64,000 bases of DNA from Arcobacter sp. LA11 (GTDB lineage: Bacteria; Campylobacterota; Campylobacteria; Campylobacterales; Arcobacteraceae), in assembly GCF_001895145.1 (NCBI RefSeq), contig NZ_BDIR01000004.1, positions 62,001 through 126,000 of the forward strand. Direction: 5' to 3'. Below, piece after piece: positions 1-64,000 of this stretch. The position numbers and the translations under genes were made by a program. The notes under the pieces are model-generated. The model saw only the letters and a list, made by a program, of their open reading frames with translations. It had not been told where the DNA came from and did not search any database. Numbering within the stretch: the first letter of the stretch is position 1; every line of letters begins with the position of its first letter.

Positions 1-1418
1 TATTAGTTATTCTTGATGGTATAGTTGCAAAAAAACTAATGCAGAGAATTGTTGAATCAAATACAAGAGAAAACAATTACGATGTAGTTTATATGAATGA
101 TGTAGTTTTACCTGAACAAAAAGCATCAAACTTTACATTTTATAAATTTGACCCAACTTCTGAATCTAAACTTGGTATGGTTTTGGATAAAAATGTTCAC
201 TCTGAAGTATTAATTGCTTTAAACTCAAAAGATGAGATGTTAAATGTAATTAAGAACATAAAAGAGAGAAAGAAAAATCTACAAATTACAATATTAGATT
301 ATTGGGGAATTGAGTTAGAAGACCCTTATGTAAATATATATAAAGGTATTGAAGTTCTGGCAAATGGTATGGTAGAAAGACTACCAAATATACCAGTAAT
401 GGCTCAAAATATTGGACTAAAACAAGGTGAAATTATGGAAATCCATATACCTTTTGGAAGTTCATATGCATATAGATATATTGGTTCAATTGAGCAAACA
501 GAGTGGAAAATTTTTGGTTTGTATAGAAATCAACAACTTATAAATATAAAACCTTCTTTGATTTTAAAACCAAATGATGTGATATTAGTTATTGGAAAAC
601 CAACAGTACTAATGCAAGTTTACAATGCTATTGGTAAATCACAAGGGCAATTTCCTATGCCTTTTGGACACAATATTTATTTATATTTAGACCTTTATTT
701 ACAAAATAAAAAAAGAGTTCAAGATGTAATTGAAGAGGTTAAATATTTAAATAAGAAGTTTAAAAACCAAAAATTAATTGTAAGAGTTACAAGACCAACT
801 ACAGTTGGGCTTATGAACTTGATAAAACAGAGTTTTGAAGAAGATGAAACCGTAGAAATAAAAATGGATTATCATAATTTAGGAATGATTAAACTTCTAA
901 AAAATGATACAAAAGCTTTTGATATAGGAATGGTTATCTTAACAAATGAGATGTTTAGAAATAAAAAACATATTAAAGATATTTTAGATTTAAGAGTACC
1001 TATTTTTAAACTAGGTGATGAATTAACAGGTGGTATTAAAAAGACAGTAGTTTTAATCAATGATGTTAACTCTTATGAACAAATATCTCCAGTTGTTTTT
1101 GATGTTTCAAGTCAATTAAGAACCAAAACTAGAATTTTTGATATGGATCCAATTGGTGAACATGAAGATAAAACTAGATTACTTGATCATTTTGAAAATT
1201 TAGCAAAAATATTTAATCAAAAAATTGAAATTATATCAAATGAAAAAAATCCAATTAGAGAGTTGAAAAAGCAGACAAATACGCTACAAATACTACCTTT
1301 AAAAGAAGATATGTTTAATCAAAGATTCTCATGGAAGTTTTTATATACGAATCCAGATTTAATATCTTTTGATATGAAAAAATATAGCCAATTATTAATA
1401 CCTGTAATAGAAGAATAA
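1..1418 (+). CDS. TrkA-C-domain protein, COG3400-like (5' end outside window)
   Basis: The reading frame is open from the first bases of the window (a hydrophobic stretch LVILDGIVAKKL precedes the first internal ATG at 39), so the true start lies upstream and the gene is partial. The N-terminal part looks like a degenerate nucleotide-binding fold. The segment about 135-200 residues after the ATG, beginning near GLKQGEIMEIHIP and ending near NDVILVIGKP, resembles a TrkA-C (RCK-C) ligand-binding domain. The C-terminal half is a second alpha/beta region. It has no membrane segments, so it is probably a cytoplasmic regulatory protein. TrkA-C proteins often gate potassium or other ion transport, but no channel gene is adjacent here. 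dapC starts 8 bases downstream, so the two are probably co-transcribed. The family assignment is from memory of COG3400 and the function is unknown. Confidence 0.7.
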   Translation, partial: LVILDGIVAKKLMQRIVESNTRENNYDVVYMNDVVLPEQKASNFTFYKFDPTSESKLGMVLDKNVHSEVLIALNSKDEMLNVIKNIKERKKNLQITILDYWGIELEDPYVNIYKGIEVLANGMVERLPNIPVMAQNIGLKQGEIMEIHIPFGSSYAYRYIGSIEQTEWKIFGLYRNQQLINIKPSLILKPNDVILVIGKPTVLMQVYNAIGKSQGQFPMPFGHNIYLYLDLYLQNKKRVQDVIEEVKYLNKKFKNQKLIVRVTRPTTVGLMNLIKQSFEEDETVEIKMDYHNLGMIKLLKNDTKAFDIGMVILTNEMFRNKKHIKDILDLRVPIFKLGDELTGGIKKTVVLINDVNSYEQISPVVFDVSSQLRTKTRIFDMDPIGEHEDKTRLLDHFENLAKIFNQKIEIISNEKNPIRELKKQTNTLQILPLKEDMFNQRFSWKFLYTNPDLISFDMKKYSQLLIPVIEE

Positions 1419-1426
1419 GGAAGAGA

Positions 1427-2557
1427 ATGAATTTTGAAAAATATCCATTTGAAAAATTAAATGAATTATTAGTAAATGTAAAACCAAATGAAAAATATGA
1501 ATTATCAGCTTTAACAATAGGTGAGCCAAAATTTGAAACACCTGAGTTTATACAAAAAAGTTTAAAAGAAAATACATCTTTTTTACAAAAATATCCAGCT
1601 AGTGCAGGTTTGCCTGAGCTTAAAGAGTCTATGATAAATTTTGTACAAAAAAGATTTAGTGTTACACTAGAAATGGAACAAATTATTCCTACTTTTGGAA
1701 CAAGAGAAGCTCTTTTCAACTTTCCTCAATTTGCACTATTTGAGAAAGAAAACCCAACTATTGCTTTTACTAATCCTTTTTATCAAATTTATGAAGGTGC
1801 AGCACGTGCAAGTAGAGCTGAAGTTATTCATATTGATTTAACGAAAGAGAATGATTTTAAAGCAAAGTTATCTAATGAAGAGATGAAAAAATGTGACCTA
1901 GTGATTTTAAATTATCCTAATAATCCTACATCAGCAGAAATGACAAAATCAGAATTAGGTGATTGGGTTAAAAAAGCTTTAGAGTTTAATTTTATATTAG
2001 TAAATGATGAGTGTTATTCTGAAATATATTTTGATGAAAAAGAAAAACCAGCATCTTTATTAGAAGCAAGTATTGAAGTTGGAAATAGGCAGTTTAAAAA
2101 TGTATTAGTTATGAACTCTATTTCAAAGAGAAGTTCAGCACCTGGTTTAAGAAGTGGTTTTATAGCTGGAGATGCTTCAATTTTAAAAGATTATATGAAG
2201 TATAGAACTTATGTGGGATGTGCTTCTCCTGTACCTTTGCAAAAGGCAGCAGCTGACGCATGGAATGAAGAGTCTCATGTTGAAGGTTTTAGAAAAATTT
2301 ATAGAGAAAATTTTAAAATTGCACAAGAAATTTTAGGAGTAAATCCTCCTAAGGCTACATTCTATATCTGGCTTGAAGTTGAAGATGAATTAGAATTTAC
2401 AAAAAAACTTTTTGAAGAGAAACATATTAAGGTATTACCAGGAAGTTTTTTAGGTAGAGAAGGTATTGGAAAAGGCTATGTAAGAATTGCCTTAGTCGAA
2501 AATGCAGAAAAAACAAAAGAAGTATTAACAAGATTAAAGGATTTTATTGATGGATAA
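1427..2557 (+). CDS. dapC: succinyldiaminopimelate transaminase (PLP, class I/II)
   Basis: This is a 376-residue fold-type I PLP aminotransferase. Visible motifs are NYPNNPTSAEM (cofactor/substrate pocket), NDECYSEIYFD (the Asp that pairs with the pyridine nitrogen) and NSISKRSSAPGLRSGF, in which Lys234 is the expected Schiff-base lysine. In Campylobacterota this subfamily makes N-succinyl-LL-2,6-diaminopimelate for lysine and peptidoglycan synthesis. The neighbouring murC supports a cell-wall role, and I recall the same pairing in Helicobacter. The start at 1427 is preceded by an AGGAAGAG Shine-Dalgarno. The 3' end overlaps the next gene by eight bases, which suggests translational coupling. 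A general aspartate/aromatic aminotransferase is the alternative, but the context makes it less likely. Confidence 0.85.
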   Translation: MNFEKYPFEKLNELLVNVKPNEKYELSALTIGEPKFETPEFIQKSLKENTSFLQKYPASAGLPELKESMINFVQKRFSVTLEMEQIIPTFGTREALFNFPQFALFEKENPTIAFTNPFYQIYEGAARASRAEVIHIDLTKENDFKAKLSNEEMKKCDLVILNYPNNPTSAEMTKSELGDWVKKALEFNFILVNDECYSEIYFDEKEKPASLLEASIEVGNRQFKNVLVMNSISKRSSAPGLRSGFIAGDASILKDYMKYRTYVGCASPVPLQKAAADAWNEESHVEGFRKIYRENFKIAQEILGVNPPKATFYIWLEVEDELEFTKKLFEEKHIKVLPGSFLGREGIGKGYVRIALVENAEKTKEVLTRLKDFIDG

Positions 2558-3131
2558 AGAGCAACTTCATGATGCAAGAACAAACCCCGACTTTATAAAA
2601 TATTTAGAAGAGACAAGGGAAGATGCAATTGCAACAAAGAATATTTCAGCACTCTATGAGGTTTTAGACTCTTTACTTATTTTAGACTTGGATGAAGAAA
2701 AAGTAAATTCTGTTTATCAAAATATTTTAAAAATAGCTTTTGATGAGGTTCAAAATATAATCAATGATAATCGAAAACTTACATTAGAAGGTGATGACCT
2801 TTTTTATGTAAGAGCTTTTTATGAACACGCAATTGAAAAGTGGAGTTATGAAAATTTTGAAGGTGCAAGAGAATTAATATTTGTTTTATCAAATATTCTT
2901 GAAGATGAACTTTTAGAAGATGCTCTAAAAGCTCATATTATTGCCCTTGCAGTAAATACAAATTTGGATAGTTTTTATGAAGATGATGTAAATTTAGAAT
3001 CTGCAAATGAAGATGAAAAATATGGATATTTTATTACAGAATTTAATTATGATTTAAAAGAGTATTTAGAGTTAAATAAAAAGACTCTTAGTGAAGAGTA
3101 TGAAAAACTAAAACATTTATTGGAAAATTAA
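2550..3131 (+). CDS. conserved hypothetical protein between dapC and murC
   Basis: This is an acidic, probably all-helical protein of 193 residues with no signal peptide, membrane segment or catalytic motif that I recognise. I chose ATG 2550 over the TTG three bases upstream because an AAAGG Shine-Dalgarno (2536-2540) is well spaced for it. The gene overlaps the dapC stop and its own stop overlaps the murC start by one base, so it sits tightly inside a peptidoglycan-precursor operon. Short helical stretches rich in Glu/Asp and Leu suggest a scaffold or interaction protein. The function cannot be stated from the sequence. The dapC-unknown-murC order seems conserved in Campylobacterota (from memory). 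Confidence 0.8.
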   Translation: MDKEQLHDARTNPDFIKYLEETREDAIATKNISALYEVLDSLLILDLDEEKVNSVYQNILKIAFDEVQNIINDNRKLTLEGDDLFYVRAFYEHAIEKWSYENFEGARELIFVLSNILEDELLEDALKAHIIALAVNTNLDSFYEDDVNLESANEDEKYGYFITEFNYDLKEYLELNKKTLSEEYEKLKHLLEN

Positions 3132-4435
3132 TGAAAGTACATTTTATTGGAATTGGTGGAATTGGACTTTCTGCCTTAGCAAGATTTTTAAGTAATGATG
3201 GACATGAAGTTTGTGGTTCGGATATGAAAAGTTCTCCTATTACAAGAGAACTTGAAAATGAAGGTATAAAAGTTTCTTGTCCTCAAGATGCTTCAAATAT
3301 TAATGATGACCTTGATTTAGTAGTCTATTCTGCTGCTGTTACTGATGAAAATCCTGAATTAATAGAAGCAAGAATTAAACAAATTAAAACATTATCGAGA
3401 AAAGAAGCTTTACCTATTATTTTAGGTGATAAGAAAAATTATTGTGTTGCAGGAGCTCATGGTAAATCAACTACGACAGCAATATTAGCTTCTATTTTAC
3501 AAAGCTCAGCACTTATTGGCGCAATATCAAAAGATTTTGGTTCAAATTTTAGATATGTAAATGATTTAGTCGCTTTTGAAGCAGATGAATCTGATGCGAG
3601 TTTTCTTTTATCAAGTCCTTATTGTTCAATTGTGACAAATGCAGAACCAGAGCACATGGAATATTATCATTATGATTATGATAAGTTTTTTGGTGCTTAT
3701 GAAAAGTTTATAGAACTTGGAACAAAAAAAGTTGTTAATGGAGAAGATGAATATATAAAAAAATTAAATATTGAAAATGCAGATTTTTTATACCCAAGTG
3801 TTGATATTAAAAATCTATCTTATCTTTTAAAAGATGGTGAACCATTTACAAAATTTGATTTAAAAGATTTAGGTTCTTTTGAAGTTTGGGGATTTGGATA
3901 CCATATTGCAATAGATGCCTCTTTAGCAATACTTGCAGCTTTAAATGAATTGTCTGTAGATGAGATAAGAGAAAATCTAAAGAATTACAAAGGCATCAAA
4001 AAAAGATTTGATGTGGTTCAAAAAAATGACAAAATGGTTGTAGTTGATGATTATGCACATCATCCAACTGAAATTGAAGCAACTATGAGATCTGTTGAGT
4101 TGTATGATAATTTAACAAATATGAATAGAAGAATTGTAATCTGGCAGCCACATAAATATTCAAGAACTAGTGATAATCTTGAAGGCTTTAAAAAATGTTT
4201 TAGACGTTGTGATGAGCTTGTAATTTTACCAATTTGGACAATTCCTGGTGAACAAATAATTGAAATAGATTTCAAAAAAGAGTTTGCTCAATATAATCCA
4301 ATATTTGCTGATAGTTTAAAAGCTAGTCAAGATAGAGTTGAGCTAGTAAAAGATGGAAAAGTATTCCATACTTTCGAAGATGGAATTGTTTTAGGTGTTG
4401 GTGCAGGAGACATAACTTATCAATTAAGACATTAA
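3131..4435 (+). CDS. murC: UDP-N-acetylmuramate--L-alanine ligase
   Basis: This 434-residue Mur ligase adds L-alanine to UDP-MurNAc in the cytoplasm. The N-terminal Rossmann motif GIGGIGLSALA (residues 7-17) binds the UDP-sugar. The ATP loop GAHGKSTT is at 108-115, in the form seen in Campylobacterota rather than the commoner GTHGKTTT. The central-domain segment TNAEPEHMEYY and the DDYAHHPTE motif are typical of MurC. The ligase Mpl shares several of these, but the length and the cell-wall gene context favour MurC. The ATG overlaps the last base of the preceding stop codon, so translation is probably coupled. No second murC was seen in the window. Confidence 0.93.
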   Translation: MKVHFIGIGGIGLSALARFLSNDGHEVCGSDMKSSPITRELENEGIKVSCPQDASNINDDLDLVVYSAAVTDENPELIEARIKQIKTLSRKEALPIILGDKKNYCVAGAHGKSTTTAILASILQSSALIGAISKDFGSNFRYVNDLVAFEADESDASFLLSSPYCSIVTNAEPEHMEYYHYDYDKFFGAYEKFIELGTKKVVNGEDEYIKKLNIENADFLYPSVDIKNLSYLLKDGEPFTKFDLKDLGSFEVWGFGYHIAIDASLAILAALNELSVDEIRENLKNYKGIKKRFDVVQKNDKMVVVDDYAHHPTEIEATMRSVELYDNLTNMNRRIVIWQPHKYSRTSDNLEGFKKCFRRCDELVILPIWTIPGEQIIEIDFKKEFAQYNPIFADSLKASQDRVELVKDGKVFHTFEDGIVLGVGAGDITYQLRH

Positions 4436-4490
4436 CTAACTTTAATATTTTTATATTAAAATATAGTAGACCTTTAAAAGGGAGAGATGT

Positions 4491-5678
4491 ATGAAAGTAT
4501 TAGTTAGAAAGTTTTTAAAAAAAGAGTCAACATCTGGCTTGATTTTAATGGCTGTGACTGTAATAGCTTTAATATTTAGTAATACATTTCTATCTGAATT
4601 TTATACAAACATCTTACATACAAAAATTGAGTTGAAAGTTGGAGATTTTTTAGAAATCTCCAAACCTGTAATTTTATGGGTAAACGATGGATTGATGGCT
4701 ATTTTCTTTTTATTAATAGGCTTAGAGATAAAAAGAGAATTGATTATGGGGCATTTATCCTCTTTCTCTAAAATAGCACTTCCTGCAATAGCCGCAGTTG
4801 GGGGCATGCTTTTCCCTGCTTTAGTTTTTATTTTTTTTAATCATGGAAATGATTTTGCAATGAGAGGTTGGGCAATTCCCACTGCGACTGATATTGCATT
4901 TGCTTTAGGTATAGTCTCTTTACTTGGTAAAAGAGTTCCTACTTCTTTAAAAATATTTTTAATGGCGCTGGCTATTTTTGATGATTTAGGAGCAATTATA
5001 ATTATTGCACTTTTTTACACTTCTCAGCTTTCATTTACAGCAATTGCAGGAGCTTTATTTTGTATAATTGCTCTTTATTTATTAAATAAATTAGAAGTTA
5101 CTTTAGTAGGTGTATATGCAATTGTAGGTTCAATTCTTTGGATATTTGTATTGAAATCAGGAATTCATGCAACACTTGCAGGGATTATTATTGCTTTTTC
5201 AATTCCATTAAATGCAATTAATGAAAAGCATAAAAGGATCTCTCCTGTAAGAACATTACAGCATTATATTCACTTTTGGGTAGCCTTTTATATTCTTCCT
5301 ATTTTTGCTTTTGTAAATGCAGGTATTGATCTAAGAGATATGTCTTTAGAAAAGGTACTAAATCCAGTCTCATTAGGAATAATATTAGGTCTATTTTTAG
5401 GTAAACAAATAGGTGTATTTCTTTTTACTTTTTTAGCAGTAAAGTTTAAATTGGCAAAACTTCCAAGATGTACAACTTGGGTGCAAATTTATGGTATATC
5501 AGTTCTAACAGGAATAGGTTTTACCATGAGTCTTTTTATAGACTCTTTAGCTTATCAAGATACTAATATGTTTTTTTACACTGATAAACTAGGAATATTA
5601 ATAGGTTCTTTTCTGTCTGGTATATTTGGATATTTAATATTAAGATATATGAAGAATAAAAAGAATTGTAATATTTAA
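4491..5678 (+). CDS. nhaA: Na+/H+ antiporter NhaA
   Basis: This is a 395-residue inner-membrane protein with about 12 hydrophobic segments. The family signature TATDIAFALG is at 131-140, containing the Asp equivalent to E. coli Asp133, and the ion-binding pair Asp164-Asp165 lies in FDDLGAI. The C-terminal YGISVLTGIGFTMSLFI segment is also diagnostic. It exports Na+ (or Li+) in exchange for protons for pH and salt homeostasis. A strong AAGGGAGAG ribosome site precedes ATG 4491. The 55-base gap after murC contains a possible -10 (TATAGT), so it may have its own promoter. It is convergent with dprA and their 3' ends overlap by four bases. Confidence 0.95.
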   Translation: MKVLVRKFLKKESTSGLILMAVTVIALIFSNTFLSEFYTNILHTKIELKVGDFLEISKPVILWVNDGLMAIFFLLIGLEIKRELIMGHLSSFSKIALPAIAAVGGMLFPALVFIFFNHGNDFAMRGWAIPTATDIAFALGIVSLLGKRVPTSLKIFLMALAIFDDLGAIIIIALFYTSQLSFTAIAGALFCIIALYLLNKLEVTLVGVYAIVGSILWIFVLKSGIHATLAGIIIAFSIPLNAINEKHKRISPVRTLQHYIHFWVAFYILPIFAFVNAGIDLRDMSLEKVLNPVSLGIILGLFLGKQIGVFLFTFLAVKFKLAKLPRCTTWVQIYGISVLTGIGFTMSLFIDSLAYQDTNMFFYTDKLGILIGSFLSGIFGYLILRYMKNKKNCNI

Positions 5679-6442
5679 ATAGGTTTTATATAACCATTCT
5701 CTATAATAATTCTTTCTTCTAATTCAAGTTCAAAAATCTTTTCTTTATATTTTTTCAATGCTTCTTCATATAGAGGAAAACTATTTATATAAGTATCTAG
5801 TTCACTATCATTTTTATTTATGGTTCCAAAAGTATCTAAAAACTTATCTAAATTGTATATAGGTTCAATCAATCCTTCCTCAACTAGTTTCTGTGTTCCT
5901 AAACTTTCATTTAATCTGTGAGGTATAGTATAAACTTTTTTACCCATTTCAAGAGCATAATTAATAGAAGTTAATGTTCCACTTTTTTCATCAGCTTGTG
6001 TGACAATAAGAATTTCTCCTAAGGCAACTACTAGCTCATTTCTATGTACAAAAGTATAATTCCTTGGTTTCTCTCCATCTTTATAAGTACTTAATATGAG
6101 ACCTTCTTTTTCAATAGAATCAATAAGTTTTGAATTGATTGCAGGATATTTTATATCAAGTCCATTTGCAATAACTGCAATTGTATTTAAACTTCCTGCA
6201 GCATTATGAGATATTGCATCTACTCCTATTGCAGCACCACTTACAATGATAATTTCTCTTTTTGATAATTCGTTTGCAAGTTTATGTGTAATTTGTTTTG
6301 TGTATGAATTTGGTTTTCTAGTGCCAACTATTGAGATTTTTCTTTTTCTAAGAAGTGAAGTATTACCTTTATAAAAGATCTCATTTGGATATTTTTTCAT
6401 GCTGTCTAGTTCTTTTATATGAAAGTTTAATTGTTTTGTCAT
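5675..6442 (-). CDS. dprA: DNA-processing protein DprA (compact form)
   Basis: This 255-residue protein is made almost entirely of the DprA/Smf Rossmann-like domain. IVGTRKPNSY (38-47), SGAAIGVDAISH (68-79), the FVHRN region and KSGTL (153-157) are all present. It lacks the N-terminal SAM-like domain of longer DprA proteins, as is usual in Campylobacterota. DprA loads RecA on incoming single-stranded DNA during natural transformation. It lies downstream of the divergent polysaccharide deacetylase and ilvC on the same strand; I recall this ilvC-periplasmic protein-dprA order from Campylobacter jejuni. The C-terminal 60 residues are helical and less conserved. Confidence 0.92.
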   Translation of the reverse strand: MTKQLNFHIKELDSMKKYPNEIFYKGNTSLLRKRKISIVGTRKPNSYTKQITHKLANELSKREIIIVSGAAIGVDAISHNAAGSLNTIAVIANGLDIKYPAINSKLIDSIEKEGLILSTYKDGEKPRNYTFVHRNELVVALGEILIVTQADEKSGTLTSINYALEMGKKVYTIPHRLNESLGTQKLVEEGLIEPIYNLDKFLDTFGTINKNDSELDTYINSFPLYEEALKKYKEKIFELELEERIIIENGYIKPI

Positions 6443-6504
6443 GAATACTCTATAATAATTTTTATTATTATAAGTAAAGTAATCTTAGTTTATAATAAAA
6501 TATA

Positions 6505-7641
6505 TTATTTATTTAAAAAAGGAAGCTGATTTAAGTAGATAAGCTCTAAATCCTTTAATAAATGCTTTGATTGTTTTAATACTTTTATAGTAATTGAATG
6601 AGGGTGGCAGATAGCTATTGCATGACCATTCTTTTTAGCAATTTTAATTGCTTTCTTTAGTTGGTTTTGTATATATGAAAAATCTTGTTCATTATCTAAA
6701 AATACATTTCTCACTATATATGGCATATTGTATTTTTTTGCCATTTTTTTCCCTAGAGTTTTACTTGTTGTTCTACTATCCATAAATATAAAATCATGTT
6801 TTTTAAGTGCTCGAAATAGGTTATCCATACCTTCTTCATTTTCTGTAAATTTACTACCTGTATGATTATTGGTATATTTTGCATTTGGATACCATTTTCT
6901 AATTTGTGCAACTCTATTTTCTATTGTTTCATAAGAATCACCTACATGTAAAGTATGTTTTTCTTCACCTCTATATGTAGTTGCTTCCATAGGAAAATGA
7001 ATCATATAAAAAGGCAAGTCTTGTGCAATTTTTGCAGAATTTTTATGATCTGGAGTTGGTGGCATTACAGATATAGTTGTTCTGTATCCTATAGAATTTA
7101 TTTGATTTATTTGATATTGTGTTGTTACATCATCTATTACTATTGCAAGTTTTGGTTTATTTGTTTGTATTGGTAATGTTTCATGCTCTTTAATTTTTTT
7201 TACAATAATTTTTTCTTCTATTTGTTCTTTTTTATCTTTTTGTTTTACTTGATTTGTTTCTTCTATCTGTTCTTTTTTATCTTCAATTTTCTTTTTTGTA
7301 GTGTCTATGATATCTTTGTCGATATATTCTTCATATAAATCTTTTGTATATTCTTCAAATTGATCTTTTTTTATCTCTATATTGTCTACGTATTTATTTA
7401 TTTGTTCTTCGCTTTTTTCTTCTACTTCAGTAATTTTTTTTTCAATAGTCTTTTGTATGTTTTTTGTAGTAGTTTTTGCTTTTTTTAATTCTTGAGTATC
7501 ATATGTATATAAAATATATGCAATAACTAAAATAAGTGCAACAATAATTGCTAATAGTGAATTCAAAAGTTTAAAATTTGTATTTTTACTTTTGCGAGTT
7601 TTTCTTTTATGATGTTTTTTTTTAATTTTTCGTTTTGTCAT
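6505..7641 (-). CDS. divergent polysaccharide deacetylase (COG2861) with membrane anchor
   Basis: The 378-residue protein begins with a very basic cytoplasmic tail (KRKIKKKHHKRKTRK), then one membrane helix (about 27-48). A Lys/Glu/Gln-rich coiled-coil-like spacer follows to about residue 160, and then a C-terminal catalytic-type domain. That domain carries LAIVIDDV, the FPMEA segment, NNHTGSKFT, FMDSRTT and an AIAICHPH motif, which match the divergent polysaccharide deacetylase family (COG2861). The usual Asp and His metal ligands appear as IDD, NNHTGS and HPH. It probably acts in the periplasm on peptidoglycan or another glycan, but the substrate is unknown. It sits between ilvC and dprA on the same strand. 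Confidence 0.82.
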   Translation of the reverse strand: MTKRKIKKKHHKRKTRKSKNTNFKLLNSLLAIIVALILVIAYILYTYDTQELKKAKTTTKNIQKTIEKKITEVEEKSEEQINKYVDNIEIKKDQFEEYTKDLYEEYIDKDIIDTTKKKIEDKKEQIEETNQVKQKDKKEQIEEKIIVKKIKEHETLPIQTNKPKLAIVIDDVTTQYQINQINSIGYRTTISVMPPTPDHKNSAKIAQDLPFYMIHFPMEATTYRGEEKHTLHVGDSYETIENRVAQIRKWYPNAKYTNNHTGSKFTENEEGMDNLFRALKKHDFIFMDSRTTSKTLGKKMAKKYNMPYIVRNVFLDNEQDFSYIQNQLKKAIKIAKKNGHAIAICHPHSITIKVLKQSKHLLKDLELIYLNQLPFLNK

Positions 7642-7658
7642 TAAAATAATAGGAAGAC

Positions 7659-7698
7659 TTTAAAGTAAGGGGATATTTAAATCTTACCTTACTTTAAA
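7659..7698. repeat. 12-bp perfect inverted repeat between ilvC and the deacetylase gene
   Basis: The arms TTTAAAGTAAGG (7659-7670) and its exact complement (7687-7698) flank a 16-base loop. The element lies just after the ilvC stop in the transcription direction, but no U-run follows it on the minus strand. It may therefore be a leaky terminator, a processing site or an mRNA-stabilising stem rather than a strong terminator. Confidence 0.5.
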
Positions 7699-7704
7699 AT
7701 ATAA

Positions 7705-8736
<1,032 letters not shown>

Positions 8737-8817
8737 TCACGTAAATTTTTGTTGGATTATATCGAAATAAAACTAATTTTTAGATAATATGTATTCAAAT
8801 TATATAAGGACTATATC

Positions 8818-10671
8818 TTGTTAAAAGAGTTATTTACAAAATTACAATGTCATGAAAAAGAGTTTAACTCTAATGAAATTGAAAAATTAAAAGAGTTTAT
8901 GAAAGATGATATTGTGATATTTGATAATGGAGAGTATCATCTAAATTCAAAATATAAAGTAGGAACTGTAAAAGTTAATAAAAACAGAGCTATTTTACAT
9001 GATTTATTAAATGAGCATAAAGATATTGCTTTGGATTTTGAGCATTTAAATGGTGCATATGATGGAGATTTAGTCTTAGCAAAAAGAGTTTTTAATCCAA
9101 GAAGTAAAATAAAAGCAAAAATAATCAGTGTTTTTGCTGGTAAAAAAAGTGATATTCTAGTTTATGTAAAAGATAAAAAATATTTTACAGTAAAAGAGAA
9201 TATTTTATTGCAAAATCAAAAAAGCGTAGAATCAAAAGAGGGTGATGTTCTTTTAGTAGATAGTAAAAGTTTTGAAATCTCAAAAAATCTTGGAAATATT
9301 GAAGATGCATATGTAGATGAAAAAATATCATTACATTTATATAATGAAGAGTTTAGGTTAAATCCTAAGATTGAAGTTGATGCAAAGATGGATGATAAAA
9401 AAGAACGAGTTGATTTAACCAACCTTCCTTTTTGTACTATTGATCCAAATTCTGCAAAAGATCATGATGATGCTATTTATTTTGATTGGCTAAATGCAGT
9501 ATTATATGTAGCTATTGCGGATGTATCTTATTTTGTGGAAGAGGGAAGTAAATTAGATATTGAAGCATTTAAAAAATCTACTTCTGCATATTTACCTTCA
9601 AAAGTTTTACCAATGCTTCCAAATGAACTTAGTGAAGATATGTGTTCTTTAAAAGAGGGAGTTGATAGATACTCTTATGTGTTTAAAATTCATTTAGATT
9701 TAGAAAAATTAGAAGTAAAAAAATCAGAACTTTTTGAAGCAGTTATAAATTCTCATAGAAAATTTTCTTATGGAAGAATTGATAGGGTTTTAGATGATAA
9801 GCTAGATACATATACCCAAGTAGAAAAAGAGATATTTGATTATCTTGTACCTTTATATGAAGTTACAAAAAGTTTTAGAGCAAAAAGATTAAAAATAGGA
9901 TATGACTTTAGAAGTAGTGAATTTAGGTTAAGACTAAATAGAAATAATGAAATTCAAAATATAGAGGTTGAAAAGTCTACAGCCTCACATCAATTAGTTG
10001 AAGAGTGTATGTTATTTGCAAATATAGAGGCAAGTAAAAAAGTAAATAGTGTAGGTATTTTTAGGATACATGAAGAACCACCTTTTAAAGCTATTTCAAA
10101 ACTTGTAGATGATGTAAATGCTTTGGGTATAAAAGTAAAACTACAAAATGACGTACATGATACTATTACTCATATTCAAAGTAAAGCAAAGACTTCAGTC
10201 ATAAGAGAAGAGATTGATGAACTAATTATTCATGCTCAAACTCAAGCTAAATACTCTTCTAAAAACTTAGGACACTTTGGTTTAGGATTTAAATCATATT
10301 CTCATTTTACAAGTCCTATTAGAAGATACTCTGATTTAGTTCTTCATAGAATTCTAAAATCAAAACAAACTCCAAAAAATATTGATGAAATATGTGAGCA
10401 TATTTCTATTCAAGAGAGAAAAATAGATCAAATGGTTTGGGACTATGAAGATAGAAAATATGCAAGATGGGCTATGAAAAATATAGGAGCTGAAGTAAAA
10501 GCTAGAATTACAGATAATGAAAGAGGCTATGCAGTTACTTTTGGTGAAATGCCAGGAGCTAAAATACATCTTGATAATTATAAGGGGCAAGTCTTATTTA
10601 GTAAAGTTAAAGTTGTGATAAAATCTTCTGATATTATCACTAAACAAATAGTTGGTTCAGTAAAATATTAG
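8818..10671 (+). CDS. rnr: RNase R-type 3'-5' exoribonuclease
   Basis: This 617-residue RNB-family enzyme degrades structured RNA. The catalytic acidic cluster is in TIDPNSAKDHDDAIYF (around residues 205-220). The later RNB blocks HQLVEECMLFANIEA and GHFGLGFKSYSHFTSPIRRYSDL are clear. It is shorter than E. coli RNase R and has only a reduced S1-like tail, as I recall for the Campylobacter enzyme. The start is TTG 8818, supported by AAGGA at 8806-8810; no ATG fits. It ends in a hairpin shared with the convergent DsrE-like gene. It is the only RNB-family gene in the window. Confidence 0.93.
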   Translation: MLKELFTKLQCHEKEFNSNEIEKLKEFMKDDIVIFDNGEYHLNSKYKVGTVKVNKNRAILHDLLNEHKDIALDFEHLNGAYDGDLVLAKRVFNPRSKIKAKIISVFAGKKSDILVYVKDKKYFTVKENILLQNQKSVESKEGDVLLVDSKSFEISKNLGNIEDAYVDEKISLHLYNEEFRLNPKIEVDAKMDDKKERVDLTNLPFCTIDPNSAKDHDDAIYFDWLNAVLYVAIADVSYFVEEGSKLDIEAFKKSTSAYLPSKVLPMLPNELSEDMCSLKEGVDRYSYVFKIHLDLEKLEVKKSELFEAVINSHRKFSYGRIDRVLDDKLDTYTQVEKEIFDYLVPLYEVTKSFRAKRLKIGYDFRSSEFRLRLNRNNEIQNIEVEKSTASHQLVEECMLFANIEASKKVNSVGIFRIHEEPPFKAISKLVDDVNALGIKVKLQNDVHDTITHIQSKAKTSVIREEIDELIIHAQTQAKYSSKNLGHFGLGFKSYSHFTSPIRRYSDLVLHRILKSKQTPKNIDEICEHISIQERKIDQMVWDYEDRKYARWAMKNIGAEVKARITDNERGYAVTFGEMPGAKIHLDNYKGQVLFSKVKVVIKSSDIITKQIVGSVKY

Positions 10672-10691
10672 TGTCTTTTTAGACACTAATA
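10666..10691. terminator. bidirectional hairpin between rnr and the DsrE-like gene
   Basis: An 11-bp perfect stem (10666-10676 with 10681-10691) has a TTTT loop and overlaps both convergent stop codons. It has no long U-run on either side, but its position, seven bases between the genes, makes a shared terminator the simplest reading. Confidence 0.65.
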
Positions 10692-11017
10692 ATAGTTTCT
10701 CCTGATTTTATCCAATCACTTAAAAATTCACCAGTATAAAATACATCTATATTACAAGAGTCTAGTCCTCCTTTGATTTCCATATCATCAGCACATTTTA
10801 AGCAGGCTACAACTTTTACACCATCTTTTATCATAGCTTTTACTTTTTCTTGAATCTCTTTATCTTCATTGATTAATCTCTGAGCTGCACCCCAAACTAA
10901 AACAGTCACTTCTTCCATCCAACCTTTCAGTTTTGCATTGTGAGCATATAAAAGTACCATGTGTTCTGCTGTTTCTTTGTTATTCGTTGTCCATAAGATT
11001 TTTGCTTCTCTTTGCAT
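10679..11017 (-). CDS. DsrE-like small cytoplasmic protein
   Basis: This 112-residue protein begins MQREAKILWTTNNKETAEHM. It has the alternating beta/alpha pattern of the DsrE/DsrF-like (YchN) fold, with VTVLVWGAAQRLI and GVKVVACLKCADDM as core strands. Cys residues in LKCADDM and LDSCNID sit where some DsrE proteins carry sulfur-handling cysteines, but I cannot show sulfur transfer. I chose the ATG at 11017 because an AAGGA site precedes it and because a longer reading (to 11080) would run across the holA start. A perfect extended -10 (TGTTATAAT, minus strand 11051-11043) fits this start. Confidence 0.75.
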   Translation of the reverse strand: MQREAKILWTTNNKETAEHMVLLYAHNAKLKGWMEEVTVLVWGAAQRLINEDKEIQEKVKAMIKDGVKVVACLKCADDMEIKGGLDSCNIDVFYTGEFLSDWIKSGETIISV

Positions 11018-11042
11018 AATTATCCTTTTGTATAAAAATATT

Positions 11043-11051
11043 ATTATAACA
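11043..11051 (-). promoter_or_regulatory. extended -10 promoter for the DsrE-like gene
   Basis: The minus strand reads TGTTATAAT, an exact TGnTATAAT element. The predicted start of transcription is near 11036, giving a leader of about 19 bases with an AAGGA ribosome site. Confidence 0.6.
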
Positions 11052-11072
11052 AAGATTTTGATACTATTTCGT

Positions 11073-12053
11073 ATGTACAAAAATGAATTCGATAACTTAC
11101 TTAGACAAGAAAAAAAATTTAATGCTTATATGTTTTATGGGCAATCAAATTTCTTAATAGAATATTACACATCACTTGTGGCAAACCAATTAGGTACACC
11201 TGATGAAATAGAAAAGCTATATTTTGATGATTTTGATTTTAAATATTCAAAAGATAAGTTATTACAATCTTCTTTATTTGCAGCAAATAATATTCTTGTA
11301 ATAAAACTTGATAAAAAACTTCCTAAAAAAGAGGTTGTTGAACTAATCCAAGCTTGTAATACAAACTCTGATTCGAAAGTTGTTTTCGCATGCATGGGTG
11401 ATGCTGATTTTAAGACAATGGGTGGATATTTTACTCAAAAATTAAATGCAGTTAGTGTAAGAATGTTTTCTCCTTTTGCAAATGAAGCTGTTAGACTTTT
11501 AGAAGCACAAGCTAAAGATTTAGGAATAAATTGCGAAATGTCTGCGTTAAACCACTTGTATTTTATGCATAGGCAAGATTTATCTTTATGTGTAAATGAT
11601 TTGAAAAAACTTAGTATTTTAGATGAAAGAATTACCCCTGATATTGTAAGTAAACATTGTTTTGGTATTGGAGCTGTTGATTTTGAGGATTTTTTACATA
11701 ATCTTTTAAGTGGACAAGATATTGGTGATGATTTGGATTTACTGCTAGAAGAGGGTATGAATGAAATTTATTTACTTAATCAAATAACTTCTTTTGTTCA
11801 ACAATTATTTATGATAAGTTCTTATGCAAGAGTTCATGGAGCTCCAAATGCAAAAGAGATTTTAGGTTTTATTCCTCCTAAAAATGTTTGGGAAAAAAAG
11901 TCTAGATTGGCTATAAATATTAAACCAGATTTATTTTTAGAAATACTAAACTATCTTTTAAAAGTGGAGTTAGAGTTAAAATCTTCAAAGATAGATAATC
12001 AAAATCTATATTTACAAGCTTGTCTCAGAAAAATATCAGTTTTAATTAGATAA
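11073..12053 (+). CDS. holA: DNA polymerase III delta subunit-like protein
   Basis: This 326-residue protein has the divergent delta-subunit pattern. There is an N-terminal fold with FYGQSNFLIEYYTSLVA in place of the Walker A of true AAA+ ATPases, a middle helical domain (NHLYFMHRQDLSLCVNDLKKLSIL), and a C-terminal collar domain. It would open the sliding clamp as part of the clamp loader. I set the start at MYKNEFDNLL (11073); the frame is open upstream to 10959 but that stretch is antisense to the DsrE-like gene. No Shine-Dalgarno precedes this ATG, and a -10-like TGATACTAT ends only five bases before it, so the transcript may be leaderless. Confidence 0.82.
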   Translation: MYKNEFDNLLRQEKKFNAYMFYGQSNFLIEYYTSLVANQLGTPDEIEKLYFDDFDFKYSKDKLLQSSLFAANNILVIKLDKKLPKKEVVELIQACNTNSDSKVVFACMGDADFKTMGGYFTQKLNAVSVRMFSPFANEAVRLLEAQAKDLGINCEMSALNHLYFMHRQDLSLCVNDLKKLSILDERITPDIVSKHCFGIGAVDFEDFLHNLLSGQDIGDDLDLLLEEGMNEIYLLNQITSFVQQLFMISSYARVHGAPNAKEILGFIPPKNVWEKKSRLAINIKPDLFLEILNYLLKVELELKSSKIDNQNLYLQACLRKISVLIR

Positions 12054-12062
12054 AATCACAGA

Positions 12063-12094
12063 CTTTACAAAAAACCTTGCTGATATTTGTAAAG
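12063..12094 (+). promoter_or_regulatory. hairpin in the rpsF leader
   Basis: The 9-bp perfect arms CTTTACAAA and TTTGTAAAG enclose 14 bases, and the sequence ACCGGCAC follows just before the ribosome site. Leaders of rpsF operons in many bacteria bind the S6:S18 complex through a stem with a CCG element. This could be such a site, though I cannot confirm the fold. Confidence 0.35.
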
Positions 12095-12122
12095 ATACCG
12101 GCACAAACTATAAGGAGATTAG

Positions 12123-12476
12123 ATGTCAAAATTAAAACATTATGAAACAATGTTTATTTTAAAGCCTACACTTACTGAAGAAGAAACTGTAGCACAAATT
12201 GATTTAGTGAAAGCTACAATCGAGAAAAATGGTGGAGAAATCGTAGCTTGCGATGATATGGGTTCAAGAAATCTTGCATATGAGATTGAAAAGAACAAAA
12301 GAGGTTACTATTTTGTAGCATACTTCAAAGGTGCACCTGCAGGAATCCTTGAAATCGAAAGAAATTACAGAATTAACGAAAATATTTTAAGATTTATCTT
12401 CATTAAATATGAAAACAAAAAAGAAATCGCTGCATGGACTAAAATGAGCGAAGAAGCGGCTAAAAAAGCTAACTAA
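12123..12476 (+). CDS. rpsF: 30S ribosomal protein S6
   Basis: The 117 residues start with [19 protein letters not shown] and contain [24 protein letters not shown] and the [17 protein letters not shown] block, the standard bacterial S6 pattern. S6 binds 16S rRNA with S18. It is the first gene of the rpsF-ssb-rpsR operon, with a TAAGGAGA ribosome site and a 69-base gap after holA that holds a hairpin. Codon use includes more GC-ending codons than nearby genes, as expected for strong expression. Confidence 0.97.
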
Positions 12477-12498
12477 TTTAAAAATATAGGAACAACTT

Positions 12499-13038
12499 AT
12501 GTATAATAAAGTAGTAATGGTAGGAAACTTAACAAGAGATATTGAATTAAGATATATGCCAAATGGTGCAGCTTTAGCAAAAAGTGCTATTGCAACAAGC
12601 CATAAGTATAAGACACAAACTGGAGAACAAAAAGATGAAGTTTGTTTTTTAGATTTTAATATGTTTGGTAGAAGTGCTGAAGTTGCGAATCAATACTTAA
12701 GAAAAGGTTCTAAAGTTTTATTAGAGGGTAGATTAGTATTTGAACAATGGACTGCACAAGATGGTTCTAACAGAAGTAGACATGCTCTAAGAGTTGATAC
12801 TATGAAAATGTTAGATTCAAAAGCAGATTCTCAAAATATGAGTAATGATAACCAAGGTGGAGGATATAATCAAAATTATAATCAACCACAAGGTAATCAA
12901 TATAATAACAATCAAAATGCTGCTCCTCAAAATAATCAACAAAACAGTTATGGTGGTATGAATAATCAAGCGCAACAACCTGCACAAGAACATAAAATAC
13001 CTGAAATCGACATCGATAACGATGAGATACCTTTCTAG
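12499..13038 (+). CDS. ssb: single-stranded DNA-binding protein
   Basis: This is a 179-residue SSB. The N-terminal OB fold (about 1-110) has [30 protein letters not shown] and the [15 protein letters not shown] block. It is followed by a Gln/Asn/Gly-rich flexible linker (about 113-165) and the acidic tip [11 protein letters not shown], which recruits replication and repair proteins. The linker is unusually Asn/Gln-rich but normal for this AT-rich group. It lies between rpsF and rpsR with gaps of 22 and 17 bases, the common bacterial order. Confidence 0.97.
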
Positions 13039-13055
13039 AATACAAGGATAAAAAG

Positions 13056-13313
13056 ATGGCTGAAAGAAGAAAATACGGAAAAAAATTTTGTAAATATACT
13101 GAAATGAAAATTGATTTCATTGATTACAAAAATACAGATTTATTAAAATTATCAATGAGTGAAAGAGGTAAAATCATGCCTAGAAGACTTACTGGTAACT
13201 CTAAAAACTCTCAAGAGATGGTAGAGAATGCAATTAAAAGAGCTAGACATATGGCTTTAGTTCCATATATTGTAAATACACAAAATGTTACGGATGCAGC
13301 ATTTATTAGATAA
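13056..13313 (+). CDS. rpsR: 30S ribosomal protein S18
   Basis: This is an 85-residue basic protein. [27 protein letters not shown] and the [31 protein letters not shown] core are diagnostic of S18. It is the last gene of the operon, with an AAGGA ribosome site eight bases before the ATG, and is followed within 30 bases by a strong intrinsic terminator. Confidence 0.97.
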
Positions 13314-13340
13314 TTAAATATTAACTAATTTGAAAAGAGA

Positions 13341-13372
13341 GGGAGATAGTTTTGCTATCTTCCTTTTTTTTT
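13341..13372 (+). terminator. intrinsic terminator of the rpsF-ssb-rpsR operon
   Basis: A nine-pair stem GGGAGATAG / CTATCTTCC (one G-U pair) with a TTTTG loop is followed directly by nine T. This is the clearest Rho-independent terminator in the window. Confidence 0.92.
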
Positions 13373-13385
13373 GCCTAATCATATT

Positions 13386-13405
13386 ATGATAATCATTCTT
13401 ATTAT
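13386..13405. promoter_or_regulatory. Fur box 1 upstream of the iron transporter
   Basis: ATGATAATCATTCTTATTAT matches the NATWATNATWATN-type repeats of the Fur consensus, with the core GATAATCATT intact. It lies about 75-95 bases before the substrate-binding protein start, so iron repression of the operon is likely. Confidence 0.7.
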
Positions 13406-13440
13406 TAAGCTTAAACTAAGAATTATTTAATTATAGTTTC

Positions 13441-13459
13441 AATAACAATTATCATTAAT
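13441..13459. promoter_or_regulatory. Fur box 2 upstream of the iron transporter
   Basis: AATAACAATTATCATTAAT is a second Fur-like element (core AATTATCATT), only 22 bases before the ATG. Two boxes spaced by about 55 bases suggest Fur binding across the promoter and early leader. Confidence 0.6.
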
Positions 13460-13480
13460 AAAAAATTAAGAAGGATTTAT

Positions 13481-14488
13481 ATGTTAAAAAAATTAGCATT
13501 AGGAACATTAGTATTAGCAAGTTCAGTATTTGCAGCTAGTGAAGTAAATGTTTATTCTGTTAGACATTATGATACAGATAAAAAACTATTTAAAATGTTT
13601 GAAGAAAAAACGGGGATTAAAGTAAATGTTGTTAAGGCAAAAGGTGGAGCTTTAATTAAAAGATTAAAAAGTGAAGGTAAAAATTCACCTGCAGATATTT
13701 TAATTACTGTTGATGCTGGAAACTTATATAAAGCAAAAAGTGCTGATTTATTACAATCTATAGAATCAGATTATTTAGCTAAAAACATTCCTACAAACTT
13801 AAAAGATAAAGATAACACATGGTTTGCTTTAACAAAAAGATCAAGAGTTACTTTATATAAAATTGGTTCTGGTACTGAAAAAATGCTATCAACTTATGAA
13901 GATTTAGCTGATCCAAAATTTAAAGGTAAGATTGTAGTAAGATCTTCAAGTAATATTTATAACCAATCTTTATTAGCAGCAATGATTGAACATCACGGTG
14001 AAGCAAAGGCTTTAGAGTGGGCTAAGGGTGTAGTTGCAAATATGGCTAGAGATCCTAAAGGAAATGATAGAGCTCAAGTTAAAGCTGTAGCAAATGGAAT
14101 TGGTGCAGTTGCAATTGCAAATACTTATTATGTAGGTAAAATGGTAAATAATAAAGATGCATCACAAAGAGATGCTATTGCTAAAATGAAAGTTTTCTTT
14201 CCAACATTTAAAAATGGTGGAACTCATGTAAATGTTTCTGGAGCAGGTGTTACTAAATATTCTCCTAATAAAGCAAATGCAATTAAGTTTATTGAATTTT
14301 TAGCTTCAACTGATGCGCAAGAATTATTTGCAAAAGCAAATTATGAGTATCCAGTATTAGCAGGTGTAAAATCGTCTGATTTAGTATCATCTTGGGGAAC
14401 TTTTAAAGAAGATACAATTTCTGTTGATAGATTAGGTGAAAATAATGCAAAAGCTGTTAAAATATTCGATAAGGCTGGATGGAAATAA
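13481..14488 (+). CDS. fbpA: Fe(3+) ABC transporter, periplasmic binding protein
   Basis: This 335-residue protein has a Sec signal peptide (cut expected after SSVFA, near residue 18), then EVNVYSVRHYDTD, the usual start of class IV ferric-binding proteins. The IANTYYVGKMVN segment contains the Tyr pair that coordinates ferric iron in the FbpA/FutA family, and the C-terminal GTHVNVSGAGVTKYSPNKANA block is also typical. It delivers Fe3+ to the permease encoded next. Fur boxes upstream support iron control. The AAGAAGGA ribosome site sets the start. Other anion-binding members of the superfamily are unlikely given the Tyr pair and the Fur sites. Confidence 0.92.
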   Translation: MLKKLALGTLVLASSVFAASEVNVYSVRHYDTDKKLFKMFEEKTGIKVNVVKAKGGALIKRLKSEGKNSPADILITVDAGNLYKAKSADLLQSIESDYLAKNIPTNLKDKDNTWFALTKRSRVTLYKIGSGTEKMLSTYEDLADPKFKGKIVVRSSSNIYNQSLLAAMIEHHGEAKALEWAKGVVANMARDPKGNDRAQVKAVANGIGAVAIANTYYVGKMVNNKDASQRDAIAKMKVFFPTFKNGGTHVNVSGAGVTKYSPNKANAIKFIEFLASTDAQELFAKANYEYPVLAGVKSSDLVSSWGTFKEDTISVDRLGENNAKAVKIFDKAGWK

Positions 14489-14524
14489 TTCATTCGTTTT
14501 TAATAAATTAACGGAAATTAATAT

Positions 14525-16111
14525 TTGAAATACTTTAATAAATTGACAATAAGTAGTGTTTTTTTAACACTACTTATTTCAATTCCTGCATTACTCATTT
14601 TAGTAAATATCTTTGCACCTGAAACAGAAAATTGGCAGCATTTAAAAGATACAGTACTTTTAGAATATGTATTCAATTCTTTATATATCATGGTTGGTGT
14701 TGCTTTTTTAACGACTATTATTGGCTTCTCAACAGCTTATATTACCACTATGTATAGTTTTACTTTTTCTTCTTTTTATCATTATGCTTTGATATTGCCT
14801 TTTGCAATTCCTACATATATAGTTTCTTATGTTTATGCTGGAATGTTTGATATGACAGGTTCTATCACACTTTTTATTTTAGATTTAATGGGAAAAGAAA
14901 ACGTAAGTGAAGTATTTTTTATGGACATTATGTCTATAGAAGGTGCTATTATTGTTATGTCTTTAGTTTTATATCCATATGTATATTTGATTTGTAAAAC
15001 ATATTTAATATCAGAATCTTCATCAATTATTGATGCTTCTAGAACTATGGGATTAAATTCTTGGCAAATATTTACTAGAGTTATTATACCTATTTCAAGA
15101 CCAGCAATTGTTGCAGGAACTATTCTTGCTGTTATGGAAGCTGTTTCTGACTTTGGTGTGGTTGATTACTATGGAGTATCTACTTTTGTAACTGGTATTT
15201 TTAGAACTTGGCAAGGTATGGGTTCTCTTGAAGATGCCTCAAAATTAGCTTCAATGTTGATGATGTTTATATTCATTTTAATACTATTAGAGAGATTTCA
15301 AAGAAGAAATAAAAGATATAGAAGTTCTGGAAAAGATTTTGCCCCAATATCAAAAATAAAACTTACTGGTAGAAAAAATGTATTGGCAAATATTTTATGT
15401 TTTTTACCTGTATTTTTTGGTTTTATTTTACCCTTTGTACAAATGTCTTATTGGTTTATCTTATCTTATGAAGATGTAATAGATGAAGATTTTATTACTT
15501 TACTTTTGCAGACATTAGGTCTTGGAGTAGGTGGTAGTATATTGATAACTATATTAGCTTTTATTTTTGTATATACTGTAAGAATTCATAAAAATAAGTT
15601 GTCTGATACTTTAACTCAAACTGTAAAATTGGGATATTCAATTCCTGGGGCTGTTGTTGCAGTTGGGGTGCTTAGCTTTTTTTCAATTATTGACAGAACT
15701 TTAGATATTTTTATTACTGGTTCAATATTAGCAATACTTTTTGGATATTGCGTTAGATTTTTAGCTATTTCAATAAATAACTATGAATCAGGTTTTCTAA
15801 AAGTACCACAATCATATGATGATGCCTGTAAAACTATGAACATCTCAGAATTTACTAAATTGACAAAGGTTGTAATTCCTTTGATTAAGAATTCAGCTAT
15901 GGCATCTTTTATAGTTGTATTTATTGAAATAATTAAAGAATTACCTTTAACTATGATATTAAGACCTTTTAACTTTGATACCTTAGCTGTTTATTCTCAT
16001 GAGCTTGTAGGTCAAGCTGAAGTTTTTGAGTCAAGTGTTCCAGCAATGTTTATTGTGCTTTTAGGAACAATATCTGTGCTATTATTAGCAAGAAAAATGA
16101 TTAAGGATTAA
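14525..16111 (+). CDS. fbpB: Fe(3+) ABC transporter, fused permease
   Basis: This 528-residue inner-membrane protein has two tandem binding-protein-dependent permease halves and about 12 hydrophobic segments. Each half has an EAA-type loop that docks to the ATPase: DASRTMGLNSWQIFTRVIIP in the first and DACKTMNISEFTKLTKVVIP in the second. The start is TTG 14525; no in-frame ATG lies near and the next residues KYFNKLTISSVFLTLL begin the first membrane helix. It is one base from the ATPase gene start, so the two are translationally close. Confidence 0.92.
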   Translation: MKYFNKLTISSVFLTLLISIPALLILVNIFAPETENWQHLKDTVLLEYVFNSLYIMVGVAFLTTIIGFSTAYITTMYSFTFSSFYHYALILPFAIPTYIVSYVYAGMFDMTGSITLFILDLMGKENVSEVFFMDIMSIEGAIIVMSLVLYPYVYLICKTYLISESSSIIDASRTMGLNSWQIFTRVIIPISRPAIVAGTILAVMEAVSDFGVVDYYGVSTFVTGIFRTWQGMGSLEDASKLASMLMMFIFILILLERFQRRNKRYRSSGKDFAPISKIKLTGRKNVLANILCFLPVFFGFILPFVQMSYWFILSYEDVIDEDFITLLLQTLGLGVGGSILITILAFIFVYTVRIHKNKLSDTLTQTVKLGYSIPGAVVAVGVLSFFSIIDRTLDIFITGSILAILFGYCVRFLAISINNYESGFLKVPQSYDDACKTMNISEFTKLTKVVIPLIKNSAMASFIVVFIEIIKELPLTMILRPFNFDTLAVYSHELVGQAEVFESSVPAMFIVLLGTISVLLLARKMIKD

Positions 16112-16112
16112 A

Positions 16113-17126
16113 ATGCTAGGAATTAGTGTAAAAAATTTTTCAATAGCTTTTGGTGAAACTCAAATTTTAGAAAATGTTTCTTTTGATGTAGAAGCTGGAG
16201 AAATTGTAACTATTTTAGGACCTAGTGGATGTGGTAAGAGTACAATTTTAAGGGCAATTGCTTCTTTGCAAGATAATTACAAAGGTGAAATTTATCTAAA
16301 TGAAACATGTTTGATAAATAATTCTAATGAGTGTAATAAAGATATTGGATATATATTCCAAGATTATGCACTTTTCCCCCATTTAAATGTAAAAGAAAAT
16401 ATTGAATTTGCACTTTATAGACTTAATAATATTGAAAAACAAAGAAGGGTTGATAAACTTTTAAAGCAGTTTGATTTGACTGAACATAGACATAAACAAA
16501 TACATGAATTAAGTGGTGGACAACAACAAAGAGTTTCCATTGCTAGAGTAGTTGCTTATGAGCCAAAAGTAATACTTCTTGATGAACCTTTTGCTAATTT
16601 AGATACGATATTAAGAAATAAGACAAAAGTATGGTTAAAGAAGATTATTAAGGATTTAGGACTTAGTGCTATTCTTGTAACACATGATCAAAAAGAAGCT
16701 CTTTCTATGTCTGATAAGATTGCGATTATAAATAATAAAAGAATAGAGCAATTTGGCACTCCAAAAGAACTTTTTGAAAAACCAAAGTCATTATATATTG
16801 CAAATTTTTTAAATCGAATTAATGAATTACCAAATAAACTACTTGAGGATTTAGAAATAGTTATAAGTAATGAAAATGTAGGAGTGATTTCTATAGATAA
16901 TATAAAGGTTACTAACAATATAAATATGATTAAAGCTTCTATTTTAGATATATCTTTTTGTGGTGATTATTATGAATTACACGTTAGTTTAGATGATTAT
17001 GATAAAAAAGAAATTATTGTTAAAACATCTTGTATAGATTGTTTAGAAAACAATGATAAAGAGTGTTTTTTAGATTTAGATTTAAAAAACATTAAAATAG
17101 TAAGAAGAGAGAGTTTTAATAAATAA
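16113..17126 (+). CDS. fbpC: Fe(3+) ABC transporter, ATP-binding protein
   Basis: The 337-residue ATPase has Walker A GPSGCGKST (36-44), a Q-loop in YIFQDYALFPH, the signature LSGGQQQR and Walker B VILLDEPFANLD with the switch His in VTHDQ. The C-terminal 100 residues form a TOBE-like regulatory domain. A CIDCLENNDKEC stretch there contains three Cys that could report iron or redox state; this is speculation. It closes the iron operon and ends seven bases from the convergent HD-GYP gene. Confidence 0.92.
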   Translation: MLGISVKNFSIAFGETQILENVSFDVEAGEIVTILGPSGCGKSTILRAIASLQDNYKGEIYLNETCLINNSNECNKDIGYIFQDYALFPHLNVKENIEFALYRLNNIEKQRRVDKLLKQFDLTEHRHKQIHELSGGQQQRVSIARVVAYEPKVILLDEPFANLDTILRNKTKVWLKKIIKDLGLSAILVTHDQKEALSMSDKIAIINNKRIEQFGTPKELFEKPKSLYIANFLNRINELPNKLLEDLEIVISNENVGVISIDNIKVTNNINMIKASILDISFCGDYYELHVSLDDYDKKEIIVKTSCIDCLENNDKECFLDLDLKNIKIVRRESFNK

Positions 17127-17132
17127 TTTTGA

Positions 17133-19616
17133 TCAGATATCTTTGAAGTTGTCTCTTATTTTTAAAAATTCATTAAGATTCTTGAAAAATAGATTTATTA
17201 GTATTGGATCAAAATGTTTACCTGCTTCTTCACGGAAAAATTCAAAAATCTCTTTATCTTTCCAAGCTTTTTTATAAACTCTACTACTTCCTAAAGCATC
17301 AAAAACATCTGCAATTGCAGTAATTCTACCATAAATATGGATTTCTTCACCTTTTAAGCCTCTAGGGTATCCTGAGCCATCATATTTTTCTTGGTGTTCA
17401 TATGCAATTATTGCAGCAGCTTTAAGAATTTTTTTATTTGAATCTTTTAGCATATCATAACCAATTTTAGAATGGGTTTTCATCACTTCAAATTCATCTT
17501 TTGTGAAAGGTCCAGGTTTATTTAAAATTGCATCTGGAATAGCAATTTTCCCTATGTCGTGCATAGGACTTGCCATCTTTACTATTTCTGATTCATTTTT
17601 TGATAAACCATAATAAAGTGCTAATAACTTAGAATATTCAGCAACTCTTTTAACATGCATTCCTGTCTCTTTACTTCTAGCTTCAGCAATTGCTCCTAGT
17701 CTAAATATAATCTCTTTTTGTGTTGATGTAATATCCTCATTAAGCAATTCAATTTCTTGATTTGCTTTTTGTATAAGTTTTTGCGCAGTTATATCTTGGG
17801 ATATGGCAGTATAGTTTAAAAATTCACCGTTTTTATCGTATTCAGGAGTTATAATAGTATGTAAAGTATATATTTCACCATTTTTCTTTTTATTTACTAT
17901 TTCCCCTAACCATATTTTTTTCTCACATATTGTTTGCCATAAATCTTCATATAAAGAATCATTGTTAATTCCACTTTTAAGAACATTATGGGTTTTCCCT
18001 AAAAGTTCTTTTTCTCTATATCCCGATACTTTAATAAATGCTTCACTAACATAAATAAGTTTTCCATTGATATCTGTTTTTGAAGCAATGACATTTTTAT
18101 CAAAAGATGATAATAATCTATTTAATTCATAGTTCAAAGAATTTCTTTCTGTAATATCAAAAATAGCACCTACAATACCCGCAATTTCTCCATCTTCAAA
18201 AAACACATTTTTGTAATAAATTAAATCTTTTCTCGTACCATCTTTTAGTGTTAAATTCCCATCGTATTCCTGTACTTCACGACTTCTTAAAAGTTCACTA
18301 TCTTTTTCATAGAAAATTTTTGCAGAGTCATTATCTATTAGGTTATATGCAGTTTTATTAAGAATATCATTTTTTTCTACTTGCATTAATTCTAAAAATG
18401 CTTTATTACATCCTATATATTCTCTATTTATATTTTTATAATAAATTGGAGTATTAACATTATCAATTAAATTTTGTTGAAATACCAATTGTTTATTAAT
18501 TCTTTTTTCTGCTAGTTTTCTTTTCGTGATATTTATTAGAAGAGTTATAATAAATAAAATCATTAGAATAAATATAATTGTGAGTGCTACAATTTCTTTA
18601 AAATATAAATCCATCAAAGAATCTTTTTTATTGATAAAAATACTTCCAAAAGGAATATTACTTTCATCTACTTTATATTTTTTTATTTGTTTATAATCAA
18701 ATATATATTCATTAGGGCTTTTTTCTAGTATAGGAATAGATTTTACATCTCTTCCATCTAATATTTTACTTGCAATTTTTCCTGCTGCTTGACCTTGAAA
18801 ATATCCACTTGTTAGGTACCCTCCTATTATTCCATGGTTCAAAGTAAAGTCCCAAAGTCCATAAATTGGAATATTAGAATTTTTATCAACTCCTTCTATT
18901 GCCTTATAATATTCTAAAAACTTATTGTCTTTTGTTCTAAAAAAGAAAGTAAATAAAATTACACTATCTTTTTGAAATTTTTGTACTTTTTTAATTAGTT
19001 CAGGAAATGTAACATCATCAATTATAGGAAATTCTATTTTTTTATCTTTATATTTTTTTGTAACAGTTTTTACTTCATTTTTTATAAGTTGACCGGTTTT
19101 AGTAGTATCTGTAATTGTATAGATTTTTTTTGTATTTGGATGAAGTTTTAATATCAAGTTATAATTTTCTTCTAAATCAGCTTTTTCATTTACTCCTGTG
19201 AAATTTGGAAAACCTTTTAAAGATTCTTCTTTTAGATAATTAGTTCCACAAAATACAACAGGACTATTTTTAAAAAGAGTAAAATTATGTTTTTTTAAAA
19301 AGTTAAAAGCATTATCATCTGATGAAATAATTAAATCAAATTTTATATTACTATATTTCTTTTTATATATCTCTGTCAAAATGTTATAATAAGATTCATC
19401 TATATATTTTTTTGTATCCATATATTCAACATATAAATCAATTTTTGTTAAGTCATTAAATATACTATGGATACCATTATTTATGTCACTAGTCCATTTG
19501 TAGGATTGATGATAAGAGTGTAAGATTAGTATTTTTGGTTTATCTTTTGCTAAAGTATTAGTAGTGAATAATACTAAGATAATAAAAATACAAAATTGTT
19601 TAAAATTTCTATACAT
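17133..19616 (-). CDS. HD-GYP phosphodiesterase with periplasmic ABC-type sensor and two PAS domains
   Basis: The protein has 827 residues. A signal peptide/membrane helix (1-22) precedes a periplasmic region to about 335 that resembles the ABC substrate-binding-protein family PF04392 (KPKILILHSYHQSYKWTSDINNGI). Then come one membrane helix (about 342-362) and two PAS-like domains (about 385-490 and 505-620). The C-terminal HD-GYP domain has MHDIGKIAIPDAIL and HQEKYDGSGYPRGLKG. It should degrade cyclic di-GMP in response to a periplasmic ligand. ATG 19616 is chosen because GGAG is correctly spaced; an upstream TTG (19631) overlaps that ribosome site. It is convergent with the iron operon. Confidence 0.85.
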   Translation of the reverse strand: MYRNFKQFCIFIILVLFTTNTLAKDKPKILILHSYHQSYKWTSDINNGIHSIFNDLTKIDLYVEYMDTKKYIDESYYNILTEIYKKKYSNIKFDLIISSDDNAFNFLKKHNFTLFKNSPVVFCGTNYLKEESLKGFPNFTGVNEKADLEENYNLILKLHPNTKKIYTITDTTKTGQLIKNEVKTVTKKYKDKKIEFPIIDDVTFPELIKKVQKFQKDSVILFTFFFRTKDNKFLEYYKAIEGVDKNSNIPIYGLWDFTLNHGIIGGYLTSGYFQGQAAGKIASKILDGRDVKSIPILEKSPNEYIFDYKQIKKYKVDESNIPFGSIFINKKDSLMDLYFKEIVALTIIFILMILFIITLLINITKRKLAEKRINKQLVFQQNLIDNVNTPIYYKNINREYIGCNKAFLELMQVEKNDILNKTAYNLIDNDSAKIFYEKDSELLRSREVQEYDGNLTLKDGTRKDLIYYKNVFFEDGEIAGIVGAIFDITERNSLNYELNRLLSSFDKNVIASKTDINGKLIYVSEAFIKVSGYREKELLGKTHNVLKSGINNDSLYEDLWQTICEKKIWLGEIVNKKKNGEIYTLHTIITPEYDKNGEFLNYTAISQDITAQKLIQKANQEIELLNEDITSTQKEIIFRLGAIAEARSKETGMHVKRVAEYSKLLALYYGLSKNESEIVKMASPMHDIGKIAIPDAILNKPGPFTKDEFEVMKTHSKIGYDMLKDSNKKILKAAAIIAYEHQEKYDGSGYPRGLKGEEIHIYGRITAIADVFDALGSSRVYKKAWKDKEIFEFFREEAGKHFDPILINLFFKNLNEFLKIRDNFKDI

Positions 19617-19719
19617 ATTGAATTTCTCCAAAGTATAATAATAAAAAATTATATACTACCTTAGTTAAACCATAACATAGTTATTTTATAAATTAAATTA
19701 TTTTATTTAAATTTCAGTT

Positions 19720-20514
19720 TTAAATATTTTTTTCTAATATAATTCTTTTTAATTCTTGTATTTCTTCTTTTAAAGATTTGATTTCTGTTTTTAGTTCATT
19801 TTCAGAAACTTGAACCTCTTTTATCATATCTTTTTCTTCTTCTTTTAAAATAGCCATAGCATCTACTATAATTGCTACAACTAAATTTATCATTACAAAT
19901 GTTGCAACAAATATAAAAGGAACAAAAAATACCCAAGCATATGGATGAACTTCCATTATAGGCCTTACAATTCCCATAGACCAAGATTCTAGGGTCATTA
20001 TTTGAAATAGAGTATAAAATGATTCTCCTAATGTTCCAAACCATTGAGGAAAAGTATTTGCATAAAGGTTTGTAGCCATGATGGCAAAAACATAAAAAAT
20101 TAAACTCATAAGTCCTACAATTGATAGCATTCCCGGAATTACACTAATTAGTGCAGCAACAATTTTTCTCATTTGTGGAACTACTGTTATTAGTCTAAAA
20201 AGTCTTAGAACTCTTAATATTCTTAAAACAGAGAAACCTCCACTTGATGGAATAAGAGAGATTGTAACAACAAAAAAGTCAAATAGTGACCAAGGGTCTT
20301 TGAAGAAAGATAATCTATGTGCATAGATTCTTAGTAATACTTCTATTGTAAATATTGTAATAACAAATTTATCAAAGGTATTTATTAGACTTCCGTAAGA
20401 TTGAGTAACAGATTTAGAAGTTTCTAAACCCATAGTAATACCATTTAGTATAATTAATATAATGATAAAGTTTTGAAATTTTTTTGATTCGACTAATATT
20501 TTTATTTTGTTCAA
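19720..20514 (-). CDS. bacterial voltage-gated sodium channel, NavAb-like
   Basis: This 264-residue six-helix channel subunit forms homotetramers. The S4 sensor has arginines at 98, 101, 104 and 107 in the run [12 protein letters not shown]. The selectivity filter TLESWS is at 174-179, with the high-field-strength Glu176. The inner gate helix is [15 protein letters not shown], and the tail (225-262) is a Glu/Lys/Leu coiled coil. All of these, and stretches such as [14 protein letters not shown], agree with NavAb from Arcobacter butzleri as I remember it. The start is TTG 20514 with AGGA six bases upstream. It has its own -10 box inside a perfect inverted repeat. Its physiological role in bacteria is mostly unknown. 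Confidence 0.95.
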
Positions 20515-20524
20515 GTTTTTTCCT

Positions 20525-20553
20525 AAGTTTTTTTGGATTATACAAAAAAACTT
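20525..20553 (-). promoter_or_regulatory. channel-gene promoter inside an 11-bp inverted repeat
   Basis: The arms AAGTTTTTTTG (20525-20535) and CAAAAAAACTT (20543-20553) are exact complements. The seven bases between them contain the minus-strand -10 TATAAT (20542-20537). The expected transcript start is near 20530, 16 bases before the TTG. The repeat could be a regulator site or an early RNA hairpin, or could reflect low-complexity DNA. Confidence 0.5.
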
Positions 20554-20648
20554 ATTTTTTTTCTATATTTAATTGTATAAGATTTTTTAATTTAACATAA
20601 TTTAAAAGGAATAAAAGAATTTTTAGAAGAATTTATTTTATATAAAAA

Positions 20649-20676
20649 GAAGTCATAAATTTAAATTTATAACTTC
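20649..20676 (-). terminator. terminator after cysS
   Basis: An 11-pair stem (20649-20659 with 20666-20676, one G-U pair) starts in the last cysS codons. It is followed on the minus strand by TTTTTATAT. It separates the cysS-nusA unit from the channel gene. Confidence 0.7.
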
Positions 20677-22070
20677 TCCCAAACAACACCATTTGGTGTA
20701 TCCATAATTGAAACTCCAAGTTTTGAAATGTCTTCTCTAATCTTATCTGCCATTTCAAAATCTTTATTTTTTTTAGCTTCATTTCTTTTTTCAATTAGAA
20801 ATTCGATATTTAATATATCTTCTTGTGAAATTCCAAACTGAAAATATTTATATGCATCATTAAAACCTATTCCAAATATTTCATTAATAAATTCAAAAGT
20901 AGATACAAGTTCTTTTTTAAAGCTTTTATTTTTTGGCTCTTTATCTAAAGTTTCATTTGCTTTATTTATATATTCATCAATAATTGAAATTGCTTTTGCT
21001 GAGTTTAAATCGTCATTTAGTGCTTCAAGAAGCTCTTCTTTAAATTTTTTATTTACGGCAGATTTACCTAATCCATAAACTCTTTTTTTAACTCTATAAA
21101 ACTTATCAAGTCTTTTTTTAGATGATATTAAATCTTCTTCATTAAAGTTAAAATTAGCTCTATATTGAGCAGTTAGAAGATAGAATCTTACAACTTCCCC
21201 TGAATATGATTTTAAAATATCTTTTAAGAAAAATGAGTTACCAAGTGATTTGCTCATTTTTTCACCATCTATATTTACAAATCCATTATGCATCCAGTAT
21301 TTGGCTAGATTTGCTTTTGATGAACATCTAGTTTGTGCAGCTTCATTTTCATGATGTGGAAATAGAAGGTCAGCTCCACCACCATGAATATCTATTTGAT
21401 AATCTTCATCTTTATATGCAAGATGTTTATTAATCATAGCCGAACACTCTATATGCCAACCAGGACGACCTTTTCCAAATGGTGAATCATATGCTACATC
21501 ATCAGCTTTTTCAAATTTCCAGAGTGCAAAATCTGAAGGGTTTCTTTTTTCTTGATTTGATTCAACTCTAGCAATTGAGTTTTCATCACTTGCTCTATTT
21601 GATAATGAACCATAGTTTTTATCTTTTGAAACATCAAAATAAACGCCATCTGAAATAGAGTATGCAATATCTTTTGACATTAAATCACTAATCATATCAA
21701 TCATAATTTCTACATTTTGGGTAGCTTTTGGTTCAAAAGTATTAGGTAAAATATTTAAGATTTCCATATCATTTTTATATGCATTGATATATTCTGTAGT
21801 TACATCTTCTAAAGTTCTATTTGTTTCATTCATTTTTTTGATAATTTTATCATCGATATCAGTGAAGTTTTTCGTCATAGTAACGTTATAGTTATTTGCT
21901 TTTAAAACTCTATGCAGTAGGTCAAAAGCTATTGCAGAACGAGCGTGACCTAAGTGTGAATCATCGTACACTGTAGGACCACAAACGTATATTTTTACAT
22001 CATTGTTTTTTATAGGTTCAAAAGGAACTTTTTCTTTTTTAACTGAATCAAAAACTGATATTTTAGCCAT
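20667..22070 (-). CDS. cysS: cysteinyl-tRNA synthetase
   Basis: This is a 467-residue class I synthetase. The HIGH-type motif is HLGH, just after CGPTVYDDS, and KMSKSLGN is the second ATP motif. Zinc ligands are visible as Cys31 of VCGPTVY and in WHIECSAM and HGGGADLLFPHHENE. The C-terminal helical anticodon region ends with VSIMDTPNGVVWEKL. Length is standard. Its start codon overlaps the nusA stop (TAATG arrangement), so translation is likely coupled to nusA, an uncommon pairing. A terminator begins in its last codons. Confidence 0.97.
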   Translation of the reverse strand: MAKISVFDSVKKEKVPFEPIKNNDVKIYVCGPTVYDDSHLGHARSAIAFDLLHRVLKANNYNVTMTKNFTDIDDKIIKKMNETNRTLEDVTTEYINAYKNDMEILNILPNTFEPKATQNVEIMIDMISDLMSKDIAYSISDGVYFDVSKDKNYGSLSNRASDENSIARVESNQEKRNPSDFALWKFEKADDVAYDSPFGKGRPGWHIECSAMINKHLAYKDEDYQIDIHGGGADLLFPHHENEAAQTRCSSKANLAKYWMHNGFVNIDGEKMSKSLGNSFFLKDILKSYSGEVVRFYLLTAQYRANFNFNEEDLISSKKRLDKFYRVKKRVYGLGKSAVNKKFKEELLEALNDDLNSAKAISIIDEYINKANETLDKEPKNKSFKKELVSTFEFINEIFGIGFNDAYKYFQFGISQEDILNIEFLIEKRNEAKKNKDFEMADKIREDISKLGVSIMDTPNGVVWEKL

Positions 22071-23236
22071 TATTTAAATAATGCCTCTAAACTTGCTGTA
22101 TCAGTTGTTCTTTCTTCTTTTTCTTTATTAGTAGTTCCAACTGTAGCTCCACCAATCTCTTTTAACTCAATATCATATTTTGTTAACATTGAAGCAAGTC
22201 TGATATTTAAACCAGCTTTTCCAATTGCTTTTGATTTTTGGTCATCTGGAATAGTTACAACAGCTTTTCCTTTTTCACCATGTTCTGCATATTTTTCAAT
22301 TTTTACACTTGAAATAATTGCAGGAGATAATGCTCTTGAGATGAACATTTCTGGCATATCTGAGTATTCTACACAATCAATATTTTCACCATGAAGTTGT
22401 GCTGAAACTGCCATAACTCTAACACCTTTTACTCCAACAATTGAACCAATAGGATCAACTTGTGCATCAGTTGTTGAAAGTGCAATTTTAGCTCTGCTTC
22501 CTGGGATTCTAGCACTAGCTTCGATTGCAATAATTTCATCTTTTAATTCAGGAACTTCAAGTCTTAAAAGAGATTCTAAAAATTTTGGAGATGTTCTTGA
22601 AATTTCAACAATTAGACCATTTGTTTTATCAATATTTACAGATTTTACAACAGCCTTAACTGTGTCTCCAACTTTGAAAGATTCACCTTTTATTCTACTT
22701 TTTCTAGGTAGCATTCCTCTTACTTCACCAATTTCTACAAAAGTATTTTCTTGTCTATCAACTCTTGTAACACTTCCACTTATAGTTTTACCAATTTTAT
22801 TTTTATATTTACTAAGAAGTGTTTCTTCTAAAAATCTTTGAATTCTATATTCGAAATTATTATGTAAGATAGTAGCTGCATTTCTTCCCATGTTTTCAAA
22901 TTCTAAATCATAATTTACGAAGTCACCAATTTCTAAATCTGTGTCTATTTTTTTTGCTTCGTCAAATGAAATAAAATTCTCTTTACTAATAATGTTTTCG
23001 TATTCGTCAACACCATCTTCTAATAATTTTTCGTCTTCATTTTCAACTACTTCGATTTTTTGAAATAGTTCTAGTTTTTTATTTTCTCTATCAATTTCTG
23101 CATCGAATCTTAGTGTTGGGTCAACCATTTTTTCGGCTGTTTTGATTAATGCTTCTTTTAAAGCATTTTCAACATCTTCTATTTTTAAACCTTTTTCATA
23201 GGCAATAGAATCTAAAATATCTATAATTTTATCCAT
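22070..23236 (-). CDS. nusA: transcription termination/antitermination factor NusA
   Basis: The 388-residue NusA has an N-terminal RNA-polymerase-binding domain (1-120), an S1 domain (about 130-200, GKTISGSVTRVDRQENTFVEIG), and two KH domains containing SARIPGSRAKIAL, DPIGSIVGVKGVRVMAV and SKAIGKAGLNIRLA. It lacks the C-terminal acidic repeats of E. coli NusA, as is normal in this group. It binds polymerase and modulates pausing and termination. It is first of the nusA-cysS pair and is divergent from the HP0268-family gene across 153 bases. Confidence 0.95.
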   Translation of the reverse strand: MDKIIDILDSIAYEKGLKIEDVENALKEALIKTAEKMVDPTLRFDAEIDRENKKLELFQKIEVVENEDEKLLEDGVDEYENIISKENFISFDEAKKIDTDLEIGDFVNYDLEFENMGRNAATILHNNFEYRIQRFLEETLLSKYKNKIGKTISGSVTRVDRQENTFVEIGEVRGMLPRKSRIKGESFKVGDTVKAVVKSVNIDKTNGLIVEISRTSPKFLESLLRLEVPELKDEIIAIEASARIPGSRAKIALSTTDAQVDPIGSIVGVKGVRVMAVSAQLHGENIDCVEYSDMPEMFISRALSPAIISSVKIEKYAEHGEKGKAVVTIPDDQKSKAIGKAGLNIRLASMLTKYDIELKEIGGATVGTTNKEKEERTTDTASLEALFK

Positions 23237-23389
23237 TAAATAACCTTCTTGTTTGACATTGAAATGTAATGTTTTTGATTTCCAATGTAGAGTAGGTCAA
23301 TATTATAGCATAAACTCCTTTTATAGAAATTAAAGCAATTTTAAGATATATTATCTAGCTAATTAAAAAAGAACAAAAGGCTAATTAAT

Positions 23390-23632
23390 ATGGAATTATT
23401 ATTTGCAAGAAATGAACTTACGGAAAAACCAAAAAAAGTTCAACTTGATAAAGTAAAAGAAGAGTTACAAAAAGATGGTGAAAAGATATTTTATTTTGAT
23501 AGAGATAACTCTCACAAAGACATGATGGCATTAGTAGATGCTTTAGAAGATGAAGGTTACAATGTATACTTTAGAGAAGTAAAATATGGTTTAGCTGATG
23601 AAGAGTATATGTATGAGGTTCATGCTCTGTAA
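23390..23632 (+). CDS. HP0268-family small protein (putative nuclease)
   Basis: This 80-residue acidic protein begins MELLFARNELTEKPKKVQLD and has the IFYFDRDNSHKDMMALVDALEDEGYNVYF core. From memory it aligns with Helicobacter pylori HP0268, reported to have an Smr-like fold and nicking nuclease/RNase activity; the YF-x-x-x-N-x-HKDM pattern is shared. The following genes, miaB and a DUF374 protein, match the HP0268-HP0269-HP0270 order. A role in RNA metabolism beside a tRNA-modifying enzyme is plausible but unproven here. Confidence 0.78.
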   Translation: MELLFARNELTEKPKKVQLDKVKEELQKDGEKIFYFDRDNSHKDMMALVDALEDEGYNVYFREVKYGLADEEYMYEVHAL

Positions 23633-23656
23633 GAATTACAAGAAGCAAATGAATTA

Positions 23657-24973
23657 ATGAGTAAAGAAGAAAATAAAAAACTATTTATAGAAACGCTTGG
23701 TTGTCAGATGAACGATACTGATAGCCAGCATATTATTGCTGAACTAAAAGAACATAAAAATTATTCTACTACGAGGAATATGGAAGAAGCAGATTTAATT
23801 ATAATTAATACCTGTTCAGTAAGAGAGAAACCTGTTCAAAAACTTTTTTCAGAAATTGGACAGTTTAATAAAAAGAAAAAAGATAGTGCTAAGATTGGTG
23901 TTTGTGGTTGTACTGCATCTCATCTTGGTGATGATATTATGAAAAGAGCACCTTATGTAGATTTTGTATTAGGTGCTAGAAATATTTCAAAAATTAAAGA
24001 TGTTGTTGATAAAAAAGGTGCAGTTGAGATTGATATAGATTATGATGATTCAACTTACCAATTTGCTGCATCTGGAATGAATATGTATAAAACTTCTGTA
24101 AATATCTCTATTGGATGTGATAAAGAGTGTACGTATTGTATTGTTCCTGCAACTAGAGGTGAAGAAATTTCAATTCCTCTTGAAATGATTGTAGAGCAAG
24201 TGCAAAAAGATGTGGCAAATGGTGCAGTTGAAGTTACGCTTTTAGGTCAAAATGTAAACTCTTATGGAAGAAGATTCTCTGATGGAAGAGAAAAAACATC
24301 TTTTACAAAACTTTTACAAGAAGTTTCAAAAATTGATGGTTTAGAAAGAATTAGATTTACATCTCCACACCCACTACATATGGATGATGAGTTTATTGAA
24401 GAGTTTGCAAAAAATCCTAAAATTTCTAAATGTATTCATATGCCATTACAAAGTGGTTCATCTTCTATTTTAAAAGCTATGAAAAGAGGATACTCAAAAG
24501 AAGGTTTTCTTAAAAGAGCTAAAAAGATTAGAGACTTAATTCCTGAAGTAAGAATTACAACGGATATTATTGTAGCTTTCCCTGGTGAAACACAAGAAGA
24601 TTTTGAAGATACAATTGATGTAATAAAACAAGTTAGATTTGATCAAATTTTTAATTTTAAATATTCTGCTAGACCAAATACACAAGCTTTAGAACTTGAA
24701 GATAAAGAAATACCTGATGAGATTGGTAGTGCTAGATTAACTGAAGTAATTGAGTTACATAAACTCCATCAAAGTGAGCATATGGATTCAAATATTGGTA
24801 AAACAGTAAATGTACTTTTTGAGTCTTTAAAACCAAATGGAGAAGTATCAGGATTTACAGACAATTACTGTCAAGTATTTGTAAAAGGAAGTGATGAACT
24901 TTTAGGACGTTTTGTTGATGTAAAAATTACAGGTGCAACAAGAACAGCTTTAAAAGGTGAAGTGATAAATTAA
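23657..24973 (+). CDS. miaB: tRNA-2-methylthio-N6-dimethylallyladenosine synthase
   Basis: This 438-residue radical-SAM methylthiotransferase has an auxiliary cluster held by Cys16 (LGCQMND), Cys53 (NTCSVRE) and Cys85 (CGC). The SAM cluster cysteines are 154, 158 and 161 (GCDKECTYC). The C-terminal TRAM domain binds tRNA. The [15 protein letters not shown] and [19 protein letters not shown] motifs favour MiaB over RimO or MtaB. It adds the methylthio group to i6A37 in tRNAs reading U-starting codons. The next gene's ATG follows the stop without a gap. Confidence 0.94.
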
Positions 24974-25588
24974 ATGAAATCTTTTTTAATCACAAAAGTT
25001 GTTCCTTTTATTTTACAACTTTTTGTAAGATTTATTTATATTACAAGTAAAAAAGTTTTTCATCATCCTAAGATTGATGAAAATGAAGCTCATGTTATTG
25101 CCTTTTGGCATGGGGAGCTTTTGATGCAACCTTTTAATTATCAGAAATTAAAGCCAAAAGGTAAAGTAAGTGCAATGATAAGCCAACATAAAGATGGTGA
25201 AGCAATTACTAAAACTGTGGAGTATTTAGGGATACATTCTGTAAGGGGTTCAAGTTCAAGAGGTGCTGCAAAGGTTTTAATCTCTGCAATTAAAGAGATT
25301 AAAGGTGGAGATGATATTGCAATTACTCCTGATGGTCCTAGAGGACCTAGACACTCAGTTGCAGATGGAATAGTTGCAATTTCAAAGAAGACAAATGCTA
25401 AAATATTAGTATTTAATTGTAAACCGAGTAAATATTGGCAGTTTAAGTCTTGGGATAAGTTTATTGTTCCTAAGCCTTTTGGTACTTTGGAGTTTTTTAT
25501 TCAAGAGCCTTTAGATATAAGTGAACTTGAAATGGAAGATGCAAAAGAATTAATTAAAGAAAAAATGCTTATAAATGCAATGAAATAA
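24974..25588 (+). CDS. DUF374-family acyltransferase-like protein
   Basis: This 204-residue protein has an N-terminal hydrophobic helix (about 5-25). AFWHGELLMQPF follows, with an acyltransferase-like His, then MISQHKDGEAITKT, GSSSRGAAK and ITPDGPRGPRHSVADGIVAIS. This is the DUF374 pattern, related to the LpxL/PlsC lysophospholipid or lipid A acyltransferases. It probably acts at the inner-membrane face, on lipid A or a related lipid. The exact acceptor cannot be read. It is fused tightly to miaB (stop and start adjacent). Confidence 0.85.
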   Translation: MKSFLITKVVPFILQLFVRFIYITSKKVFHHPKIDENEAHVIAFWHGELLMQPFNYQKLKPKGKVSAMISQHKDGEAITKTVEYLGIHSVRGSSSRGAAKVLISAIKEIKGGDDIAITPDGPRGPRHSVADGIVAISKKTNAKILVFNCKPSKYWQFKSWDKFIVPKPFGTLEFFIQEPLDISELEMEDAKELIKEKMLINAMK

Positions 25589-25602
25589 GGTGTTAAACTA
25601 CG

Positions 25603-27174
25603 ATGTTTTCTAAAGAATCTTTATATATCAATGCTATAAAATATAAAGCACAACTAAAGATTAATTATAAAAAATTAAATAATGATGATATTATTGAAAC
25701 AAATAGTTCCGTATTTATTGCAAAAGATGATATTTTAGGTAGAGATATTGCATCAAAGTTAAATGCTCAAGCATCTCTTATAAATAATACATTTATTTCA
25801 ACACTACTTCTTCAAGATGAAACTAAACTAGTAAAGAAAAAAGATTTAAAGTCAAAAGATTTTACTTATACTTCTTTAAATAATGACTATGATATATCAG
25901 TTTCAAAAAATACTCTTTTTGAAACAAAAAATTATTTTGAAAAATGTGGAGTAGATTATATTTTTTCTGCATATCATATACTAAATTTACATATTGAACA
26001 AAATCCTTGTAATAATAATCTTGTAGTATTGTTATTCAATAATCAAGCTTTTTGTGTAATTCTTAATTCTAAAGGAGAGATAGTATTTAATAGAAAATTA
26101 GAGTTAACTTCTTTTGAGAAAATTAAAGAGAGTGAATTTTATGAAAATGATATTTTAGGGCAAAAACTTTTTGATGAGATATATTTTTTAGAGTTGAATG
26201 AAGCTATTAAAAATACAATAGAAGAGTTTTATAAAATTACAAAAAATGTCTTTATTGAGAAAGTTTCACTTTTATATAATTTAAAACAGATTTCTGAAGA
26301 ACAAATATCTTCTATGAATGAAAACTTTATGATTGATGTAACTTATCATCCAATTTCTGTAGATGAAGAGTTATTTGAGTTATCAAAAGATTCACATATT
26401 CATAAAAGCTTTATTAAACCTAGAAATAAGCCAAACAATGGTTTTTCAAGTTTAATTAGTACACTATTGATACTTGCCTTAATTTTAGGTGTTGGGTACG
26501 TCTATCTTCCTTATGATAAATTATTTAATAAAGAAATAAAAAAAGAAGTAGTAGTAAAAAAAGAAGAAGTTATTGAACGAGTAGTTCAACTTCCTGATCA
26601 TTCTTTTAAAAATGGTGTTATTGAAACTAGAATTTTAAAACTATTAGAAATGGTTCCCTATGATGTGGTATTAAAAGAGTTATTAGTTGAAAAGAATTCG
26701 ATTAAAATAGATGCTGATTTATTAAATAAAGATACGTATATAAAAGTTATTCAACCTCAATTATTAGAAAGTTATAAAGTAACTAATATTAATTTTAAAG
26801 ACGAAAAATCGCATATTTTAGAGGGTGTTATTTTAGCTGAGAACTTAAAAGAGAAAAGTATTACTAAATTTAGAGATTATAAAGATACATATATTTCAAA
26901 TGAATTTATGCCAATAATAACAGTAACAGAACAGATTAAAATACTTTTTCCTAAAGATACTATTGTAACTTTTAAATCAAGTTTTAAATCAGAGGTTGTT
27001 ACTTTTAATTATTTAGTAAATGTAATTATTAAAAGACCTTTAGAGTTTTTTGAAATTATAAATACAATTAGTAATGAGTTATATTCTATTAATATTTCAT
27101 ATCCAGTTAGTTTTGTAAAAACTGAAGCTGGAATTGAAGTAGAATTTATTTTACAGTTTCATCAGCCAAAATAA
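25603..27174 (+). CDS. single-pass membrane protein resembling a PilM-PilN-PilO / GspL fusion
   Basis: The 523-residue protein has a large cytoplasmic N-terminal half (1-280). It has actin-like features, with NNNLVVLLFNNQAFCVILNSKGEIVF resembling the phosphate-loop region of degenerate ASKHA proteins. One membrane helix follows (283-303), then a Lys/Glu/Val linker and a periplasmic part. RILKLLEMVPYDVVLKELLVEKNSIKIDADLLN resembles the PilN pattern of short strands asking whether a potential is expressed, and the C-terminal 150 residues resemble a PilO/GspM-like ferredoxin fold. This suggests a secretion or DNA-uptake assembly-platform subunit. The assignment rests on layout, not on a conserved motif, and confidence is modest. 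It follows the DUF374 gene by 14 bases. Confidence 0.6.
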   Translation: MFSKESLYINAIKYKAQLKINYKKLNNDDIIETNSSVFIAKDDILGRDIASKLNAQASLINNTFISTLLLQDETKLVKKKDLKSKDFTYTSLNNDYDISVSKNTLFETKNYFEKCGVDYIFSAYHILNLHIEQNPCNNNLVVLLFNNQAFCVILNSKGEIVFNRKLELTSFEKIKESEFYENDILGQKLFDEIYFLELNEAIKNTIEEFYKITKNVFIEKVSLLYNLKQISEEQISSMNENFMIDVTYHPISVDEELFELSKDSHIHKSFIKPRNKPNNGFSSLISTLLILALILGVGYVYLPYDKLFNKEIKKEVVVKKEEVIERVVQLPDHSFKNGVIETRILKLLEMVPYDVVLKELLVEKNSIKIDADLLNKDTYIKVIQPQLLESYKVTNINFKDEKSHILEGVILAENLKEKSITKFRDYKDTYISNEFMPIITVTEQIKILFPKDTIVTFKSSFKSEVVTFNYLVNVIIKRPLEFFEIINTISNELYSINISYPVSFVKTEAGIEVEFILQFHQPK

Positions 27175-27177
27175 TTT

Positions 27178-29163
27178 TTAATCAATCCATGTACTAAGTG
27201 CTCTTGGCTTACCTAAATAATAACCTTGTCCATATGTTACTCCAATAGCTGTTAGCTCTTCAACATCCTCTTTTGTCTCAACATATTCAGCAACTGTCTC
27301 TTGTCCTTTTAAATGTGCAATTTCTTGAATATATTTAATTACTGCTTTGTCTGTTGGATCTACATGCATATCTTTTACAAAGCTTCCATCTATTTTTACA
27401 ACGTCAAATGGTAAACTTTTTAAATATTCAAAAGAAGCCATTCCTGTTCCAAAATCATCTAAAGCTAAACCAATTTTTTGAGTTTTTAACCATGAGATAA
27501 ATTCATTTGCTTGGTTAATATTTCCAATTGCAGAACTCTCTGTAATTTCTAGTTCTAATTTCTCCCAAGGAAAATCAAAATGCTTAATTGCTTTTTTTAC
27601 TTTCTTTTGGAAGTCTGGATTATTTAATGTTGAACCTGCAAGGTTTATATGTACTGAATGTAGGCCTTCAATATGTTTTGGTTTTTTTGATACTGTTTCT
27701 AAATAAGTCCAAAGTACGTGCATATCAATTTCTGCCATAAGTTGATATCTTTCTGCTGCTGGAAGAAAATCACCTGGAGATATGAAGTTATTGTTTTTAT
27801 CCCACATTCTAATTAAAATTTCATAACTAACTTTATCACTTTTTTCTTGTAAGGGAACAATGTCTTGTGCAAAAAGTTCAAACCTTGATGGCCCATCTTT
27901 TAACGCTTCTTTTATCTGTGCTGCTGTTTCTAGTTCAGTATTAAATCTTTTTGTTAAATCATCACTTGGATCATAAATATGTGACTTATTTCTCCCTTTA
28001 GCTTTTGCAGTATAAAGAGTTGAATTTGTTGCTTTTAGAAGTTCTTTTAATGTATATTGAAATGGTTTAAAATAAACTAGTGCTATAGAAGCAGATATTG
28101 TATATGTTTCACCTTTCCATACAAATCTAAAGTCTCTGAGTTTTTCTAAACTTTTTTCTAGAAAACTTATTCCCGTTTTAGGTGTACAATCTTTTAAAAG
28201 TACCATAAAACCATCTCCATCTACTCTTGCAAAAATAGAATCTTTTGATAGAGTAGTTGAATATTCTTTAGTAATCATTTTTAAGAGTTCATCTCCTGCT
28301 TGATAACCAGCAGAGTCATTGATAAATTTGAATTGGTCTAAGTCTATATATAATAAATTGTATCCTAAATCTTTTTCATTTTTTAAAGCATTCTGTAGTT
28401 GTTCTTCCATGTAGAATCGGTTATATATTCCTGTTAATTGGTCATGGCTTGCTTGAAATTTTAGTTTCTTTGAAGATTTATATATTTGTTTCATTTGTAA
28501 GTTAAAACCATTAAACAACTCTTTAATTTCATTATTCGCAGTTGTTTTTACAGTAGTGATTTTATTATTTGTAGGGTCACTATCTTTCATAGCATGTAAT
28601 AAATCAATAAATGGTTTAGTATAACTTTTACTTAAAAATAAACTCATAATAAACCCAAATAACAATGCAAATGGGAATATTGCTAATAAAGTTTGAGTAA
28701 TCTGTTTCTCTTTTTGTTTGAATGATGATAAGTCTACATCAATTAATTGAAAACCTAATGTATATCCATCTGCTGATATATCTTTTTTTACAAAGAGATG
28801 TTCATTGTCAAAGATAGTTTTTTCTTTGAATACAGTTAGTTGTCTTTTTGTTAATTCTTTTGTATCTCCATATTGGAATATTGCTTTATTGTTTTCATCA
28901 TATAGAATAACTCCTCTAATCTCTTTAAAGGCTGATAGTCTAAATGTTATATCTGATAGTACATCAGCATTTGGGTTTAATATGAAATTTAAAAGGTCAT
29001 TATTTAATGATTGAGTAATCGCTTCAGTTTGAGTAATGGCATTTTGACGATTCTCTTTTTTTTGTATATTTAATATAAAAAATAGAGTGCTTGCTTCTAC
29101 TACTATTACAATTAAAGTCATAAAGACTATTAATTGTGTTTTTATTCTAAAACGATTCCACAT
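27178..29163 (-). CDS. membrane GGDEF-EAL protein with degenerate GGDEF
   Basis: The 661-residue protein has two membrane helices (about 9-30 and 155-178) around a periplasmic sensor, then a HAMP-like segment and a GGDEF-type domain (about 235-395). In that domain the active-site motif is replaced by VDGDGF, so it is probably catalytically inactive. The EAL domain (about 410-655) keeps the essential acids: YEILIRM, INLAGSTLNN, ELEITESSAI, LDDFGTG, VKIDGSFV and YGQGYYLGKP. It should hydrolyse or bind cyclic di-GMP. The layout is like LapD, but with an intact EAL domain. It is convergent with the previous gene at a three-base gap and shares the minus strand with the rhodanese gene. Confidence 0.88.
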   Translation of the reverse strand: MWNRFRIKTQLIVFMTLIVIVVEASTLFFILNIQKKENRQNAITQTEAITQSLNNDLLNFILNPNADVLSDITFRLSAFKEIRGVILYDENNKAIFQYGDTKELTKRQLTVFKEKTIFDNEHLFVKKDISADGYTLGFQLIDVDLSSFKQKEKQITQTLLAIFPFALLFGFIMSLFLSKSYTKPFIDLLHAMKDSDPTNNKITTVKTTANNEIKELFNGFNLQMKQIYKSSKKLKFQASHDQLTGIYNRFYMEEQLQNALKNEKDLGYNLLYIDLDQFKFINDSAGYQAGDELLKMITKEYSTTLSKDSIFARVDGDGFMVLLKDCTPKTGISFLEKSLEKLRDFRFVWKGETYTISASIALVYFKPFQYTLKELLKATNSTLYTAKAKGRNKSHIYDPSDDLTKRFNTELETAAQIKEALKDGPSRFELFAQDIVPLQEKSDKVSYEILIRMWDKNNNFISPGDFLPAAERYQLMAEIDMHVLWTYLETVSKKPKHIEGLHSVHINLAGSTLNNPDFQKKVKKAIKHFDFPWEKLELEITESSAIGNINQANEFISWLKTQKIGLALDDFGTGMASFEYLKSLPFDVVKIDGSFVKDMHVDPTDKAVIKYIQEIAHLKGQETVAEYVETKEDVEELTAIGVTYGQGYYLGKPRALSTWID

Positions 29164-30030
29164 TTAGTTTGAAACTTTTGATTTATTTATTATTGGTAAA
29201 TTATTGTCATTCCCCCATTCTTTCCATGAGGCATCATAATTTGATACATTATAACCTAGTTCTCTCAATGCAAAGTAATTTGTAGATGCAACTCTTCCAA
29301 TTGCACAATATAGGACAATTTTTTTATCTTTGTTAACGTTTTTATATAATTCTTTTAAATCATTAATTTGCTTTAATTGTGTTGTATTGTCTTTTTCTTC
29401 TAAGTTATGCACAGCAGGTATATGAATAGCTTTTGGAATATGTCCAAATCTTTTTGCTAAAGATTCTTTTCCTATATATGAGTTATAACCTCTAGCATCA
29501 ATAATAACTTGATTTGGGTTTTTTGTCGCAATTTGAGTTGTAAATTTTGTAGATAATCTTTTGTTATTGATTGAAGCTACATAATTACTTTGTTTAACTT
29601 TTAGAACTTTTGTTGAAATAGGATAATCTTCTGATTCCCATTTGTTAAAACCACCATTTAATAATTTTACTTTTTTGAAACCATAAACTTCTAGTGTCCA
29701 AAAAACTCTTGATGCATCATAAAAAATTCCACTATCATACACTATAATCTCATCATTTATATCTAAACCTAAATTTCTTATTACTCCTTGAATCTTATTG
29801 GGTTTTACTATTTTCCCATCAATTCTCTGATTATCATAAGTTAAATTTACTGGTAGATTTATAGAGCCTTTTATATGCCCATTTAAAAAACTTTCTGCAT
29901 TTCTAACATCAATTATTTTATACTTTGATATGTTTTTAGATAGTTCATTTATACTAATTCTTAATTCTTCTGCATTTAATGAAATAGAACTTAAAAATAA
30001 AATTAATACTAGACAAAGTTTATTTTTCAT
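29164..30030 (-). CDS. exported double-rhodanese sulfurtransferase
   Basis: The 288-residue protein has a signal peptide (cut near ISLNA), so it is probably periplasmic. Two rhodanese domains follow. The first (IDVRNAESFLNGHIKGSINLP to GFNKWE) has Asp in VYDSGIFYD where the cysteine should be, so it is inactive. The second has the active-site loop YCAIGRVAST with the catalytic Cys. It would move sulfane sulfur from thiosulfate or 3-mercaptopyruvate. The ATG start has GGAG upstream. A near-copy of the TetR operator sits about 210 bases upstream. Confidence 0.9.
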   Translation of the reverse strand: MKNKLCLVLILFLSSISLNAEELRISINELSKNISKYKIIDVRNAESFLNGHIKGSINLPVNLTYDNQRIDGKIVKPNKIQGVIRNLGLDINDEIIVYDSGIFYDASRVFWTLEVYGFKKVKLLNGGFNKWESEDYPISTKVLKVKQSNYVASINNKRLSTKFTTQIATKNPNQVIIDARGYNSYIGKESLAKRFGHIPKAIHIPAVHNLEEKDNTTQLKQINDLKELYKNVNKDKKIVLYCAIGRVASTNYFALRELGYNVSNYDASWKEWGNDNNLPIINKSKVSN

Positions 30031-30239
30031 AATAAATACTCCTGTTTTTTTATAAAGTCACTTATTTTACCACAAATACCATAAAATATAATATTATTAT
30101 ATCTTATTTTTATAAATTGATAATATTACTATAGTTTAAATACCTACCTACTTATAGGAGTTATAAATATTTTATATACATTTATATTAAATGTAGACAA
30201 ATTATTTTTATAGATTATGAAAAATTATTTATATAATAG

Positions 30240-30255
30240 TTGACTAAGTAGTAAA
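30240..30255. promoter_or_regulatory. near-copy of the tetR/eamA operator
   Basis: TTGACTAAGTAGTAAA differs from the perfect palindrome at 36951-36966 in one of 16 bases. It lies about 210 bases upstream of the rhodanese start and touches the mqnE terminator. It could be a third target of the TetR regulator, or a remnant. Confidence 0.45.
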
Positions 30256-30279
30256 AAGTAAAGCTTTTGCTTTACTTTT
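30254..30279 (-). terminator. terminator of the bioF-mqnE operon
   Basis: The 11-bp perfect arms AAAAGTAAAGC and GCTTTACTTTT flank a TTTT loop. On the minus strand the stem is followed by a short T-run and TACTACTTAG. It begins 19 bases after the mqnE stop. Confidence 0.75.
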
Positions 30280-30297
30280 AAATAAATAAGTAATTTA

Positions 30298-31359
30298 TTA
30301 CCAAACTTTTATTTCGTTGTATACAGAATCTCTCTCAACAGGTTCAAATCCAGAGTTTTTAATTAAGTCTACAAAGTTTTGTAAAGGTATTCCTTGTGCA
30401 CTAGCAGCTCCAGCAGCACTTTGGATTGATTCTTTTTCTATTGTTCCATCTAAGTCATTAGCTCCAAATTCTTGAGCAAGAAGTGCTAATTTAACAGTTG
30501 ATGTAACCCAGTAAGCTTTTATATGTGGAATATTATCTAGTAAAATTCTAGCAATAGCTATAGTCTTTAAAATTTCTTGTCCTGTTAAGAAGTCTTTTAC
30601 TTTTAAAAAGTTGTTTTCTTTTTGATATACAAGAGGTATGAAGGCATTAAAACCATTTGTTTCATCTTGTAAATCTCTTAGTCTTAACATATGGTCAATT
30701 CGATGTTCTCTTGTTTCAATATGTCCAAAAAGCATTGTTGCATTACTTTGATGTCCTGATTTATGCCAAAGTTTGTGAATGTCTAACCATTGTTGTGAAG
30801 TTACTTTTCCTCCACAAATCTTTTTTCGTACTTTTTCATCAAAAATTTCTGCTCCACCACCTGGCATTGAGTCAACACCACTTTCAATCATTTTTGAAAT
30901 AATTTCCTCATATGTTAAATTATACTCTTTTGAAAGAAAATGAATTTCTGCTGCTGTTAATGCTTTTATATGAATATGAGGATATTTTTCTTTAATTTTT
31001 TTAAATATATCTAAATACCACTCTAGTCCTGTATCTGGATTATGAGCAGATACAATATGTACTTCTTTGATATTCTTTTTAGAAGAGTTTTCAACAATAT
31101 CCATAATTTCTTCATGTTTTAATGTATATGGTTTTGGATTTTTTCTACTTGCACTATATGCACAAAACTGACAAACATCTTTACAAATATTTGTTGGATT
31201 GATATGTCTATTTATATTAAAATATGTTTTTTTATTGTGTTTTTCTTCTCTAACTCTATTTGCATAAGATGCTAAGGTAAATAAATCTAAATCATATAGT
31301 TTTATCGCATCTTCATATGTAAGTCTTTCATTCTTATCTAATTTCTCTATAATACTCAT
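30298..31359 (-). CDS. mqnE: aminofutalosine synthase (menaquinone, futalosine pathway)
   Basis: This 353-residue radical-SAM enzyme has its cluster cysteines at 59, 63 and 66 (CKDVCQFC) after NINRHINPTN. MPGGGAEIFDEKVRKKICGGKV, SNATMLFGHIETREHRIDHMLRLRDLQDET and the AFIPLVYQKENN block separate MqnE from the related MqnC. It joins a carboxyvinyl-benzoate precursor to a nucleoside by an adenosyl-radical mechanism, making aminofutalosine. The use of the futalosine route fits Campylobacterota. An AAGAAGAG ribosome site precedes the ATG. It is last in the operon with bioF and carbonic anhydrase. Confidence 0.93.
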   Translation of the reverse strand: MSIIEKLDKNERLTYEDAIKLYDLDLFTLASYANRVREEKHNKKTYFNINRHINPTNICKDVCQFCAYSASRKNPKPYTLKHEEIMDIVENSSKKNIKEVHIVSAHNPDTGLEWYLDIFKKIKEKYPHIHIKALTAAEIHFLSKEYNLTYEEIISKMIESGVDSMPGGGAEIFDEKVRKKICGGKVTSQQWLDIHKLWHKSGHQSNATMLFGHIETREHRIDHMLRLRDLQDETNGFNAFIPLVYQKENNFLKVKDFLTGQEILKTIAIARILLDNIPHIKAYWVTSTVKLALLAQEFGANDLDGTIEKESIQSAAGAASAQGIPLQNFVDLIKNSGFEPVERDSVYNEIKVW

Positions 31360-31382
31360 TTACTCTTCTTAATTTTTTTGAT

Positions 31383-31706
31383 TTATTTACAGTCAATGTC
31401 TTTACTGTATTTTCCTTTATTACTTCTATGTACAAATCCAATACAATCTTTATTTAAATCTATATCTTTAAAAGCTATTTTGTATACAGTACTTTTTATT
31501 TTTGTTTCTTTATCTTCTACACTTAGTTTATTTATAACTTTTATATCTATAATATTTTTATGTCCCAATGAAGATAGAACTTCTTCCATCTTCATGCTTT
31601 TAGTTGTTGTTATAAATATAAAGCCTGCAAGTGCAATTAGCGTCATTATTGAAATTAAGACAATTGTCTTTTTAGGCATTTTTCTTATTTCAACTTCGTT
31701 ACTCAT
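31383..31706 (-). CDS. small single-pass membrane protein, unknown
   Basis: This 107-residue protein has a basic N terminus, one membrane helix (about 14-34, KTIVLISIMTLIALAGFIFI) and a polar periplasmic tail with two Cys near the end (DCIG, DIDCK). I do not recognise a family. Its ATG overlaps the carbonic anhydrase stop (ATGA), and mqnE starts 23 bases later, so it is a genuine operon member. A plus-strand frame overlapping it was rejected. Confidence 0.72.
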   Translation of the reverse strand: MSNEVEIRKMPKKTIVLISIMTLIALAGFIFITTTKSMKMEEVLSSLGHKNIIDIKVINKLSVEDKETKIKSTVYKIAFKDIDLNKDCIGFVHRSNKGKYSKDIDCK

Positions 31707-32347
31707 AGAATCATATCTTTTAGGGGTTTAAAACTATCATTTTCTTTATCATAAAAATCCATATTTCCTGATTCGATATCATAGTACCAACCATGAATTT
31801 GAAGTTCACCTGTTTTTAATAATCTTACAATATCAGGATATGTTAATAGATTATCTAATTGATGTCTTATAGAGTTTCTTTCCGTTGCTCTATACATTTC
31901 TTCTTCAGTATTAAATTTTTTATTTTTTAATGTTCTTTCTTTAGCTTGTTTACCTAAATTTAACCAAGTTTTTACATGAATAAAAGAGTCATTGCTTGGA
32001 ATTTCCTCATATAAACTTTTACAAGCACCACAATGAGAATGTCCACAGATAATGATATGTTTTACTTTTAAAACAGCTATTGCATATTCAATTGCTGCGG
32101 CACTTCCATGAAAATCTTCATCATGTTTAAATGGAGGAACAAAGTTACCTACATTTCTTAAAATGAACATATCACCAGGTCTTGTATTTAACATTAAGTC
32201 AGGTGTTACTCTACTATCAGAACAGCCTATAAACATAACTTCTGGACGTTGCCCATGTTCAACTAATTCTTTTAATTCAGATTCAATTCTTGGAAAATTA
32301 AATTTTCTGAAGTCCTCATGTCCTTTGATTAAATTTTTTAAAACCAT
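31703..32347 (-). CDS. beta-class carbonic anhydrase
   Basis: The 214-residue enzyme has zinc ligands Cys42, His103 and Cys106 in GCSDSRVTPD and CGHSHCGACK, and the Asp44-Arg46 dyad. It interconverts CO2 and bicarbonate. Campylobacterota grow under raised CO2 and often need carbonic anhydrase to supply bicarbonate for carboxylation. The ILRNVGNFVPPF segment is typical of the prokaryotic clade. Its start is two bases after the small secreted gene's stop. Confidence 0.95.
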   Translation of the reverse strand: MVLKNLIKGHEDFRKFNFPRIESELKELVEHGQRPEVMFIGCSDSRVTPDLMLNTRPGDMFILRNVGNFVPPFKHDEDFHGSAAAIEYAIAVLKVKHIIICGHSHCGACKSLYEEIPSNDSFIHVKTWLNLGKQAKERTLKNKKFNTEEEMYRATERNSIRHQLDNLLTYPDIVRLLKTGELQIHGWYYDIESGNMDFYDKENDSFKPLKDMIL

Positions 32348-32348
32348 T

Positions 32349-32588
32349 TTATTTCCCTATACTTTTTATTATTCTTTGATCTTTTGTTGTTACTGCTGTA
32401 ATTTTTTTGATTGTATCTTTTTCTTCATCATCTACATTTCTATATTCTATTAAATAATCAATCCTATGGCAGGAAACTAAAACTGTATATTGTGAAAGTT
32501 TTATATTTTCACAGTTTTTCATATTTATATAGTTTTCATTTGCGAATGAAAATATACTAAACAATGCTAATAGTAAAATTTTTTTCAT
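32349..32588 (-). CDS. small secreted protein, unknown
   Basis: This is 79 residues with a clear Sec signal peptide (MKKILLLALFSIFSFA, cut near residue 16). Two Cys, in KNCENIK and LVSCHRID, could form a disulfide in the periplasm. No family is recognised. It overlaps the bioF stop by four bases (ATGA) and runs into carbonic anhydrase, so it is translated as part of this operon. Similarity to other periplasmic proteins would need a search. Confidence 0.7.
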   Translation of the reverse strand: MKKILLLALFSIFSFANENYINMKNCENIKLSQYTVLVSCHRIDYLIEYRNVDDEEKDTIKKITAVTTKDQRIIKSIGK

Positions 32589-33679
32589 TTTAATTCCTTT
32601 AATATTTTACATACATTTGTCAAGTCTTCAGAACTTACATCAATTTTTGCAATTAACCTAATAATTGCACTTTTTACAGTGGGCTGTCTAATTGCACCAA
32701 CTAAATATCCCTTTTGTTTTAATACTTCTTGAATTTGTAGAACTTTTTTATTATCAGAAATATTTATAGGAATAATTAAACTATCTGACTTTATACCTAA
32801 ATTATCATTTATAATCTGTAAATTGGAAGCAATTTTACCTTTTATTTTTTCAGTATTTTCTAAAATATATTTTAAAGATTCTAAACCTAAGGAAATATCA
32901 AATAAAGAGGGTGCTGTTGTATATATTATTGCTTTAGCTCGATTTAGTAAAAATTCGATTATATGAGCACTTGCTAAAATATATGCTCCATAGCTTCCAT
33001 AGGCTTTTCCTAAGGTTCCCATTTTGATATGATTCTCTTTTGGAGTTATATTATAATAATCAAAAATACCCAGTAAGTTCTCTCCTATTACACCAGAAGA
33101 ATGTGCTTCATCTACTATTAGTAGAGCATTTTTTTTATCAGCAAAATCAAAAATTTCTCGTGGTGCAATATCACCTTCCATAGAGTAGACACCTTCAATG
33201 GCAATAAGCTTTCGTCCTTTGTTTTCACAAGTATTGAATTTCTCTTCTAAATCTTTATAATCATTATGATTGAATATTACAATTTGATTTTTATTTAATA
33301 GTTTAGTTGCTAGCATCCCACTTGCATGGTACTCTTCATCTATAAAAAGTGTATCACCTTTTCTAACAAGAGCTTCAATCATGGATATATTTGCTAAAAA
33401 ACCACTACCTACAACCACAGCATCTTCAAAATCATTTGCTTTTTTTAATGCATCTTCAAAATTTTTATGAATTTTACTATAACCGTTTACAAGTATAGAA
33501 GCTTTAGGGGAAGTATATTTTTCTTTAGAGACTCTTTTATAAGCATTTTCAAAAATCTCTTTATTTCCAGATAAGCCAAGATAATCGTTTGATGCTAAAT
33601 CTATCAGATTTTCATCATAAATTTCTCTAGTTCTTAAACGATTTGATTTTTTGATGGTATTTAGTTCTTTAGAGTACAA
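32585..33679 (-). CDS. bioF: 8-amino-7-oxononanoate synthase-like (BioF family)
   Basis: The 364-residue fold-type I PLP enzyme has LIDLASNDYLGLSGN, VVGSGFLANISMIEAL, IAIEGVYSMEGDIAP, LLIVDEAHSSGVIG and GTLGKAYGSYGAYI with the Schiff-base Lys. It joins pimeloyl-ACP (or -CoA) with alanine in biotin synthesis. Glycine C-acetyltransferase and serine palmitoyltransferase are related alternatives. The start is TTG 33679, with an AGGAG site seven bases upstream. It is first of a five-gene operon that ends with mqnE; no other biotin gene is close. Confidence 0.88.
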   Translation of the reverse strand: MYSKELNTIKKSNRLRTREIYDENLIDLASNDYLGLSGNKEIFENAYKRVSKEKYTSPKASILVNGYSKIHKNFEDALKKANDFEDAVVVGSGFLANISMIEALVRKGDTLFIDEEYHASGMLATKLLNKNQIVIFNHNDYKDLEEKFNTCENKGRKLIAIEGVYSMEGDIAPREIFDFADKKNALLIVDEAHSSGVIGENLLGIFDYYNITPKENHIKMGTLGKAYGSYGAYILASAHIIEFLLNRAKAIIYTTAPSLFDISLGLESLKYILENTEKIKGKIASNLQIINDNLGIKSDSLIIPINISDNKKVLQIQEVLKQKGYLVGAIRQPTVKSAIIRLIAKIDVSSEDLTNVCKILKELK

Positions 33680-33755
33680 GAAATGCTCCTAATAATTTGG
33701 ATATTGTATTAAAATGTGTATTAAAAATTGGTAAATTTTTTCAATGCTACTGTTT

Positions 33756-33764
33756 TGCTATAGT
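33756..33764 (+). promoter_or_regulatory. extended -10 promoter of a candidate small RNA
   Basis: TGCTATAGT fits TGnTATAAT with one mismatch and is preceded by a T-rich stretch, as in Campylobacterota sigma-70 promoters. The predicted start is near 33771. Confidence 0.5.
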
Positions 33765-33770
33765 CCTAGG

Positions 33771-33850
33771 TTACAATTTCTCTACCTACTAATTAAACGT
33801 CCTTCATAGTAGAAAAAAGAGCAGAGATTTTATCTTTGGCTCTTTTTTTT
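33771..33850 (+). ncRNA. candidate small regulatory RNA, about 80 nt
   Basis: The span runs from the predicted start after an extended -10 to the T-run of an intrinsic terminator, in a 192-base gap between two minus-strand genes. It has no start codon with a ribosome site. A 6-bp stem, CTACTA (33787-33792) with TAGTAG (33808-33813), exposes a 15-base loop containing GTCCTTC, whose UCCUU is complementary to AAGGA ribosome sites. The terminator hairpin follows. It does not resemble SRP RNA, 6S RNA or tmRNA. Confidence 0.45.
33813..33850. terminator. bidirectional terminator between kef and bioF
   Basis: The stem GAGCAGAGAT / ATCTTTGGCTC has a TTT loop and one bulged G, flanked by six A and eight T. 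It can end the minus-strand antiporter transcript and the plus-strand candidate small RNA. Confidence 0.8.
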
Positions 33851-33871
33851 ATTAAAAAAATAAATTTATAG

Positions 33872-35464
33872 TTAAATTTGATTTACAATTAGATTTGCAG
33901 TTTCTAAATTTGAGTGGACAAAACTTTTTATATTTAAATCTTTTAATTCTCTTTTTTCTTTTAAAGAATCGATTTTTACTATTAGGTTTATATCTTCTTT
34001 AAATTTTAACAATGCCTCACAAATTAGTCTTTTTTCGTTTAAATCTCTAAGAGTAATTACAATACTTGAAGCTTCATCTACTTTAAGAGATTCAATTACA
34101 GGAAGTTTTTCAAGGTGTCCAAAATAAGCCATATATCCATTTTTTCTTGCAAGGAGTACATGTTTTAGATTATCAGAAATTATTACAAAAGATTCTTCTT
34201 TTTGTTCTAGTTTATGAGCAATTATTCTTCCTAGCATTGAATACCCACAAATAATAGTATGATTTTTTTTATCAATTGGTGTGATTTTATCTGACTCATA
34301 AAATTCAGTTACAAAAATAGAAGCTATTTTATAAATATTGTTAACAATAAATGGTGTAACCATCATTGATAAAACAGTAACTAAAATTAAAAACGTACCA
34401 AGAGTTTCATCTAAAATATTGTTAGCAGAGGCTAGGGCAAAAACTGCAAAAGAAAATTCACCTATTTGGCAAAGTGAAATGGCTGTTTTTATGGAATCAC
34501 TTTTATTTGATTTTCTTTTAATGAGAAAATATATTACAAAAGCTTTTATTATCATGACAGTAATAAAAACTAAAAGAATATAATGAATATTACTTATAAA
34601 AAAAGATACATCAATTTTTGTTCCAACTGAAAAAAAGAAAGTTCCTAAAAGTAAATCTTTATATGAAGCAATATCCGACTCAACTTTAATATGATATTTT
34701 GATTCAGCTATAATCATACCTGCAATAAACGCTCCTAAAGAGTAAGTAAATCCTAGTTCATGTGCAAGAATTGATGTTCCTATTACTATTGATAAGACTG
34801 AACCTAAAAAGAGTTCTTCTAGTTTTGAGTTTGCTGAAAAATGTAAAAACCAGTTCATAAGTTTTTTCCCTAGAGTAAACATAAAAACGATAATTAATAG
34901 TGCAGAAAAAAATGTTTTCAATAAAATTTCATTTAAACTTAATGTGTCATTTGATAGAAATGAAATAAGTAATAATATAGGAATCACAGCTAAATCTTGG
35001 AATACTAAAATAGCTGTTGCTTTTTCTCCATAAGGAGTATAAATATCTTTTGATTGTTTTAGATATGTTAATACAATTGCCGTAGAAGATAAAGAGAATG
35101 CAAGAGATATTATAATAGATGAACTTGTATCTATTTGAAAAACATATTTTGAAACTAAATATATAATGGTTGCACTAATAGCCACTTGAAAAAAACCATT
35201 TACAAAAAGTATTTCTTTCATTTTTTTTAGTTTTTCTATTGGCATTTCAAGTCCAATTGTAAACATAAGAAATACGATACCAAATTCAGCTATTAATTCT
35301 AAGGCATGTAAATCAGCTTCCATATTTAAATTAAAAATAAATGTAACAATAGTACCTGTTAGGATATAGCCAATAATATGCGAAATAGATAACTTTTTAA
35401 AGATGATATTTAAAATGGTTGATAAGGCTAGAGATGTGAAAATTATTATTAGTGTAGTTTCCAT
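33872..35464 (-). CDS. Kef-type cation:proton antiporter with TrkA-N domain
   Basis: The 530-residue protein has about 12 membrane segments in the CPA2 pattern. These include LIAEFGIVFLMFTIGLEM, FSLSSTAIVLTYL, VFQDLAVIPILL and LGFTYSLGAFIAGMIIAES. A C-terminal nucleotide-binding TrkA-N domain starts at HTIICGYSMLGRIIAHKLEQ. It resembles KefB/KefC potassium efflux systems or the related RosB/Ybal family. The domain suggests control by NAD(H) or a cyclic nucleotide-like ligand. There is no KefF or KefG partner nearby. It is divergent from the DUF502 gene across 136 bases. Confidence 0.92.
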   Translation of the reverse strand: METTLIIIFTSLALSTILNIIFKKLSISHIIGYILTGTIVTFIFNLNMEADLHALELIAEFGIVFLMFTIGLEMPIEKLKKMKEILFVNGFFQVAISATIIYLVSKYVFQIDTSSSIIISLAFSLSSTAIVLTYLKQSKDIYTPYGEKATAILVFQDLAVIPILLLISFLSNDTLSLNEILLKTFFSALLIIVFMFTLGKKLMNWFLHFSANSKLEELFLGSVLSIVIGTSILAHELGFTYSLGAFIAGMIIAESKYHIKVESDIASYKDLLLGTFFFSVGTKIDVSFFISNIHYILLVFITVMIIKAFVIYFLIKRKSNKSDSIKTAISLCQIGEFSFAVFALASANNILDETLGTFLILVTVLSMMVTPFIVNNIYKIASIFVTEFYESDKITPIDKKNHTIICGYSMLGRIIAHKLEQKEESFVIISDNLKHVLLARKNGYMAYFGHLEKLPVIESLKVDEASSIVITLRDLNEKRLICEALLKFKEDINLIVKIDSLKEKRELKDLNIKSFVHSNLETANLIVNQI

Positions 35465-35600
35465 TTTGATATATTATCAAAAACTAAGTAGTGCTTTGTA
35501 TTTTTTATGTATATTAAACACGCAGGTTAAAAAATATCAATATATATTCTAAAAAAAATTATTAATCTGATATAATATTTTATCAAAAATAAGGTTTATC

Positions 35601-36293
35601 ATGTTTCAAAAAATAAAAGAGTATTTAAGTTATGGGAAAAATCATATAGTAACAGTTATATTAAAAGGACTTTTTTGGCTAGCACCAATTGCAGCTATTA
35701 CTATTATTGTACTTTGGATTTATGAAAAAGTTGATCTTCTAACTGGAAACTTATTTAAATTAGTAGGATTTGAGCCTGCAAACTTTCCAATTCTTTGGAC
35801 ATTTATTGGTGTTGCATTATTAGGTTTTTTAGCTTATGTTTTAGGTGTTTTTGTTGAAACAGGACTTGTAAACTTTGTTCAAAAAATTTATTCTAAGATA
35901 CCTGGTTATGGGACAATTAAAGAGTTAATTAATATTTTTAATACTTCAAAATCTGGTGAGAAAAAAGTATTAGTTGTCCTAGTAGGTGGATTTGCAAAAG
36001 ATGATTATAATATTGGACTGATGTATTCAACAAAAGAGTCAGTTGTAAAAGACCATTATACGGTAACCTTATCCATGACTCCAATCCCAAATGGTGGATA
36101 TATGTTTGAAACACATAAAGATAAAATTTATGTAATAGAAGAAGCAACCTTTGATTCAAACTTACAATATTTACTTTCAATGGGTGTAAAATCAATGGCA
36201 GAGATTTTGAATATCGAACCTAAACCTATTGAGGAATATAAAACGATATCTCAGTATTTAGATGAAAAAGAAAATAAAGAGATTAAAGAATAA
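35601..36293 (+). CDS. DUF502 membrane protein
   Basis: The 230-residue protein has two membrane helices (about 17-38 and 60-83) and a cytoplasmic or periplasmic beta-rich tail. GYGTIKELINIFNTS, VVLVGGFAKDDYNIGLMYSTKES and MTPIPNGGYMFE match the pattern of the DUF502/COG2928 family of unknown function. The AATAAGGTTTATC leader supplies a weak ribosome site. It is convergent with the tetR gene, with only three bases between them. Confidence 0.88.
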   Translation: MFQKIKEYLSYGKNHIVTVILKGLFWLAPIAAITIIVLWIYEKVDLLTGNLFKLVGFEPANFPILWTFIGVALLGFLAYVLGVFVETGLVNFVQKIYSKIPGYGTIKELINIFNTSKSGEKKVLVVLVGGFAKDDYNIGLMYSTKESVVKDHYTVTLSMTPIPNGGYMFETHKDKIYVIEEATFDSNLQYLLSMGVKSMAEILNIEPKPIEEYKTISQYLDEKENKEIKE

Positions 36294-36296
36294 AAT

Positions 36297-36869
36297 TTAA
36301 TTTATTTTGTAGGTATTTAAATATTTTTCTAAATGAGATATACAATTTTCATAAAGTCTTTTTTTCTGAGATTTTTTTGCAGTTGAGATACAACCTTCAA
36401 TTGAAGATACAATATAGATTGATAAATCTTTTGTATCTGTGATAGAGATCTCTTTTTTTTCTATTGCTTTATTTAAAACTATTTCAAATATATTTTCAAA
36501 TCTAAGATAAATTTTTTCTAATTCATTTTTAAAATCTTTATCTTGGGCTGATAGTTCTTGTACTAAATTATTAAGCTTACATCCATTGTTAAAATCAAAA
36601 TCATCTCTATGTCTAAGCACTTTCATCACTTCTTCAATAAAATTTTCTTCTATAGATAAAAGAGGAGCATATTTTCTTTCTATGTAAAATAATACTTTTT
36701 CTTTTATAACAGTAAGAACTAACTCTTTTTTAGATTTAAAAAAATAATACATAGAACTTTTACTTGCATTTGCTTTCTTTAATATATTATCAATTGATGT
36801 TGCATGGTATCCGTTATAATATATTTCATCAAAAGTTATATCTAAAAGTAGTTCTCTTTTTTTACTCAT
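36297..36869 (-). CDS. TetR-family transcriptional regulator
   Basis: The 190-residue protein has the TetR helix-turn-helix within residues 5-50: LLDITFDEIYYNGYHATSIDNILKKANASKSSMYYFFKSKKELV. The C-terminal 130 residues are a helical ligand-binding/dimer domain with one Cys in NNGCKLNNLVQE and one in EGCISTAKKS, as in NemR/AcrR-like regulators. It is divergent from the EamA exporter gene, with palindromic sites in the shared promoter region. It probably represses itself and its neighbours. The ligand is unknown. Confidence 0.92.
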   Translation of the reverse strand: MSKKRELLLDITFDEIYYNGYHATSIDNILKKANASKSSMYYFFKSKKELVLTVIKEKVLFYIERKYAPLLSIEENFIEEVMKVLRHRDDFDFNNGCKLNNLVQELSAQDKDFKNELEKIYLRFENIFEIVLNKAIEKKEISITDTKDLSIYIVSSIEGCISTAKKSQKKRLYENCISHLEKYLNTYKIN

Positions 36870-36891
36870 TTTTTACCTTAGCTAAAGTAGT

Positions 36892-36907
36892 TTGACTATT
36901 ATATCAA
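36892..36907. promoter_or_regulatory. degenerate TetR operator over the tetR -10 box
   Basis: TTGACTATTATATCAA matches 11 of 16 bases of the perfect palindrome at 36951, keeping both ends. On the minus strand it contains TGATATAAT, a perfect extended -10 (36906-36898) for tetR. Binding here would give autorepression. Confidence 0.5.
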
Positions 36908-36950
36908 ATTGAACTATTAATTACATTTTAAAAATTTTATATCATAAGTC

Positions 36951-36966
36951 TTGACTAAGTAGTCAA
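36951..36966. promoter_or_regulatory. palindromic TetR operator upstream of eamA
   Basis: TTGACTA-AG-TAGTCAA is a perfect 7+2+7 palindrome. It ends five bases before TGATATGAT (36972-36980), an extended -10 for the exporter gene, so it covers the -35 region. Confidence 0.72.
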
Positions 36967-36971
36967 ATCTA

Positions 36972-36980
36972 TGATATGAT
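36972..36980 (+). promoter_or_regulatory. extended -10 promoter of the EamA exporter gene
   Basis: TGATATGAT differs from TGnTATAAT at one base. Transcription is expected to start near 36987. Confidence 0.6.
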
Positions 36981-36992
36981 ACAGAATTAATT

Positions 36993-37008
36993 AACCAACC
37001 AGTTGGTT
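36993..37008. promoter_or_regulatory. second palindrome in the eamA leader
   Basis: AACCAAC-CA-GTTGGTT is a 7+2+7 palindrome of a different sequence from the TTGACTA site. It falls just after the predicted transcript start, where bound repressor would block elongation. Such ACCAAC/GTTGGT cores are common for TetR-family operators, so a second regulator is possible. Confidence 0.6.
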
Positions 37009-37042
37009 TGTTAAGTTGAATAATAAATTTTAAGGAGCTAAA

Positions 37043-37924
37043 ATGATAGGGAAAATAGTTTTTATGGTTAGAGTTAAACATCTGGTATTTCCTTTTTTAT
37101 TTGTATTATTATATGGAAGTGGTTTTGTTGGTGCAAAATATGGATTACCAGATTCAACACCTTTAAGTTTTTTAACATTAAGATTTTTTATTGCTGGTGC
37201 AATACTTTTTTTAATAGCAAAAATATTGAAAGAGTCTTTTCCTTTATTAAAAGATATCTTTCATATTAGTGTTGCAGGTTCTTTGACTGTTGCAACGTTT
37301 TCTATAGGTGTTTTTATATCTATTGATATGGGTTTGTCTCCTTCTTTATCCGCAATTATTATTGCTCTGCAGCCTATTTTAGTGGCAATACTTGCAAAAA
37401 GTTTTGTAAATGAACAAATTATTTTAAGACAATGGTTAGGATTAATTGCAGGTTTACTTGGTGTATTATTAGTTGTATTTCATAATATAGATTTTAGTAC
37501 TGCTGGCTTGTATTCTGTTCTTTTATCAGTAGTAGGTCTCTTAGGATTAACATTTGGTAATTTATATCAGAAAAAATATTGTTCAGATATGAGTTTATTT
37601 ACTGGTGGTTCTATTCAATCTTTGAGTTCAGGATTTATATGTTTAGTACTTTTATTACTTTTTGATACTTATAAAATTGTTTGGACAAATGAATTTGTTT
37701 ATGCTCTATCTTTTATGTCAATAGGAGTTTCTATTGGTGCATTAAGTTTATTATATATCATGATACAAAGATCAGAAGTTAGTAAAGTAGCAAGTCTATT
37801 TTATCTTGTCCCTGTATCTGCTGCTATTACTGGATATTTTATTTATGACGAAGTATTTGATTTATTGACTGGTTTAGGTATTTTTATTGTTGCTATTGGA
37901 GTATATTTAACAAATAAAAAATAA
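37043..37924 (+). CDS. EamA/DMT-family transporter
   Basis: This 293-residue inner-membrane protein has about ten hydrophobic helices in two repeats of five, the EamA (drug/metabolite) pattern. The first repeat has LYGSGFVGAKYGLPDSTPLSFLTLRFFIAGAI, and ALQPILVAILA ends the fourth helix. It probably exports amino acids or small metabolites. Start ATG 37043 has AAGGAG eight bases upstream. It is divergent from the TetR regulator and lies behind two palindromic operators, so it is a likely target of that regulator. Confidence 0.9.
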   Translation: MIGKIVFMVRVKHLVFPFLFVLLYGSGFVGAKYGLPDSTPLSFLTLRFFIAGAILFLIAKILKESFPLLKDIFHISVAGSLTVATFSIGVFISIDMGLSPSLSAIIIALQPILVAILAKSFVNEQIILRQWLGLIAGLLGVLLVVFHNIDFSTAGLYSVLLSVVGLLGLTFGNLYQKKYCSDMSLFTGGSIQSLSSGFICLVLLLLFDTYKIVWTNEFVYALSFMSIGVSIGALSLLYIMIQRSEVSKVASLFYLVPVSAAITGYFIYDEVFDLLTGLGIFIVAIGVYLTNKK

Positions 37925-37927
37925 TTC

Positions 37928-37966
37928 TTTTAGTGCAAAATATGATTTTTATATCTTGCACTAAAA
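37928..37966. terminator. shared hairpin between eamA and the AEC transporter gene
   Basis: An 11-bp perfect stem (TTTTAGTGCAA with TTGCACTAAAA) lies in the convergent gap. No strong U-run follows on either strand, so termination efficiency is uncertain. Confidence 0.6.
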
Positions 37967-37972
37967 AAGATA

Positions 37973-38914
37973 CTAAAGCATCTCTAATAAGAAAGTTAAT
38001 GTGATAATAGTAATTAGTAAGGAGATTATAATTGCAATGGAACTCTCTTCTTTATAATAGTCATATTTGTTTGCAAATACGTATACACCTGCTCCAATAG
38101 GAAGTGCTGACATGATAATCGCAACTTTGAAATATATATCATCCGAATTCATATTTAACAAATAGAATCCTACAAAAAATGTAATAAGTGGTTGAATTAA
38201 TATTTTAATAAATACAATAGGAAACAATTTAGAAAATATTTTAATTTTAAAGTGTTTTTTATTTTCTAGTTTTGCAAGTCCAATTCCTAATGCAAACAAT
38301 GCAGTCGGCCCTGCAGCAACTCCTAAAAAGTTTGTAAAGTTAACTATTACCTCAGGAAGTTCGATACTAAAAGCAGGGAAAAATAAACCTATTAAAACAG
38401 ATAAACTTAATGGGTTTTTTACTATTGTTAGAAGAGCATTTTTTATTATAATTAATTTTGACTGTTTTTTTTCCTGATTCATTATTCCAAAGGTAATGAT
38501 TACTGCCATTATTGCTGGTATATTATGCAGTATTGTAGCTAAAGCAGCAGGTAATGTCGCAACTGTTCCAAAAGCAATTATAACCAGAGGTATACCCATA
38601 TAGCCTGTTGTTCCATAACAAGATGCCATAGCAATGATAGCAGATTTTGGAGATTTGATATTTGTAAAAATTGAATATATCAACCCAAAAATATATGCAA
38701 ATATAATTCCACTTAAAGTCATAAGTAAAAATTTCCAGTTTAAAAGTTCTTCTATATTAGCATTTGCAACAGATAAAAATAGTAATGCTGGTAGCGCAAC
38801 ATTTAAAACATAACTATTTATTAGATGTTCAGCTTCGCTTGAAAACTTTTCTTTTTTTGCAAAAATAAAACCAGTTAAAATTACTAAAAATATTGGTAGT
38901 ACTGTAGTTATCAC
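37973..38914 (-). CDS. AEC-family transporter (auxin efflux carrier-like)
   Basis: The 313-residue protein has about ten membrane helices. Marks of the AEC family include FLVILTGFIFAKKEKFS, LINSYVLNVALPALLF, CYGTTGYMGIPLVIIAFG, IGLFFPAF and the C-terminal IIMSALPIGAGVYVFANKY. Family members carry malonate, malate or other organic anions. The start is GTG 38914 with AAGG upstream. Two palindromes flank its -10 box. It is convergent with the EamA gene, and tetR is the nearest regulator. Confidence 0.9.
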   Translation of the reverse strand: MITTVLPIFLVILTGFIFAKKEKFSSEAEHLINSYVLNVALPALLFLSVANANIEELLNWKFLLMTLSGIIFAYIFGLIYSIFTNIKSPKSAIIAMASCYGTTGYMGIPLVIIAFGTVATLPAALATILHNIPAIMAVIITFGIMNQEKKQSKLIIIKNALLTIVKNPLSLSVLIGLFFPAFSIELPEVIVNFTNFLGVAAGPTALFALGIGLAKLENKKHFKIKIFSKLFPIVFIKILIQPLITFFVGFYLLNMNSDDIYFKVAIIMSALPIGAGVYVFANKYDYYKEESSIAIIISLLITIITLTFLLEML

Positions 38915-38932
38915 GATAAACCTTTTTTGTTA

Positions 38933-38956
38933 TTTATGGACTAGTCAGTCCATAAA
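38933..38956. promoter_or_regulatory. operator 1 of the AEC gene
   Basis: A 24-base element has ten-base perfect arms, TTTATGGACT and AGTCCATAAA, around AGTC. It covers the predicted transcript start, downstream of the minus-strand extended -10. Confidence 0.72.
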
Positions 38957-38960
38957 AAGA

Positions 38961-38969
38961 ATCATAGCA
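38961..38969 (-). promoter_or_regulatory. extended -10 promoter of the AEC gene
   Basis: The minus strand reads TGCTATGAT, the same TGnTATGAT variant as the eamA promoter. It sits between the two palindromes. Confidence 0.6.
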
Positions 38970-38974
38970 TATTG

Positions 38975-38990
38975 TGGACTAGTTAGTCCA
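38975..38990. promoter_or_regulatory. operator 2 of the AEC gene
   Basis: TGGACTA-GT-TAGTCCA is a 7+2+7 palindrome centred 38 bases from operator 1 and covering the -35 region. It shares the GACTAnnTAGTC core with the tetR/eamA site. Confidence 0.72.
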
Positions 38991-39074
38991 TAAAATAAAA
39001 TAAATTTTGAAATTTATATGATTAAAAGATTTAGTATTAAAGTAGATAATTTTGAGTTTGATTGAATTTTATGG

Positions 39075-39407
39075 TTAAAGAGTAATATTTTCTAAAAATT
39101 CAATATCTTCATCTACTACAATTATAACGTCAATACAAAAATTGACATCTAGTTTTTTAGTTTGTAAATAGTAATCGATACTTCTTTTTAGTTTTGATAA
39201 TTTTGTGGGTGTTATATTATTTACTGCAACTTCATAGTTATTTGCAGATTTTACTTCTATAAAGTGATATGTTTTTTCTTTAGTGGCAATAATATCTATT
39301 TCGCCTAGCTTTTTAGCATAGAAATTTTGTTCGATGATTTTAAAGCCTGAGGAGTTTAAAAACTCACAGGCCTTAGTTTCTGCAATATCACCTTTACTGC
39401 GGCTCAA
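39075..39407 (-). CDS. yraN: YraN-family (UPF0102) endonuclease-like protein
   Basis: The 110-residue protein has GDIAETKACEFLNSSGFKIIEQNF, GEIDIIATKEKTYHFIEVK and the following helix, the standard YraN pattern. The Glu-Asp and Glu-x-Lys groups (GEIDII, FIEVK) look like a PD-(D/E)xK nuclease core. The function is not settled, although a role at recombination or repair intermediates is often suggested. Its start overlaps the 3' end of the molybdoenzyme gene by 14 bases. Confidence 0.92.
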   Translation of the reverse strand: MSRSKGDIAETKACEFLNSSGFKIIEQNFYAKKLGEIDIIATKEKTYHFIEVKSANNYEVAVNNITPTKLSKLKRSIDYYLQTKKLDVNFCIDVIIVVDEDIEFLENITL

Positions 39408-41472
39408 TATCCACTCTTACAGATTTGAATCTTGCTGTTAAGATTAGTTCATCTGCTTCATCTCCAAAGATAAAATTAACTTTTGATTCTGGATGATGAA
39501 ATGTTGTAAAAAGAGTCCCCGTTTTTATGTTTTTTGTATATCTTACTGGCATAATGGCAGTTTCACCATATTCAGTTCTCATGATGATTTGATTACTTCC
39601 AATTCTTTTTTCATCTTCTTTTGAAGCAAGAACAACATCTTTTTCATATCTAGAGTTTAAAGGTTCACATCTTGCAGTTTGAGCTACATTGTTATAATGA
39701 ACAATAGTTCTTCCTGTAGTTAGATAGAATTCATTTTTTGGAATATCTATTTTTTTAACAAGTTTTTCTATTTGTTCTCTTAATTTATATTGGTGATATT
39801 GAAAATATCCTTTTCCATCAGGTGTTCTAAATTCTTCTAAATGAAGTACTGGAGTATCTTCTTTTTGTATAGGCCATTGCATACCTCTATTTCTATTTTT
39901 TGATAGTTTATGATATGTTGCTCCAAAAAATCTACTCTTCACGGCTTCTTTAGTTTCATTCCAAACATCTTCGCTGGTTTCATAAGTAAACTCACCATTG
40001 ATTTTATTTTCAATATCTCTTAATACTTCCCAGTCATCAGGCATTTGGGCTTCAACTAAAGGTTGTGATAAGTGAAGTCTTCTCATGGCATTTACATAAA
40101 CACCAGTTTTTTCATAAGCAGATTTAACTCCAAATACAATATCAGCTTTTTTTGTAACTTCATTCATAAATAGTTCATTTGAAATAATTAAGTCAAGTTT
40201 ATCTAAGGCTTTATGTACTTTATTTTGATTTGGATGAATATGGGCAATATCTTCACCCATTACGTACATAGCTTTAATTTTATCTTCTAGCATCTCATCA
40301 ATTAACTCAGGAGTCATAAGACCAATTTCTTTTGGAGTTTGATAATCTGGGTCAAAGTATGGTAAACAACCAGTATCACAGGCTCCTTGAACATTGTTTT
40401 GTCCTCTTAAAGGCATAAGCCCAGTGCCTGTTTTTCCAATGTTACCAGTTAAAAGTGCAAGATGAACAACTGCCATTACGGCATATGAACCATCAAGATG
40501 TTCAGTAATTCCAAGTCCCCAAAAGAACATAGATTGTTTTGTTGCATATTGTCTTGCAATATTTGGAATTTGCTCTGCAAGAACTTCATATCCTTCAATA
40601 TTTTTCATATATTCAGGATTTGCAAATGGGTCATTTAAGATTGATTCTTTATATTCTTCAAATCCAACACATCTAGCATCGATGAATTCATTGTCATAAA
40701 GTTTTTCATTTAAGATTACATATGCCATCATATTTAAAACAAGTAAGTTTGCTTCATATGGAATTACAAGTTCTTCACCATATTTTCCTAATTGAATTCT
40801 TCTTACATCAATAACAGAAAGTGTAGCAGTTTTTGATTTTGCAGCTTTTAGAATCCTATTTGCAACAATTGGATGGGCTTCAGTTGTATTTGAACCCATA
40901 ACTATGATATTTTCAGTTTTATAAATATCATCAAATGGATTAGTAGCAGCTCCTTCTCCAATAAGAGGTTTCATTCCTTTTAAAGATGGCGAGTGACAAA
41001 CTCTTGCACAGCAATCCACATGGGGAGAGTTCATTCCTTCTCTTACAAATTTTTGGAACATATAAGAACTTTCACATGAAGTTCTAGCTCCACCCATTCC
41101 ACAGAAAGCATGACGCCCATACTTTTCTTTTATTTCTGATAGTTTCCATGCTGCAAGTGAAGTTGTAAATTCATAAGGAGTTTCATAATATTCCTCATCA
41201 AAATCTTTTAAGGTTTTAGCTCTTGCTTTTAATTCTCTTGGCAGTTGCTCAAGATTTTTTTCAATAAATGATTTTTTTACTCTTGTATTTCTAATTCTAT
41301 CTTCTGCATCAACAAATCCAAATCCTTTTGAACCTTTAATACAAAGCTTTCCTTGAGACACATATCCATCATTTTGCGCATAGATTTTTAAGATTTTATT
41401 GTCTTTAACTTGTCCTGTGATATCACACCCAACACCACAGTATGTACAGACTGAATTTATATCTGCAATCAT
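39394..41472 (-). CDS. formate-dehydrogenase-like molybdopterin oxidoreductase
   Basis: The 692-residue enzyme has a [4Fe-4S] motif with Cys9, Cys12, Cys16 and Cys44 (CTYCGVGC). The active-site CCARVCHSPS has Cys159 as the Mo/W ligand followed by His160, and the GQNNVQGACDTGCLP block is typical of FdhF/FdhA-type enzymes. There is no Tat signal, so it is cytoplasmic. It uses Cys rather than selenocysteine. ATG 41472 is preferred to the TTG six bases upstream. It lacks the additional ferredoxin domains of large FdhA proteins and no small electron-transfer subunit is next to it. thiS overlaps its beginning. Confidence 0.85.
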   Translation of the reverse strand: MIADINSVCTYCGVGCDITGQVKDNKILKIYAQNDGYVSQGKLCIKGSKGFGFVDAEDRIRNTRVKKSFIEKNLEQLPRELKARAKTLKDFDEEYYETPYEFTTSLAAWKLSEIKEKYGRHAFCGMGGARTSCESSYMFQKFVREGMNSPHVDCCARVCHSPSLKGMKPLIGEGAATNPFDDIYKTENIIVMGSNTTEAHPIVANRILKAAKSKTATLSVIDVRRIQLGKYGEELVIPYEANLLVLNMMAYVILNEKLYDNEFIDARCVGFEEYKESILNDPFANPEYMKNIEGYEVLAEQIPNIARQYATKQSMFFWGLGITEHLDGSYAVMAVVHLALLTGNIGKTGTGLMPLRGQNNVQGACDTGCLPYFDPDYQTPKEIGLMTPELIDEMLEDKIKAMYVMGEDIAHIHPNQNKVHKALDKLDLIISNELFMNEVTKKADIVFGVKSAYEKTGVYVNAMRRLHLSQPLVEAQMPDDWEVLRDIENKINGEFTYETSEDVWNETKEAVKSRFFGATYHKLSKNRNRGMQWPIQKEDTPVLHLEEFRTPDGKGYFQYHQYKLREQIEKLVKKIDIPKNEFYLTTGRTIVHYNNVAQTARCEPLNSRYEKDVVLASKEDEKRIGSNQIIMRTEYGETAIMPVRYTKNIKTGTLFTTFHHPESKVNFIFGDEADELILTARFKSVRVDIEPQ

Positions 41473-41474
41473 AA

Positions 41475-41675
41475 TCAACCACCACCAACAAATTGTAATA
41501 ATTCTAATTTATCGTCATTTTTAACAACGTAATTATTCCAGTCATCTTTTTTTACAATTTCCATATTAACTGCTGCTGCCATAACTTTATCTTCTACTTG
41601 TAATTCACTAATTACTGCTTGAAGTGTAGAGTTTTCATTAAACTCTTTTTTTTCGCCATTTACAATTAGATTCAT
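41475..41675 (-). CDS. thiS: ThiS-family sulfur carrier protein
   Basis: The 66-residue beta-grasp protein starts MNLIVNGEKKEFNENSTLQAVI and ends LQFVGGG. The C-terminal Gly-Gly is where ThiS is adenylylated and thiocarboxylated to supply thiazole sulfur. ThiF, ThiG and ThiH are not nearby. Instead the gene directly precedes the formate-dehydrogenase-like gene and its stop lies within three bases of that start. Formate dehydrogenases need a sulfur atom on the metal, so a role in that step is possible, but MoaD- or ThiS-type function cannot be decided here. Confidence 0.85.
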   Translation of the reverse strand: MNLIVNGEKKEFNENSTLQAVISELQVEDKVMAAAVNMEIVKKDDWNNYVVKNDDKLELLQFVGGG

Positions 41676-41759
41676 CCCGTGCCTTTATATATTTAAGTCT
41701 TAAGATTTTATCTAATTTTTCTTTTATCTTTATCAAAAAGCTTGATAGAATTTAGTCTA

Positions 41760-42419
41760 TTAGTTAGGACGTTCTACCATGTAACCAATTCCTCTAATAT
41801 TGATAATAAAATCTTCTTTTAAAACTTTTTTGACACGATTTACTTCAGCTCTTATTGTTGCATTATCAATTTCATCTCCATCATAGGCATATTCTCTAAA
41901 CATATCATAGTTTACAACCAAGCTTCTATTTTGAGATAGGAGGGCAATAATTAGAAGTTGTCTTTTGGGTAAAATATGTGGTTCATTATTAAAATATAAA
42001 GTTGTAGTTTCATGGTCAAAACTATAAGATTTTGAGAGCCTTTTATGTTCCTGTGGAACGACTCTTGTTTTTAGTATTTTATTTATTCTAAGATTTAACT
42101 CTTTTAAGTGAAATGGTTTTTTTAGATAATCATGGCAACCTATGTCAAAGGCTCTTGAAATTTCTTCAATATCAATAAGTGCCGAGATAAAAATAGTTGG
42201 AACCATTCTTTTTTGTTCATGAAGTTTTTCTAAAATAGTTAAACCATCAATATCAGGTAAGTTTATATCTAAAATTAACATATCAAATTTTTGTTCTTCT
42301 AATGTATTTAAGCAAGTTTCACCATCTTTTGTAGAAACTATTGCATGTCCTACAGATTCAAGATATTGGGTGATTGCATCATTTAACATTGAATCATCTT
42401 CTAATAAGAGTATTTTCAT
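41760..42419 (-). CDS. OmpR-family response regulator (partner of FIST kinase)
   Basis: The 219-residue regulator has a receiver domain with acidic pocket EDD (7-9), phospho-acceptor Asp51 (LILDINLPDIDG) and Lys in YLKKPFH. A C-terminal winged-helix domain (about 125-217, ending RGIGYMVERPN) follows. Its ATG overlaps the kinase stop (ATGA), so the two proteins are made together. OmpR-type proteins bind direct repeats of 10-11 bases, and four 11-base repeats lie in the divergent promoter 2 kb away. It probably controls the aldehyde dehydrogenase. Confidence 0.9.
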   Translation of the reverse strand: MKILLLEDDSMLNDAITQYLESVGHAIVSTKDGETCLNTLEEQKFDMLILDINLPDIDGLTILEKLHEQKRMVPTIFISALIDIEEISRAFDIGCHDYLKKPFHLKELNLRINKILKTRVVPQEHKRLSKSYSFDHETTTLYFNNEPHILPKRQLLIIALLSQNRSLVVNYDMFREYAYDGDEIDNATIRAEVNRVKKVLKEDFIINIRGIGYMVERPN

Positions 42420-44326
42420 TGTTCATTCCTTTTAAAAGTATAAGTAAAAGTTGTAAATTCTTCATTTGATTTTAATTCAATTTTTACATCTTCTTCATCG
42501 CATATTTTTTTTACTAGATTAAGTCCTAATCCAAAACCATCATGAGTTTTTTGCTCTCTATAGTATTCTTCAAATATTTTTTCTGGTTCTTGAATTACAC
42601 TTGAATGACTTGAAACTAAAAATTTATAAGAGTTGTCATATTCAAATAAAGAGATAAAAATATCTTCATTTTCTAAAGTATATCTAATAGCATTTGTTAG
42701 ATTATTATCAACTATTCTTTGTAATTTTGTTTCATTAAAGTATATAGTTTTTTCTGTTTTTGTAGTTTCAAATAAAATTTTAGAATTTACTTTTAGTGCA
42801 ACTTGTGTAAAAAAATCAATTCTACTTCTTATATAGTCTACTAATTCTATTTTTTGTTTTCTATACTCTATTTGATCTTTTTTTACCAAGAAACTCAAAT
42901 CATCATATATTGCAAAAACATTTTTCATAGCAACTTCAATATTAGATAGATATTTGTTTTTACCAAACTCCATTTCATATAACTCTATATTCCCCATAAT
43001 AACAGAAAGAGGAGTATTTGTTTCATGTACTGCGTGACGTAAAAATTGTTTTTGAGAGGCTAATAGATTATTTGAATAGCTCTTTTCTATATTTAATTTT
43101 TTTGTTTGTTCATCATAATCTTTTGAAGATTGTTGAATAAGATGGGTTAGTGCTTGAATGGTTCTTGCGTATTCAGATGTTTCATTTATATTATCAATAT
43201 TTTTAACAGTAGTAGTTTCTTTATTATTTGAACTATTTTCACTTAATGCAACAACTGTTAGAGTTTGATTTAATAGTTGATTTGCACCATTGTTATGATA
43301 AAACTCTGCATAGGTGAAAAACCCTGATGTTGGAGCAATTGACGCAAAAGGTTCAACTTCTACTTTTATGAAATCTGGCATATATCTACGTCTTGCCATA
43401 CAAGAGTATAAAAAGAATGTTTCTGGTTTTCCCGATGAAAGTTTAGGAAGAGTTTCTATTGGGTTTTGCATTATCATTTCTGCATTTCCAAATCCTAATT
43501 TTACTATATCCCCTTCTTGTAAGTTTCCTGCAAAACTTAGACTTCCATCATTATGTTTTGCGATTACTGCACGGGCTGTTAAAATAGAATCTCTTTCAAC
43601 TATAAGTGGAAATTCGATACCTGTTGCAGGAAGCGCATCAGCAACATCTTCTCCTAAGTATTTTGCATAAAAATCTACTGGAGTCATACCATGAATACTA
43701 TAAACTCTATTGTTTTCAATTTTATCAATCTTATGTTCTATTCCAATTGGAGACCAGTTAAATCTATAATCATTGTGAATTAGTAAAATATCTGAATTTA
43801 AAGAGACTCCCACCGCACCTTTTTTTAACACTTTATTTTGACATGATATATAAGTTTGTGTAAATGCGCCATTATCTCCTGCCATTCCCCCACAAATAAC
43901 AACATCTTTGTTAAAAGATTGAACGCCTTTTAAAAAGTTTTCACCGTTGGTTGTTGTTCCATCTGTAAAAAGAATAAGAAGTTTCGTGTTTTGTGTTACT
44001 AAATCTTTTGCAAGGCTGAAACCATTTTGAAATGATTCCTCATATTCAGAATAAGAGGTCTTTATTTGTGTATTTTCAAAAGTAGAAATAGAGATTATAG
44101 TATTAGATGTTGAAATATTTTTATCTTGAATTTCTCCATCGGTTGTAGTACCTATACAAATAGAATTTGGTAAATAGTTTAAAATTTTATCAACTAGATT
44201 TTTTAGAGTTATATTGCCCTGTCCACAAAATATTTGAATTAGAGTATTTTTTTGATTTTTGAACTCTTCAAAATTTATAATATCTTCTATTTTTCTATTT
44301 TTTAAACTGTAGTTATATGTTTTCAT
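42416..44326 (-). CDS. FIST-domain sensor histidine kinase
   Basis: The 636-residue cytoplasmic kinase starts with FIST_N (about 25-225; LILFTDGTTTNGENFL, CGGMAGDNG) and FIST_C (about 230-345, with LYSCMARRRYMP and APTSGFFTYAEF). These are sensory domains thought to bind small molecules such as amino acids. A coiled coil (385-425) leads to the dimerisation helix with His434 in HAVHETNTPLS and an ATPase domain (LQRIVDNNLTNAIRY, HDGFGLGLNLVKKI). No membrane segment is seen, so the ligand is cytoplasmic. It is divergent from the aldehyde dehydrogenase. Confidence 0.9.
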   Translation of the reverse strand: MKTYNYSLKNRKIEDIINFEEFKNQKNTLIQIFCGQGNITLKNLVDKILNYLPNSICIGTTTDGEIQDKNISTSNTIISISTFENTQIKTSYSEYEESFQNGFSLAKDLVTQNTKLLILFTDGTTTNGENFLKGVQSFNKDVVICGGMAGDNGAFTQTYISCQNKVLKKGAVGVSLNSDILLIHNDYRFNWSPIGIEHKIDKIENNRVYSIHGMTPVDFYAKYLGEDVADALPATGIEFPLIVERDSILTARAVIAKHNDGSLSFAGNLQEGDIVKLGFGNAEMIMQNPIETLPKLSSGKPETFFLYSCMARRRYMPDFIKVEVEPFASIAPTSGFFTYAEFYHNNGANQLLNQTLTVVALSENSSNNKETTTVKNIDNINETSEYARTIQALTHLIQQSSKDYDEQTKKLNIEKSYSNNLLASQKQFLRHAVHETNTPLSVIMGNIELYEMEFGKNKYLSNIEVAMKNVFAIYDDLSFLVKKDQIEYRKQKIELVDYIRSRIDFFTQVALKVNSKILFETTKTEKTIYFNETKLQRIVDNNLTNAIRYTLENEDIFISLFEYDNSYKFLVSSHSSVIQEPEKIFEEYYREQKTHDGFGLGLNLVKKICDEEDVKIELKSNEEFTTFTYTFKRNEQ

Positions 44327-44417
44327 AAGAAAATTGTATCATAAAAAAAGCTTTTTTTTATAAAAATTTTCATAATAAAACGTCGTTTTTATGGGTATTT
44401 ATCCAATTATTTTATTT

Positions 44418-44461
44418 CGCTATATTCACGCTATATTCAAGCTAAATTCAGGCTATATTTC
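44418..44461. promoter_or_regulatory. four tandem 11-bp direct repeats upstream of the aldehyde dehydrogenase
   Basis: CGCTATATTCA, CGCTATATTCA, AGCTAAATTCA and GGCTATATTTC follow one another without gaps (44418, 44429, 44440, 44451). An 11-base period keeps the sites on one helix face, as in PHO and OmpR-type boxes. The adjacent OmpR-type regulator is the obvious candidate. Confidence 0.7.
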
Positions 44462-44545
44462 TCATGTAAGATTTCATCAATGGAAAAATTAATATCTTTT
44501 GTATATCTAGTTTTTCACAAAAAATATAATCTAAAAGGAAAAAAT

Positions 44546-46063
44546 ATGTCAACAGAAGAAAAAGTACAAGCCTTAGTAAAACCAACTTATAAAGCTCAAT
44601 ATGAGAATTTTATTGGTGGTGAATGGGTTGCTCCAAAAAGTGGTCAATATTTTGAAAATGTATCTCCAGTTGATGGAGAAGTGTTAACAAAAATTCCAAG
44701 ATCTAATGAAGAAGATGTTGAGTTAGCAATTCAAGCTGCAAATAAAGCATTTGAATCATTTAAACATACTTCAGTAGTTGAAAGAAGTACAATGTTAAAT
44801 AAAGTTGCAGATGCAATTGAAGCTAACTTAGAAGCTCTTGCAATTGCAGAAACTTTAGATAATGGAAAAGCAGTTAGGGAAACTATGGCAGCGGATGTTC
44901 CTTTAGTAGTTGACCATTTTAGATATTTTGCATCAGTAATTAGAGCTGAATCTGGTACTGTTTCTGATTTAGATGAAAATACAATTTCTCAAGAAGTTCA
45001 TGAGCCATATGGTGTTGTTGCTCAAATTATTCCATGGAACTTCCCACTATTAATGGCAGCTTGGAAATTAGCTCCTGCTTTAGCAGCTGGAAATTGTATT
45101 GTTATGAAACCAGCATCGGCTACTCCGATGTCTATTTTACTTATGATGGAAGCAATTGCTGATGTTCTTCCAGCAGGTACTGTTAATATTATAAATGGAG
45201 CAGGTGGAAAAATTGGTAAGTGTTTATCTACTCATCCAGATATTAAAAAAGTTGGATTTACTGGTGAGACTACTACTGGACAGTTAATTATGCAATATGC
45301 AACTGAAAATATTATCCCTTCTACACTAGAACTTGGTGGTAAATCTCCAAACATTTTCTTAGAATCTATCATGGATGCTGATGATGAGTTTTTTGATAAA
45401 GCAATTGAAGGTTTAGTATTATTTGCATTTAACTCAGGAGAAGTTTGTACTTGTCCTTCAAGAGCATTAATCCAAGAGTCAATTTATGAACCATTTATGG
45501 AAAGAGTACTTGAAAGAGTTAAAGCTATTAAATTAGGTAATCCATTAGACCCTTCTTGTATGATGGGTGCACAGTGTTCAACTTCTCAACAAGAAAAGAT
45601 TTTAGATTATATTAAAATTGGAAAAGAAGAGGGTGCTGAAGTTCTTATTGGTGGAGATGCATATTCTAGTGAAGACCATCCAAATGGTAACTATATACAA
45701 CCAACACTTTTTAAAGGTCACAATAAAATGAGAATCTTCCAAGAAGAGATTTTTGGACCAGTTCTTGCTGTTACTACATTTAAAGATGAAGATGAAGCAT
45801 TAGAAATTGCAAATGATACAATCTATGGATTAGGTGCAGGTGTTTGGTCAAGGGATGCACATCAACTGCATAAATTTTCAAGAGGAATTGAAGCTGGTCG
45901 TGTATGGGTTAATTGTTATCATTTATATCCATCTCATGCCTCATTTGGTGGATACAAAAAATCAGGTATTGGTAGAGAAACTCATATGATGATGTTAAAT
46001 TCTTATAGACATACAAAAAATATTTTAACTTCTTATTCTAAAGATGCTTTAGGTTTCTTCTAG
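44546..46063 (+). CDS. NAD-dependent (acet)aldehyde dehydrogenase
   Basis: The 505-residue enzyme has the IIPWNFPLLMAAWKLAPALAAGN cofactor segment, GFTGETTTGQLIM and general-base Glu in LELGGKSPN. The nucleophilic Cys is in NSGEVCTCPSR. The VCTCPSR form and the DUF779 gene that follows fit the ExaC/AcoD acetaldehyde-oxidising clade. It would convert acetaldehyde (from ethanol or acetoin) to acetate. MSTEEK at 44546 is the start because AAAAGGA precedes it; the frame opens at 44480 but that part is not aldehyde-dehydrogenase-like. Confidence 0.92.
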   Translation: MSTEEKVQALVKPTYKAQYENFIGGEWVAPKSGQYFENVSPVDGEVLTKIPRSNEEDVELAIQAANKAFESFKHTSVVERSTMLNKVADAIEANLEALAIAETLDNGKAVRETMAADVPLVVDHFRYFASVIRAESGTVSDLDENTISQEVHEPYGVVAQIIPWNFPLLMAAWKLAPALAAGNCIVMKPASATPMSILLMMEAIADVLPAGTVNIINGAGGKIGKCLSTHPDIKKVGFTGETTTGQLIMQYATENIIPSTLELGGKSPNIFLESIMDADDEFFDKAIEGLVLFAFNSGEVCTCPSRALIQESIYEPFMERVLERVKAIKLGNPLDPSCMMGAQCSTSQQEKILDYIKIGKEEGAEVLIGGDAYSSEDHPNGNYIQPTLFKGHNKMRIFQEEIFGPVLAVTTFKDEDEALEIANDTIYGLGAGVWSRDAHQLHKFSRGIEAGRVWVNCYHLYPSHASFGGYKKSGIGRETHMMMLNSYRHTKNILTSYSKDALGFF

Positions 46064-46088
46064 GCCGATTGTTAAAATAAAGATTATA

Positions 46089-46117
46089 AATGCATAGGAG
46101 ATTTTCTTCTATGCATT
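46089..46117. repeat. hairpin in the gap between the aldehyde dehydrogenase and DUF779 genes
   Basis: The 9-bp perfect arms AATGCATAG and CTATGCATT extend by four inner pairs around a TTT loop. No U-run follows, so it is probably a partial terminator or an mRNA stability element that sets the ratio of the two proteins. Confidence 0.5.
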
Positions 46118-46139
46118 GCATTCAAATAAAAGGATAAAT

Positions 46140-46511
46140 ATGAGTACTGAAAGATTAGCTGTAACACCTGCTGCAATAGAAGTTATAGAAAAATTAAAAG
46201 AAGAAAATGGTGAGTTAGTTTTTAATCAAAGTGGTGGATGTTGTGATGGTACTGCTCCTATGTGTTATGCAAAAAGTGATTTTTATGTACCTTCTAGAAA
46301 TGTAAAATTAGGTGAAATAGCAGGGTGTGAATTTTTTATGGATAAAGACCAGTTTGAATATTTTAAACATTCTCATATAACTATAGATGTAAAAGAAGAA
46401 AAAGGTGCTTTTGGAAATTCCTTTTCTTTAGAGATAGATTTAGGTTATCAGTTTTTGACAAAATCTAGAATATTTACTGATGAAGAGTATAAAAATTTAG
46501 AAGAGCTTTAA
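46140..46511 (+). CDS. DUF779 protein
   Basis: This 123-residue protein with FNQSGGCCDGTAPMCY matches the DUF779 pattern, a small family that is often found beside acetaldehyde dehydrogenase genes. The CC pair and the third Cys could bind a metal or handle a reactive aldehyde, but the function is unknown. The start ATG 46140 has AAAGGATA upstream and gives the usual family beginning TERLAVTPAAIEVIEKL. It is convergent with the MidA-like gene. Confidence 0.88.
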   Translation: MSTERLAVTPAAIEVIEKLKEENGELVFNQSGGCCDGTAPMCYAKSDFYVPSRNVKLGEIAGCEFFMDKDQFEYFKHSHITIDVKEEKGAFGNSFSLEIDLGYQFLTKSRIFTDEEYKNLEEL

Positions 46512-46555
46512 AATGCTTCTTGTTAGGAAAATTTTTTAACATGAAGCATTTTAAA
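46507..46555. terminator. bidirectional terminator between DUF779 and the MidA-like gene
   Basis: The 13-bp perfect stem TTTAAAATGCTTC / GAAGCATTTTAAA extends through a T-T mismatch by five more pairs. One arm overlaps the DUF779 stop and the other encodes the end of the MidA-like protein. Confidence 0.65.
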
Positions 46556-47548
46556 TCTATCGCCCATTCCTGTAGGTTCTACTAAAGTTTTTATTTTTTG
46601 AGATTCCCTTAGATAAGTGTTTTCATCACTATTTTCTTTTAATATTTCTAATAAATCTATAATTCCAAACTCTACTAGAGCTTGCATTTGAGTTTTAAAG
46701 ATGACATTTTTTACTCCAAAATCTTTAAAACAATCTTCTATATGTGTAAAATATACATCATATGTAATATCTGTTTTTGCAAAATATTTTTCTAAATCTA
46801 GATTTTCTTTAAAGATTGGAAAAACTTCATGTTTTTCATAAATACGGCTTGAGAAGTCATTTCTAGGAACTTTATCTCCATAATCAAAAGTTACAAATTC
46901 AAACTTTTTGATATTAGAAGTTATATTTTCAATAAATTCTTCATATCCAATACCAACTTCCCCTTTTGTAATTTTATATTTTTTACAATGATCTATTATC
47001 TTTACATCTTTACAATTTTCAAATTCTATTTTATGATTTTTTACATATGCCATTTGAAGATTTTCTTCTTTATTTGTATAAACTAATTCACAAGAAAATG
47101 CATCAAAAATTTCATTTGCTACTATAAATGCATGGGGTAATTTAACTTCACTAATGTCATTGTAGTGTTTTATTTTTATAACATCTCCAAAACACTCTTG
47201 TAAATATTTTGTTTGCTGTTTTTGTAAATTATCAAATCTTTCAACAATTGCGAAGTTCAAACTCTCTAAAAGTTTTGGATTTAAAGTATATATAAATTGG
47301 ATTATATCAGCTAATAAATATCCGTGATGTGCACCTACTTCTAGAATAGTAGTGTTTTTTGGAAGGTTTCCTTCTTTTATAGAATCAACTATTCTTTTTC
47401 CAATACTTCCACCAAAAAAAGAAGAAGTAGAAACAGAAGTATAAAAATCACCTTCTTTTCCTATTTGTTTGTAGTTTGAATAATATCCATCTTTACTGTA
47501 TAGCCATTTGTTAAAATAATCGCTGAATTTTAATTTTTCTGTGTTCAT
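46523..47548 (-). CDS. MidA/NDUFAF7-like SAM-dependent methyltransferase
   Basis: The 341-residue protein starts with LKFSDYFNKWLYSKDGYYSN, the usual COG1565 beginning. It has YTSVSTSSFFGGSIGKRI and a SAM-binding loop LEVGAHHGYLLADI, then HAFIVANEIFDAFSCELV and FVTFDYGDKVPR. The mitochondrial relative NDUFAF7 methylates an arginine of complex I; the bacterial role is not known. Its 3' end carries the terminator arm. It has no evident link to the aldehyde genes. Confidence 0.88.
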   Translation of the reverse strand: MNTEKLKFSDYFNKWLYSKDGYYSNYKQIGKEGDFYTSVSTSSFFGGSIGKRIVDSIKEGNLPKNTTILEVGAHHGYLLADIIQFIYTLNPKLLESLNFAIVERFDNLQKQQTKYLQECFGDVIKIKHYNDISEVKLPHAFIVANEIFDAFSCELVYTNKEENLQMAYVKNHKIEFENCKDVKIIDHCKKYKITKGEVGIGYEEFIENITSNIKKFEFVTFDYGDKVPRNDFSSRIYEKHEVFPIFKENLDLEKYFAKTDITYDVYFTHIEDCFKDFGVKNVIFKTQMQALVEFGIIDLLEILKENSDENTYLRESQKIKTLVEPTGMGDRFKMLHVKKFS

Positions 47549-47649
47549 CAGATAAGTTTATCTAAAAAAAGGTTAGTCTATTCCTCTATAGAATTTTCAT
47601 AAAAACAGAATATTTCTTTGTTAAAACAATGATATATGTAACTTTGACA

Positions 47650-47692
47650 TTTTTTTGCTCTTTTTTTACTCTTTTTTTACTTCTTTTTATCC
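47650..47692 (+). promoter_or_regulatory. three tandem 11-bp direct repeats upstream of the tor-like regulator
   Basis: TTTTTTTGCTC (47650), TTTTTTTACTC (47661) and TTTTTTTACTT (47672) are contiguous; a degenerate copy follows. They end 17 bases before a -10 TATAAT (47699-47704), so bound regulator could contact polymerase. Confidence 0.65.
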
Positions 47693-47698
47693 ATAATA

Positions 47699-47704
47699 TA
47701 TAAT
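47699..47704 (+). promoter_or_regulatory. -10 box of the tor-like regulator operon
   Basis: TATAAT lies 32 bases upstream of the regulator ATG, just after the tandem repeats. Confidence 0.5.
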
Positions 47705-47735
47705 ATACTTTCGAATACTAACAAAGGAGTTACTT

Positions 47736-48413
47736 ATGGCAAGAAGTAAACTTAAAGATTTTAAAGTTCTTTTCGTTGAAGATGAAGAAAAAATTCGACA
47801 ACATATTGCAAATTCTCTTAGTTATTTAGTAGAAGAAGTTAAAGAGGCTTCTAATGGGGTGGAAGCATTAGATGTATTAGAAAGTTTTACTCCAGATATA
47901 ATAATCACTGATTTAGAAATGCCCCTTATGAATGGTGTTGACTTTATAAAACATGTAAGAGAAGAAGATAAAGATGTTTGTATTATTGTCCTTACAGCAC
48001 ATACAAATAATCAGTATTTATTAGAATTAATTGATATGCATATTGAGCATTTTATTGTAAAACCAATGAATTTTGAAAAGCTTTTAACTATACTTCAAAA
48101 ATGTGAAAAGTCAGTTCTTGAACAAAAAAGTGTAAAACATGTATTGCCTTTAGACTACTCTTATGATGAAGATAAAAAAAGTCTATCATACAAAAATGAT
48201 GAAATAAGATTGACAAGAAAAGAGATTTTATTTCTTGAACTTCTATTTAAAAATTCATTTAGAATTGTTTCGTATGATGAAATAGATAGTTATGTATGGG
48301 AAGATTCTGTTATGACAGAGAGTTCTATAAGATCATTAGTTAAAAATCTAAGAAAAAAACTACCTGTAAATTTAATAGAAAATCTTTCGGGAGTTGGTTA
48401 CAAACTTGTTTAG
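47736..48413 (+). CDS. OmpR-family response regulator (Tor-like)
   Basis: The 225-residue protein has receiver acidic residues EDEE (15-18), phospho-acceptor Asp59 (IIITDLEMPLMNG) and Lys in FIVKPMNF. The winged-helix domain (about 130-225) ends SGVGYKLV. An AAAGGAG site precedes the ATG. It is first in an operon with a binding protein and a histidine kinase, just before a cytochrome and TMAO-type reductase. By position it corresponds to TorR. The 3' end overlaps the next gene. Confidence 0.92.
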   Translation: MARSKLKDFKVLFVEDEEKIRQHIANSLSYLVEEVKEASNGVEALDVLESFTPDIIITDLEMPLMNGVDFIKHVREEDKDVCIIVLTAHTNNQYLLELIDMHIEHFIVKPMNFEKLLTILQKCEKSVLEQKSVKHVLPLDYSYDEDKKSLSYKNDEIRLTRKEILFLELLFKNSFRIVSYDEIDSYVWEDSVMTESSIRSLVKNLRKKLPVNLIENLSGVGYKLV

Positions 48414-50058
48414 ATGTTTTTTTTTAATTCTTTTTATAACAACATTTTTATTATCAAATGACGTAAAATATAAACCAATAAAATATAAACTTGATGATGC
48501 AAGTAAAATAGCTTTAAATAAAAAAATCTCTAATTCTCATATAAAAATATATTTACCTTCTATTCCATATTCTCATATTATGCGTTTGATTAATGGTACT
48601 TTAGTAAGATTAAATGACTCTTCAAAAGGTTGGGAATATTTTATAGCTTTTAAACATGAAAAGATAGATTCTCTTACTTATGATTTTTGGTTAAGAAAAG
48701 ATGTGAAATTTCAAGATGGTACAGTATTGAATGCAGACTCTGTAATTGAAAATTTCAAAATTTTTAAAAAAGGTGCTTTTACTTATACAGATATTCATAA
48801 TAAGTTAAAAAGTGTAGAGAAAATAAATGACTATAAAGTAAGAATTTATTTAAACAAACCATATGGAATGCTTTTAAATGACCTTGCTAGAATAAATCTT
48901 TATACTTCTGAATACTTAAAAAAATACTCTTGGTCAAAAAATATAGTTGCAGAAAATACAAAAGCACCAGGTCCTTATGGAAGTGGTCCTTATATACTAA
49001 CTTCTGGACATGCAGTTGGACTTAAACAGAGTGAAAAAATAGTTTTAAAAGCTAATCCTTTTTATTTTGAAAAAGAGAAACCCTTTATAAAAACTATTAC
49101 AATTTTTACAAAACTACCAATAGATAAAGTAATACATGAAATAAGTGAAAAAGAGGGAGAGCTTGATATAGCTGTTATTCCTTTTAATAAAAAAACGGAG
49201 ATAGTAAATTCAAAATTTGCAAAACTAGTTAGTACGAAATCAACTTTTAATTTAAGTATTCATATGAATTTAATGAATAAAAAATCAAAACTTCAAAATC
49301 AAAAAATAAGACAAGCACTAAATCAAGCTTTAAATCAACAAAAACTTGTAAAGTTTGCATATAAAAATGAAGGTACGATATCTCCTTTTTCAATCTCTTC
49401 AAATTCTCACTATGTAAAAAAATTATCAAATGAGTATATAAAAAATCCAAGACTCTTTTTTAACGAAGATGAGCTTACTAAGTTACTTGATGGATTGACT
49501 TTAAAGGTTGTTACACAAGATAGATTTATTTCTTTATGGAAAGGTATAGAGTATCAGTTAAACAAGTACAATGTGAAATTGGATTATGACGTTACAACTG
49601 ATGAATCATATGTCTTAAATAAACTATTGACAAATAGAGATAAAATTTATGATTGGGATTTAATTATTTGGGGAAATAATGATTGGTATGGTCACCCTTG
49701 GGCATCATTTTTTACTCTTTATACAAAAAATCAATGGTCCGCAGTAAACTCTGATGAGGTATTAGATAATAAATTTAGAGAACTCTTTGAGATAGAAAAT
49801 AGTGATTATAGATTTCAACCTTTAGTAAATGATATCTTGAAATATACTTATGAAAAAGCTTATATGCTGAGTATCCCTTCTCCAAATTTTTTATTAGCAA
49901 TGAACAAAGAGATTTCATTTACTCCCTCTTCTGTAGCAATTTTAAGATTATGGGAAGCAAAACTGACACCATACCACTGGTCTATAAGGGAAGAGAAAGA
50001 ACTTCCAAAATCAAGAAAAGAATTTATATTACCTAAAAGGATAAATCATGATGAGTAG
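48406..50058 (+). CDS. periplasmic SBP_bac_5 binding protein, probable sensor partner
   Basis: The protein of about 550 residues has an N-terminal signal (FFLILFITTFLLS). The SBP_bac_5 fold shows FWLRKDVKFQDGTVLNADSVIENFKIF, GPYGSGPYILTSG, IRQALNQALNQQKLVKFAY and DLIIWGNNDWYGHPWASFF. This family normally binds peptides or nickel for ABC transport, but no permease or ATPase is present. It lies between a response regulator and a histidine kinase, so it more likely presents a ligand to the kinase. I chose TTG 48406, twelve bases after GGGAG; TTG 48394 is the alternative. Confidence 0.85.
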   Translation: MFRCFFLILFITTFLLSNDVKYKPIKYKLDDASKIALNKKISNSHIKIYLPSIPYSHIMRLINGTLVRLNDSSKGWEYFIAFKHEKIDSLTYDFWLRKDVKFQDGTVLNADSVIENFKIFKKGAFTYTDIHNKLKSVEKINDYKVRIYLNKPYGMLLNDLARINLYTSEYLKKYSWSKNIVAENTKAPGPYGSGPYILTSGHAVGLKQSEKIVLKANPFYFEKEKPFIKTITIFTKLPIDKVIHEISEKEGELDIAVIPFNKKTEIVNSKFAKLVSTKSTFNLSIHMNLMNKKSKLQNQKIRQALNQALNQQKLVKFAYKNEGTISPFSISSNSHYVKKLSNEYIKNPRLFFNEDELTKLLDGLTLKVVTQDRFISLWKGIEYQLNKYNVKLDYDVTTDESYVLNKLLTNRDKIYDWDLIIWGNNDWYGHPWASFFTLYTKNQWSAVNSDEVLDNKFRELFEIENSDYRFQPLVNDILKYTYEKAYMLSIPSPNFLLAMNKEISFTPSSVAILRLWEAKLTPYHWSIREEKELPKSRKEFILPKRINHDE

Positions 50059-51706
50059 TATTAAAATACGATTAAAATTTTTTATATTAGGTATGTTAGC
50101 TTTTTTATCACTTTTATTTTTAGGATTATTGGCCTTTAATATAAATAATCAAGGTTTTGTAAATTTAAGTCAAGTATTTACAGATTTTAAGAAAGTACAA
50201 AAACTACAGTCAGATTATATTGAACCTTTATTTACTTTAAGAGAAAGAAACTTAACTCTTGTAATGTCTCCAAATGAGGATTTTAAAAAAGAGGCAGATA
50301 AAAGATTAATAGAAGAGTTAGAAAAACTTGATAAAACTTTTAATGATGCACCAAAAGAGATTTATAAAAAATGGGAAAACTATAGAGTTCTTCTTTTTAC
50401 AACCAGAGTATATTCTCTAGAAGGCTTTGATGAAGGCTCTTTTATGAATGCGACATCTTCTGAAAGAGAGCAGTTTTATGATTTGATAAGTGATTTAAAA
50501 CAATTACAAACGCAAAAACTAGAGGACTCAGAGAATACTTTTATTGAAGCAAAAGACAATACTTTAAAAAGTAAATATTATATTATTTTAGGATTTTTAT
50601 TTGTAGGAATCACTACATTTTTATTTGATATGACTGTAATAAGAAAGATTGTTGATTCTATAGAAAAGGTTCAAACCGGACTTTTTGGTTTTTTTACATA
50701 TCTTTCAAATCCTAAAAAAGAAGAAACTGAAGCATATATAAAATTAGATAGTAAAGATGAATTAGGACTTATGGCCAAAGGAATTAATAGCCAAGTAAAA
50801 TTAATCAAATCTGCACTTAAAAATGATTATAAACTAATTGAAGAAGCAACAAATACTTTACATGAATTAAAAGAAGGAAGATTTGGTAAAAGGCTTACTT
50901 CAGATGCAAGTTCAGAAGAGCTGAATACCTTAAAAAATGTAATGAATGAAATGATAGACAATCTTGAAAATAAGATTCAAGAAGAGATTACAAATAGAAG
51001 TAATCAAGAAAAGCTTTTAGTACAACAATCAAAGCTTGCTGCTATGGGTAATATGTTAGGAAATATTGCACATCAGTGGAGACAACCAATTAGTGAAATA
51101 AACGCAATACTTATGGAAGTAGAAGCCATAGCTAGATTTGATACTTTAAAGACTGATTTTCTTTTAAAAAGTATATCGAGTTGTTCGGATGTTACAGAGC
51201 ATATGTCTTCAACTATTAGTGATTTTCAAAATTTCTTTCAACCTTCAAAAGAGAAAGAGTATTTTAATGTACATGAAGTATGTTTAAGTGCAATTTCTAT
51301 TATAAATGCTTCCTTGAAATTTCATAATATTGAACTAAAATTTAATATAAATGAAAATTGTGAAGTTTACGGTTATCCAAGAGAATTTGCCCATGCAATT
51401 TTAAATATACTTTCAAATTCAAAAGATGTATTAGTAGAAAGAAAAATAGAAAATCCTAAAATTATTCTTAGTATTAAAACTGGAAAACAATTTACAATTA
51501 TTAGAATTGAAGATAATGCCGGTGGAATAAAAGAAGAAAATATTGATAAAATTTTTGAACCATATTTCACAACAAAACATGCCACACAAGGTACTGGTAT
51601 TGGATTATATATGACAAAGATGATTATTGAGAATAATATGAATGGTTTTGTAAACGTAGAAAATAGCCAAGAAGGGGCACTTTTTACTATCAAACTTCAG
51701 AAATAA
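50048..51706 (+). CDS. membrane histidine kinase (Tor-like)
   Basis: The 552-residue kinase has two membrane helices (about 9-30 and 177-198) around a helical periplasmic domain (about 31-176), of the four-helix-bundle type. HAMP-like and coiled-coil segments lead to His342 in GNIAHQWRQPISEI and an ATPase domain (ILNILSNSKDVL, DNAGGIKEENIDKIFEPYF, GTGIGLYMTKMI). The first ATG overlaps the binding protein's 3' end and has an AAGGATAAATC leader. A TorS-like kinase usually carries extra receiver and Hpt domains; these are absent. Confidence 0.9.
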   Translation: MMSSIKIRLKFFILGMLAFLSLLFLGLLAFNINNQGFVNLSQVFTDFKKVQKLQSDYIEPLFTLRERNLTLVMSPNEDFKKEADKRLIEELEKLDKTFNDAPKEIYKKWENYRVLLFTTRVYSLEGFDEGSFMNATSSEREQFYDLISDLKQLQTQKLEDSENTFIEAKDNTLKSKYYIILGFLFVGITTFLFDMTVIRKIVDSIEKVQTGLFGFFTYLSNPKKEETEAYIKLDSKDELGLMAKGINSQVKLIKSALKNDYKLIEEATNTLHELKEGRFGKRLTSDASSEELNTLKNVMNEMIDNLENKIQEEITNRSNQEKLLVQQSKLAAMGNMLGNIAHQWRQPISEINAILMEVEAIARFDTLKTDFLLKSISSCSDVTEHMSSTISDFQNFFQPSKEKEYFNVHEVCLSAISIINASLKFHNIELKFNINENCEVYGYPREFAHAILNILSNSKDVLVERKIENPKIILSIKTGKQFTIIRIEDNAGGIKEENIDKIFEPYFTTKHATQGTGIGLYMTKMIIENNMNGFVNVENSQEGALFTIKLQK

Positions 51707-51727
51707 AGAATAAAATTTAAAACTTCA

Positions 51728-51760
51728 TTTTTTTACCACTATTTCACTCTTTTAACGCTT
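51728..51760 (+). promoter_or_regulatory. tandem 11-bp direct repeats upstream of the cytochrome/reductase operon
   Basis: TTTTTTTACCA (51728), CTATTTCACTC (51739) and TTTTAACGCTT (51750) repeat with an 11-base period. They follow the pattern of the 47650 array (T-run then [AG]C[TC]). A -10 TATAAT is at 51772-51777. Confidence 0.55.
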
Positions 51761-51771
51761 AGTTCCTTTTT

Positions 51772-51777
51772 TATAAT
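51772..51777 (+). promoter_or_regulatory. -10 box of the cytochrome/reductase operon
   Basis: TATAAT follows 11 bases after the last repeat and lies 31 bases upstream of the cytochrome ATG. Confidence 0.5.
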
Positions 51778-51807
51778 TTAAATATAAAAAATAAAAAAGG
51801 ATTTATC

Positions 51808-52386
51808 ATGAAGAAAAGATATCTATTTCTTAGCTTGTTTTTACTTGCCTCTTTTGTGCAAGCAAAAACTCAATATGTAACAAAAACTTTGCCTACTTAT
51901 TCAACTACTGAAGATGCAAAAGCTAGTGGGAAAATACTTCCTACGACACCTTTAGAAGTTATAAAAACACAAGATGGAAAAGCATTTGTTAAGTTAACTG
52001 GTTGGAATAAAGGAAAAATGACACGAATCCTTTATTTTTCAAAAGGTGAAAGAATTATTTCAGCAGCATTTTCTAAAAAAGCGAAATATGAAGTAAAAGT
52101 ATTAAAAACAGAAGAAGTTGGAACTAAAAAAGATCAATGGAGTAATGTAACTATAACTACATGGATAGATAATAAAGAACTGACAGATGATTTAAATGCT
52201 TTATATTCAAAAGCTGCAAATTTATATGAAAAAAATTGTGGTCTTTGTCATGCAAAACATCCAACAAAAGAATTTTCAGCAAATCAATGGCCAGCAGTTA
52301 TTAAAGGGATGATTCCTAGAACACCTTTAAGTAAAGAAGAAGGGTTATTAGTAACTCAATATGCTCAAAAGCATGCAAAAAAATAA
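51808..52386 (+). CDS. periplasmic monoheme cytochrome c, reductase partner
   Basis: The 192-residue protein has a Sec signal peptide (cut near residue 19, SFVQA). An SH3-like beta domain follows (about 25-100). One haem motif, CGLCH, is at 144-148, with a likely axial Met in IKGMIPRTPLS. It lies 22 bases before the molybdoenzyme gene and resembles the C. jejuni cytochrome next to its TMAO/DMSO reductase (from memory). It would pass electrons from the menaquinone pool to the reductase. It is not the pentahaem TorC of E. coli. Confidence 0.88.
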   Translation: MKKRYLFLSLFLLASFVQAKTQYVTKTLPTYSTTEDAKASGKILPTTPLEVIKTQDGKAFVKLTGWNKGKMTRILYFSKGERIISAAFSKKAKYEVKVLKTEEVGTKKDQWSNVTITTWIDNKELTDDLNALYSKAANLYEKNCGLCHAKHPTKEFSANQWPAVIKGMIPRTPLSKEEGLLVTQYAQKHAKK

Positions 52387-52408
52387 AAAATAAAAGAAGG
52401 AGAAAATT

Positions 52409-54910
52409 ATGAGAACTTTAAATAGAAGAACTTTTTTACAAGGTACAGCTGCATTAGCTTTAATGCCTGCTGTTTCAGCTTGTGCTAAAAATGTTGAAGC
52501 AATGAATAAAATCGGAGCAATGGGAGGCAAAGGTAAATTTGTACAAAATGGCTCAGTAAATACTGCTGCACACTGGGGAGGATTAAAAGTTACTGTTGAA
52601 GATGGAAAAGTTGTAAATAGTACAAATGTATTAAAAAACTTTCAATATAATTCTTTACAATCAACAGTAGAAGATTTAGTATATGCTGAAGATAGAATTA
52701 AATATCCAATGGTTAGAAAGTCTTATTTAAAAGATCCAGATAATTCAAAACCTGAATTAAGAGGTAGTGAAGAGTGGGTTAGAGTTTCTTGGGAAGAGGG
52801 ACTTAAATTAGCTGCTGATCAAATGAAAAAAACAAGAGAAACAAAAGGTTCTAGTGGAATCTTCTCTGGATGTTATGGATGGAAAAGTTCAGGTAACTTC
52901 CATAATGCTAGAACTTTAGCATATAGATTTATGAGAACTACTGGTGGATTTGTTGGTCATAAAGGTGATTATTCTACAGGAGCATCTCAAGTTATTATGC
53001 CACATGTTATGGGTAGTATTGAAGTATATGAACAACAAACTTCTTGGGAAGTTGTATTAGAAAGTACTGATGTTGTTGTAGTTTGGGGTGCAAATCCAAT
53101 GGCAACGCTTAAAATTGCTTGGAGTAGTTCTGATTCAGAAGGTTTAGAGTACTTTAAAAAGTTAAGAGACAGTGGTAAAAAAATTATTTGTATTGATCCA
53201 GTTTATAGTGAAACTTGTCAATTCTTAAATCCAACAAAATGGGTAACTCCAAAACCAAATACTGATGTTGCAATGATGATTGGTATGTGTCATACTTTAT
53301 ATACTAAGAAAAAACACAACCAAGATTTCTTAGATGAGTATACTGAAGGTTTTGATAAATTTAGAGATTACTTTATGGGTAAAGCTGATGGAGTAGTAAG
53401 AGATTCTAAATGGGCTGCAAAAATTTCTGGTGTTGATGCAAAAACTATTGATGAATTAGCTTTATTATTTGCAGCAAATAGAACTATGCTAATGAGTGGT
53501 TGGGCTCTTCAAAGACAACATTTAGGTGAACAAAGACACTGGGCTCTTGTTTCTTTAGCTTCTATGATTGGTCAAATTGGACTTCCAGGTGGTGGTTTTG
53601 GTTTATCTTATCATTATGCAAACGGTGGAGCACCAACTGCAACTGGTGGGAAAATTGGTGGTATTAGTTCAAAATCTAACTGGGGTATGAAAACAAAAAC
53701 AGCTGGTGGTTTAGGACATAGTTATAATGCAAAAGATACAAATATTGCAATTCCTGTTGCAAGAATTTCTGATATGTTATTAAATCCTGGAAAAACTATT
53801 GATTATAATGGTACAAGAATTACATATCCAGAAATTGAAACAATTTATTGGGCAGGGGGAAATCCTTTCCATCACCAACAAGATACAAATAAACTTATTA
53901 AAGGTTGGAAAACAGTTAAAAATGTATTTGTAAATGAAATTTATTGGACTGCAACTGCAAGAATGGCAGATATTGTATTCCCTGTTACAACAACATTTGA
54001 GAGAAATGATATTACGATGGCGGGTGATTATTCAAATAAATATATTTACCCTATGAAACAAGTTATTCCTACTCAACATGAAGCTCAAAGTGATTACTGG
54101 ATTTTTACAGAATTAGCTAAACACTTTGGAAAAGAAAAAGAGTTTACTGAAGAAAAAACAGAAATGGAATGGGTATCAGAGTTTTATGAAATTGCACGAT
54201 CAGGAGCTGCTAAAAAAGGTGTTAAAATGCCAATGTTTAGAAAGTTCTGGGCAGATAATAAACCATTTGAATTCAAAGTATCAGAAGCTTCAAAAAAATG
54301 GGTTAGACACGCAGATTATAGAGAAGATCCATTATTAAATCCTCTTGGAACACCATCTGGAAGAATTGAGCTTTATTCTCAAAAGATTGCAGATATGAAA
54401 TATGATGATTGTAAAGGACATGTAACTTGGATGGAACCTATTGAAAGATATGGTATGAAAAATCAACCAGCACCATTAGCGTTAGTAAGTCCACATCCAT
54501 CTGAAAGACTTCACTCTCAACAAAATAATACTTCACTAAGACATAATTATGAAGTACAAGGAAGAGAACCTATTTGGATTAGTATTGAAGATGCTAAAGC
54601 AAGAGGTATTAATGATGGTGATTTAGTTAGAGTATTTAATAAAAGAGGTCAAACTTTAGCTGGTGCTGTTGTTACTAAAAATATCTCTAAAGGTGTAGTA
54701 AGAATGCAAGAAGGTGGTTGGTATGATCCACTAGAACCAGGTAAAGAAGGTACTTTATGTAAACATGGAAATGTAAATACATTAACAGTAGATATTCCTA
54801 CTTCAAAATTAGCAAGTGGTAATAGTGCTCACACTGCACTTGTAGATGTAGAGAAATACAAAGGAAAAGTTCCAAATATTTCTTTATTTAAACAGCCTAA
54901 AATGGCTTAA
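52409..54910 (+). CDS. torA: TMAO/DMSO-type reductase (TorA/BisC family)
   Basis: The 833-residue enzyme has a Tat signal (LNRRTFLQG at 5-13, then a hydrophobic run), so it is folded with its cofactor and exported to the periplasm. HNARTLAYRFMRTTGGFVGHKGDYSTGASQ contains Ser189, the Mo ligand of the DMSO/TMAO reductase family. There is no iron-sulfur motif at the start. It reduces TMAO, DMSO or similar N- and S-oxides in anaerobic respiration. An AAGAAGGAG site precedes the ATG. No TorD-like chaperone gene is next to it. Confidence 0.92.
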   Translation: MRTLNRRTFLQGTAALALMPAVSACAKNVEAMNKIGAMGGKGKFVQNGSVNTAAHWGGLKVTVEDGKVVNSTNVLKNFQYNSLQSTVEDLVYAEDRIKYPMVRKSYLKDPDNSKPELRGSEEWVRVSWEEGLKLAADQMKKTRETKGSSGIFSGCYGWKSSGNFHNARTLAYRFMRTTGGFVGHKGDYSTGASQVIMPHVMGSIEVYEQQTSWEVVLESTDVVVVWGANPMATLKIAWSSSDSEGLEYFKKLRDSGKKIICIDPVYSETCQFLNPTKWVTPKPNTDVAMMIGMCHTLYTKKKHNQDFLDEYTEGFDKFRDYFMGKADGVVRDSKWAAKISGVDAKTIDELALLFAANRTMLMSGWALQRQHLGEQRHWALVSLASMIGQIGLPGGGFGLSYHYANGGAPTATGGKIGGISSKSNWGMKTKTAGGLGHSYNAKDTNIAIPVARISDMLLNPGKTIDYNGTRITYPEIETIYWAGGNPFHHQQDTNKLIKGWKTVKNVFVNEIYWTATARMADIVFPVTTTFERNDITMAGDYSNKYIYPMKQVIPTQHEAQSDYWIFTELAKHFGKEKEFTEEKTEMEWVSEFYEIARSGAAKKGVKMPMFRKFWADNKPFEFKVSEASKKWVRHADYREDPLLNPLGTPSGRIELYSQKIADMKYDDCKGHVTWMEPIERYGMKNQPAPLALVSPHPSERLHSQQNNTSLRHNYEVQGREPIWISIEDAKARGINDGDLVRVFNKRGQTLAGAVVTKNISKGVVRMQEGGWYDPLEPGKEGTLCKHGNVNTLTVDIPTSKLASGNSAHTALVDVEKYKGKVPNISLFKQPKMA

Positions 54911-54970
54911 TTTAGGTAGTTAGTTGTTGAGTTTTTACTCCTTATTTGAGCTTAGCAACTAATTAAAATG

Positions 54971-54995
54971 TAAAGAGGAGAAAGTCTCCTCTTTA
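54971..54995. terminator. bidirectional terminator between torA and the OmpA-like gene
   Basis: An 11-bp perfect stem TAAAGAGGAGA / TCTCCTCTTTA with an AAG loop lies in the convergent gap, just before the OmpA-like stop codon. Confidence 0.8.
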
Positions 54996-54999
54996 TTAA

Positions 55000-55740
55000 C
55001 TATTGTTTACAAGCATCAACAATAGCTTCTTGGTTTGCATATAAATAGATCTCAACTCTTCTATTTAGCGCCATATTTTCTTTGTTTGTATTAGGTGCTA
55101 CTGGTTTGTTATAAGAACATCCTTTTGAAAATATTTGATTTTTTATACCGCTATTATAAATAGTATTTCCAACATTTGATGCTCTTTGTTCAGATAGTTT
55201 TTGATTATATTCGTATGAACCTCTACTATCAGTAAAACCAACAACTTGAATTATAGTGTTTGGATAGCTTGTTAAAACATCTGAAATTTTAGCAATTTTT
55301 CTTGAAGCTTCTTGTGTTGGTACAGCAGAATTAGTTTCAAAAACCATACTATCTCTTAGCATAATTTTCACGTATTTATCAGTATTTGATACAATTAAAT
55401 CATTATTCGGATCTAAAGCTGCATTTGGGTTATTATTTACATCTGTATTTAATTTATCTGCAACTTCTTTTGCTTGTTGATCCATTGAATAACCAATTCC
55501 ACCTCCAATAGCCGCACCAATAGCACCACCGATTAGAACTCTTTTCCCTTTACTACTTCCTTTTGTAGTTCCACCAATTACTGCACCTAAAATACCCCCA
55601 ATAAGTGCACCTTGTTGAGTTTTTGACATACCTGTATTATTTGAGTTTGGTTGTGGGTTATTACCTTGTGTTGCACAACCTGCAAGCATAGCAGCTACTA
55701 AAGATGTAGCAGCAATTTGTTTTAAAAAATTTCTTTTCAT
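55000..55740 (-). CDS. OmpA-family lipoprotein with glycine zipper
   Basis: The 246-residue protein has a lipoprotein signal ending LAGC with lipidated Cys22. A Gly-rich segment (about 45-85, GALIGGILGAVIGGTTKG) follows, of the glycine-zipper 2TM type, then an OmpA C-terminal domain with VVGFTDSRGSYEYNQKLSEQRASNV that binds peptidoglycan. It probably anchors the outer membrane to the cell wall. The AGAGGATT site precedes the ATG. It is convergent with torA. Confidence 0.93.
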   Translation of the reverse strand: MKRNFLKQIAATSLVAAMLAGCATQGNNPQPNSNNTGMSKTQQGALIGGILGAVIGGTTKGSSKGKRVLIGGAIGAAIGGGIGYSMDQQAKEVADKLNTDVNNNPNAALDPNNDLIVSNTDKYVKIMLRDSMVFETNSAVPTQEASRKIAKISDVLTSYPNTIIQVVGFTDSRGSYEYNQKLSEQRASNVGNTIYNSGIKNQIFSKGCSYNKPVAPNTNKENMALNRRVEIYLYANQEAIVDACKQ

Positions 55741-55843
55741 ATTCTAATCCTCTCTATTCGTATGTGTAATTATACCACTTCTTGGTGAAATAATTGTGTA
55801 ATTTATTAATTAGATATGTAACTATTTTGTAAATGATTTTCGC

Positions 55844-55849
55844 TATAAT
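55844..55849 (+). promoter_or_regulatory. -10 box of pyk
   Basis: CGCTATAATA contains TATAAT 34 bases upstream of the pyk start. Confidence 0.5.
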
Positions 55850-55883
55850 AACAACTTAAGATAATAAAATTAAGGAGAAGCCC

Positions 55884-57332
55884 ATGGAAAAAAGAACAAA
55901 GATTTTAGCAACATTAGGGCCAGCAAGTGATACTGTAGAAGTTATTGAAGGGCTAATTCGTGCTGGTGCAAATATGTTTAGACTAAATTTTTCACATGGA
56001 AGTCATGAATATCATTTAAATACATTAAAAAATATAAGATGTGCAATGGAGAATTTAAATACAACTGTTGCGATTTTGCAAGATATTTCTGGACCAAAAG
56101 TGAGAGTTGGAGATTTAAAAGAACCTTTTGAATTAAGAAAAGGCGATACTATTACATTTTTAAAAGATGAAATAATTGGATATAAAGAAGATGAAAAGAA
56201 ATATGTAGTTTCTATAAATTATCCAGAGTTACTTGATAAAGTAAAAAAGAATGAATATATTTATTTGTATGATGGAACAATTAGAGCAAAAGTTATTGAA
56301 ACTGGTGATGAGATAAAAGCATTGATTGAAAATCATGGAACACTTAGTTCAAGAAAAGGTGTTAACTTCCCAAATACAGTAATTGATATAGATGTTATTA
56401 CAAAAAAAGATAAAAAAGATATTGCATGGGGAATTGAAAATAAAGTAGATTATTTTGCGATTTCATTTGTACAAAATGAAAGAGATATGTTACATGCTAA
56501 GGATTTACTTGGAGATTATAAAGGTAAATTAATTGCAAAAATTGAAAAATTTGATGCTGTAGAAAATATAGATGAAATTATTAGTGCAAGTGATGGATTA
56601 ATGGTTGCAAGGGGAGATTTAGGAATTGAAGTTCCATATTATGAAGTTCCAACAATTCAAAAAAGACTTATCAAAAAAGCAAATGCAGCTTGTATCCCTG
56701 TAATTACTGCAACACAAATGCTTTTATCTATGACTGAAAATGAGAGAGCTACAAGAGCTGAGATTTCTGATGTTGCAAATGCTGTGTTAGATGGAACTGA
56801 TGTTGTAATGCTTAGTGAAGAGAGTGCTATTGGAGAAAATCCAATTAATGTTGTAGATACAATGAGCAATATTATTGCAAAAACTGAAGAGATATATGCT
56901 TTTGATAAACAAGACAAATTAGATTACCAAGATAAGTTTGATGTAATTCAAGCAACAGTAACTAAACTTGCAGATGATATAGATGCAAAAGGTATTCTTT
57001 CTCTTACAAGTTCAGGTAAGTCTGCAATGAAAATATCTAGATATAGACCAAAAACACCAATTTTTACTTTTACACATAAAAGAAAAGTGTTAAATAGTTT
57101 ATGTGCTATTTGGGGTGTTAGACCAATAGGTGTAATCAAAGAATCTTTAGCTTCTAAAATGTTTCAAAAAATGTTAATGCAACTTGATGAAAAAGGCTTA
57201 CTTGATAGAAAAGGTCCATATGTAGCAACAGTTGGATATCCTGTAGGAATGCCTGGAAGCACTAATACAATTAAGATTTTAACTGAATCTGAAATTGAAT
57301 ACTATTTAGGTTTAGCTGAAAAAAAGAAATAA
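55884..57332 (+). CDS. pyk: pyruvate kinase
   Basis: The 482-residue enzyme has TKILATLGPASD, RLNFSHGSHE, the active-site LIAKIEKFDAVENIDEI with the catalytic Lys, MVARGDLGIEVP (Mg2+ site) and TATQMLLSMTENERATRAE. The C-terminal domain ends near VGYPVGMPGSTNTIKI. It makes pyruvate and ATP from phosphoenolpyruvate. Many Campylobacterota lack phosphofructokinase, so it may serve mostly gluconeogenesis-linked or organic-acid metabolism. An AAGGAGA site sets the start. It ends directly against the convergent kinase gene. Confidence 0.97.
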   Translation: MEKRTKILATLGPASDTVEVIEGLIRAGANMFRLNFSHGSHEYHLNTLKNIRCAMENLNTTVAILQDISGPKVRVGDLKEPFELRKGDTITFLKDEIIGYKEDEKKYVVSINYPELLDKVKKNEYIYLYDGTIRAKVIETGDEIKALIENHGTLSSRKGVNFPNTVIDIDVITKKDKKDIAWGIENKVDYFAISFVQNERDMLHAKDLLGDYKGKLIAKIEKFDAVENIDEIISASDGLMVARGDLGIEVPYYEVPTIQKRLIKKANAACIPVITATQMLLSMTENERATRAEISDVANAVLDGTDVVMLSEESAIGENPINVVDTMSNIIAKTEEIYAFDKQDKLDYQDKFDVIQATVTKLADDIDAKGILSLTSSGKSAMKISRYRPKTPIFTFTHKRKVLNSLCAIWGVRPIGVIKESLASKMFQKMLMQLDEKGLLDRKGPYVATVGYPVGMPGSTNTIKILTESEIEYYLGLAEKKK

Positions 57333-59303
57333 CTAATTCAAAGGGAGTTTTATAGTAAATAAAGCTCCTTTATATTTTTTTTCTTGATAAGTAAACTCTA
57401 TATTCTCAACTTTTATTTTACCTTTTAAACTTGATTCAATTATATTTTTAGTCATATAAAGACCTATTCCTGTCCCTTGTGACTTAAATTTAGTTGTGAA
57501 GTATGGTTCGTATATTCTATGTATGATTTCTTTTTTTATTCCACCAGCGTTGTCATAGATTTTAATTTCTAAAGAATCATCTTTTTTCAGAGTTTTTACA
57601 AAAATATATTTTTCTTCTTTTGTCTCTAATAAGGCATCTTTAGCATTATTTAATACATTTAAAATCACTTGAATAAGTTCATTTTCGTAAGAGTTTAATT
57701 TTATACTTTTAATATCAAGTATTAATTCTATATTTTTATTTTTAATATTTGCAAAAATTAGATTGAGTACTTGTTGTATTGTATTATCTATAGTGAATGT
57801 GTTTTTAATTTTATCTTGTGAATAGAAGTTTCTAAAATCATCAATTGTGTTTGAAAGAGTTAAAGTACTTTTTACTATACCTTCTAAATCTTTATCTAGT
57901 TGTTGGTCATTTACTTCTATACCCATCTCTTTTTGAATACGAATTCCACTTGCTATTGTACTAATAGCTGATAAGGGTTGTCTCCATTGGTGGGCAATAT
58001 TACCTAACATCTCCCCCATGGCAGCTAATTTAGATTGTTGATTTAGAATTATATCTTTTTCTCTTACTGTAGATACTTGCTCTTTTACTTGTTTTTCTAA
58101 TTCATTATTTAAATTTTTTAGTTTTAAATTATTATCTTCAAGTTTTTGAGAGTAAAATTGAAAAAGATTTTTTATTCTTTTTGATAAAAGTATTAAAAGT
58201 ACAATGATAAAAAAAGTTACTATAGAAGAGACAAACATTATTGTTTTAATATCTTTTTCAAGAACTAATTCTAGTTGTAAGTATTTTTTCTCAATTTGCT
58301 TATCTAAATCATTTGTATATAAACCTGTACCAATAATCCAATCTAATATAGGAATACGTTTTACATAAGAAATTTTTCTAGATTGTGAAAAATCTTTAAA
58401 AAGTGCTTCTGATTGAAGGTATTCTAAAAAATCTCCATTGGAACCTTTGGCTTTATTTATGATTTCTAATACATTTTTTTGAATACTCTCATTTAGTTTA
58501 GAAAGGGGTACATTTACTATAGATTCATTCTTGTGAACTAAAGCTTTCCCTTGCGTATCCATAATAAATATATAACTCTTATCATCATAAGTAAGGGATT
58601 TTACAAAGTTTTTTGTAGTATTTGCAATTTTCTCTTTGATATCTTCTATATATATTGCTGAACCTATAAATATGTTTAAAGGCTCAAATTTTTTTAAATA
58701 TCCAATTTTTTTTATTTTTTTATCACTATTTGGTTTATTCCAATACCATTGAGTAAATCCTTCACCATCTTTTTCTAGTGTTTTTTTAAAGTTTTTAAAT
58801 AAAACATTACCATTCTTATCTAAAAGATCACTAATATCTTTTCCTACTAAATGAGGATTTGCAGGAAGTGATATTGTTATACCTGTTTTTAAATTTTGAA
58901 TAAAAAAGTATCCAGTATCATTATCAAAAAATCTTAATTCTCTCATCTTTTCATCTATAATTTTATATAGCTTTTCTTCTGAAAGGTTTTTATTATTTTT
59001 ATAAATATTTTTTAATAGGGTATAACCTATATTTACGACGTCTTTTACTGTTTCTTTGGACTCTATTAACTGATTCTGATAGTTGTTATTTAATAAAATT
59101 GAAACGTATTCTATTCTCTCTTTAATAGTCTCTTTTAAGTTTATGATATGTTCTTTTCTAAGATTTTTAATCTCTTCTTCATGAGCTTTATGTTTTGAGG
59201 AAATAAATATATTTGTTAGTATAAATGAAGTTAAAATTACCCCAATAATTGGGAGTAATATAATCCATTTAATAATTTTTGTTTCATTTACCATTTTTTT
59301 CAT
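57333..59303 (-). CDS. Cache-domain membrane histidine kinase, no adjacent regulator
   Basis: The 656-residue kinase has two membrane helices (about 11-32 and 352-375) around a large periplasmic region with two Cache-type modules. The repeated pattern is NDTGYFFIQNLKTGITISLPANPHLVGKDISD and later YIFIMDTQGKALVHKNESI. A coiled coil leads to His438 in GNIAHQWRQPLSAI and an ATPase domain with GTGIGLYMTKNII. It senses a small periplasmic ligand. No response regulator lies beside it. It starts 67 bases after the TolC-like stop on the same strand. Confidence 0.9.
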   Translation of the reverse strand: MKKMVNETKIIKWIILLPIIGVILTSFILTNIFISSKHKAHEEEIKNLRKEHIINLKETIKERIEYVSILLNNNYQNQLIESKETVKDVVNIGYTLLKNIYKNNKNLSEEKLYKIIDEKMRELRFFDNDTGYFFIQNLKTGITISLPANPHLVGKDISDLLDKNGNVLFKNFKKTLEKDGEGFTQWYWNKPNSDKKIKKIGYLKKFEPLNIFIGSAIYIEDIKEKIANTTKNFVKSLTYDDKSYIFIMDTQGKALVHKNESIVNVPLSKLNESIQKNVLEIINKAKGSNGDFLEYLQSEALFKDFSQSRKISYVKRIPILDWIIGTGLYTNDLDKQIEKKYLQLELVLEKDIKTIMFVSSIVTFFIIVLLILLSKRIKNLFQFYSQKLEDNNLKLKNLNNELEKQVKEQVSTVREKDIILNQQSKLAAMGEMLGNIAHQWRQPLSAISTIASGIRIQKEMGIEVNDQQLDKDLEGIVKSTLTLSNTIDDFRNFYSQDKIKNTFTIDNTIQQVLNLIFANIKNKNIELILDIKSIKLNSYENELIQVILNVLNNAKDALLETKEEKYIFVKTLKKDDSLEIKIYDNAGGIKKEIIHRIYEPYFTTKFKSQGTGIGLYMTKNIIESSLKGKIKVENIEFTYQEKKYKGALFTIKLPLN

Positions 59304-59370
59304 AATGGATTATTCTATCATAATTACTTAATATAATAATAAGTTAATCAAATTTAAATAATATTTTTAA

Positions 59371-60552
59371 TTAACTGATTTTTGAATAAATTTCTAAAAG
59401 TTCTATCTGTTCTTCTAATTTAAATATATTAAGTTCAATTGATTTAATTTTTTGAGAATTTTGTAATGTATCTACATCACTTTGCGTTTTTAGCTCAGCA
59501 TTTTTTTCTTCAACTATTATTTCTAGAAGTGAGTTATACAATTCATAATCATCTTTAGCAATTTTTTTCTTTTGATTTAACATCTTGATTTTTGATATTT
59601 TTGTTTTATAAAAATTTTCTTCTTCAAGTATTTTATTTTTTAAATCAAGTTTAGCTTTTAGATATTCAATTTTTTGTGTTTCAATATCGTTAAAAGTTCT
59701 TACATCAATAGGCATAGTTACTGATAAACCATAGTTTTGCACAGTAGTATCTGTAATTGATGGATTATTATCAGTATCATGATATTTTGTATAATCAAGA
59801 TTTGCATTAAAAGTTGGAAGATATTTTGCTACAGTAATATCTTTTAAATAATCTTTTTGATTTATATCTGCTTTTGTTTTTGTAAGTTCTATATTCTTTT
59901 CTATGAAAGTCTTTTCATCTGCTAATTCTAAAGTTGGAAGGTCAAAACTTTTGTAATCACCACTTGCAATATTTAAAAAATTGTTATTTATTTCTTCTTT
60001 TTGATATTGTAATTCAACAATCGTATTTTTAACTTTATTAGCATCTAAAATTGCGTTATCTAAATATGAAGTATCTAAAAATCCGTTTAAAACTTGTTCT
60101 TTTTTTCTTATAATATCTATATTTGCATTTTTTAAAAGAAGTTCATTTTTTTGAATATTTAAATCTATTATGTGTAAATTAAAAAGTAAAGTTGTTGCAG
60201 TTTTAATTAACTCTTTTTTTTGTATTTCAATATCAATATTATTATATTCAAATGAAGCATTTGCATATTTAATGGCTTTATATATACCACCACTTTTGAA
60301 AATAGGTTGATTAATATTAATCATACTTTTTGTTGAATCGTATGTTTCTCCATAATTTTTTGAGTAAGTTAAGTTTATTGGATTTATCCAATCTTTCTTT
60401 AATTTTTGACTATTTTCTTCATTTTGTTTTTCAGAATATTTAAAAAGATTTAATCTATCTTCAGAAAGAATACTTTTATCTTCAGCCTCTAAAAATAAAG
60501 GTAAAGATAAAAGTGATATTAAAAAAAATCTAGCTGATTTTTGCAAGTGCAT
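59371..60552 (-). CDS. TolC-like outer-membrane efflux protein, orphan
   Basis: The 393-residue protein has a signal peptide (cut near LFLEA, residue 23) and long alternating helices with short strands. AIKYANASFEYNNIDIEIQKKELIKTATTLLFNLHIIDLNIQKNELLL is typical of the OEP/TolC coiled-coil barrel. It is shorter than most TolC proteins. No adaptor or pump gene is near. Its start overlaps the argD coding region by 23 bases, with no good separate ribosome site, so it is probably read through argD. A TTG two codons inside the ATG is an alternative start. Confidence 0.82.
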   Translation of the reverse strand: MHLQKSARFFLISLLSLPLFLEAEDKSILSEDRLNLFKYSEKQNEENSQKLKKDWINPINLTYSKNYGETYDSTKSMININQPIFKSGGIYKAIKYANASFEYNNIDIEIQKKELIKTATTLLFNLHIIDLNIQKNELLLKNANIDIIRKKEQVLNGFLDTSYLDNAILDANKVKNTIVELQYQKEEINNNFLNIASGDYKSFDLPTLELADEKTFIEKNIELTKTKADINQKDYLKDITVAKYLPTFNANLDYTKYHDTDNNPSITDTTVQNYGLSVTMPIDVRTFNDIETQKIEYLKAKLDLKNKILEEENFYKTKISKIKMLNQKKKIAKDDYELYNSLLEIIVEEKNAELKTQSDVDTLQNSQKIKSIELNIFKLEEQIELLEIYSKIS

Positions 60553-61714
60553 TTGCTAACCTTTTGAATCCTTCATTAATCTCTTCTTTTGAAATTGTAA
60601 GAGGAGGCAATAATCTTAATGTATTTTTACCAGCTTTTAATACTAAAACACCTTCTTCAAATGCTGTTGGTATTATTTTTGCAAGTGTATCTGCATCTTT
60701 TACTCTTAGACCCTTCATCAAACCTAATCCAACTTTATTTGTAAAAATATTTGTATTATTTTCAAAAAGTTCAGTAAGTTTCTTATCAAAATAGATTATA
60801 GTTTCATCTAATTTTCCAGAATTTTTATAATTATCCAAAATATCTAAAACTTTATTTGCAGCAGATGTACTTAAATAATTTCCACCAAAAGTTGAACCAT
60901 GATCCCCTGGTTCAAAAATATCTTTATGCGTCGTAATAACTGCACCAATTGGAACACCTCCACCAAGACCTTTTGCCATAGTGATAATATCTGGTTGTAT
61001 TTCGTAAAGATTAGAAGCTAAAAATTCACCTGTTCTATATGCTCCTGTTTGAACTTCATCAATGATTAATAAGATACCTTGCTTTTTTAGAAACTTTGCA
61101 AGTTCTTGAATATCTTCTTTTTTAAATGGTTGAACTCCACCTTCACCTTGAACAAGTTCAATCATAACTGCAACTGTTTCATTATCAATTGAATTATAGA
61201 TATCATCTATTTTATTATCATAAGAAAAGCCATCAGGATAGGGTGCAAAGTTTGGACTATGCATAGAACTTTGTCCTGTTGCTTTTACTGTCGTAATTGT
61301 TCTTCCATGAAAAGAGTGTTCTAGTGTAATTACTTTATATCTTTTATTATCAAATTTTGTTTCACCATATTTTCTTGCTATTTTAATAGCTCCCTCATTT
61401 GCTTCAGCTCCTGAGTTTGAAAAAAATGTAGCTACATCCATTTCTGATAATTTTGCAATTTTTTCACCTAGTTTTGCCTGTGGCTCAATTGCGTAAAGAT
61501 TTGAAATATGAGTTATGTTATTTACTTGCGTGCAAATAGTATCTGCTACTTCTTTATTTCCATGACCAACTGAAACTACTCCAATACCTGATGTAAAATC
61601 TATATAATCTTTTTGCATATCATCAAATAGTGTTGCGTTAATTCCTTTTTTAAAATTAACATAGTTTCTTGGGTATGTATGTAAAACATACTCTTTATCT
61701 AATTGTTCTAACAT
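60530..61714 (-). CDS. argD: acetylornithine aminotransferase
   Basis: The 394-residue PLP enzyme has FTSGIGVVSVGHGNKEVADTI, TFFSNSGAEANEGAIKIARKYG, LEHSFHGRT, ELVQGEGGVQPF, LIIDEVQTGAYRTG and ITMAKGLGGGVPIGAV with the Schiff-base Lys, then GDHGSTFGGNYLS. It makes N-acetylornithine for arginine and can also act as the succinyl-diaminopimelate transaminase in some bacteria, which would overlap with dapC at 1427. It is divergent from the Cache/HD-GYP gene across 230 AT-rich bases. Confidence 0.93.
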   Translation of the reverse strand: MLEQLDKEYVLHTYPRNYVNFKKGINATLFDDMQKDYIDFTSGIGVVSVGHGNKEVADTICTQVNNITHISNLYAIEPQAKLGEKIAKLSEMDVATFFSNSGAEANEGAIKIARKYGETKFDNKRYKVITLEHSFHGRTITTVKATGQSSMHSPNFAPYPDGFSYDNKIDDIYNSIDNETVAVMIELVQGEGGVQPFKKEDIQELAKFLKKQGILLIIDEVQTGAYRTGEFLASNLYEIQPDIITMAKGLGGGVPIGAVITTHKDIFEPGDHGSTFGGNYLSTSAANKVLDILDNYKNSGKLDETIIYFDKKLTELFENNTNIFTNKVGLGLMKGLRVKDADTLAKIIPTAFEEGVLVLKAGKNTLRLLPPLTISKEEINEGFKRLANALAKIS

Positions 61715-61917
61715 AAATTGTTTCCTATTTTTAAGTGTTGAAATTATAGCTTATTTTCTTAAACAAAATATTAACAACTGTATAGTTTGTAATATTAAAA
61801 GTAAATAAAATAATTCAATATATTTTTTATTTAGCTAAGAAAATATATAAAATTATTTTTTGTTATTTAATTTATAAAATAACCTAAAAATATATATAAA
61901 ATAATGTGTTTATATTG

Positions 61918-61923
61918 TATAAT
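61918..61923 (+). promoter_or_regulatory. -10 box of the Cache/HD-GYP gene
   Basis: TATAAT, preceded by TTG, lies 22 bases upstream of the start ATG. The rest of the 230-base divergent gap back to argD is very AT-rich and shows no other clear element. Confidence 0.45.
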
Positions 61924-61944
61924 ATAGCTCTTTAAAGGATTTAG

Positions 61945-64000
61945 ATGTTTAGAATTAGAATTAGACCAACAATATTATTTATTTTTTCATTAGTTGTGTT
62001 TTTTGCAGTAGTAATGACTTTAGGTTTACAATATTATTTTTCTAAGCAATTAGCCACTGATATGGTTATAAAAAATGTTAAAAATCTTTCTGTTAATACT
62101 GATGAGAGATTGGAAAATATGGATAACTATAGTAGTGAATTAATATCTATCCTAGAACTTTCTTCAGGGATTGATGATTTATCAAATAAATTTAATTCAT
62201 CTAAAATTTTGAAAAAAATGGCAATTTCAATGAAAAATAAAGAGTATATTTATGCGATATATTTCGGGTTTTCAAATGGAGATTTTTTTGAATTGATAAA
62301 CCTTCCTAATGATAATTCAAATTTAAAGAATAGATTTGAAGCTAAAGATAATGAAAGATGGCTTGGAATAAATATAATAAATATAGATAATAAAACTACA
62401 GAGATAAAAACATTTTTTGAAAAAGATTTTAAGATAAGTAGAAAAATTGTTGGGACTACTGAATATAATCCTACTAAAAGACCTTGGTATATAAATGCAT
62501 TAAAGAGTAATACCCTTATAAAAACAAGACCTTATATGTTTGCAAACTTAAAAAGTAATGGAATAACATATGCAAAAAAAATACCTGATCTTAATGATGA
62601 AGTGGTTATTGGTATAGATATATCTTTAAAGAACTTATCTAACTTTTTAAAAAGTCAAATAGATATAGAAGGAAGTTATATTTATTTGGTTAATGATGAA
62701 GGTAAAGTTATTGTATCAAGTACAGAGGAAAATAAACTAGATAAAAAATTGACAACGCTTTTAAAATCATTAAATTCAGAAAAATTAAATGAAATTGAGA
62801 TTAATGGCAATGATTATTTTGTAGTTCAATCTACAATAAATTCTAAGTTTTATAATAAAGAACATTTATATATGCTTATCCCTAGAGATAAGATAATGGA
62901 TCCTATAAATCTAAAGATTTTATATGCTATTGGGTTAAATGCAATCTTTATGAGTATCTTTACTCCTATTTTATGGTATTCATCTAAACCTATTGTTAAT
63001 CCAATTTATGAGTTAGAAAAAGAAAATGAAAAAATTCGTGATAGAAAATTTGATGAGGTTAAATTAGTAAAAACACGAATTAAAGAAGTTTATCATTTAT
63101 CCAAATCTTTACTTACAATGTCTGATTCAATTAAAGAGTATCAAGATTCTCAAATAAAACTAATGGATTCTTTTATAGCTTTGATTGCAAGTGCAATTGA
63201 TTCTAAGTCGGAATATACAGGCGGACATTGTAATAGAGTTCCTATTTTAACTCTTATGTTAGCTCAAGCTGCATCGGATAATAATGATGGTATTTTTAAA
63301 GAATTTAAACTAAAAAATGAAGATGAGAAAAGAGAATTAAGTATTGCTGCATGGTTACATGATTGTGGAAAGATTACAACTCCAGAATATATAGTAGATA
63401 AAGCTACAAAGCTAGAAACTATTTATAATAGAATACATGAAATAAGAACTCGTTTTGAAGTGATTTATAGAGATTTAATTATTGAATCATATAAAAAGCT
63501 TGAAGATGGAGAAGGAAAACCAGAGGTAGCAAAATGGCTTGAATCTGAACAAAAACAACTTATCTCTGATTTTGAATTTATTGCTAATACAAATATAGGT
63601 TCTGAATTTATGAAAGAGGAAGATAAAAACAGAATAGTAGAAATATCAAAAAGAACATGGGCAAGATACTTTGATGATACTTTAGGTCTTTCAAAAGATG
63701 AAAAACTTAGATATAAAAAAGAAGATAGTAGTATTGAAAATTTATTAAGTGATAAACAAAGACATATTATAAAAAGAAATAACTTTAATGAAGAAGAGTA
63801 TTTAGAAAAAGGATTTAAATTAGCAGTTCCAGAAAATATGTATAATTTAGGTGAGGTATATAATTTATCTATATCTAAAGGAACTCTAACAGATGAAGAA
63901 AGATTTAAAATTAATGAGCATATTATTATGACTATTAAAATGTTGGAACATCTTCCTTTTCCTGAACATTTAAAAAAAGTTCCAGAATATGCAGGAGCTC
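61945..64000 (+). CDS. Cache/HD-GYP signalling protein (3' end outside window)
   Basis: The open frame starts at ATG 61945 after AAAGGATTT and runs to the window end, about 685 residues. A membrane helix (about 10-30), a periplasmic double-Cache region (to about 315) and a second helix (about 320-340) precede an HAMP-like linker. The HD domain then shows AAWLHDCGKITTPEYIVDKAT with His472-Asp473. About 150 extra residues (RIHEIRTRFEVIYRDLIIES to LLSDKQRHI) interrupt the domain before EHLPFPEHLKKVPEYAGA, where the HHE/GYP motif should follow outside the window. It probably hydrolyses cyclic di-GMP. Confidence 0.82.
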   Translation, partial: MFRIRIRPTILFIFSLVVFFAVVMTLGLQYYFSKQLATDMVIKNVKNLSVNTDERLENMDNYSSELISILELSSGIDDLSNKFNSSKILKKMAISMKNKEYIYAIYFGFSNGDFFELINLPNDNSNLKNRFEAKDNERWLGINIINIDNKTTEIKTFFEKDFKISRKIVGTTEYNPTKRPWYINALKSNTLIKTRPYMFANLKSNGITYAKKIPDLNDEVVIGIDISLKNLSNFLKSQIDIEGSYIYLVNDEGKVIVSSTEENKLDKKLTTLLKSLNSEKLNEIEINGNDYFVVQSTINSKFYNKEHLYMLIPRDKIMDPINLKILYAIGLNAIFMSIFTPILWYSSKPIVNPIYELEKENEKIRDRKFDEVKLVKTRIKEVYHLSKSLLTMSDSIKEYQDSQIKLMDSFIALIASAIDSKSEYTGGHCNRVPILTLMLAQAASDNNDGIFKEFKLKNEDEKRELSIAAWLHDCGKITTPEYIVDKATKLETIYNRIHEIRTRFEVIYRDLIIESYKKLEDGEGKPEVAKWLESEQKQLISDFEFIANTNIGSEFMKEEDKNRIVEISKRTWARYFDDTLGLSKDEKLRYKKEDSSIENLLSDKQRHIIKRNNFNEEEYLEKGFKLAVPENMYNLGEVYNLSISKGTLTDEERFKINEHIIMTIKMLEHLPFPEHLKKVPEYAGA

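Follow-up and report, generated by a model that had tools for sequence, protein, structure and literature searches.

Does the three-gene regulatory operon that precedes a respiratory reductase in Arcobacter sp. LA11 serve as a dedicated sensor for that enzyme, and is it a relative of the Escherichia coli TorT-TorS-TorR system or a sensor of separate origin? The locus lies in a window of 64,000 nucleotides (the whole stretch of DNA that was analysed), and an initial annotation had described it as overlapping genes for a response regulator, a binding protein and a histidine kinase, placed directly before a cytochrome and a Tat-exported reductase. Coordinates and profile matches confirm this arrangement, with all five genes on the + strand. 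The first (47736..48413) encodes an OmpR/PhoB-type response regulator (RR) of 225 aa (Pfam Response_reg 92.7 bits, Trans_reg_C 50.1 bits). It overlaps the gene for a periplasmic binding protein (SBP) of the SBP_bac_5 family, cluster C (48394..50058, 554 aa as called), which in turn overlaps that for a membrane histidine kinase (HK; 50048..51706, 552 aa). The likely true start of the SBP is a TTG at 48406, giving an 8-nt overlap with the RR gene, as in both of the paralogues described below. Overlaps within this trio (47736-51706) are conserved among the related cassettes.

The binding protein has a signal peptide and no lipobox, and both profile and fold match SBP_bac_5 (PF00496; 128.4 bits against a cut-off of 32.4). 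Foldseek searches with its AlphaFold2 model (mean pLDDT 89.5, pTM 0.87) matched NikA/AppA/AapF-type SBPs at E 1e-34, the cluster C fold. Besides SBP_bac_5 it matches no other Pfam family, so it is not a TorT-type binding protein. The kinase was said to be simple, and indeed a profile search of all 552 aa found HAMP-like, weak HisKA and HATPase_c matches only, with no receiver or Hpt domain. Its order is TM1, an all-helical periplasmic domain at about residues 33-178 (4HB_MCP_1-like), TM2, HAMP, DHp (HQWRQP) and HATPase_c. Because Foldseek with the whole kinase model (pTM 0.40) returned kinase cores and nothing else, the evidence for the fold of the sensor domain comes from the model itself and from the 4HB_MCP_1 matches.

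The two genes that follow encode a mono-haem c-type cytochrome (51808..52386, 192 aa) and a Tat-exported bis-MGD reductase (52409..54910, 833 aa; Tat motif RRTFL). The cytochrome, with a single CXXCH, is the predicted electron donor; it resembles the C-terminal domain of TorC, matching the TIGR02162 model (136.7 bits) only over positions 205-380 of 387. The reductase had been called TMAO/DMSO-type, and part of that description stands: it scores 1108.6 bits against the S-/N-oxide family model TIGR00509 (bisC_fam; curated cut-off 1017.55). Against the TorA equivalog TIGR02164, however, it reaches 863 bits, under the curated cut-off of 1465. The best match in the PDB was H. influenzae MtsZ (7l5i, 1059 bits), ahead of DMSO reductases (852-885 bits) and TorA (721/677 bits), and identity is 50% to E. 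coli TorZ, 49% to BisC and 43% to TorA. By sequence, the enzyme is nearer to the methionine-sulfoxide/biotin-sulfoxide-type reductases (TorZ/BisC/MtsZ) than to TorA.

The parallel with E. coli is one of plan. In both systems a periplasmic binding protein, a kinase and an OmpR-type regulator are encoded beside a cytochrome and an S-/N-oxide reductase gene. Both TorS (PMC8534201) and the window HK have an all-helical periplasmic domain, but this is analogy only; hhalign gave the HK sensor domain a probability of 0.1% over 4 columns against TorS, using a single-sequence template that may miss remote homology. There are also differences. TorT and the window SBP belong to different families; TorS is a hybrid phosphorelay kinase (HK-receiver-Hpt), whereas the window HK is simple; and TorC is penta-haem and membrane-anchored, whereas the window cytochrome carries one haem. 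Unlike Tor, the trio is ordered RR-SBP-HK in one overlapping operon, and several paralogous cassettes occur per genome. The cassette therefore looks like TorT/TorS/TorR in logic without belonging to that family, its parts being, as far as their sequences tell, unrelated. To call it SBP_bac_5 in place of TorT correctly captures the exchange of binding protein but understates the difference, because the two systems also differ in the architecture and the sensor domain of the kinase, in the cytochrome and in the subtype of the enzyme.

The same three-gene order was found again in about 80 loci. The cassette recurs within the Arcobacteraceae, as the initial annotation had suggested checking, and we count 87 distinct examples across Campylobacterota, from Arcobacter- and Sulfurospirillum-type bacteria. 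Their SBPs form a clade that a score gap separates from other SBP_bac_5 proteins (at least 266 versus at most 98 bits), with clade-specific N-terminal SHIKVFLPSIPY and C-terminal HWSxR motifs. The LA11 genome itself holds two further RR-SBP-HK paralogues, 41-48% identical to those of the window (48% for the RR with either), each adjoining a different molybdo-oxidoreductase. All three copies lie at most 4 genes from a molybdopterin oxidoreductase gene, of which the genome has about 11 clear examples; our own arithmetic puts the probability of this under random placement at about 1e-4. Across Campylobacterota a molybdoenzyme lies within 6 genes of 75 of the 87 distinct cassettes, mostly 3-4 genes from the SBP, and at least 7 kinds of enzyme are represented. 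The association of cassette and molybdoenzyme is far beyond chance.

Co-evolution points to the trio as the unit: evolutionary distances correlate at r=0.95 for SBP and HK, 0.91 for SBP and RR and 0.90 for HK and RR, compared with 0.76 for SBP and reductase. The SBP phylogeny groups by reductase type, needing 17 changes against 51.7 in shuffles, with a few swapped pairings (L127, L133, type C). In Arcobacteraceae, the 4HB-like sensor domain of the kinase occurs almost only beside a clade SBP, and in other loci this pair is conserved while the output changes: some have hybrid kinases, and one gammaproteobacterial MAG has a chemoreceptor. An SBP gene that adjoins and co-evolves with its receptor is what is seen in SBP-gated sensor kinases as a functional class.

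In the promoters of the cassettes, direct repeats of 11 bp stand in tandem. In the window, four copies (TGACATTTTTT TGCTCTTTTTT TACTCTTTTTT TACTTCTTTTT; 47645..47688, + strand) are followed by a TATAAT at 47699-47704 and form a predicted RR-binding and autoregulation site for the RR-SBP-HK transcript. A weaker array (TTCATTTTTTT ACCACTATTTC ACTCTTTTAAC; 51724..51756, + strand) lies in the HK-cytochrome gap, which also holds a TATAAT at 51772-51777, and is the predicted promoter/operator of the cytochrome-reductase transcript; the repeat is likewise present in this gap in other type-A loci. A strict repeat pattern has 4 exact matches in the 3.1-Mb genome, and 3 of them are cassette promoters, including the window RR promoter (47657-47677; C4:109657-109677). 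Repeats were present in 23/24 type-B promoters, where they stop 34-45 bp short of the called start. When a matrix trained on these type-B promoters was scored on the other types, nine of 14 independent type-C TorD promoters outscored all 309 controls (p 5e-7), type-A cytochrome promoters scored higher than controls (Mann-Whitney p 5e-9), and the score peaked at 11-bp spacing. The first control set included porin-like genes of the module (four of the six top-scoring "controls" adjoin type-C cassettes), and the comparison was rerun on controls without contact to module genes. The window cytochrome site is itself weak (7.7, with about 10% of the first control set higher). In type C the matrix found no site upstream of the RR gene, the site preceding TorD instead, and it found none at type-D reductase promoters, where repeats of 11 bp were noticed on visual inspection alone. 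With the caveat that such T-tracts are AT-rich sequence within AT-rich genomes, we predict that the arrays are operators for the RR.

Recurrence, co-evolution, sensor pairing and repeats together lead us to propose that the trio is probably a two-component system gated by the SBP and devoted to the neighbouring reductase. The earlier suggestion of a sensor that arose separately from Tor likewise agrees with the conservation of the cassette, its co-evolution and the operator-like repeats that its members share. In this model the periplasmic SBP would bind a small molecule tied to the reductase, either its substrate or an accompanying compound, and would dock onto the helical periplasmic domain of the HK, altering kinase activity. 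The phosphorylated RR would then bind the tandem repeats, which lie immediately 5' of the -10 box, and activate transcription both of the cytochrome and reductase genes and of its own operon; the RRs of sister cassettes would act on the sister reductase and on a porin of the outer membrane. The SBP-kinase contact, the direction of control and the identity of the operator are inferred. Our leading guess for the ligand is an S- or N-oxide. Given the likeness of the enzyme to MtsZ/BisC and the binding of peptides by many SBP_bac_5 proteins, methionine sulfoxide, alone or as part of a peptide, is an attractive candidate. The position aligned to the peptide-amine Asp of DppA/OppA is N or E in type-A SBPs, mostly D in types B and C of Arcobacteraceae and other residues in type D, but prediction of the ligand from it was dropped because an alignment below 20% identity is too weak.

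The same gating could operate with a ligand other than the substrate, such as a peptide, a metal chelate or another compound that predicts when the reductase is useful. We consider this possible though clearly less probable. Structurally characterised SBP_bac_5 proteins include binders of peptides, nickel chelates, glutathione and sugars; two SBPs that are 67% identical (L005 and L007) serve enzymes only 27% identical; and ancestral-looking members (L025, L027, L030, L103) stand beside a chemoreceptor or a hybrid kinase in neighbourhoods that lack a molybdoenzyme. SBP clades nevertheless track reductase type across bacterial families, which is most simply explained by an SBP whose signal is linked to the enzyme in question. 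Alternatively, the HK might sense a ligand, redox or membrane state directly, as the all-helical domains of NarX/NarQ bind ligands (PMC8534201), with the SBP a dispensable modulator. Three type-A Arcobacteraceae loci (L165, L166, L167) have indeed cleanly lost the SBP while keeping RR, HK, cytochrome and reductase, and genomes G079 and G082 encode no clade SBP anywhere else; dependence on the SBP is therefore not universal. Yet these loci are few, all belong to a single enzyme type and may have been rewired, and the SBP is kept in nearly all cassettes and co-evolves most tightly with the kinase, which makes direct sensing rather unlikely.

Two further explanations would uncouple the parts. Regulators are frequently unlinked to their target genes, and the system might control genes elsewhere, its position beside the reductase being incidental; the molybdoenzymes next to 75/87 cassettes, and the repeats that precede reductase, chaperone and porin-like genes, make this very improbable. 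The SBP might instead belong to a peptide/nickel ABC transporter encoded elsewhere and be co-transcribed by accident. A search of the LA11 genome for BPD_transp_1 and OppC_N partners did find an OppB-type permease (L159:5306-6265) without neighbouring Opp genes, and other binding-protein-dependent permeases exist, but OppC_N appeared only below cut-off, and a separate conventional SBP_bac_5 protein (L006, 292 bits) is the partner to be expected for this isolated permease. As first described, no ABC permease or ATPase gene stands beside the window trio; ABC genes are found inside 0/87 cassettes, with an ABC ATPase within 10 genes in 7/87. Three diverged SBPs, each with its own kinase, also fit shared transport poorly, and we regard an import role as the least credible reading.

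Adjacency alone proves nothing, because the SBPs encoded beside the P. aeruginosa kinases AgtS and AruS gave no activation when tested (PMC11113362). SBP-activated receptors are nonetheless an established class, with about 10 characterised kinase cases and 13 SBP families (PMC9602780). As in BctC-BctE, XylFII-LytS and LuxP-LuxQ, an SBP adjoining its receptor would read the signal; here, unlike in those systems, the output is respiratory reductases, the SBP is of family 5, there is no transporter and the cassette swaps between enzymes. The transport proteins NikA, DppA, AppA and AapF share the fold at about 14-20% identity, whereas clade SBPs have their own motifs and lack partner ABC genes. 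In Campylobacterota, a TorA/BisC-family enzyme is likewise paired with a mono-haem cytochrome in C. jejuni (Cj0264/Cj0265) and in C. concisus (BisA/BisB); a term search of the paper on them (PMC10653797) found no kinase or binding protein described alongside. We found no description of the cassette in a search of open-licence PMC papers.

More evenly poised is the broader proposal of a hitherto undescribed family of plug-in respiratory sensors, in which a family-5 SBP and a 4HB-type sensor have been duplicated and re-targeted, each molybdenum reductase, together with its porin, acquiring its own sensor and variant of the 11-bp operator, and the pair also being mounted on hybrid kinases and one gammaproteobacterial chemoreceptor. 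If so, each SBP would report the true substrate of a neighbouring reductase that otherwise has no assigned one. The substrates of DMSO-reductase-family enzymes in Campylobacterota are mostly guesses, and a dedicated cassette per enzyme would offer a direct handle, since the ligand of the SBP should reveal the substrate or cue of the reductase. Overall, these data suggest that evolution has rebuilt Tor-type logic from unrelated parts and re-used it as an exchangeable module, making the cassettes candidate modular sensors of small molecules.

The initial annotation proposed five genes here, for a response regulator (RR; 47736-48413), an SBP_bac_5 binding protein (SBP; called at 48394-50058), a histidine kinase (HK; 50048-51706), a cytochrome and a reductase. 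Profile matches confirmed all five in this 3.1 Mb genome of Arcobacteraceae type, and the coordinates bear out the reported overlaps of the SBP gene with both neighbours. TTG 48406 is the probable start of the SBP, which makes the RR/SBP overlap 8 nt, the commonest length in the cassette family. After a 101-bp gap, the HK gene is followed by that of a mono-haem cytochrome similar to TorC over the latter's C-terminal part only, and then by that of a Tat-exported bisC_fam reductase. This enzyme is 50% identical to TorZ, 49% to BisC and 43% to TorA, with bit scores of 1059 against PDB 7l5i and 721 against TorA; the 7l5i record reads trimethylamine-N-oxide reductase, and we take it to be H. influenzae MtsZ. 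Judged by sequence, the reductase is nearer TorZ, BisC and MtsZ than TorA. Two further two-component gene sets lie nearby (57333-59303 and 41760-44326): one has a dCache kinase sharing HK's phospho-acceptor motif, HQWRQP, and the other a kinase that differs in its N-terminal sensory region, with an OmpR-type regulator and a formate-dehydrogenase-like gene alongside.

The RR-SBP-HK trio is one copy of a repeated cassette, not a one-off. Three of the genome's four SBP_bac_5 genes lie between an RR and an HK, the fourth being conventional (L006), and all three window proteins are 41-48% identical to their paralogues. One paralogous locus, L005, runs reductase-cytochrome-RR-SBP-HK, with a second bisC_fam enzyme; at the other, L007, the trio diverges from genes for a TorD-like chaperone, a DmsA/Phs-like enzyme and an Fe-S subunit. 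The genome also carries an OppB-type permease gene without other Opp genes (L159:5306-6265).

A profile of the three paralogous SBPs separated their clade (at least 266 bits) from all other SBP_bac_5 proteins (at most 98). The proposed check of conservation in Arcobacteraceae found clade SBPs in 32 of 104 genomes. Across the class, 33 of 397 sampled genomes carry them, as do, beyond it, a few Gammaproteobacteria and Verrucomicrobiota MAGs. Among 87 distinct cassettes, HK directly follows SBP in 83, RR precedes it in 82, and a molybdoenzyme lies within six genes in 75. The remaining 12 comprise truncated contigs (L013, L099, L104, L139), divergent outliers (L025, L027, L029, L030, L103), L128, and L012, counted twice for its two SBPs. 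The reductase tree distinguishes at least seven adjoining enzyme kinds: A (the window, also Sulfurospirillum), B (L005), C (L007), D (Sulfurospirillum), two further kinds, E and F, and G (DmsA-like, 52%, with NrfD-like and TorD-like genes). As the initial annotation had noted for this locus, transporter genes are absent from the trio: no ABC ATPase lies inside any of the 87 cassettes, and seven have one within ten genes. In Sulfurospirillaceae, at L014/L142 and L145, a single kinase is accompanied by two tandem clade SBPs, so that one sensor may respond to two ligands. Elsewhere (L155, L156, L157, L015/L100), more TorA-like reductases adjoin a different HK-RR pair lacking a binding protein, some of these sets sitting directly 3' of an SBP cassette.

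On the SBP tree, reductase labels must change 17 times, compared with 51.7 when they are shuffled, and the window SBP groups with type A SBPs from other families, apart from its own paralogues. Enzymes are also swapped: L127 pairs a type A enzyme with a B-lineage SBP, L133 a type B enzyme with an SBP of another lineage, and type C acquired an SBP on two occasions, from distinct lineages. Pairwise distances correlate more strongly within the trio (SBP-HK r=0.95, SBP-RR 0.91, HK-RR 0.90) than between SBP and reductase (0.76). The trio is thus inherited as a unit, with the enzyme as its exchangeable partner.

In upstream regions, 11-bp units of the form T-N-C-N-N-TTTTTT recur in tandem, two to four at a time, as would be expected of an OmpR-type dimer binding one DNA face. 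For 23 of the 24 type B loci, the array stops 34-45 bp short of the called start. We scored other promoters with a half-site matrix from type B only, at 11-bp spacing, using as controls 309 promoters without contact to cassette genes. Type C TorD promoters had a median of 27.7, and 9 of 14 exceeded every control; type D promoters were essentially unrecognised by this matrix. Type A cytochrome promoters (median 13.3) gave p 5e-9, and type A RR promoters, strong in the window and Sulfurospirillum and absent in several Arcobacteraceae, p 0.05, values that overstate the evidence because related loci were treated as independent; the agreement across types is independent of this kinship problem. In all types except D, the 11-bp spacing outscored spacings of 7-10 and 12-16 bp. 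The top-scoring controls were largely porin-like genes close to type C cassettes, and porin-like genes beside type B cassettes also bear the repeat, so a porin seems to be part of the regulon. One such gene, L005:2636-3814, encodes a protein with no Pfam match, 'porin' being our reading of its sequence; like similar genes near types B and C, it is divergent from or near the reductase gene, with the repeat in its promoter. The strict pattern has four exact matches in the genome. Two lie in the divergent region between porin and TorA2, one facing each way; of the others, one is in the window RR promoter (47657-47677) and one in a coding frame. Allowing one mismatch gave 14 matches, against 5 for a backwards control pattern. 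The window arrays end 10 bp (RR promoter, 47645-47688) and 15 bp (cytochrome promoter, 51724-51756, weaker) before a TATAAT.

We consider it probable that the whole chain operates: ligand-loaded SBP would act on the kinase, and the kinase on the regulator, which at the 11-bp repeats would switch on both the cytochrome-reductase transcript and the operon that encodes the regulator itself. Of this circuit, the genes, their conservation, the SBP-sensor pairing and the repeats are established by the analysis; SBP-kinase contact, phosphotransfer, DNA binding and the sign of control are inferred. The favoured candidate ligand is an S- or N-oxide, foremost methionine sulfoxide, free or in peptides; three papers describe it as also a substrate of the MtsZ, DorA and BisA enzymes, which belong to this reductase group (PMC5122715, PMC7402097, PMC10653797). 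That the same circuit senses something other than the reductase's substrate is compatible with this account, and we think it rather unlikely. The likeness to TorT/TorS/TorR drawn in the initial annotation stands for the working logic, but in a membership test the system lacked that family's defining features. It belongs with SBP-activated receptors, a loose functional class for which some ten kinases and 13 SBP families have been described (PMC9602780). In the limited open literature searched, we found no description of an SBP_bac_5-kinase cassette for molybdoenzymes; given that coverage, it is provisionally new.

The periplasmic part of HK is all-helical in an AlphaFold2 model, and 4HB_MCP_1 matched in 6 of 20 relatives. 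A sensor-domain profile gave 46 matches in the 104 Arcobacteraceae genomes, all adjoining a clade SBP except L165-L168 and one weak match. At L025:1352-4712, in a gammaproteobacterial MAG, a clade SBP precedes a methyl-accepting chemotaxis protein whose periplasmic domain is of this kind, which suggests a chemotactic response to ligands of the same class; at L027, L029, L030 and L103 it precedes a hybrid kinase with such a domain. A pair kept while its output changes is the pattern expected from direct docking, which it suggests rather than proves. In P. aeruginosa, SBP-kinase gene adjacency failed as a predictor for AgtS/AruS (PMC11113362). Separately, a kinase carrying the cassette sensor domain stands alone at L168:7321-9009, close to a TorA2-like gene and without a neighbouring SBP or RR; the locus looks like a decayed cassette. 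Counting against direct docking, the SBP gene is cleanly gone from L165:935-6511, L166:4199-9723 and L167:4088-9637, where the type A RR-HK-cytochrome-reductase order is kept; in two genomes with this loss, G079 and G082, clade SBPs are absent elsewhere too. These three loci constitute a natural experiment on the kinase's need for its binding protein.
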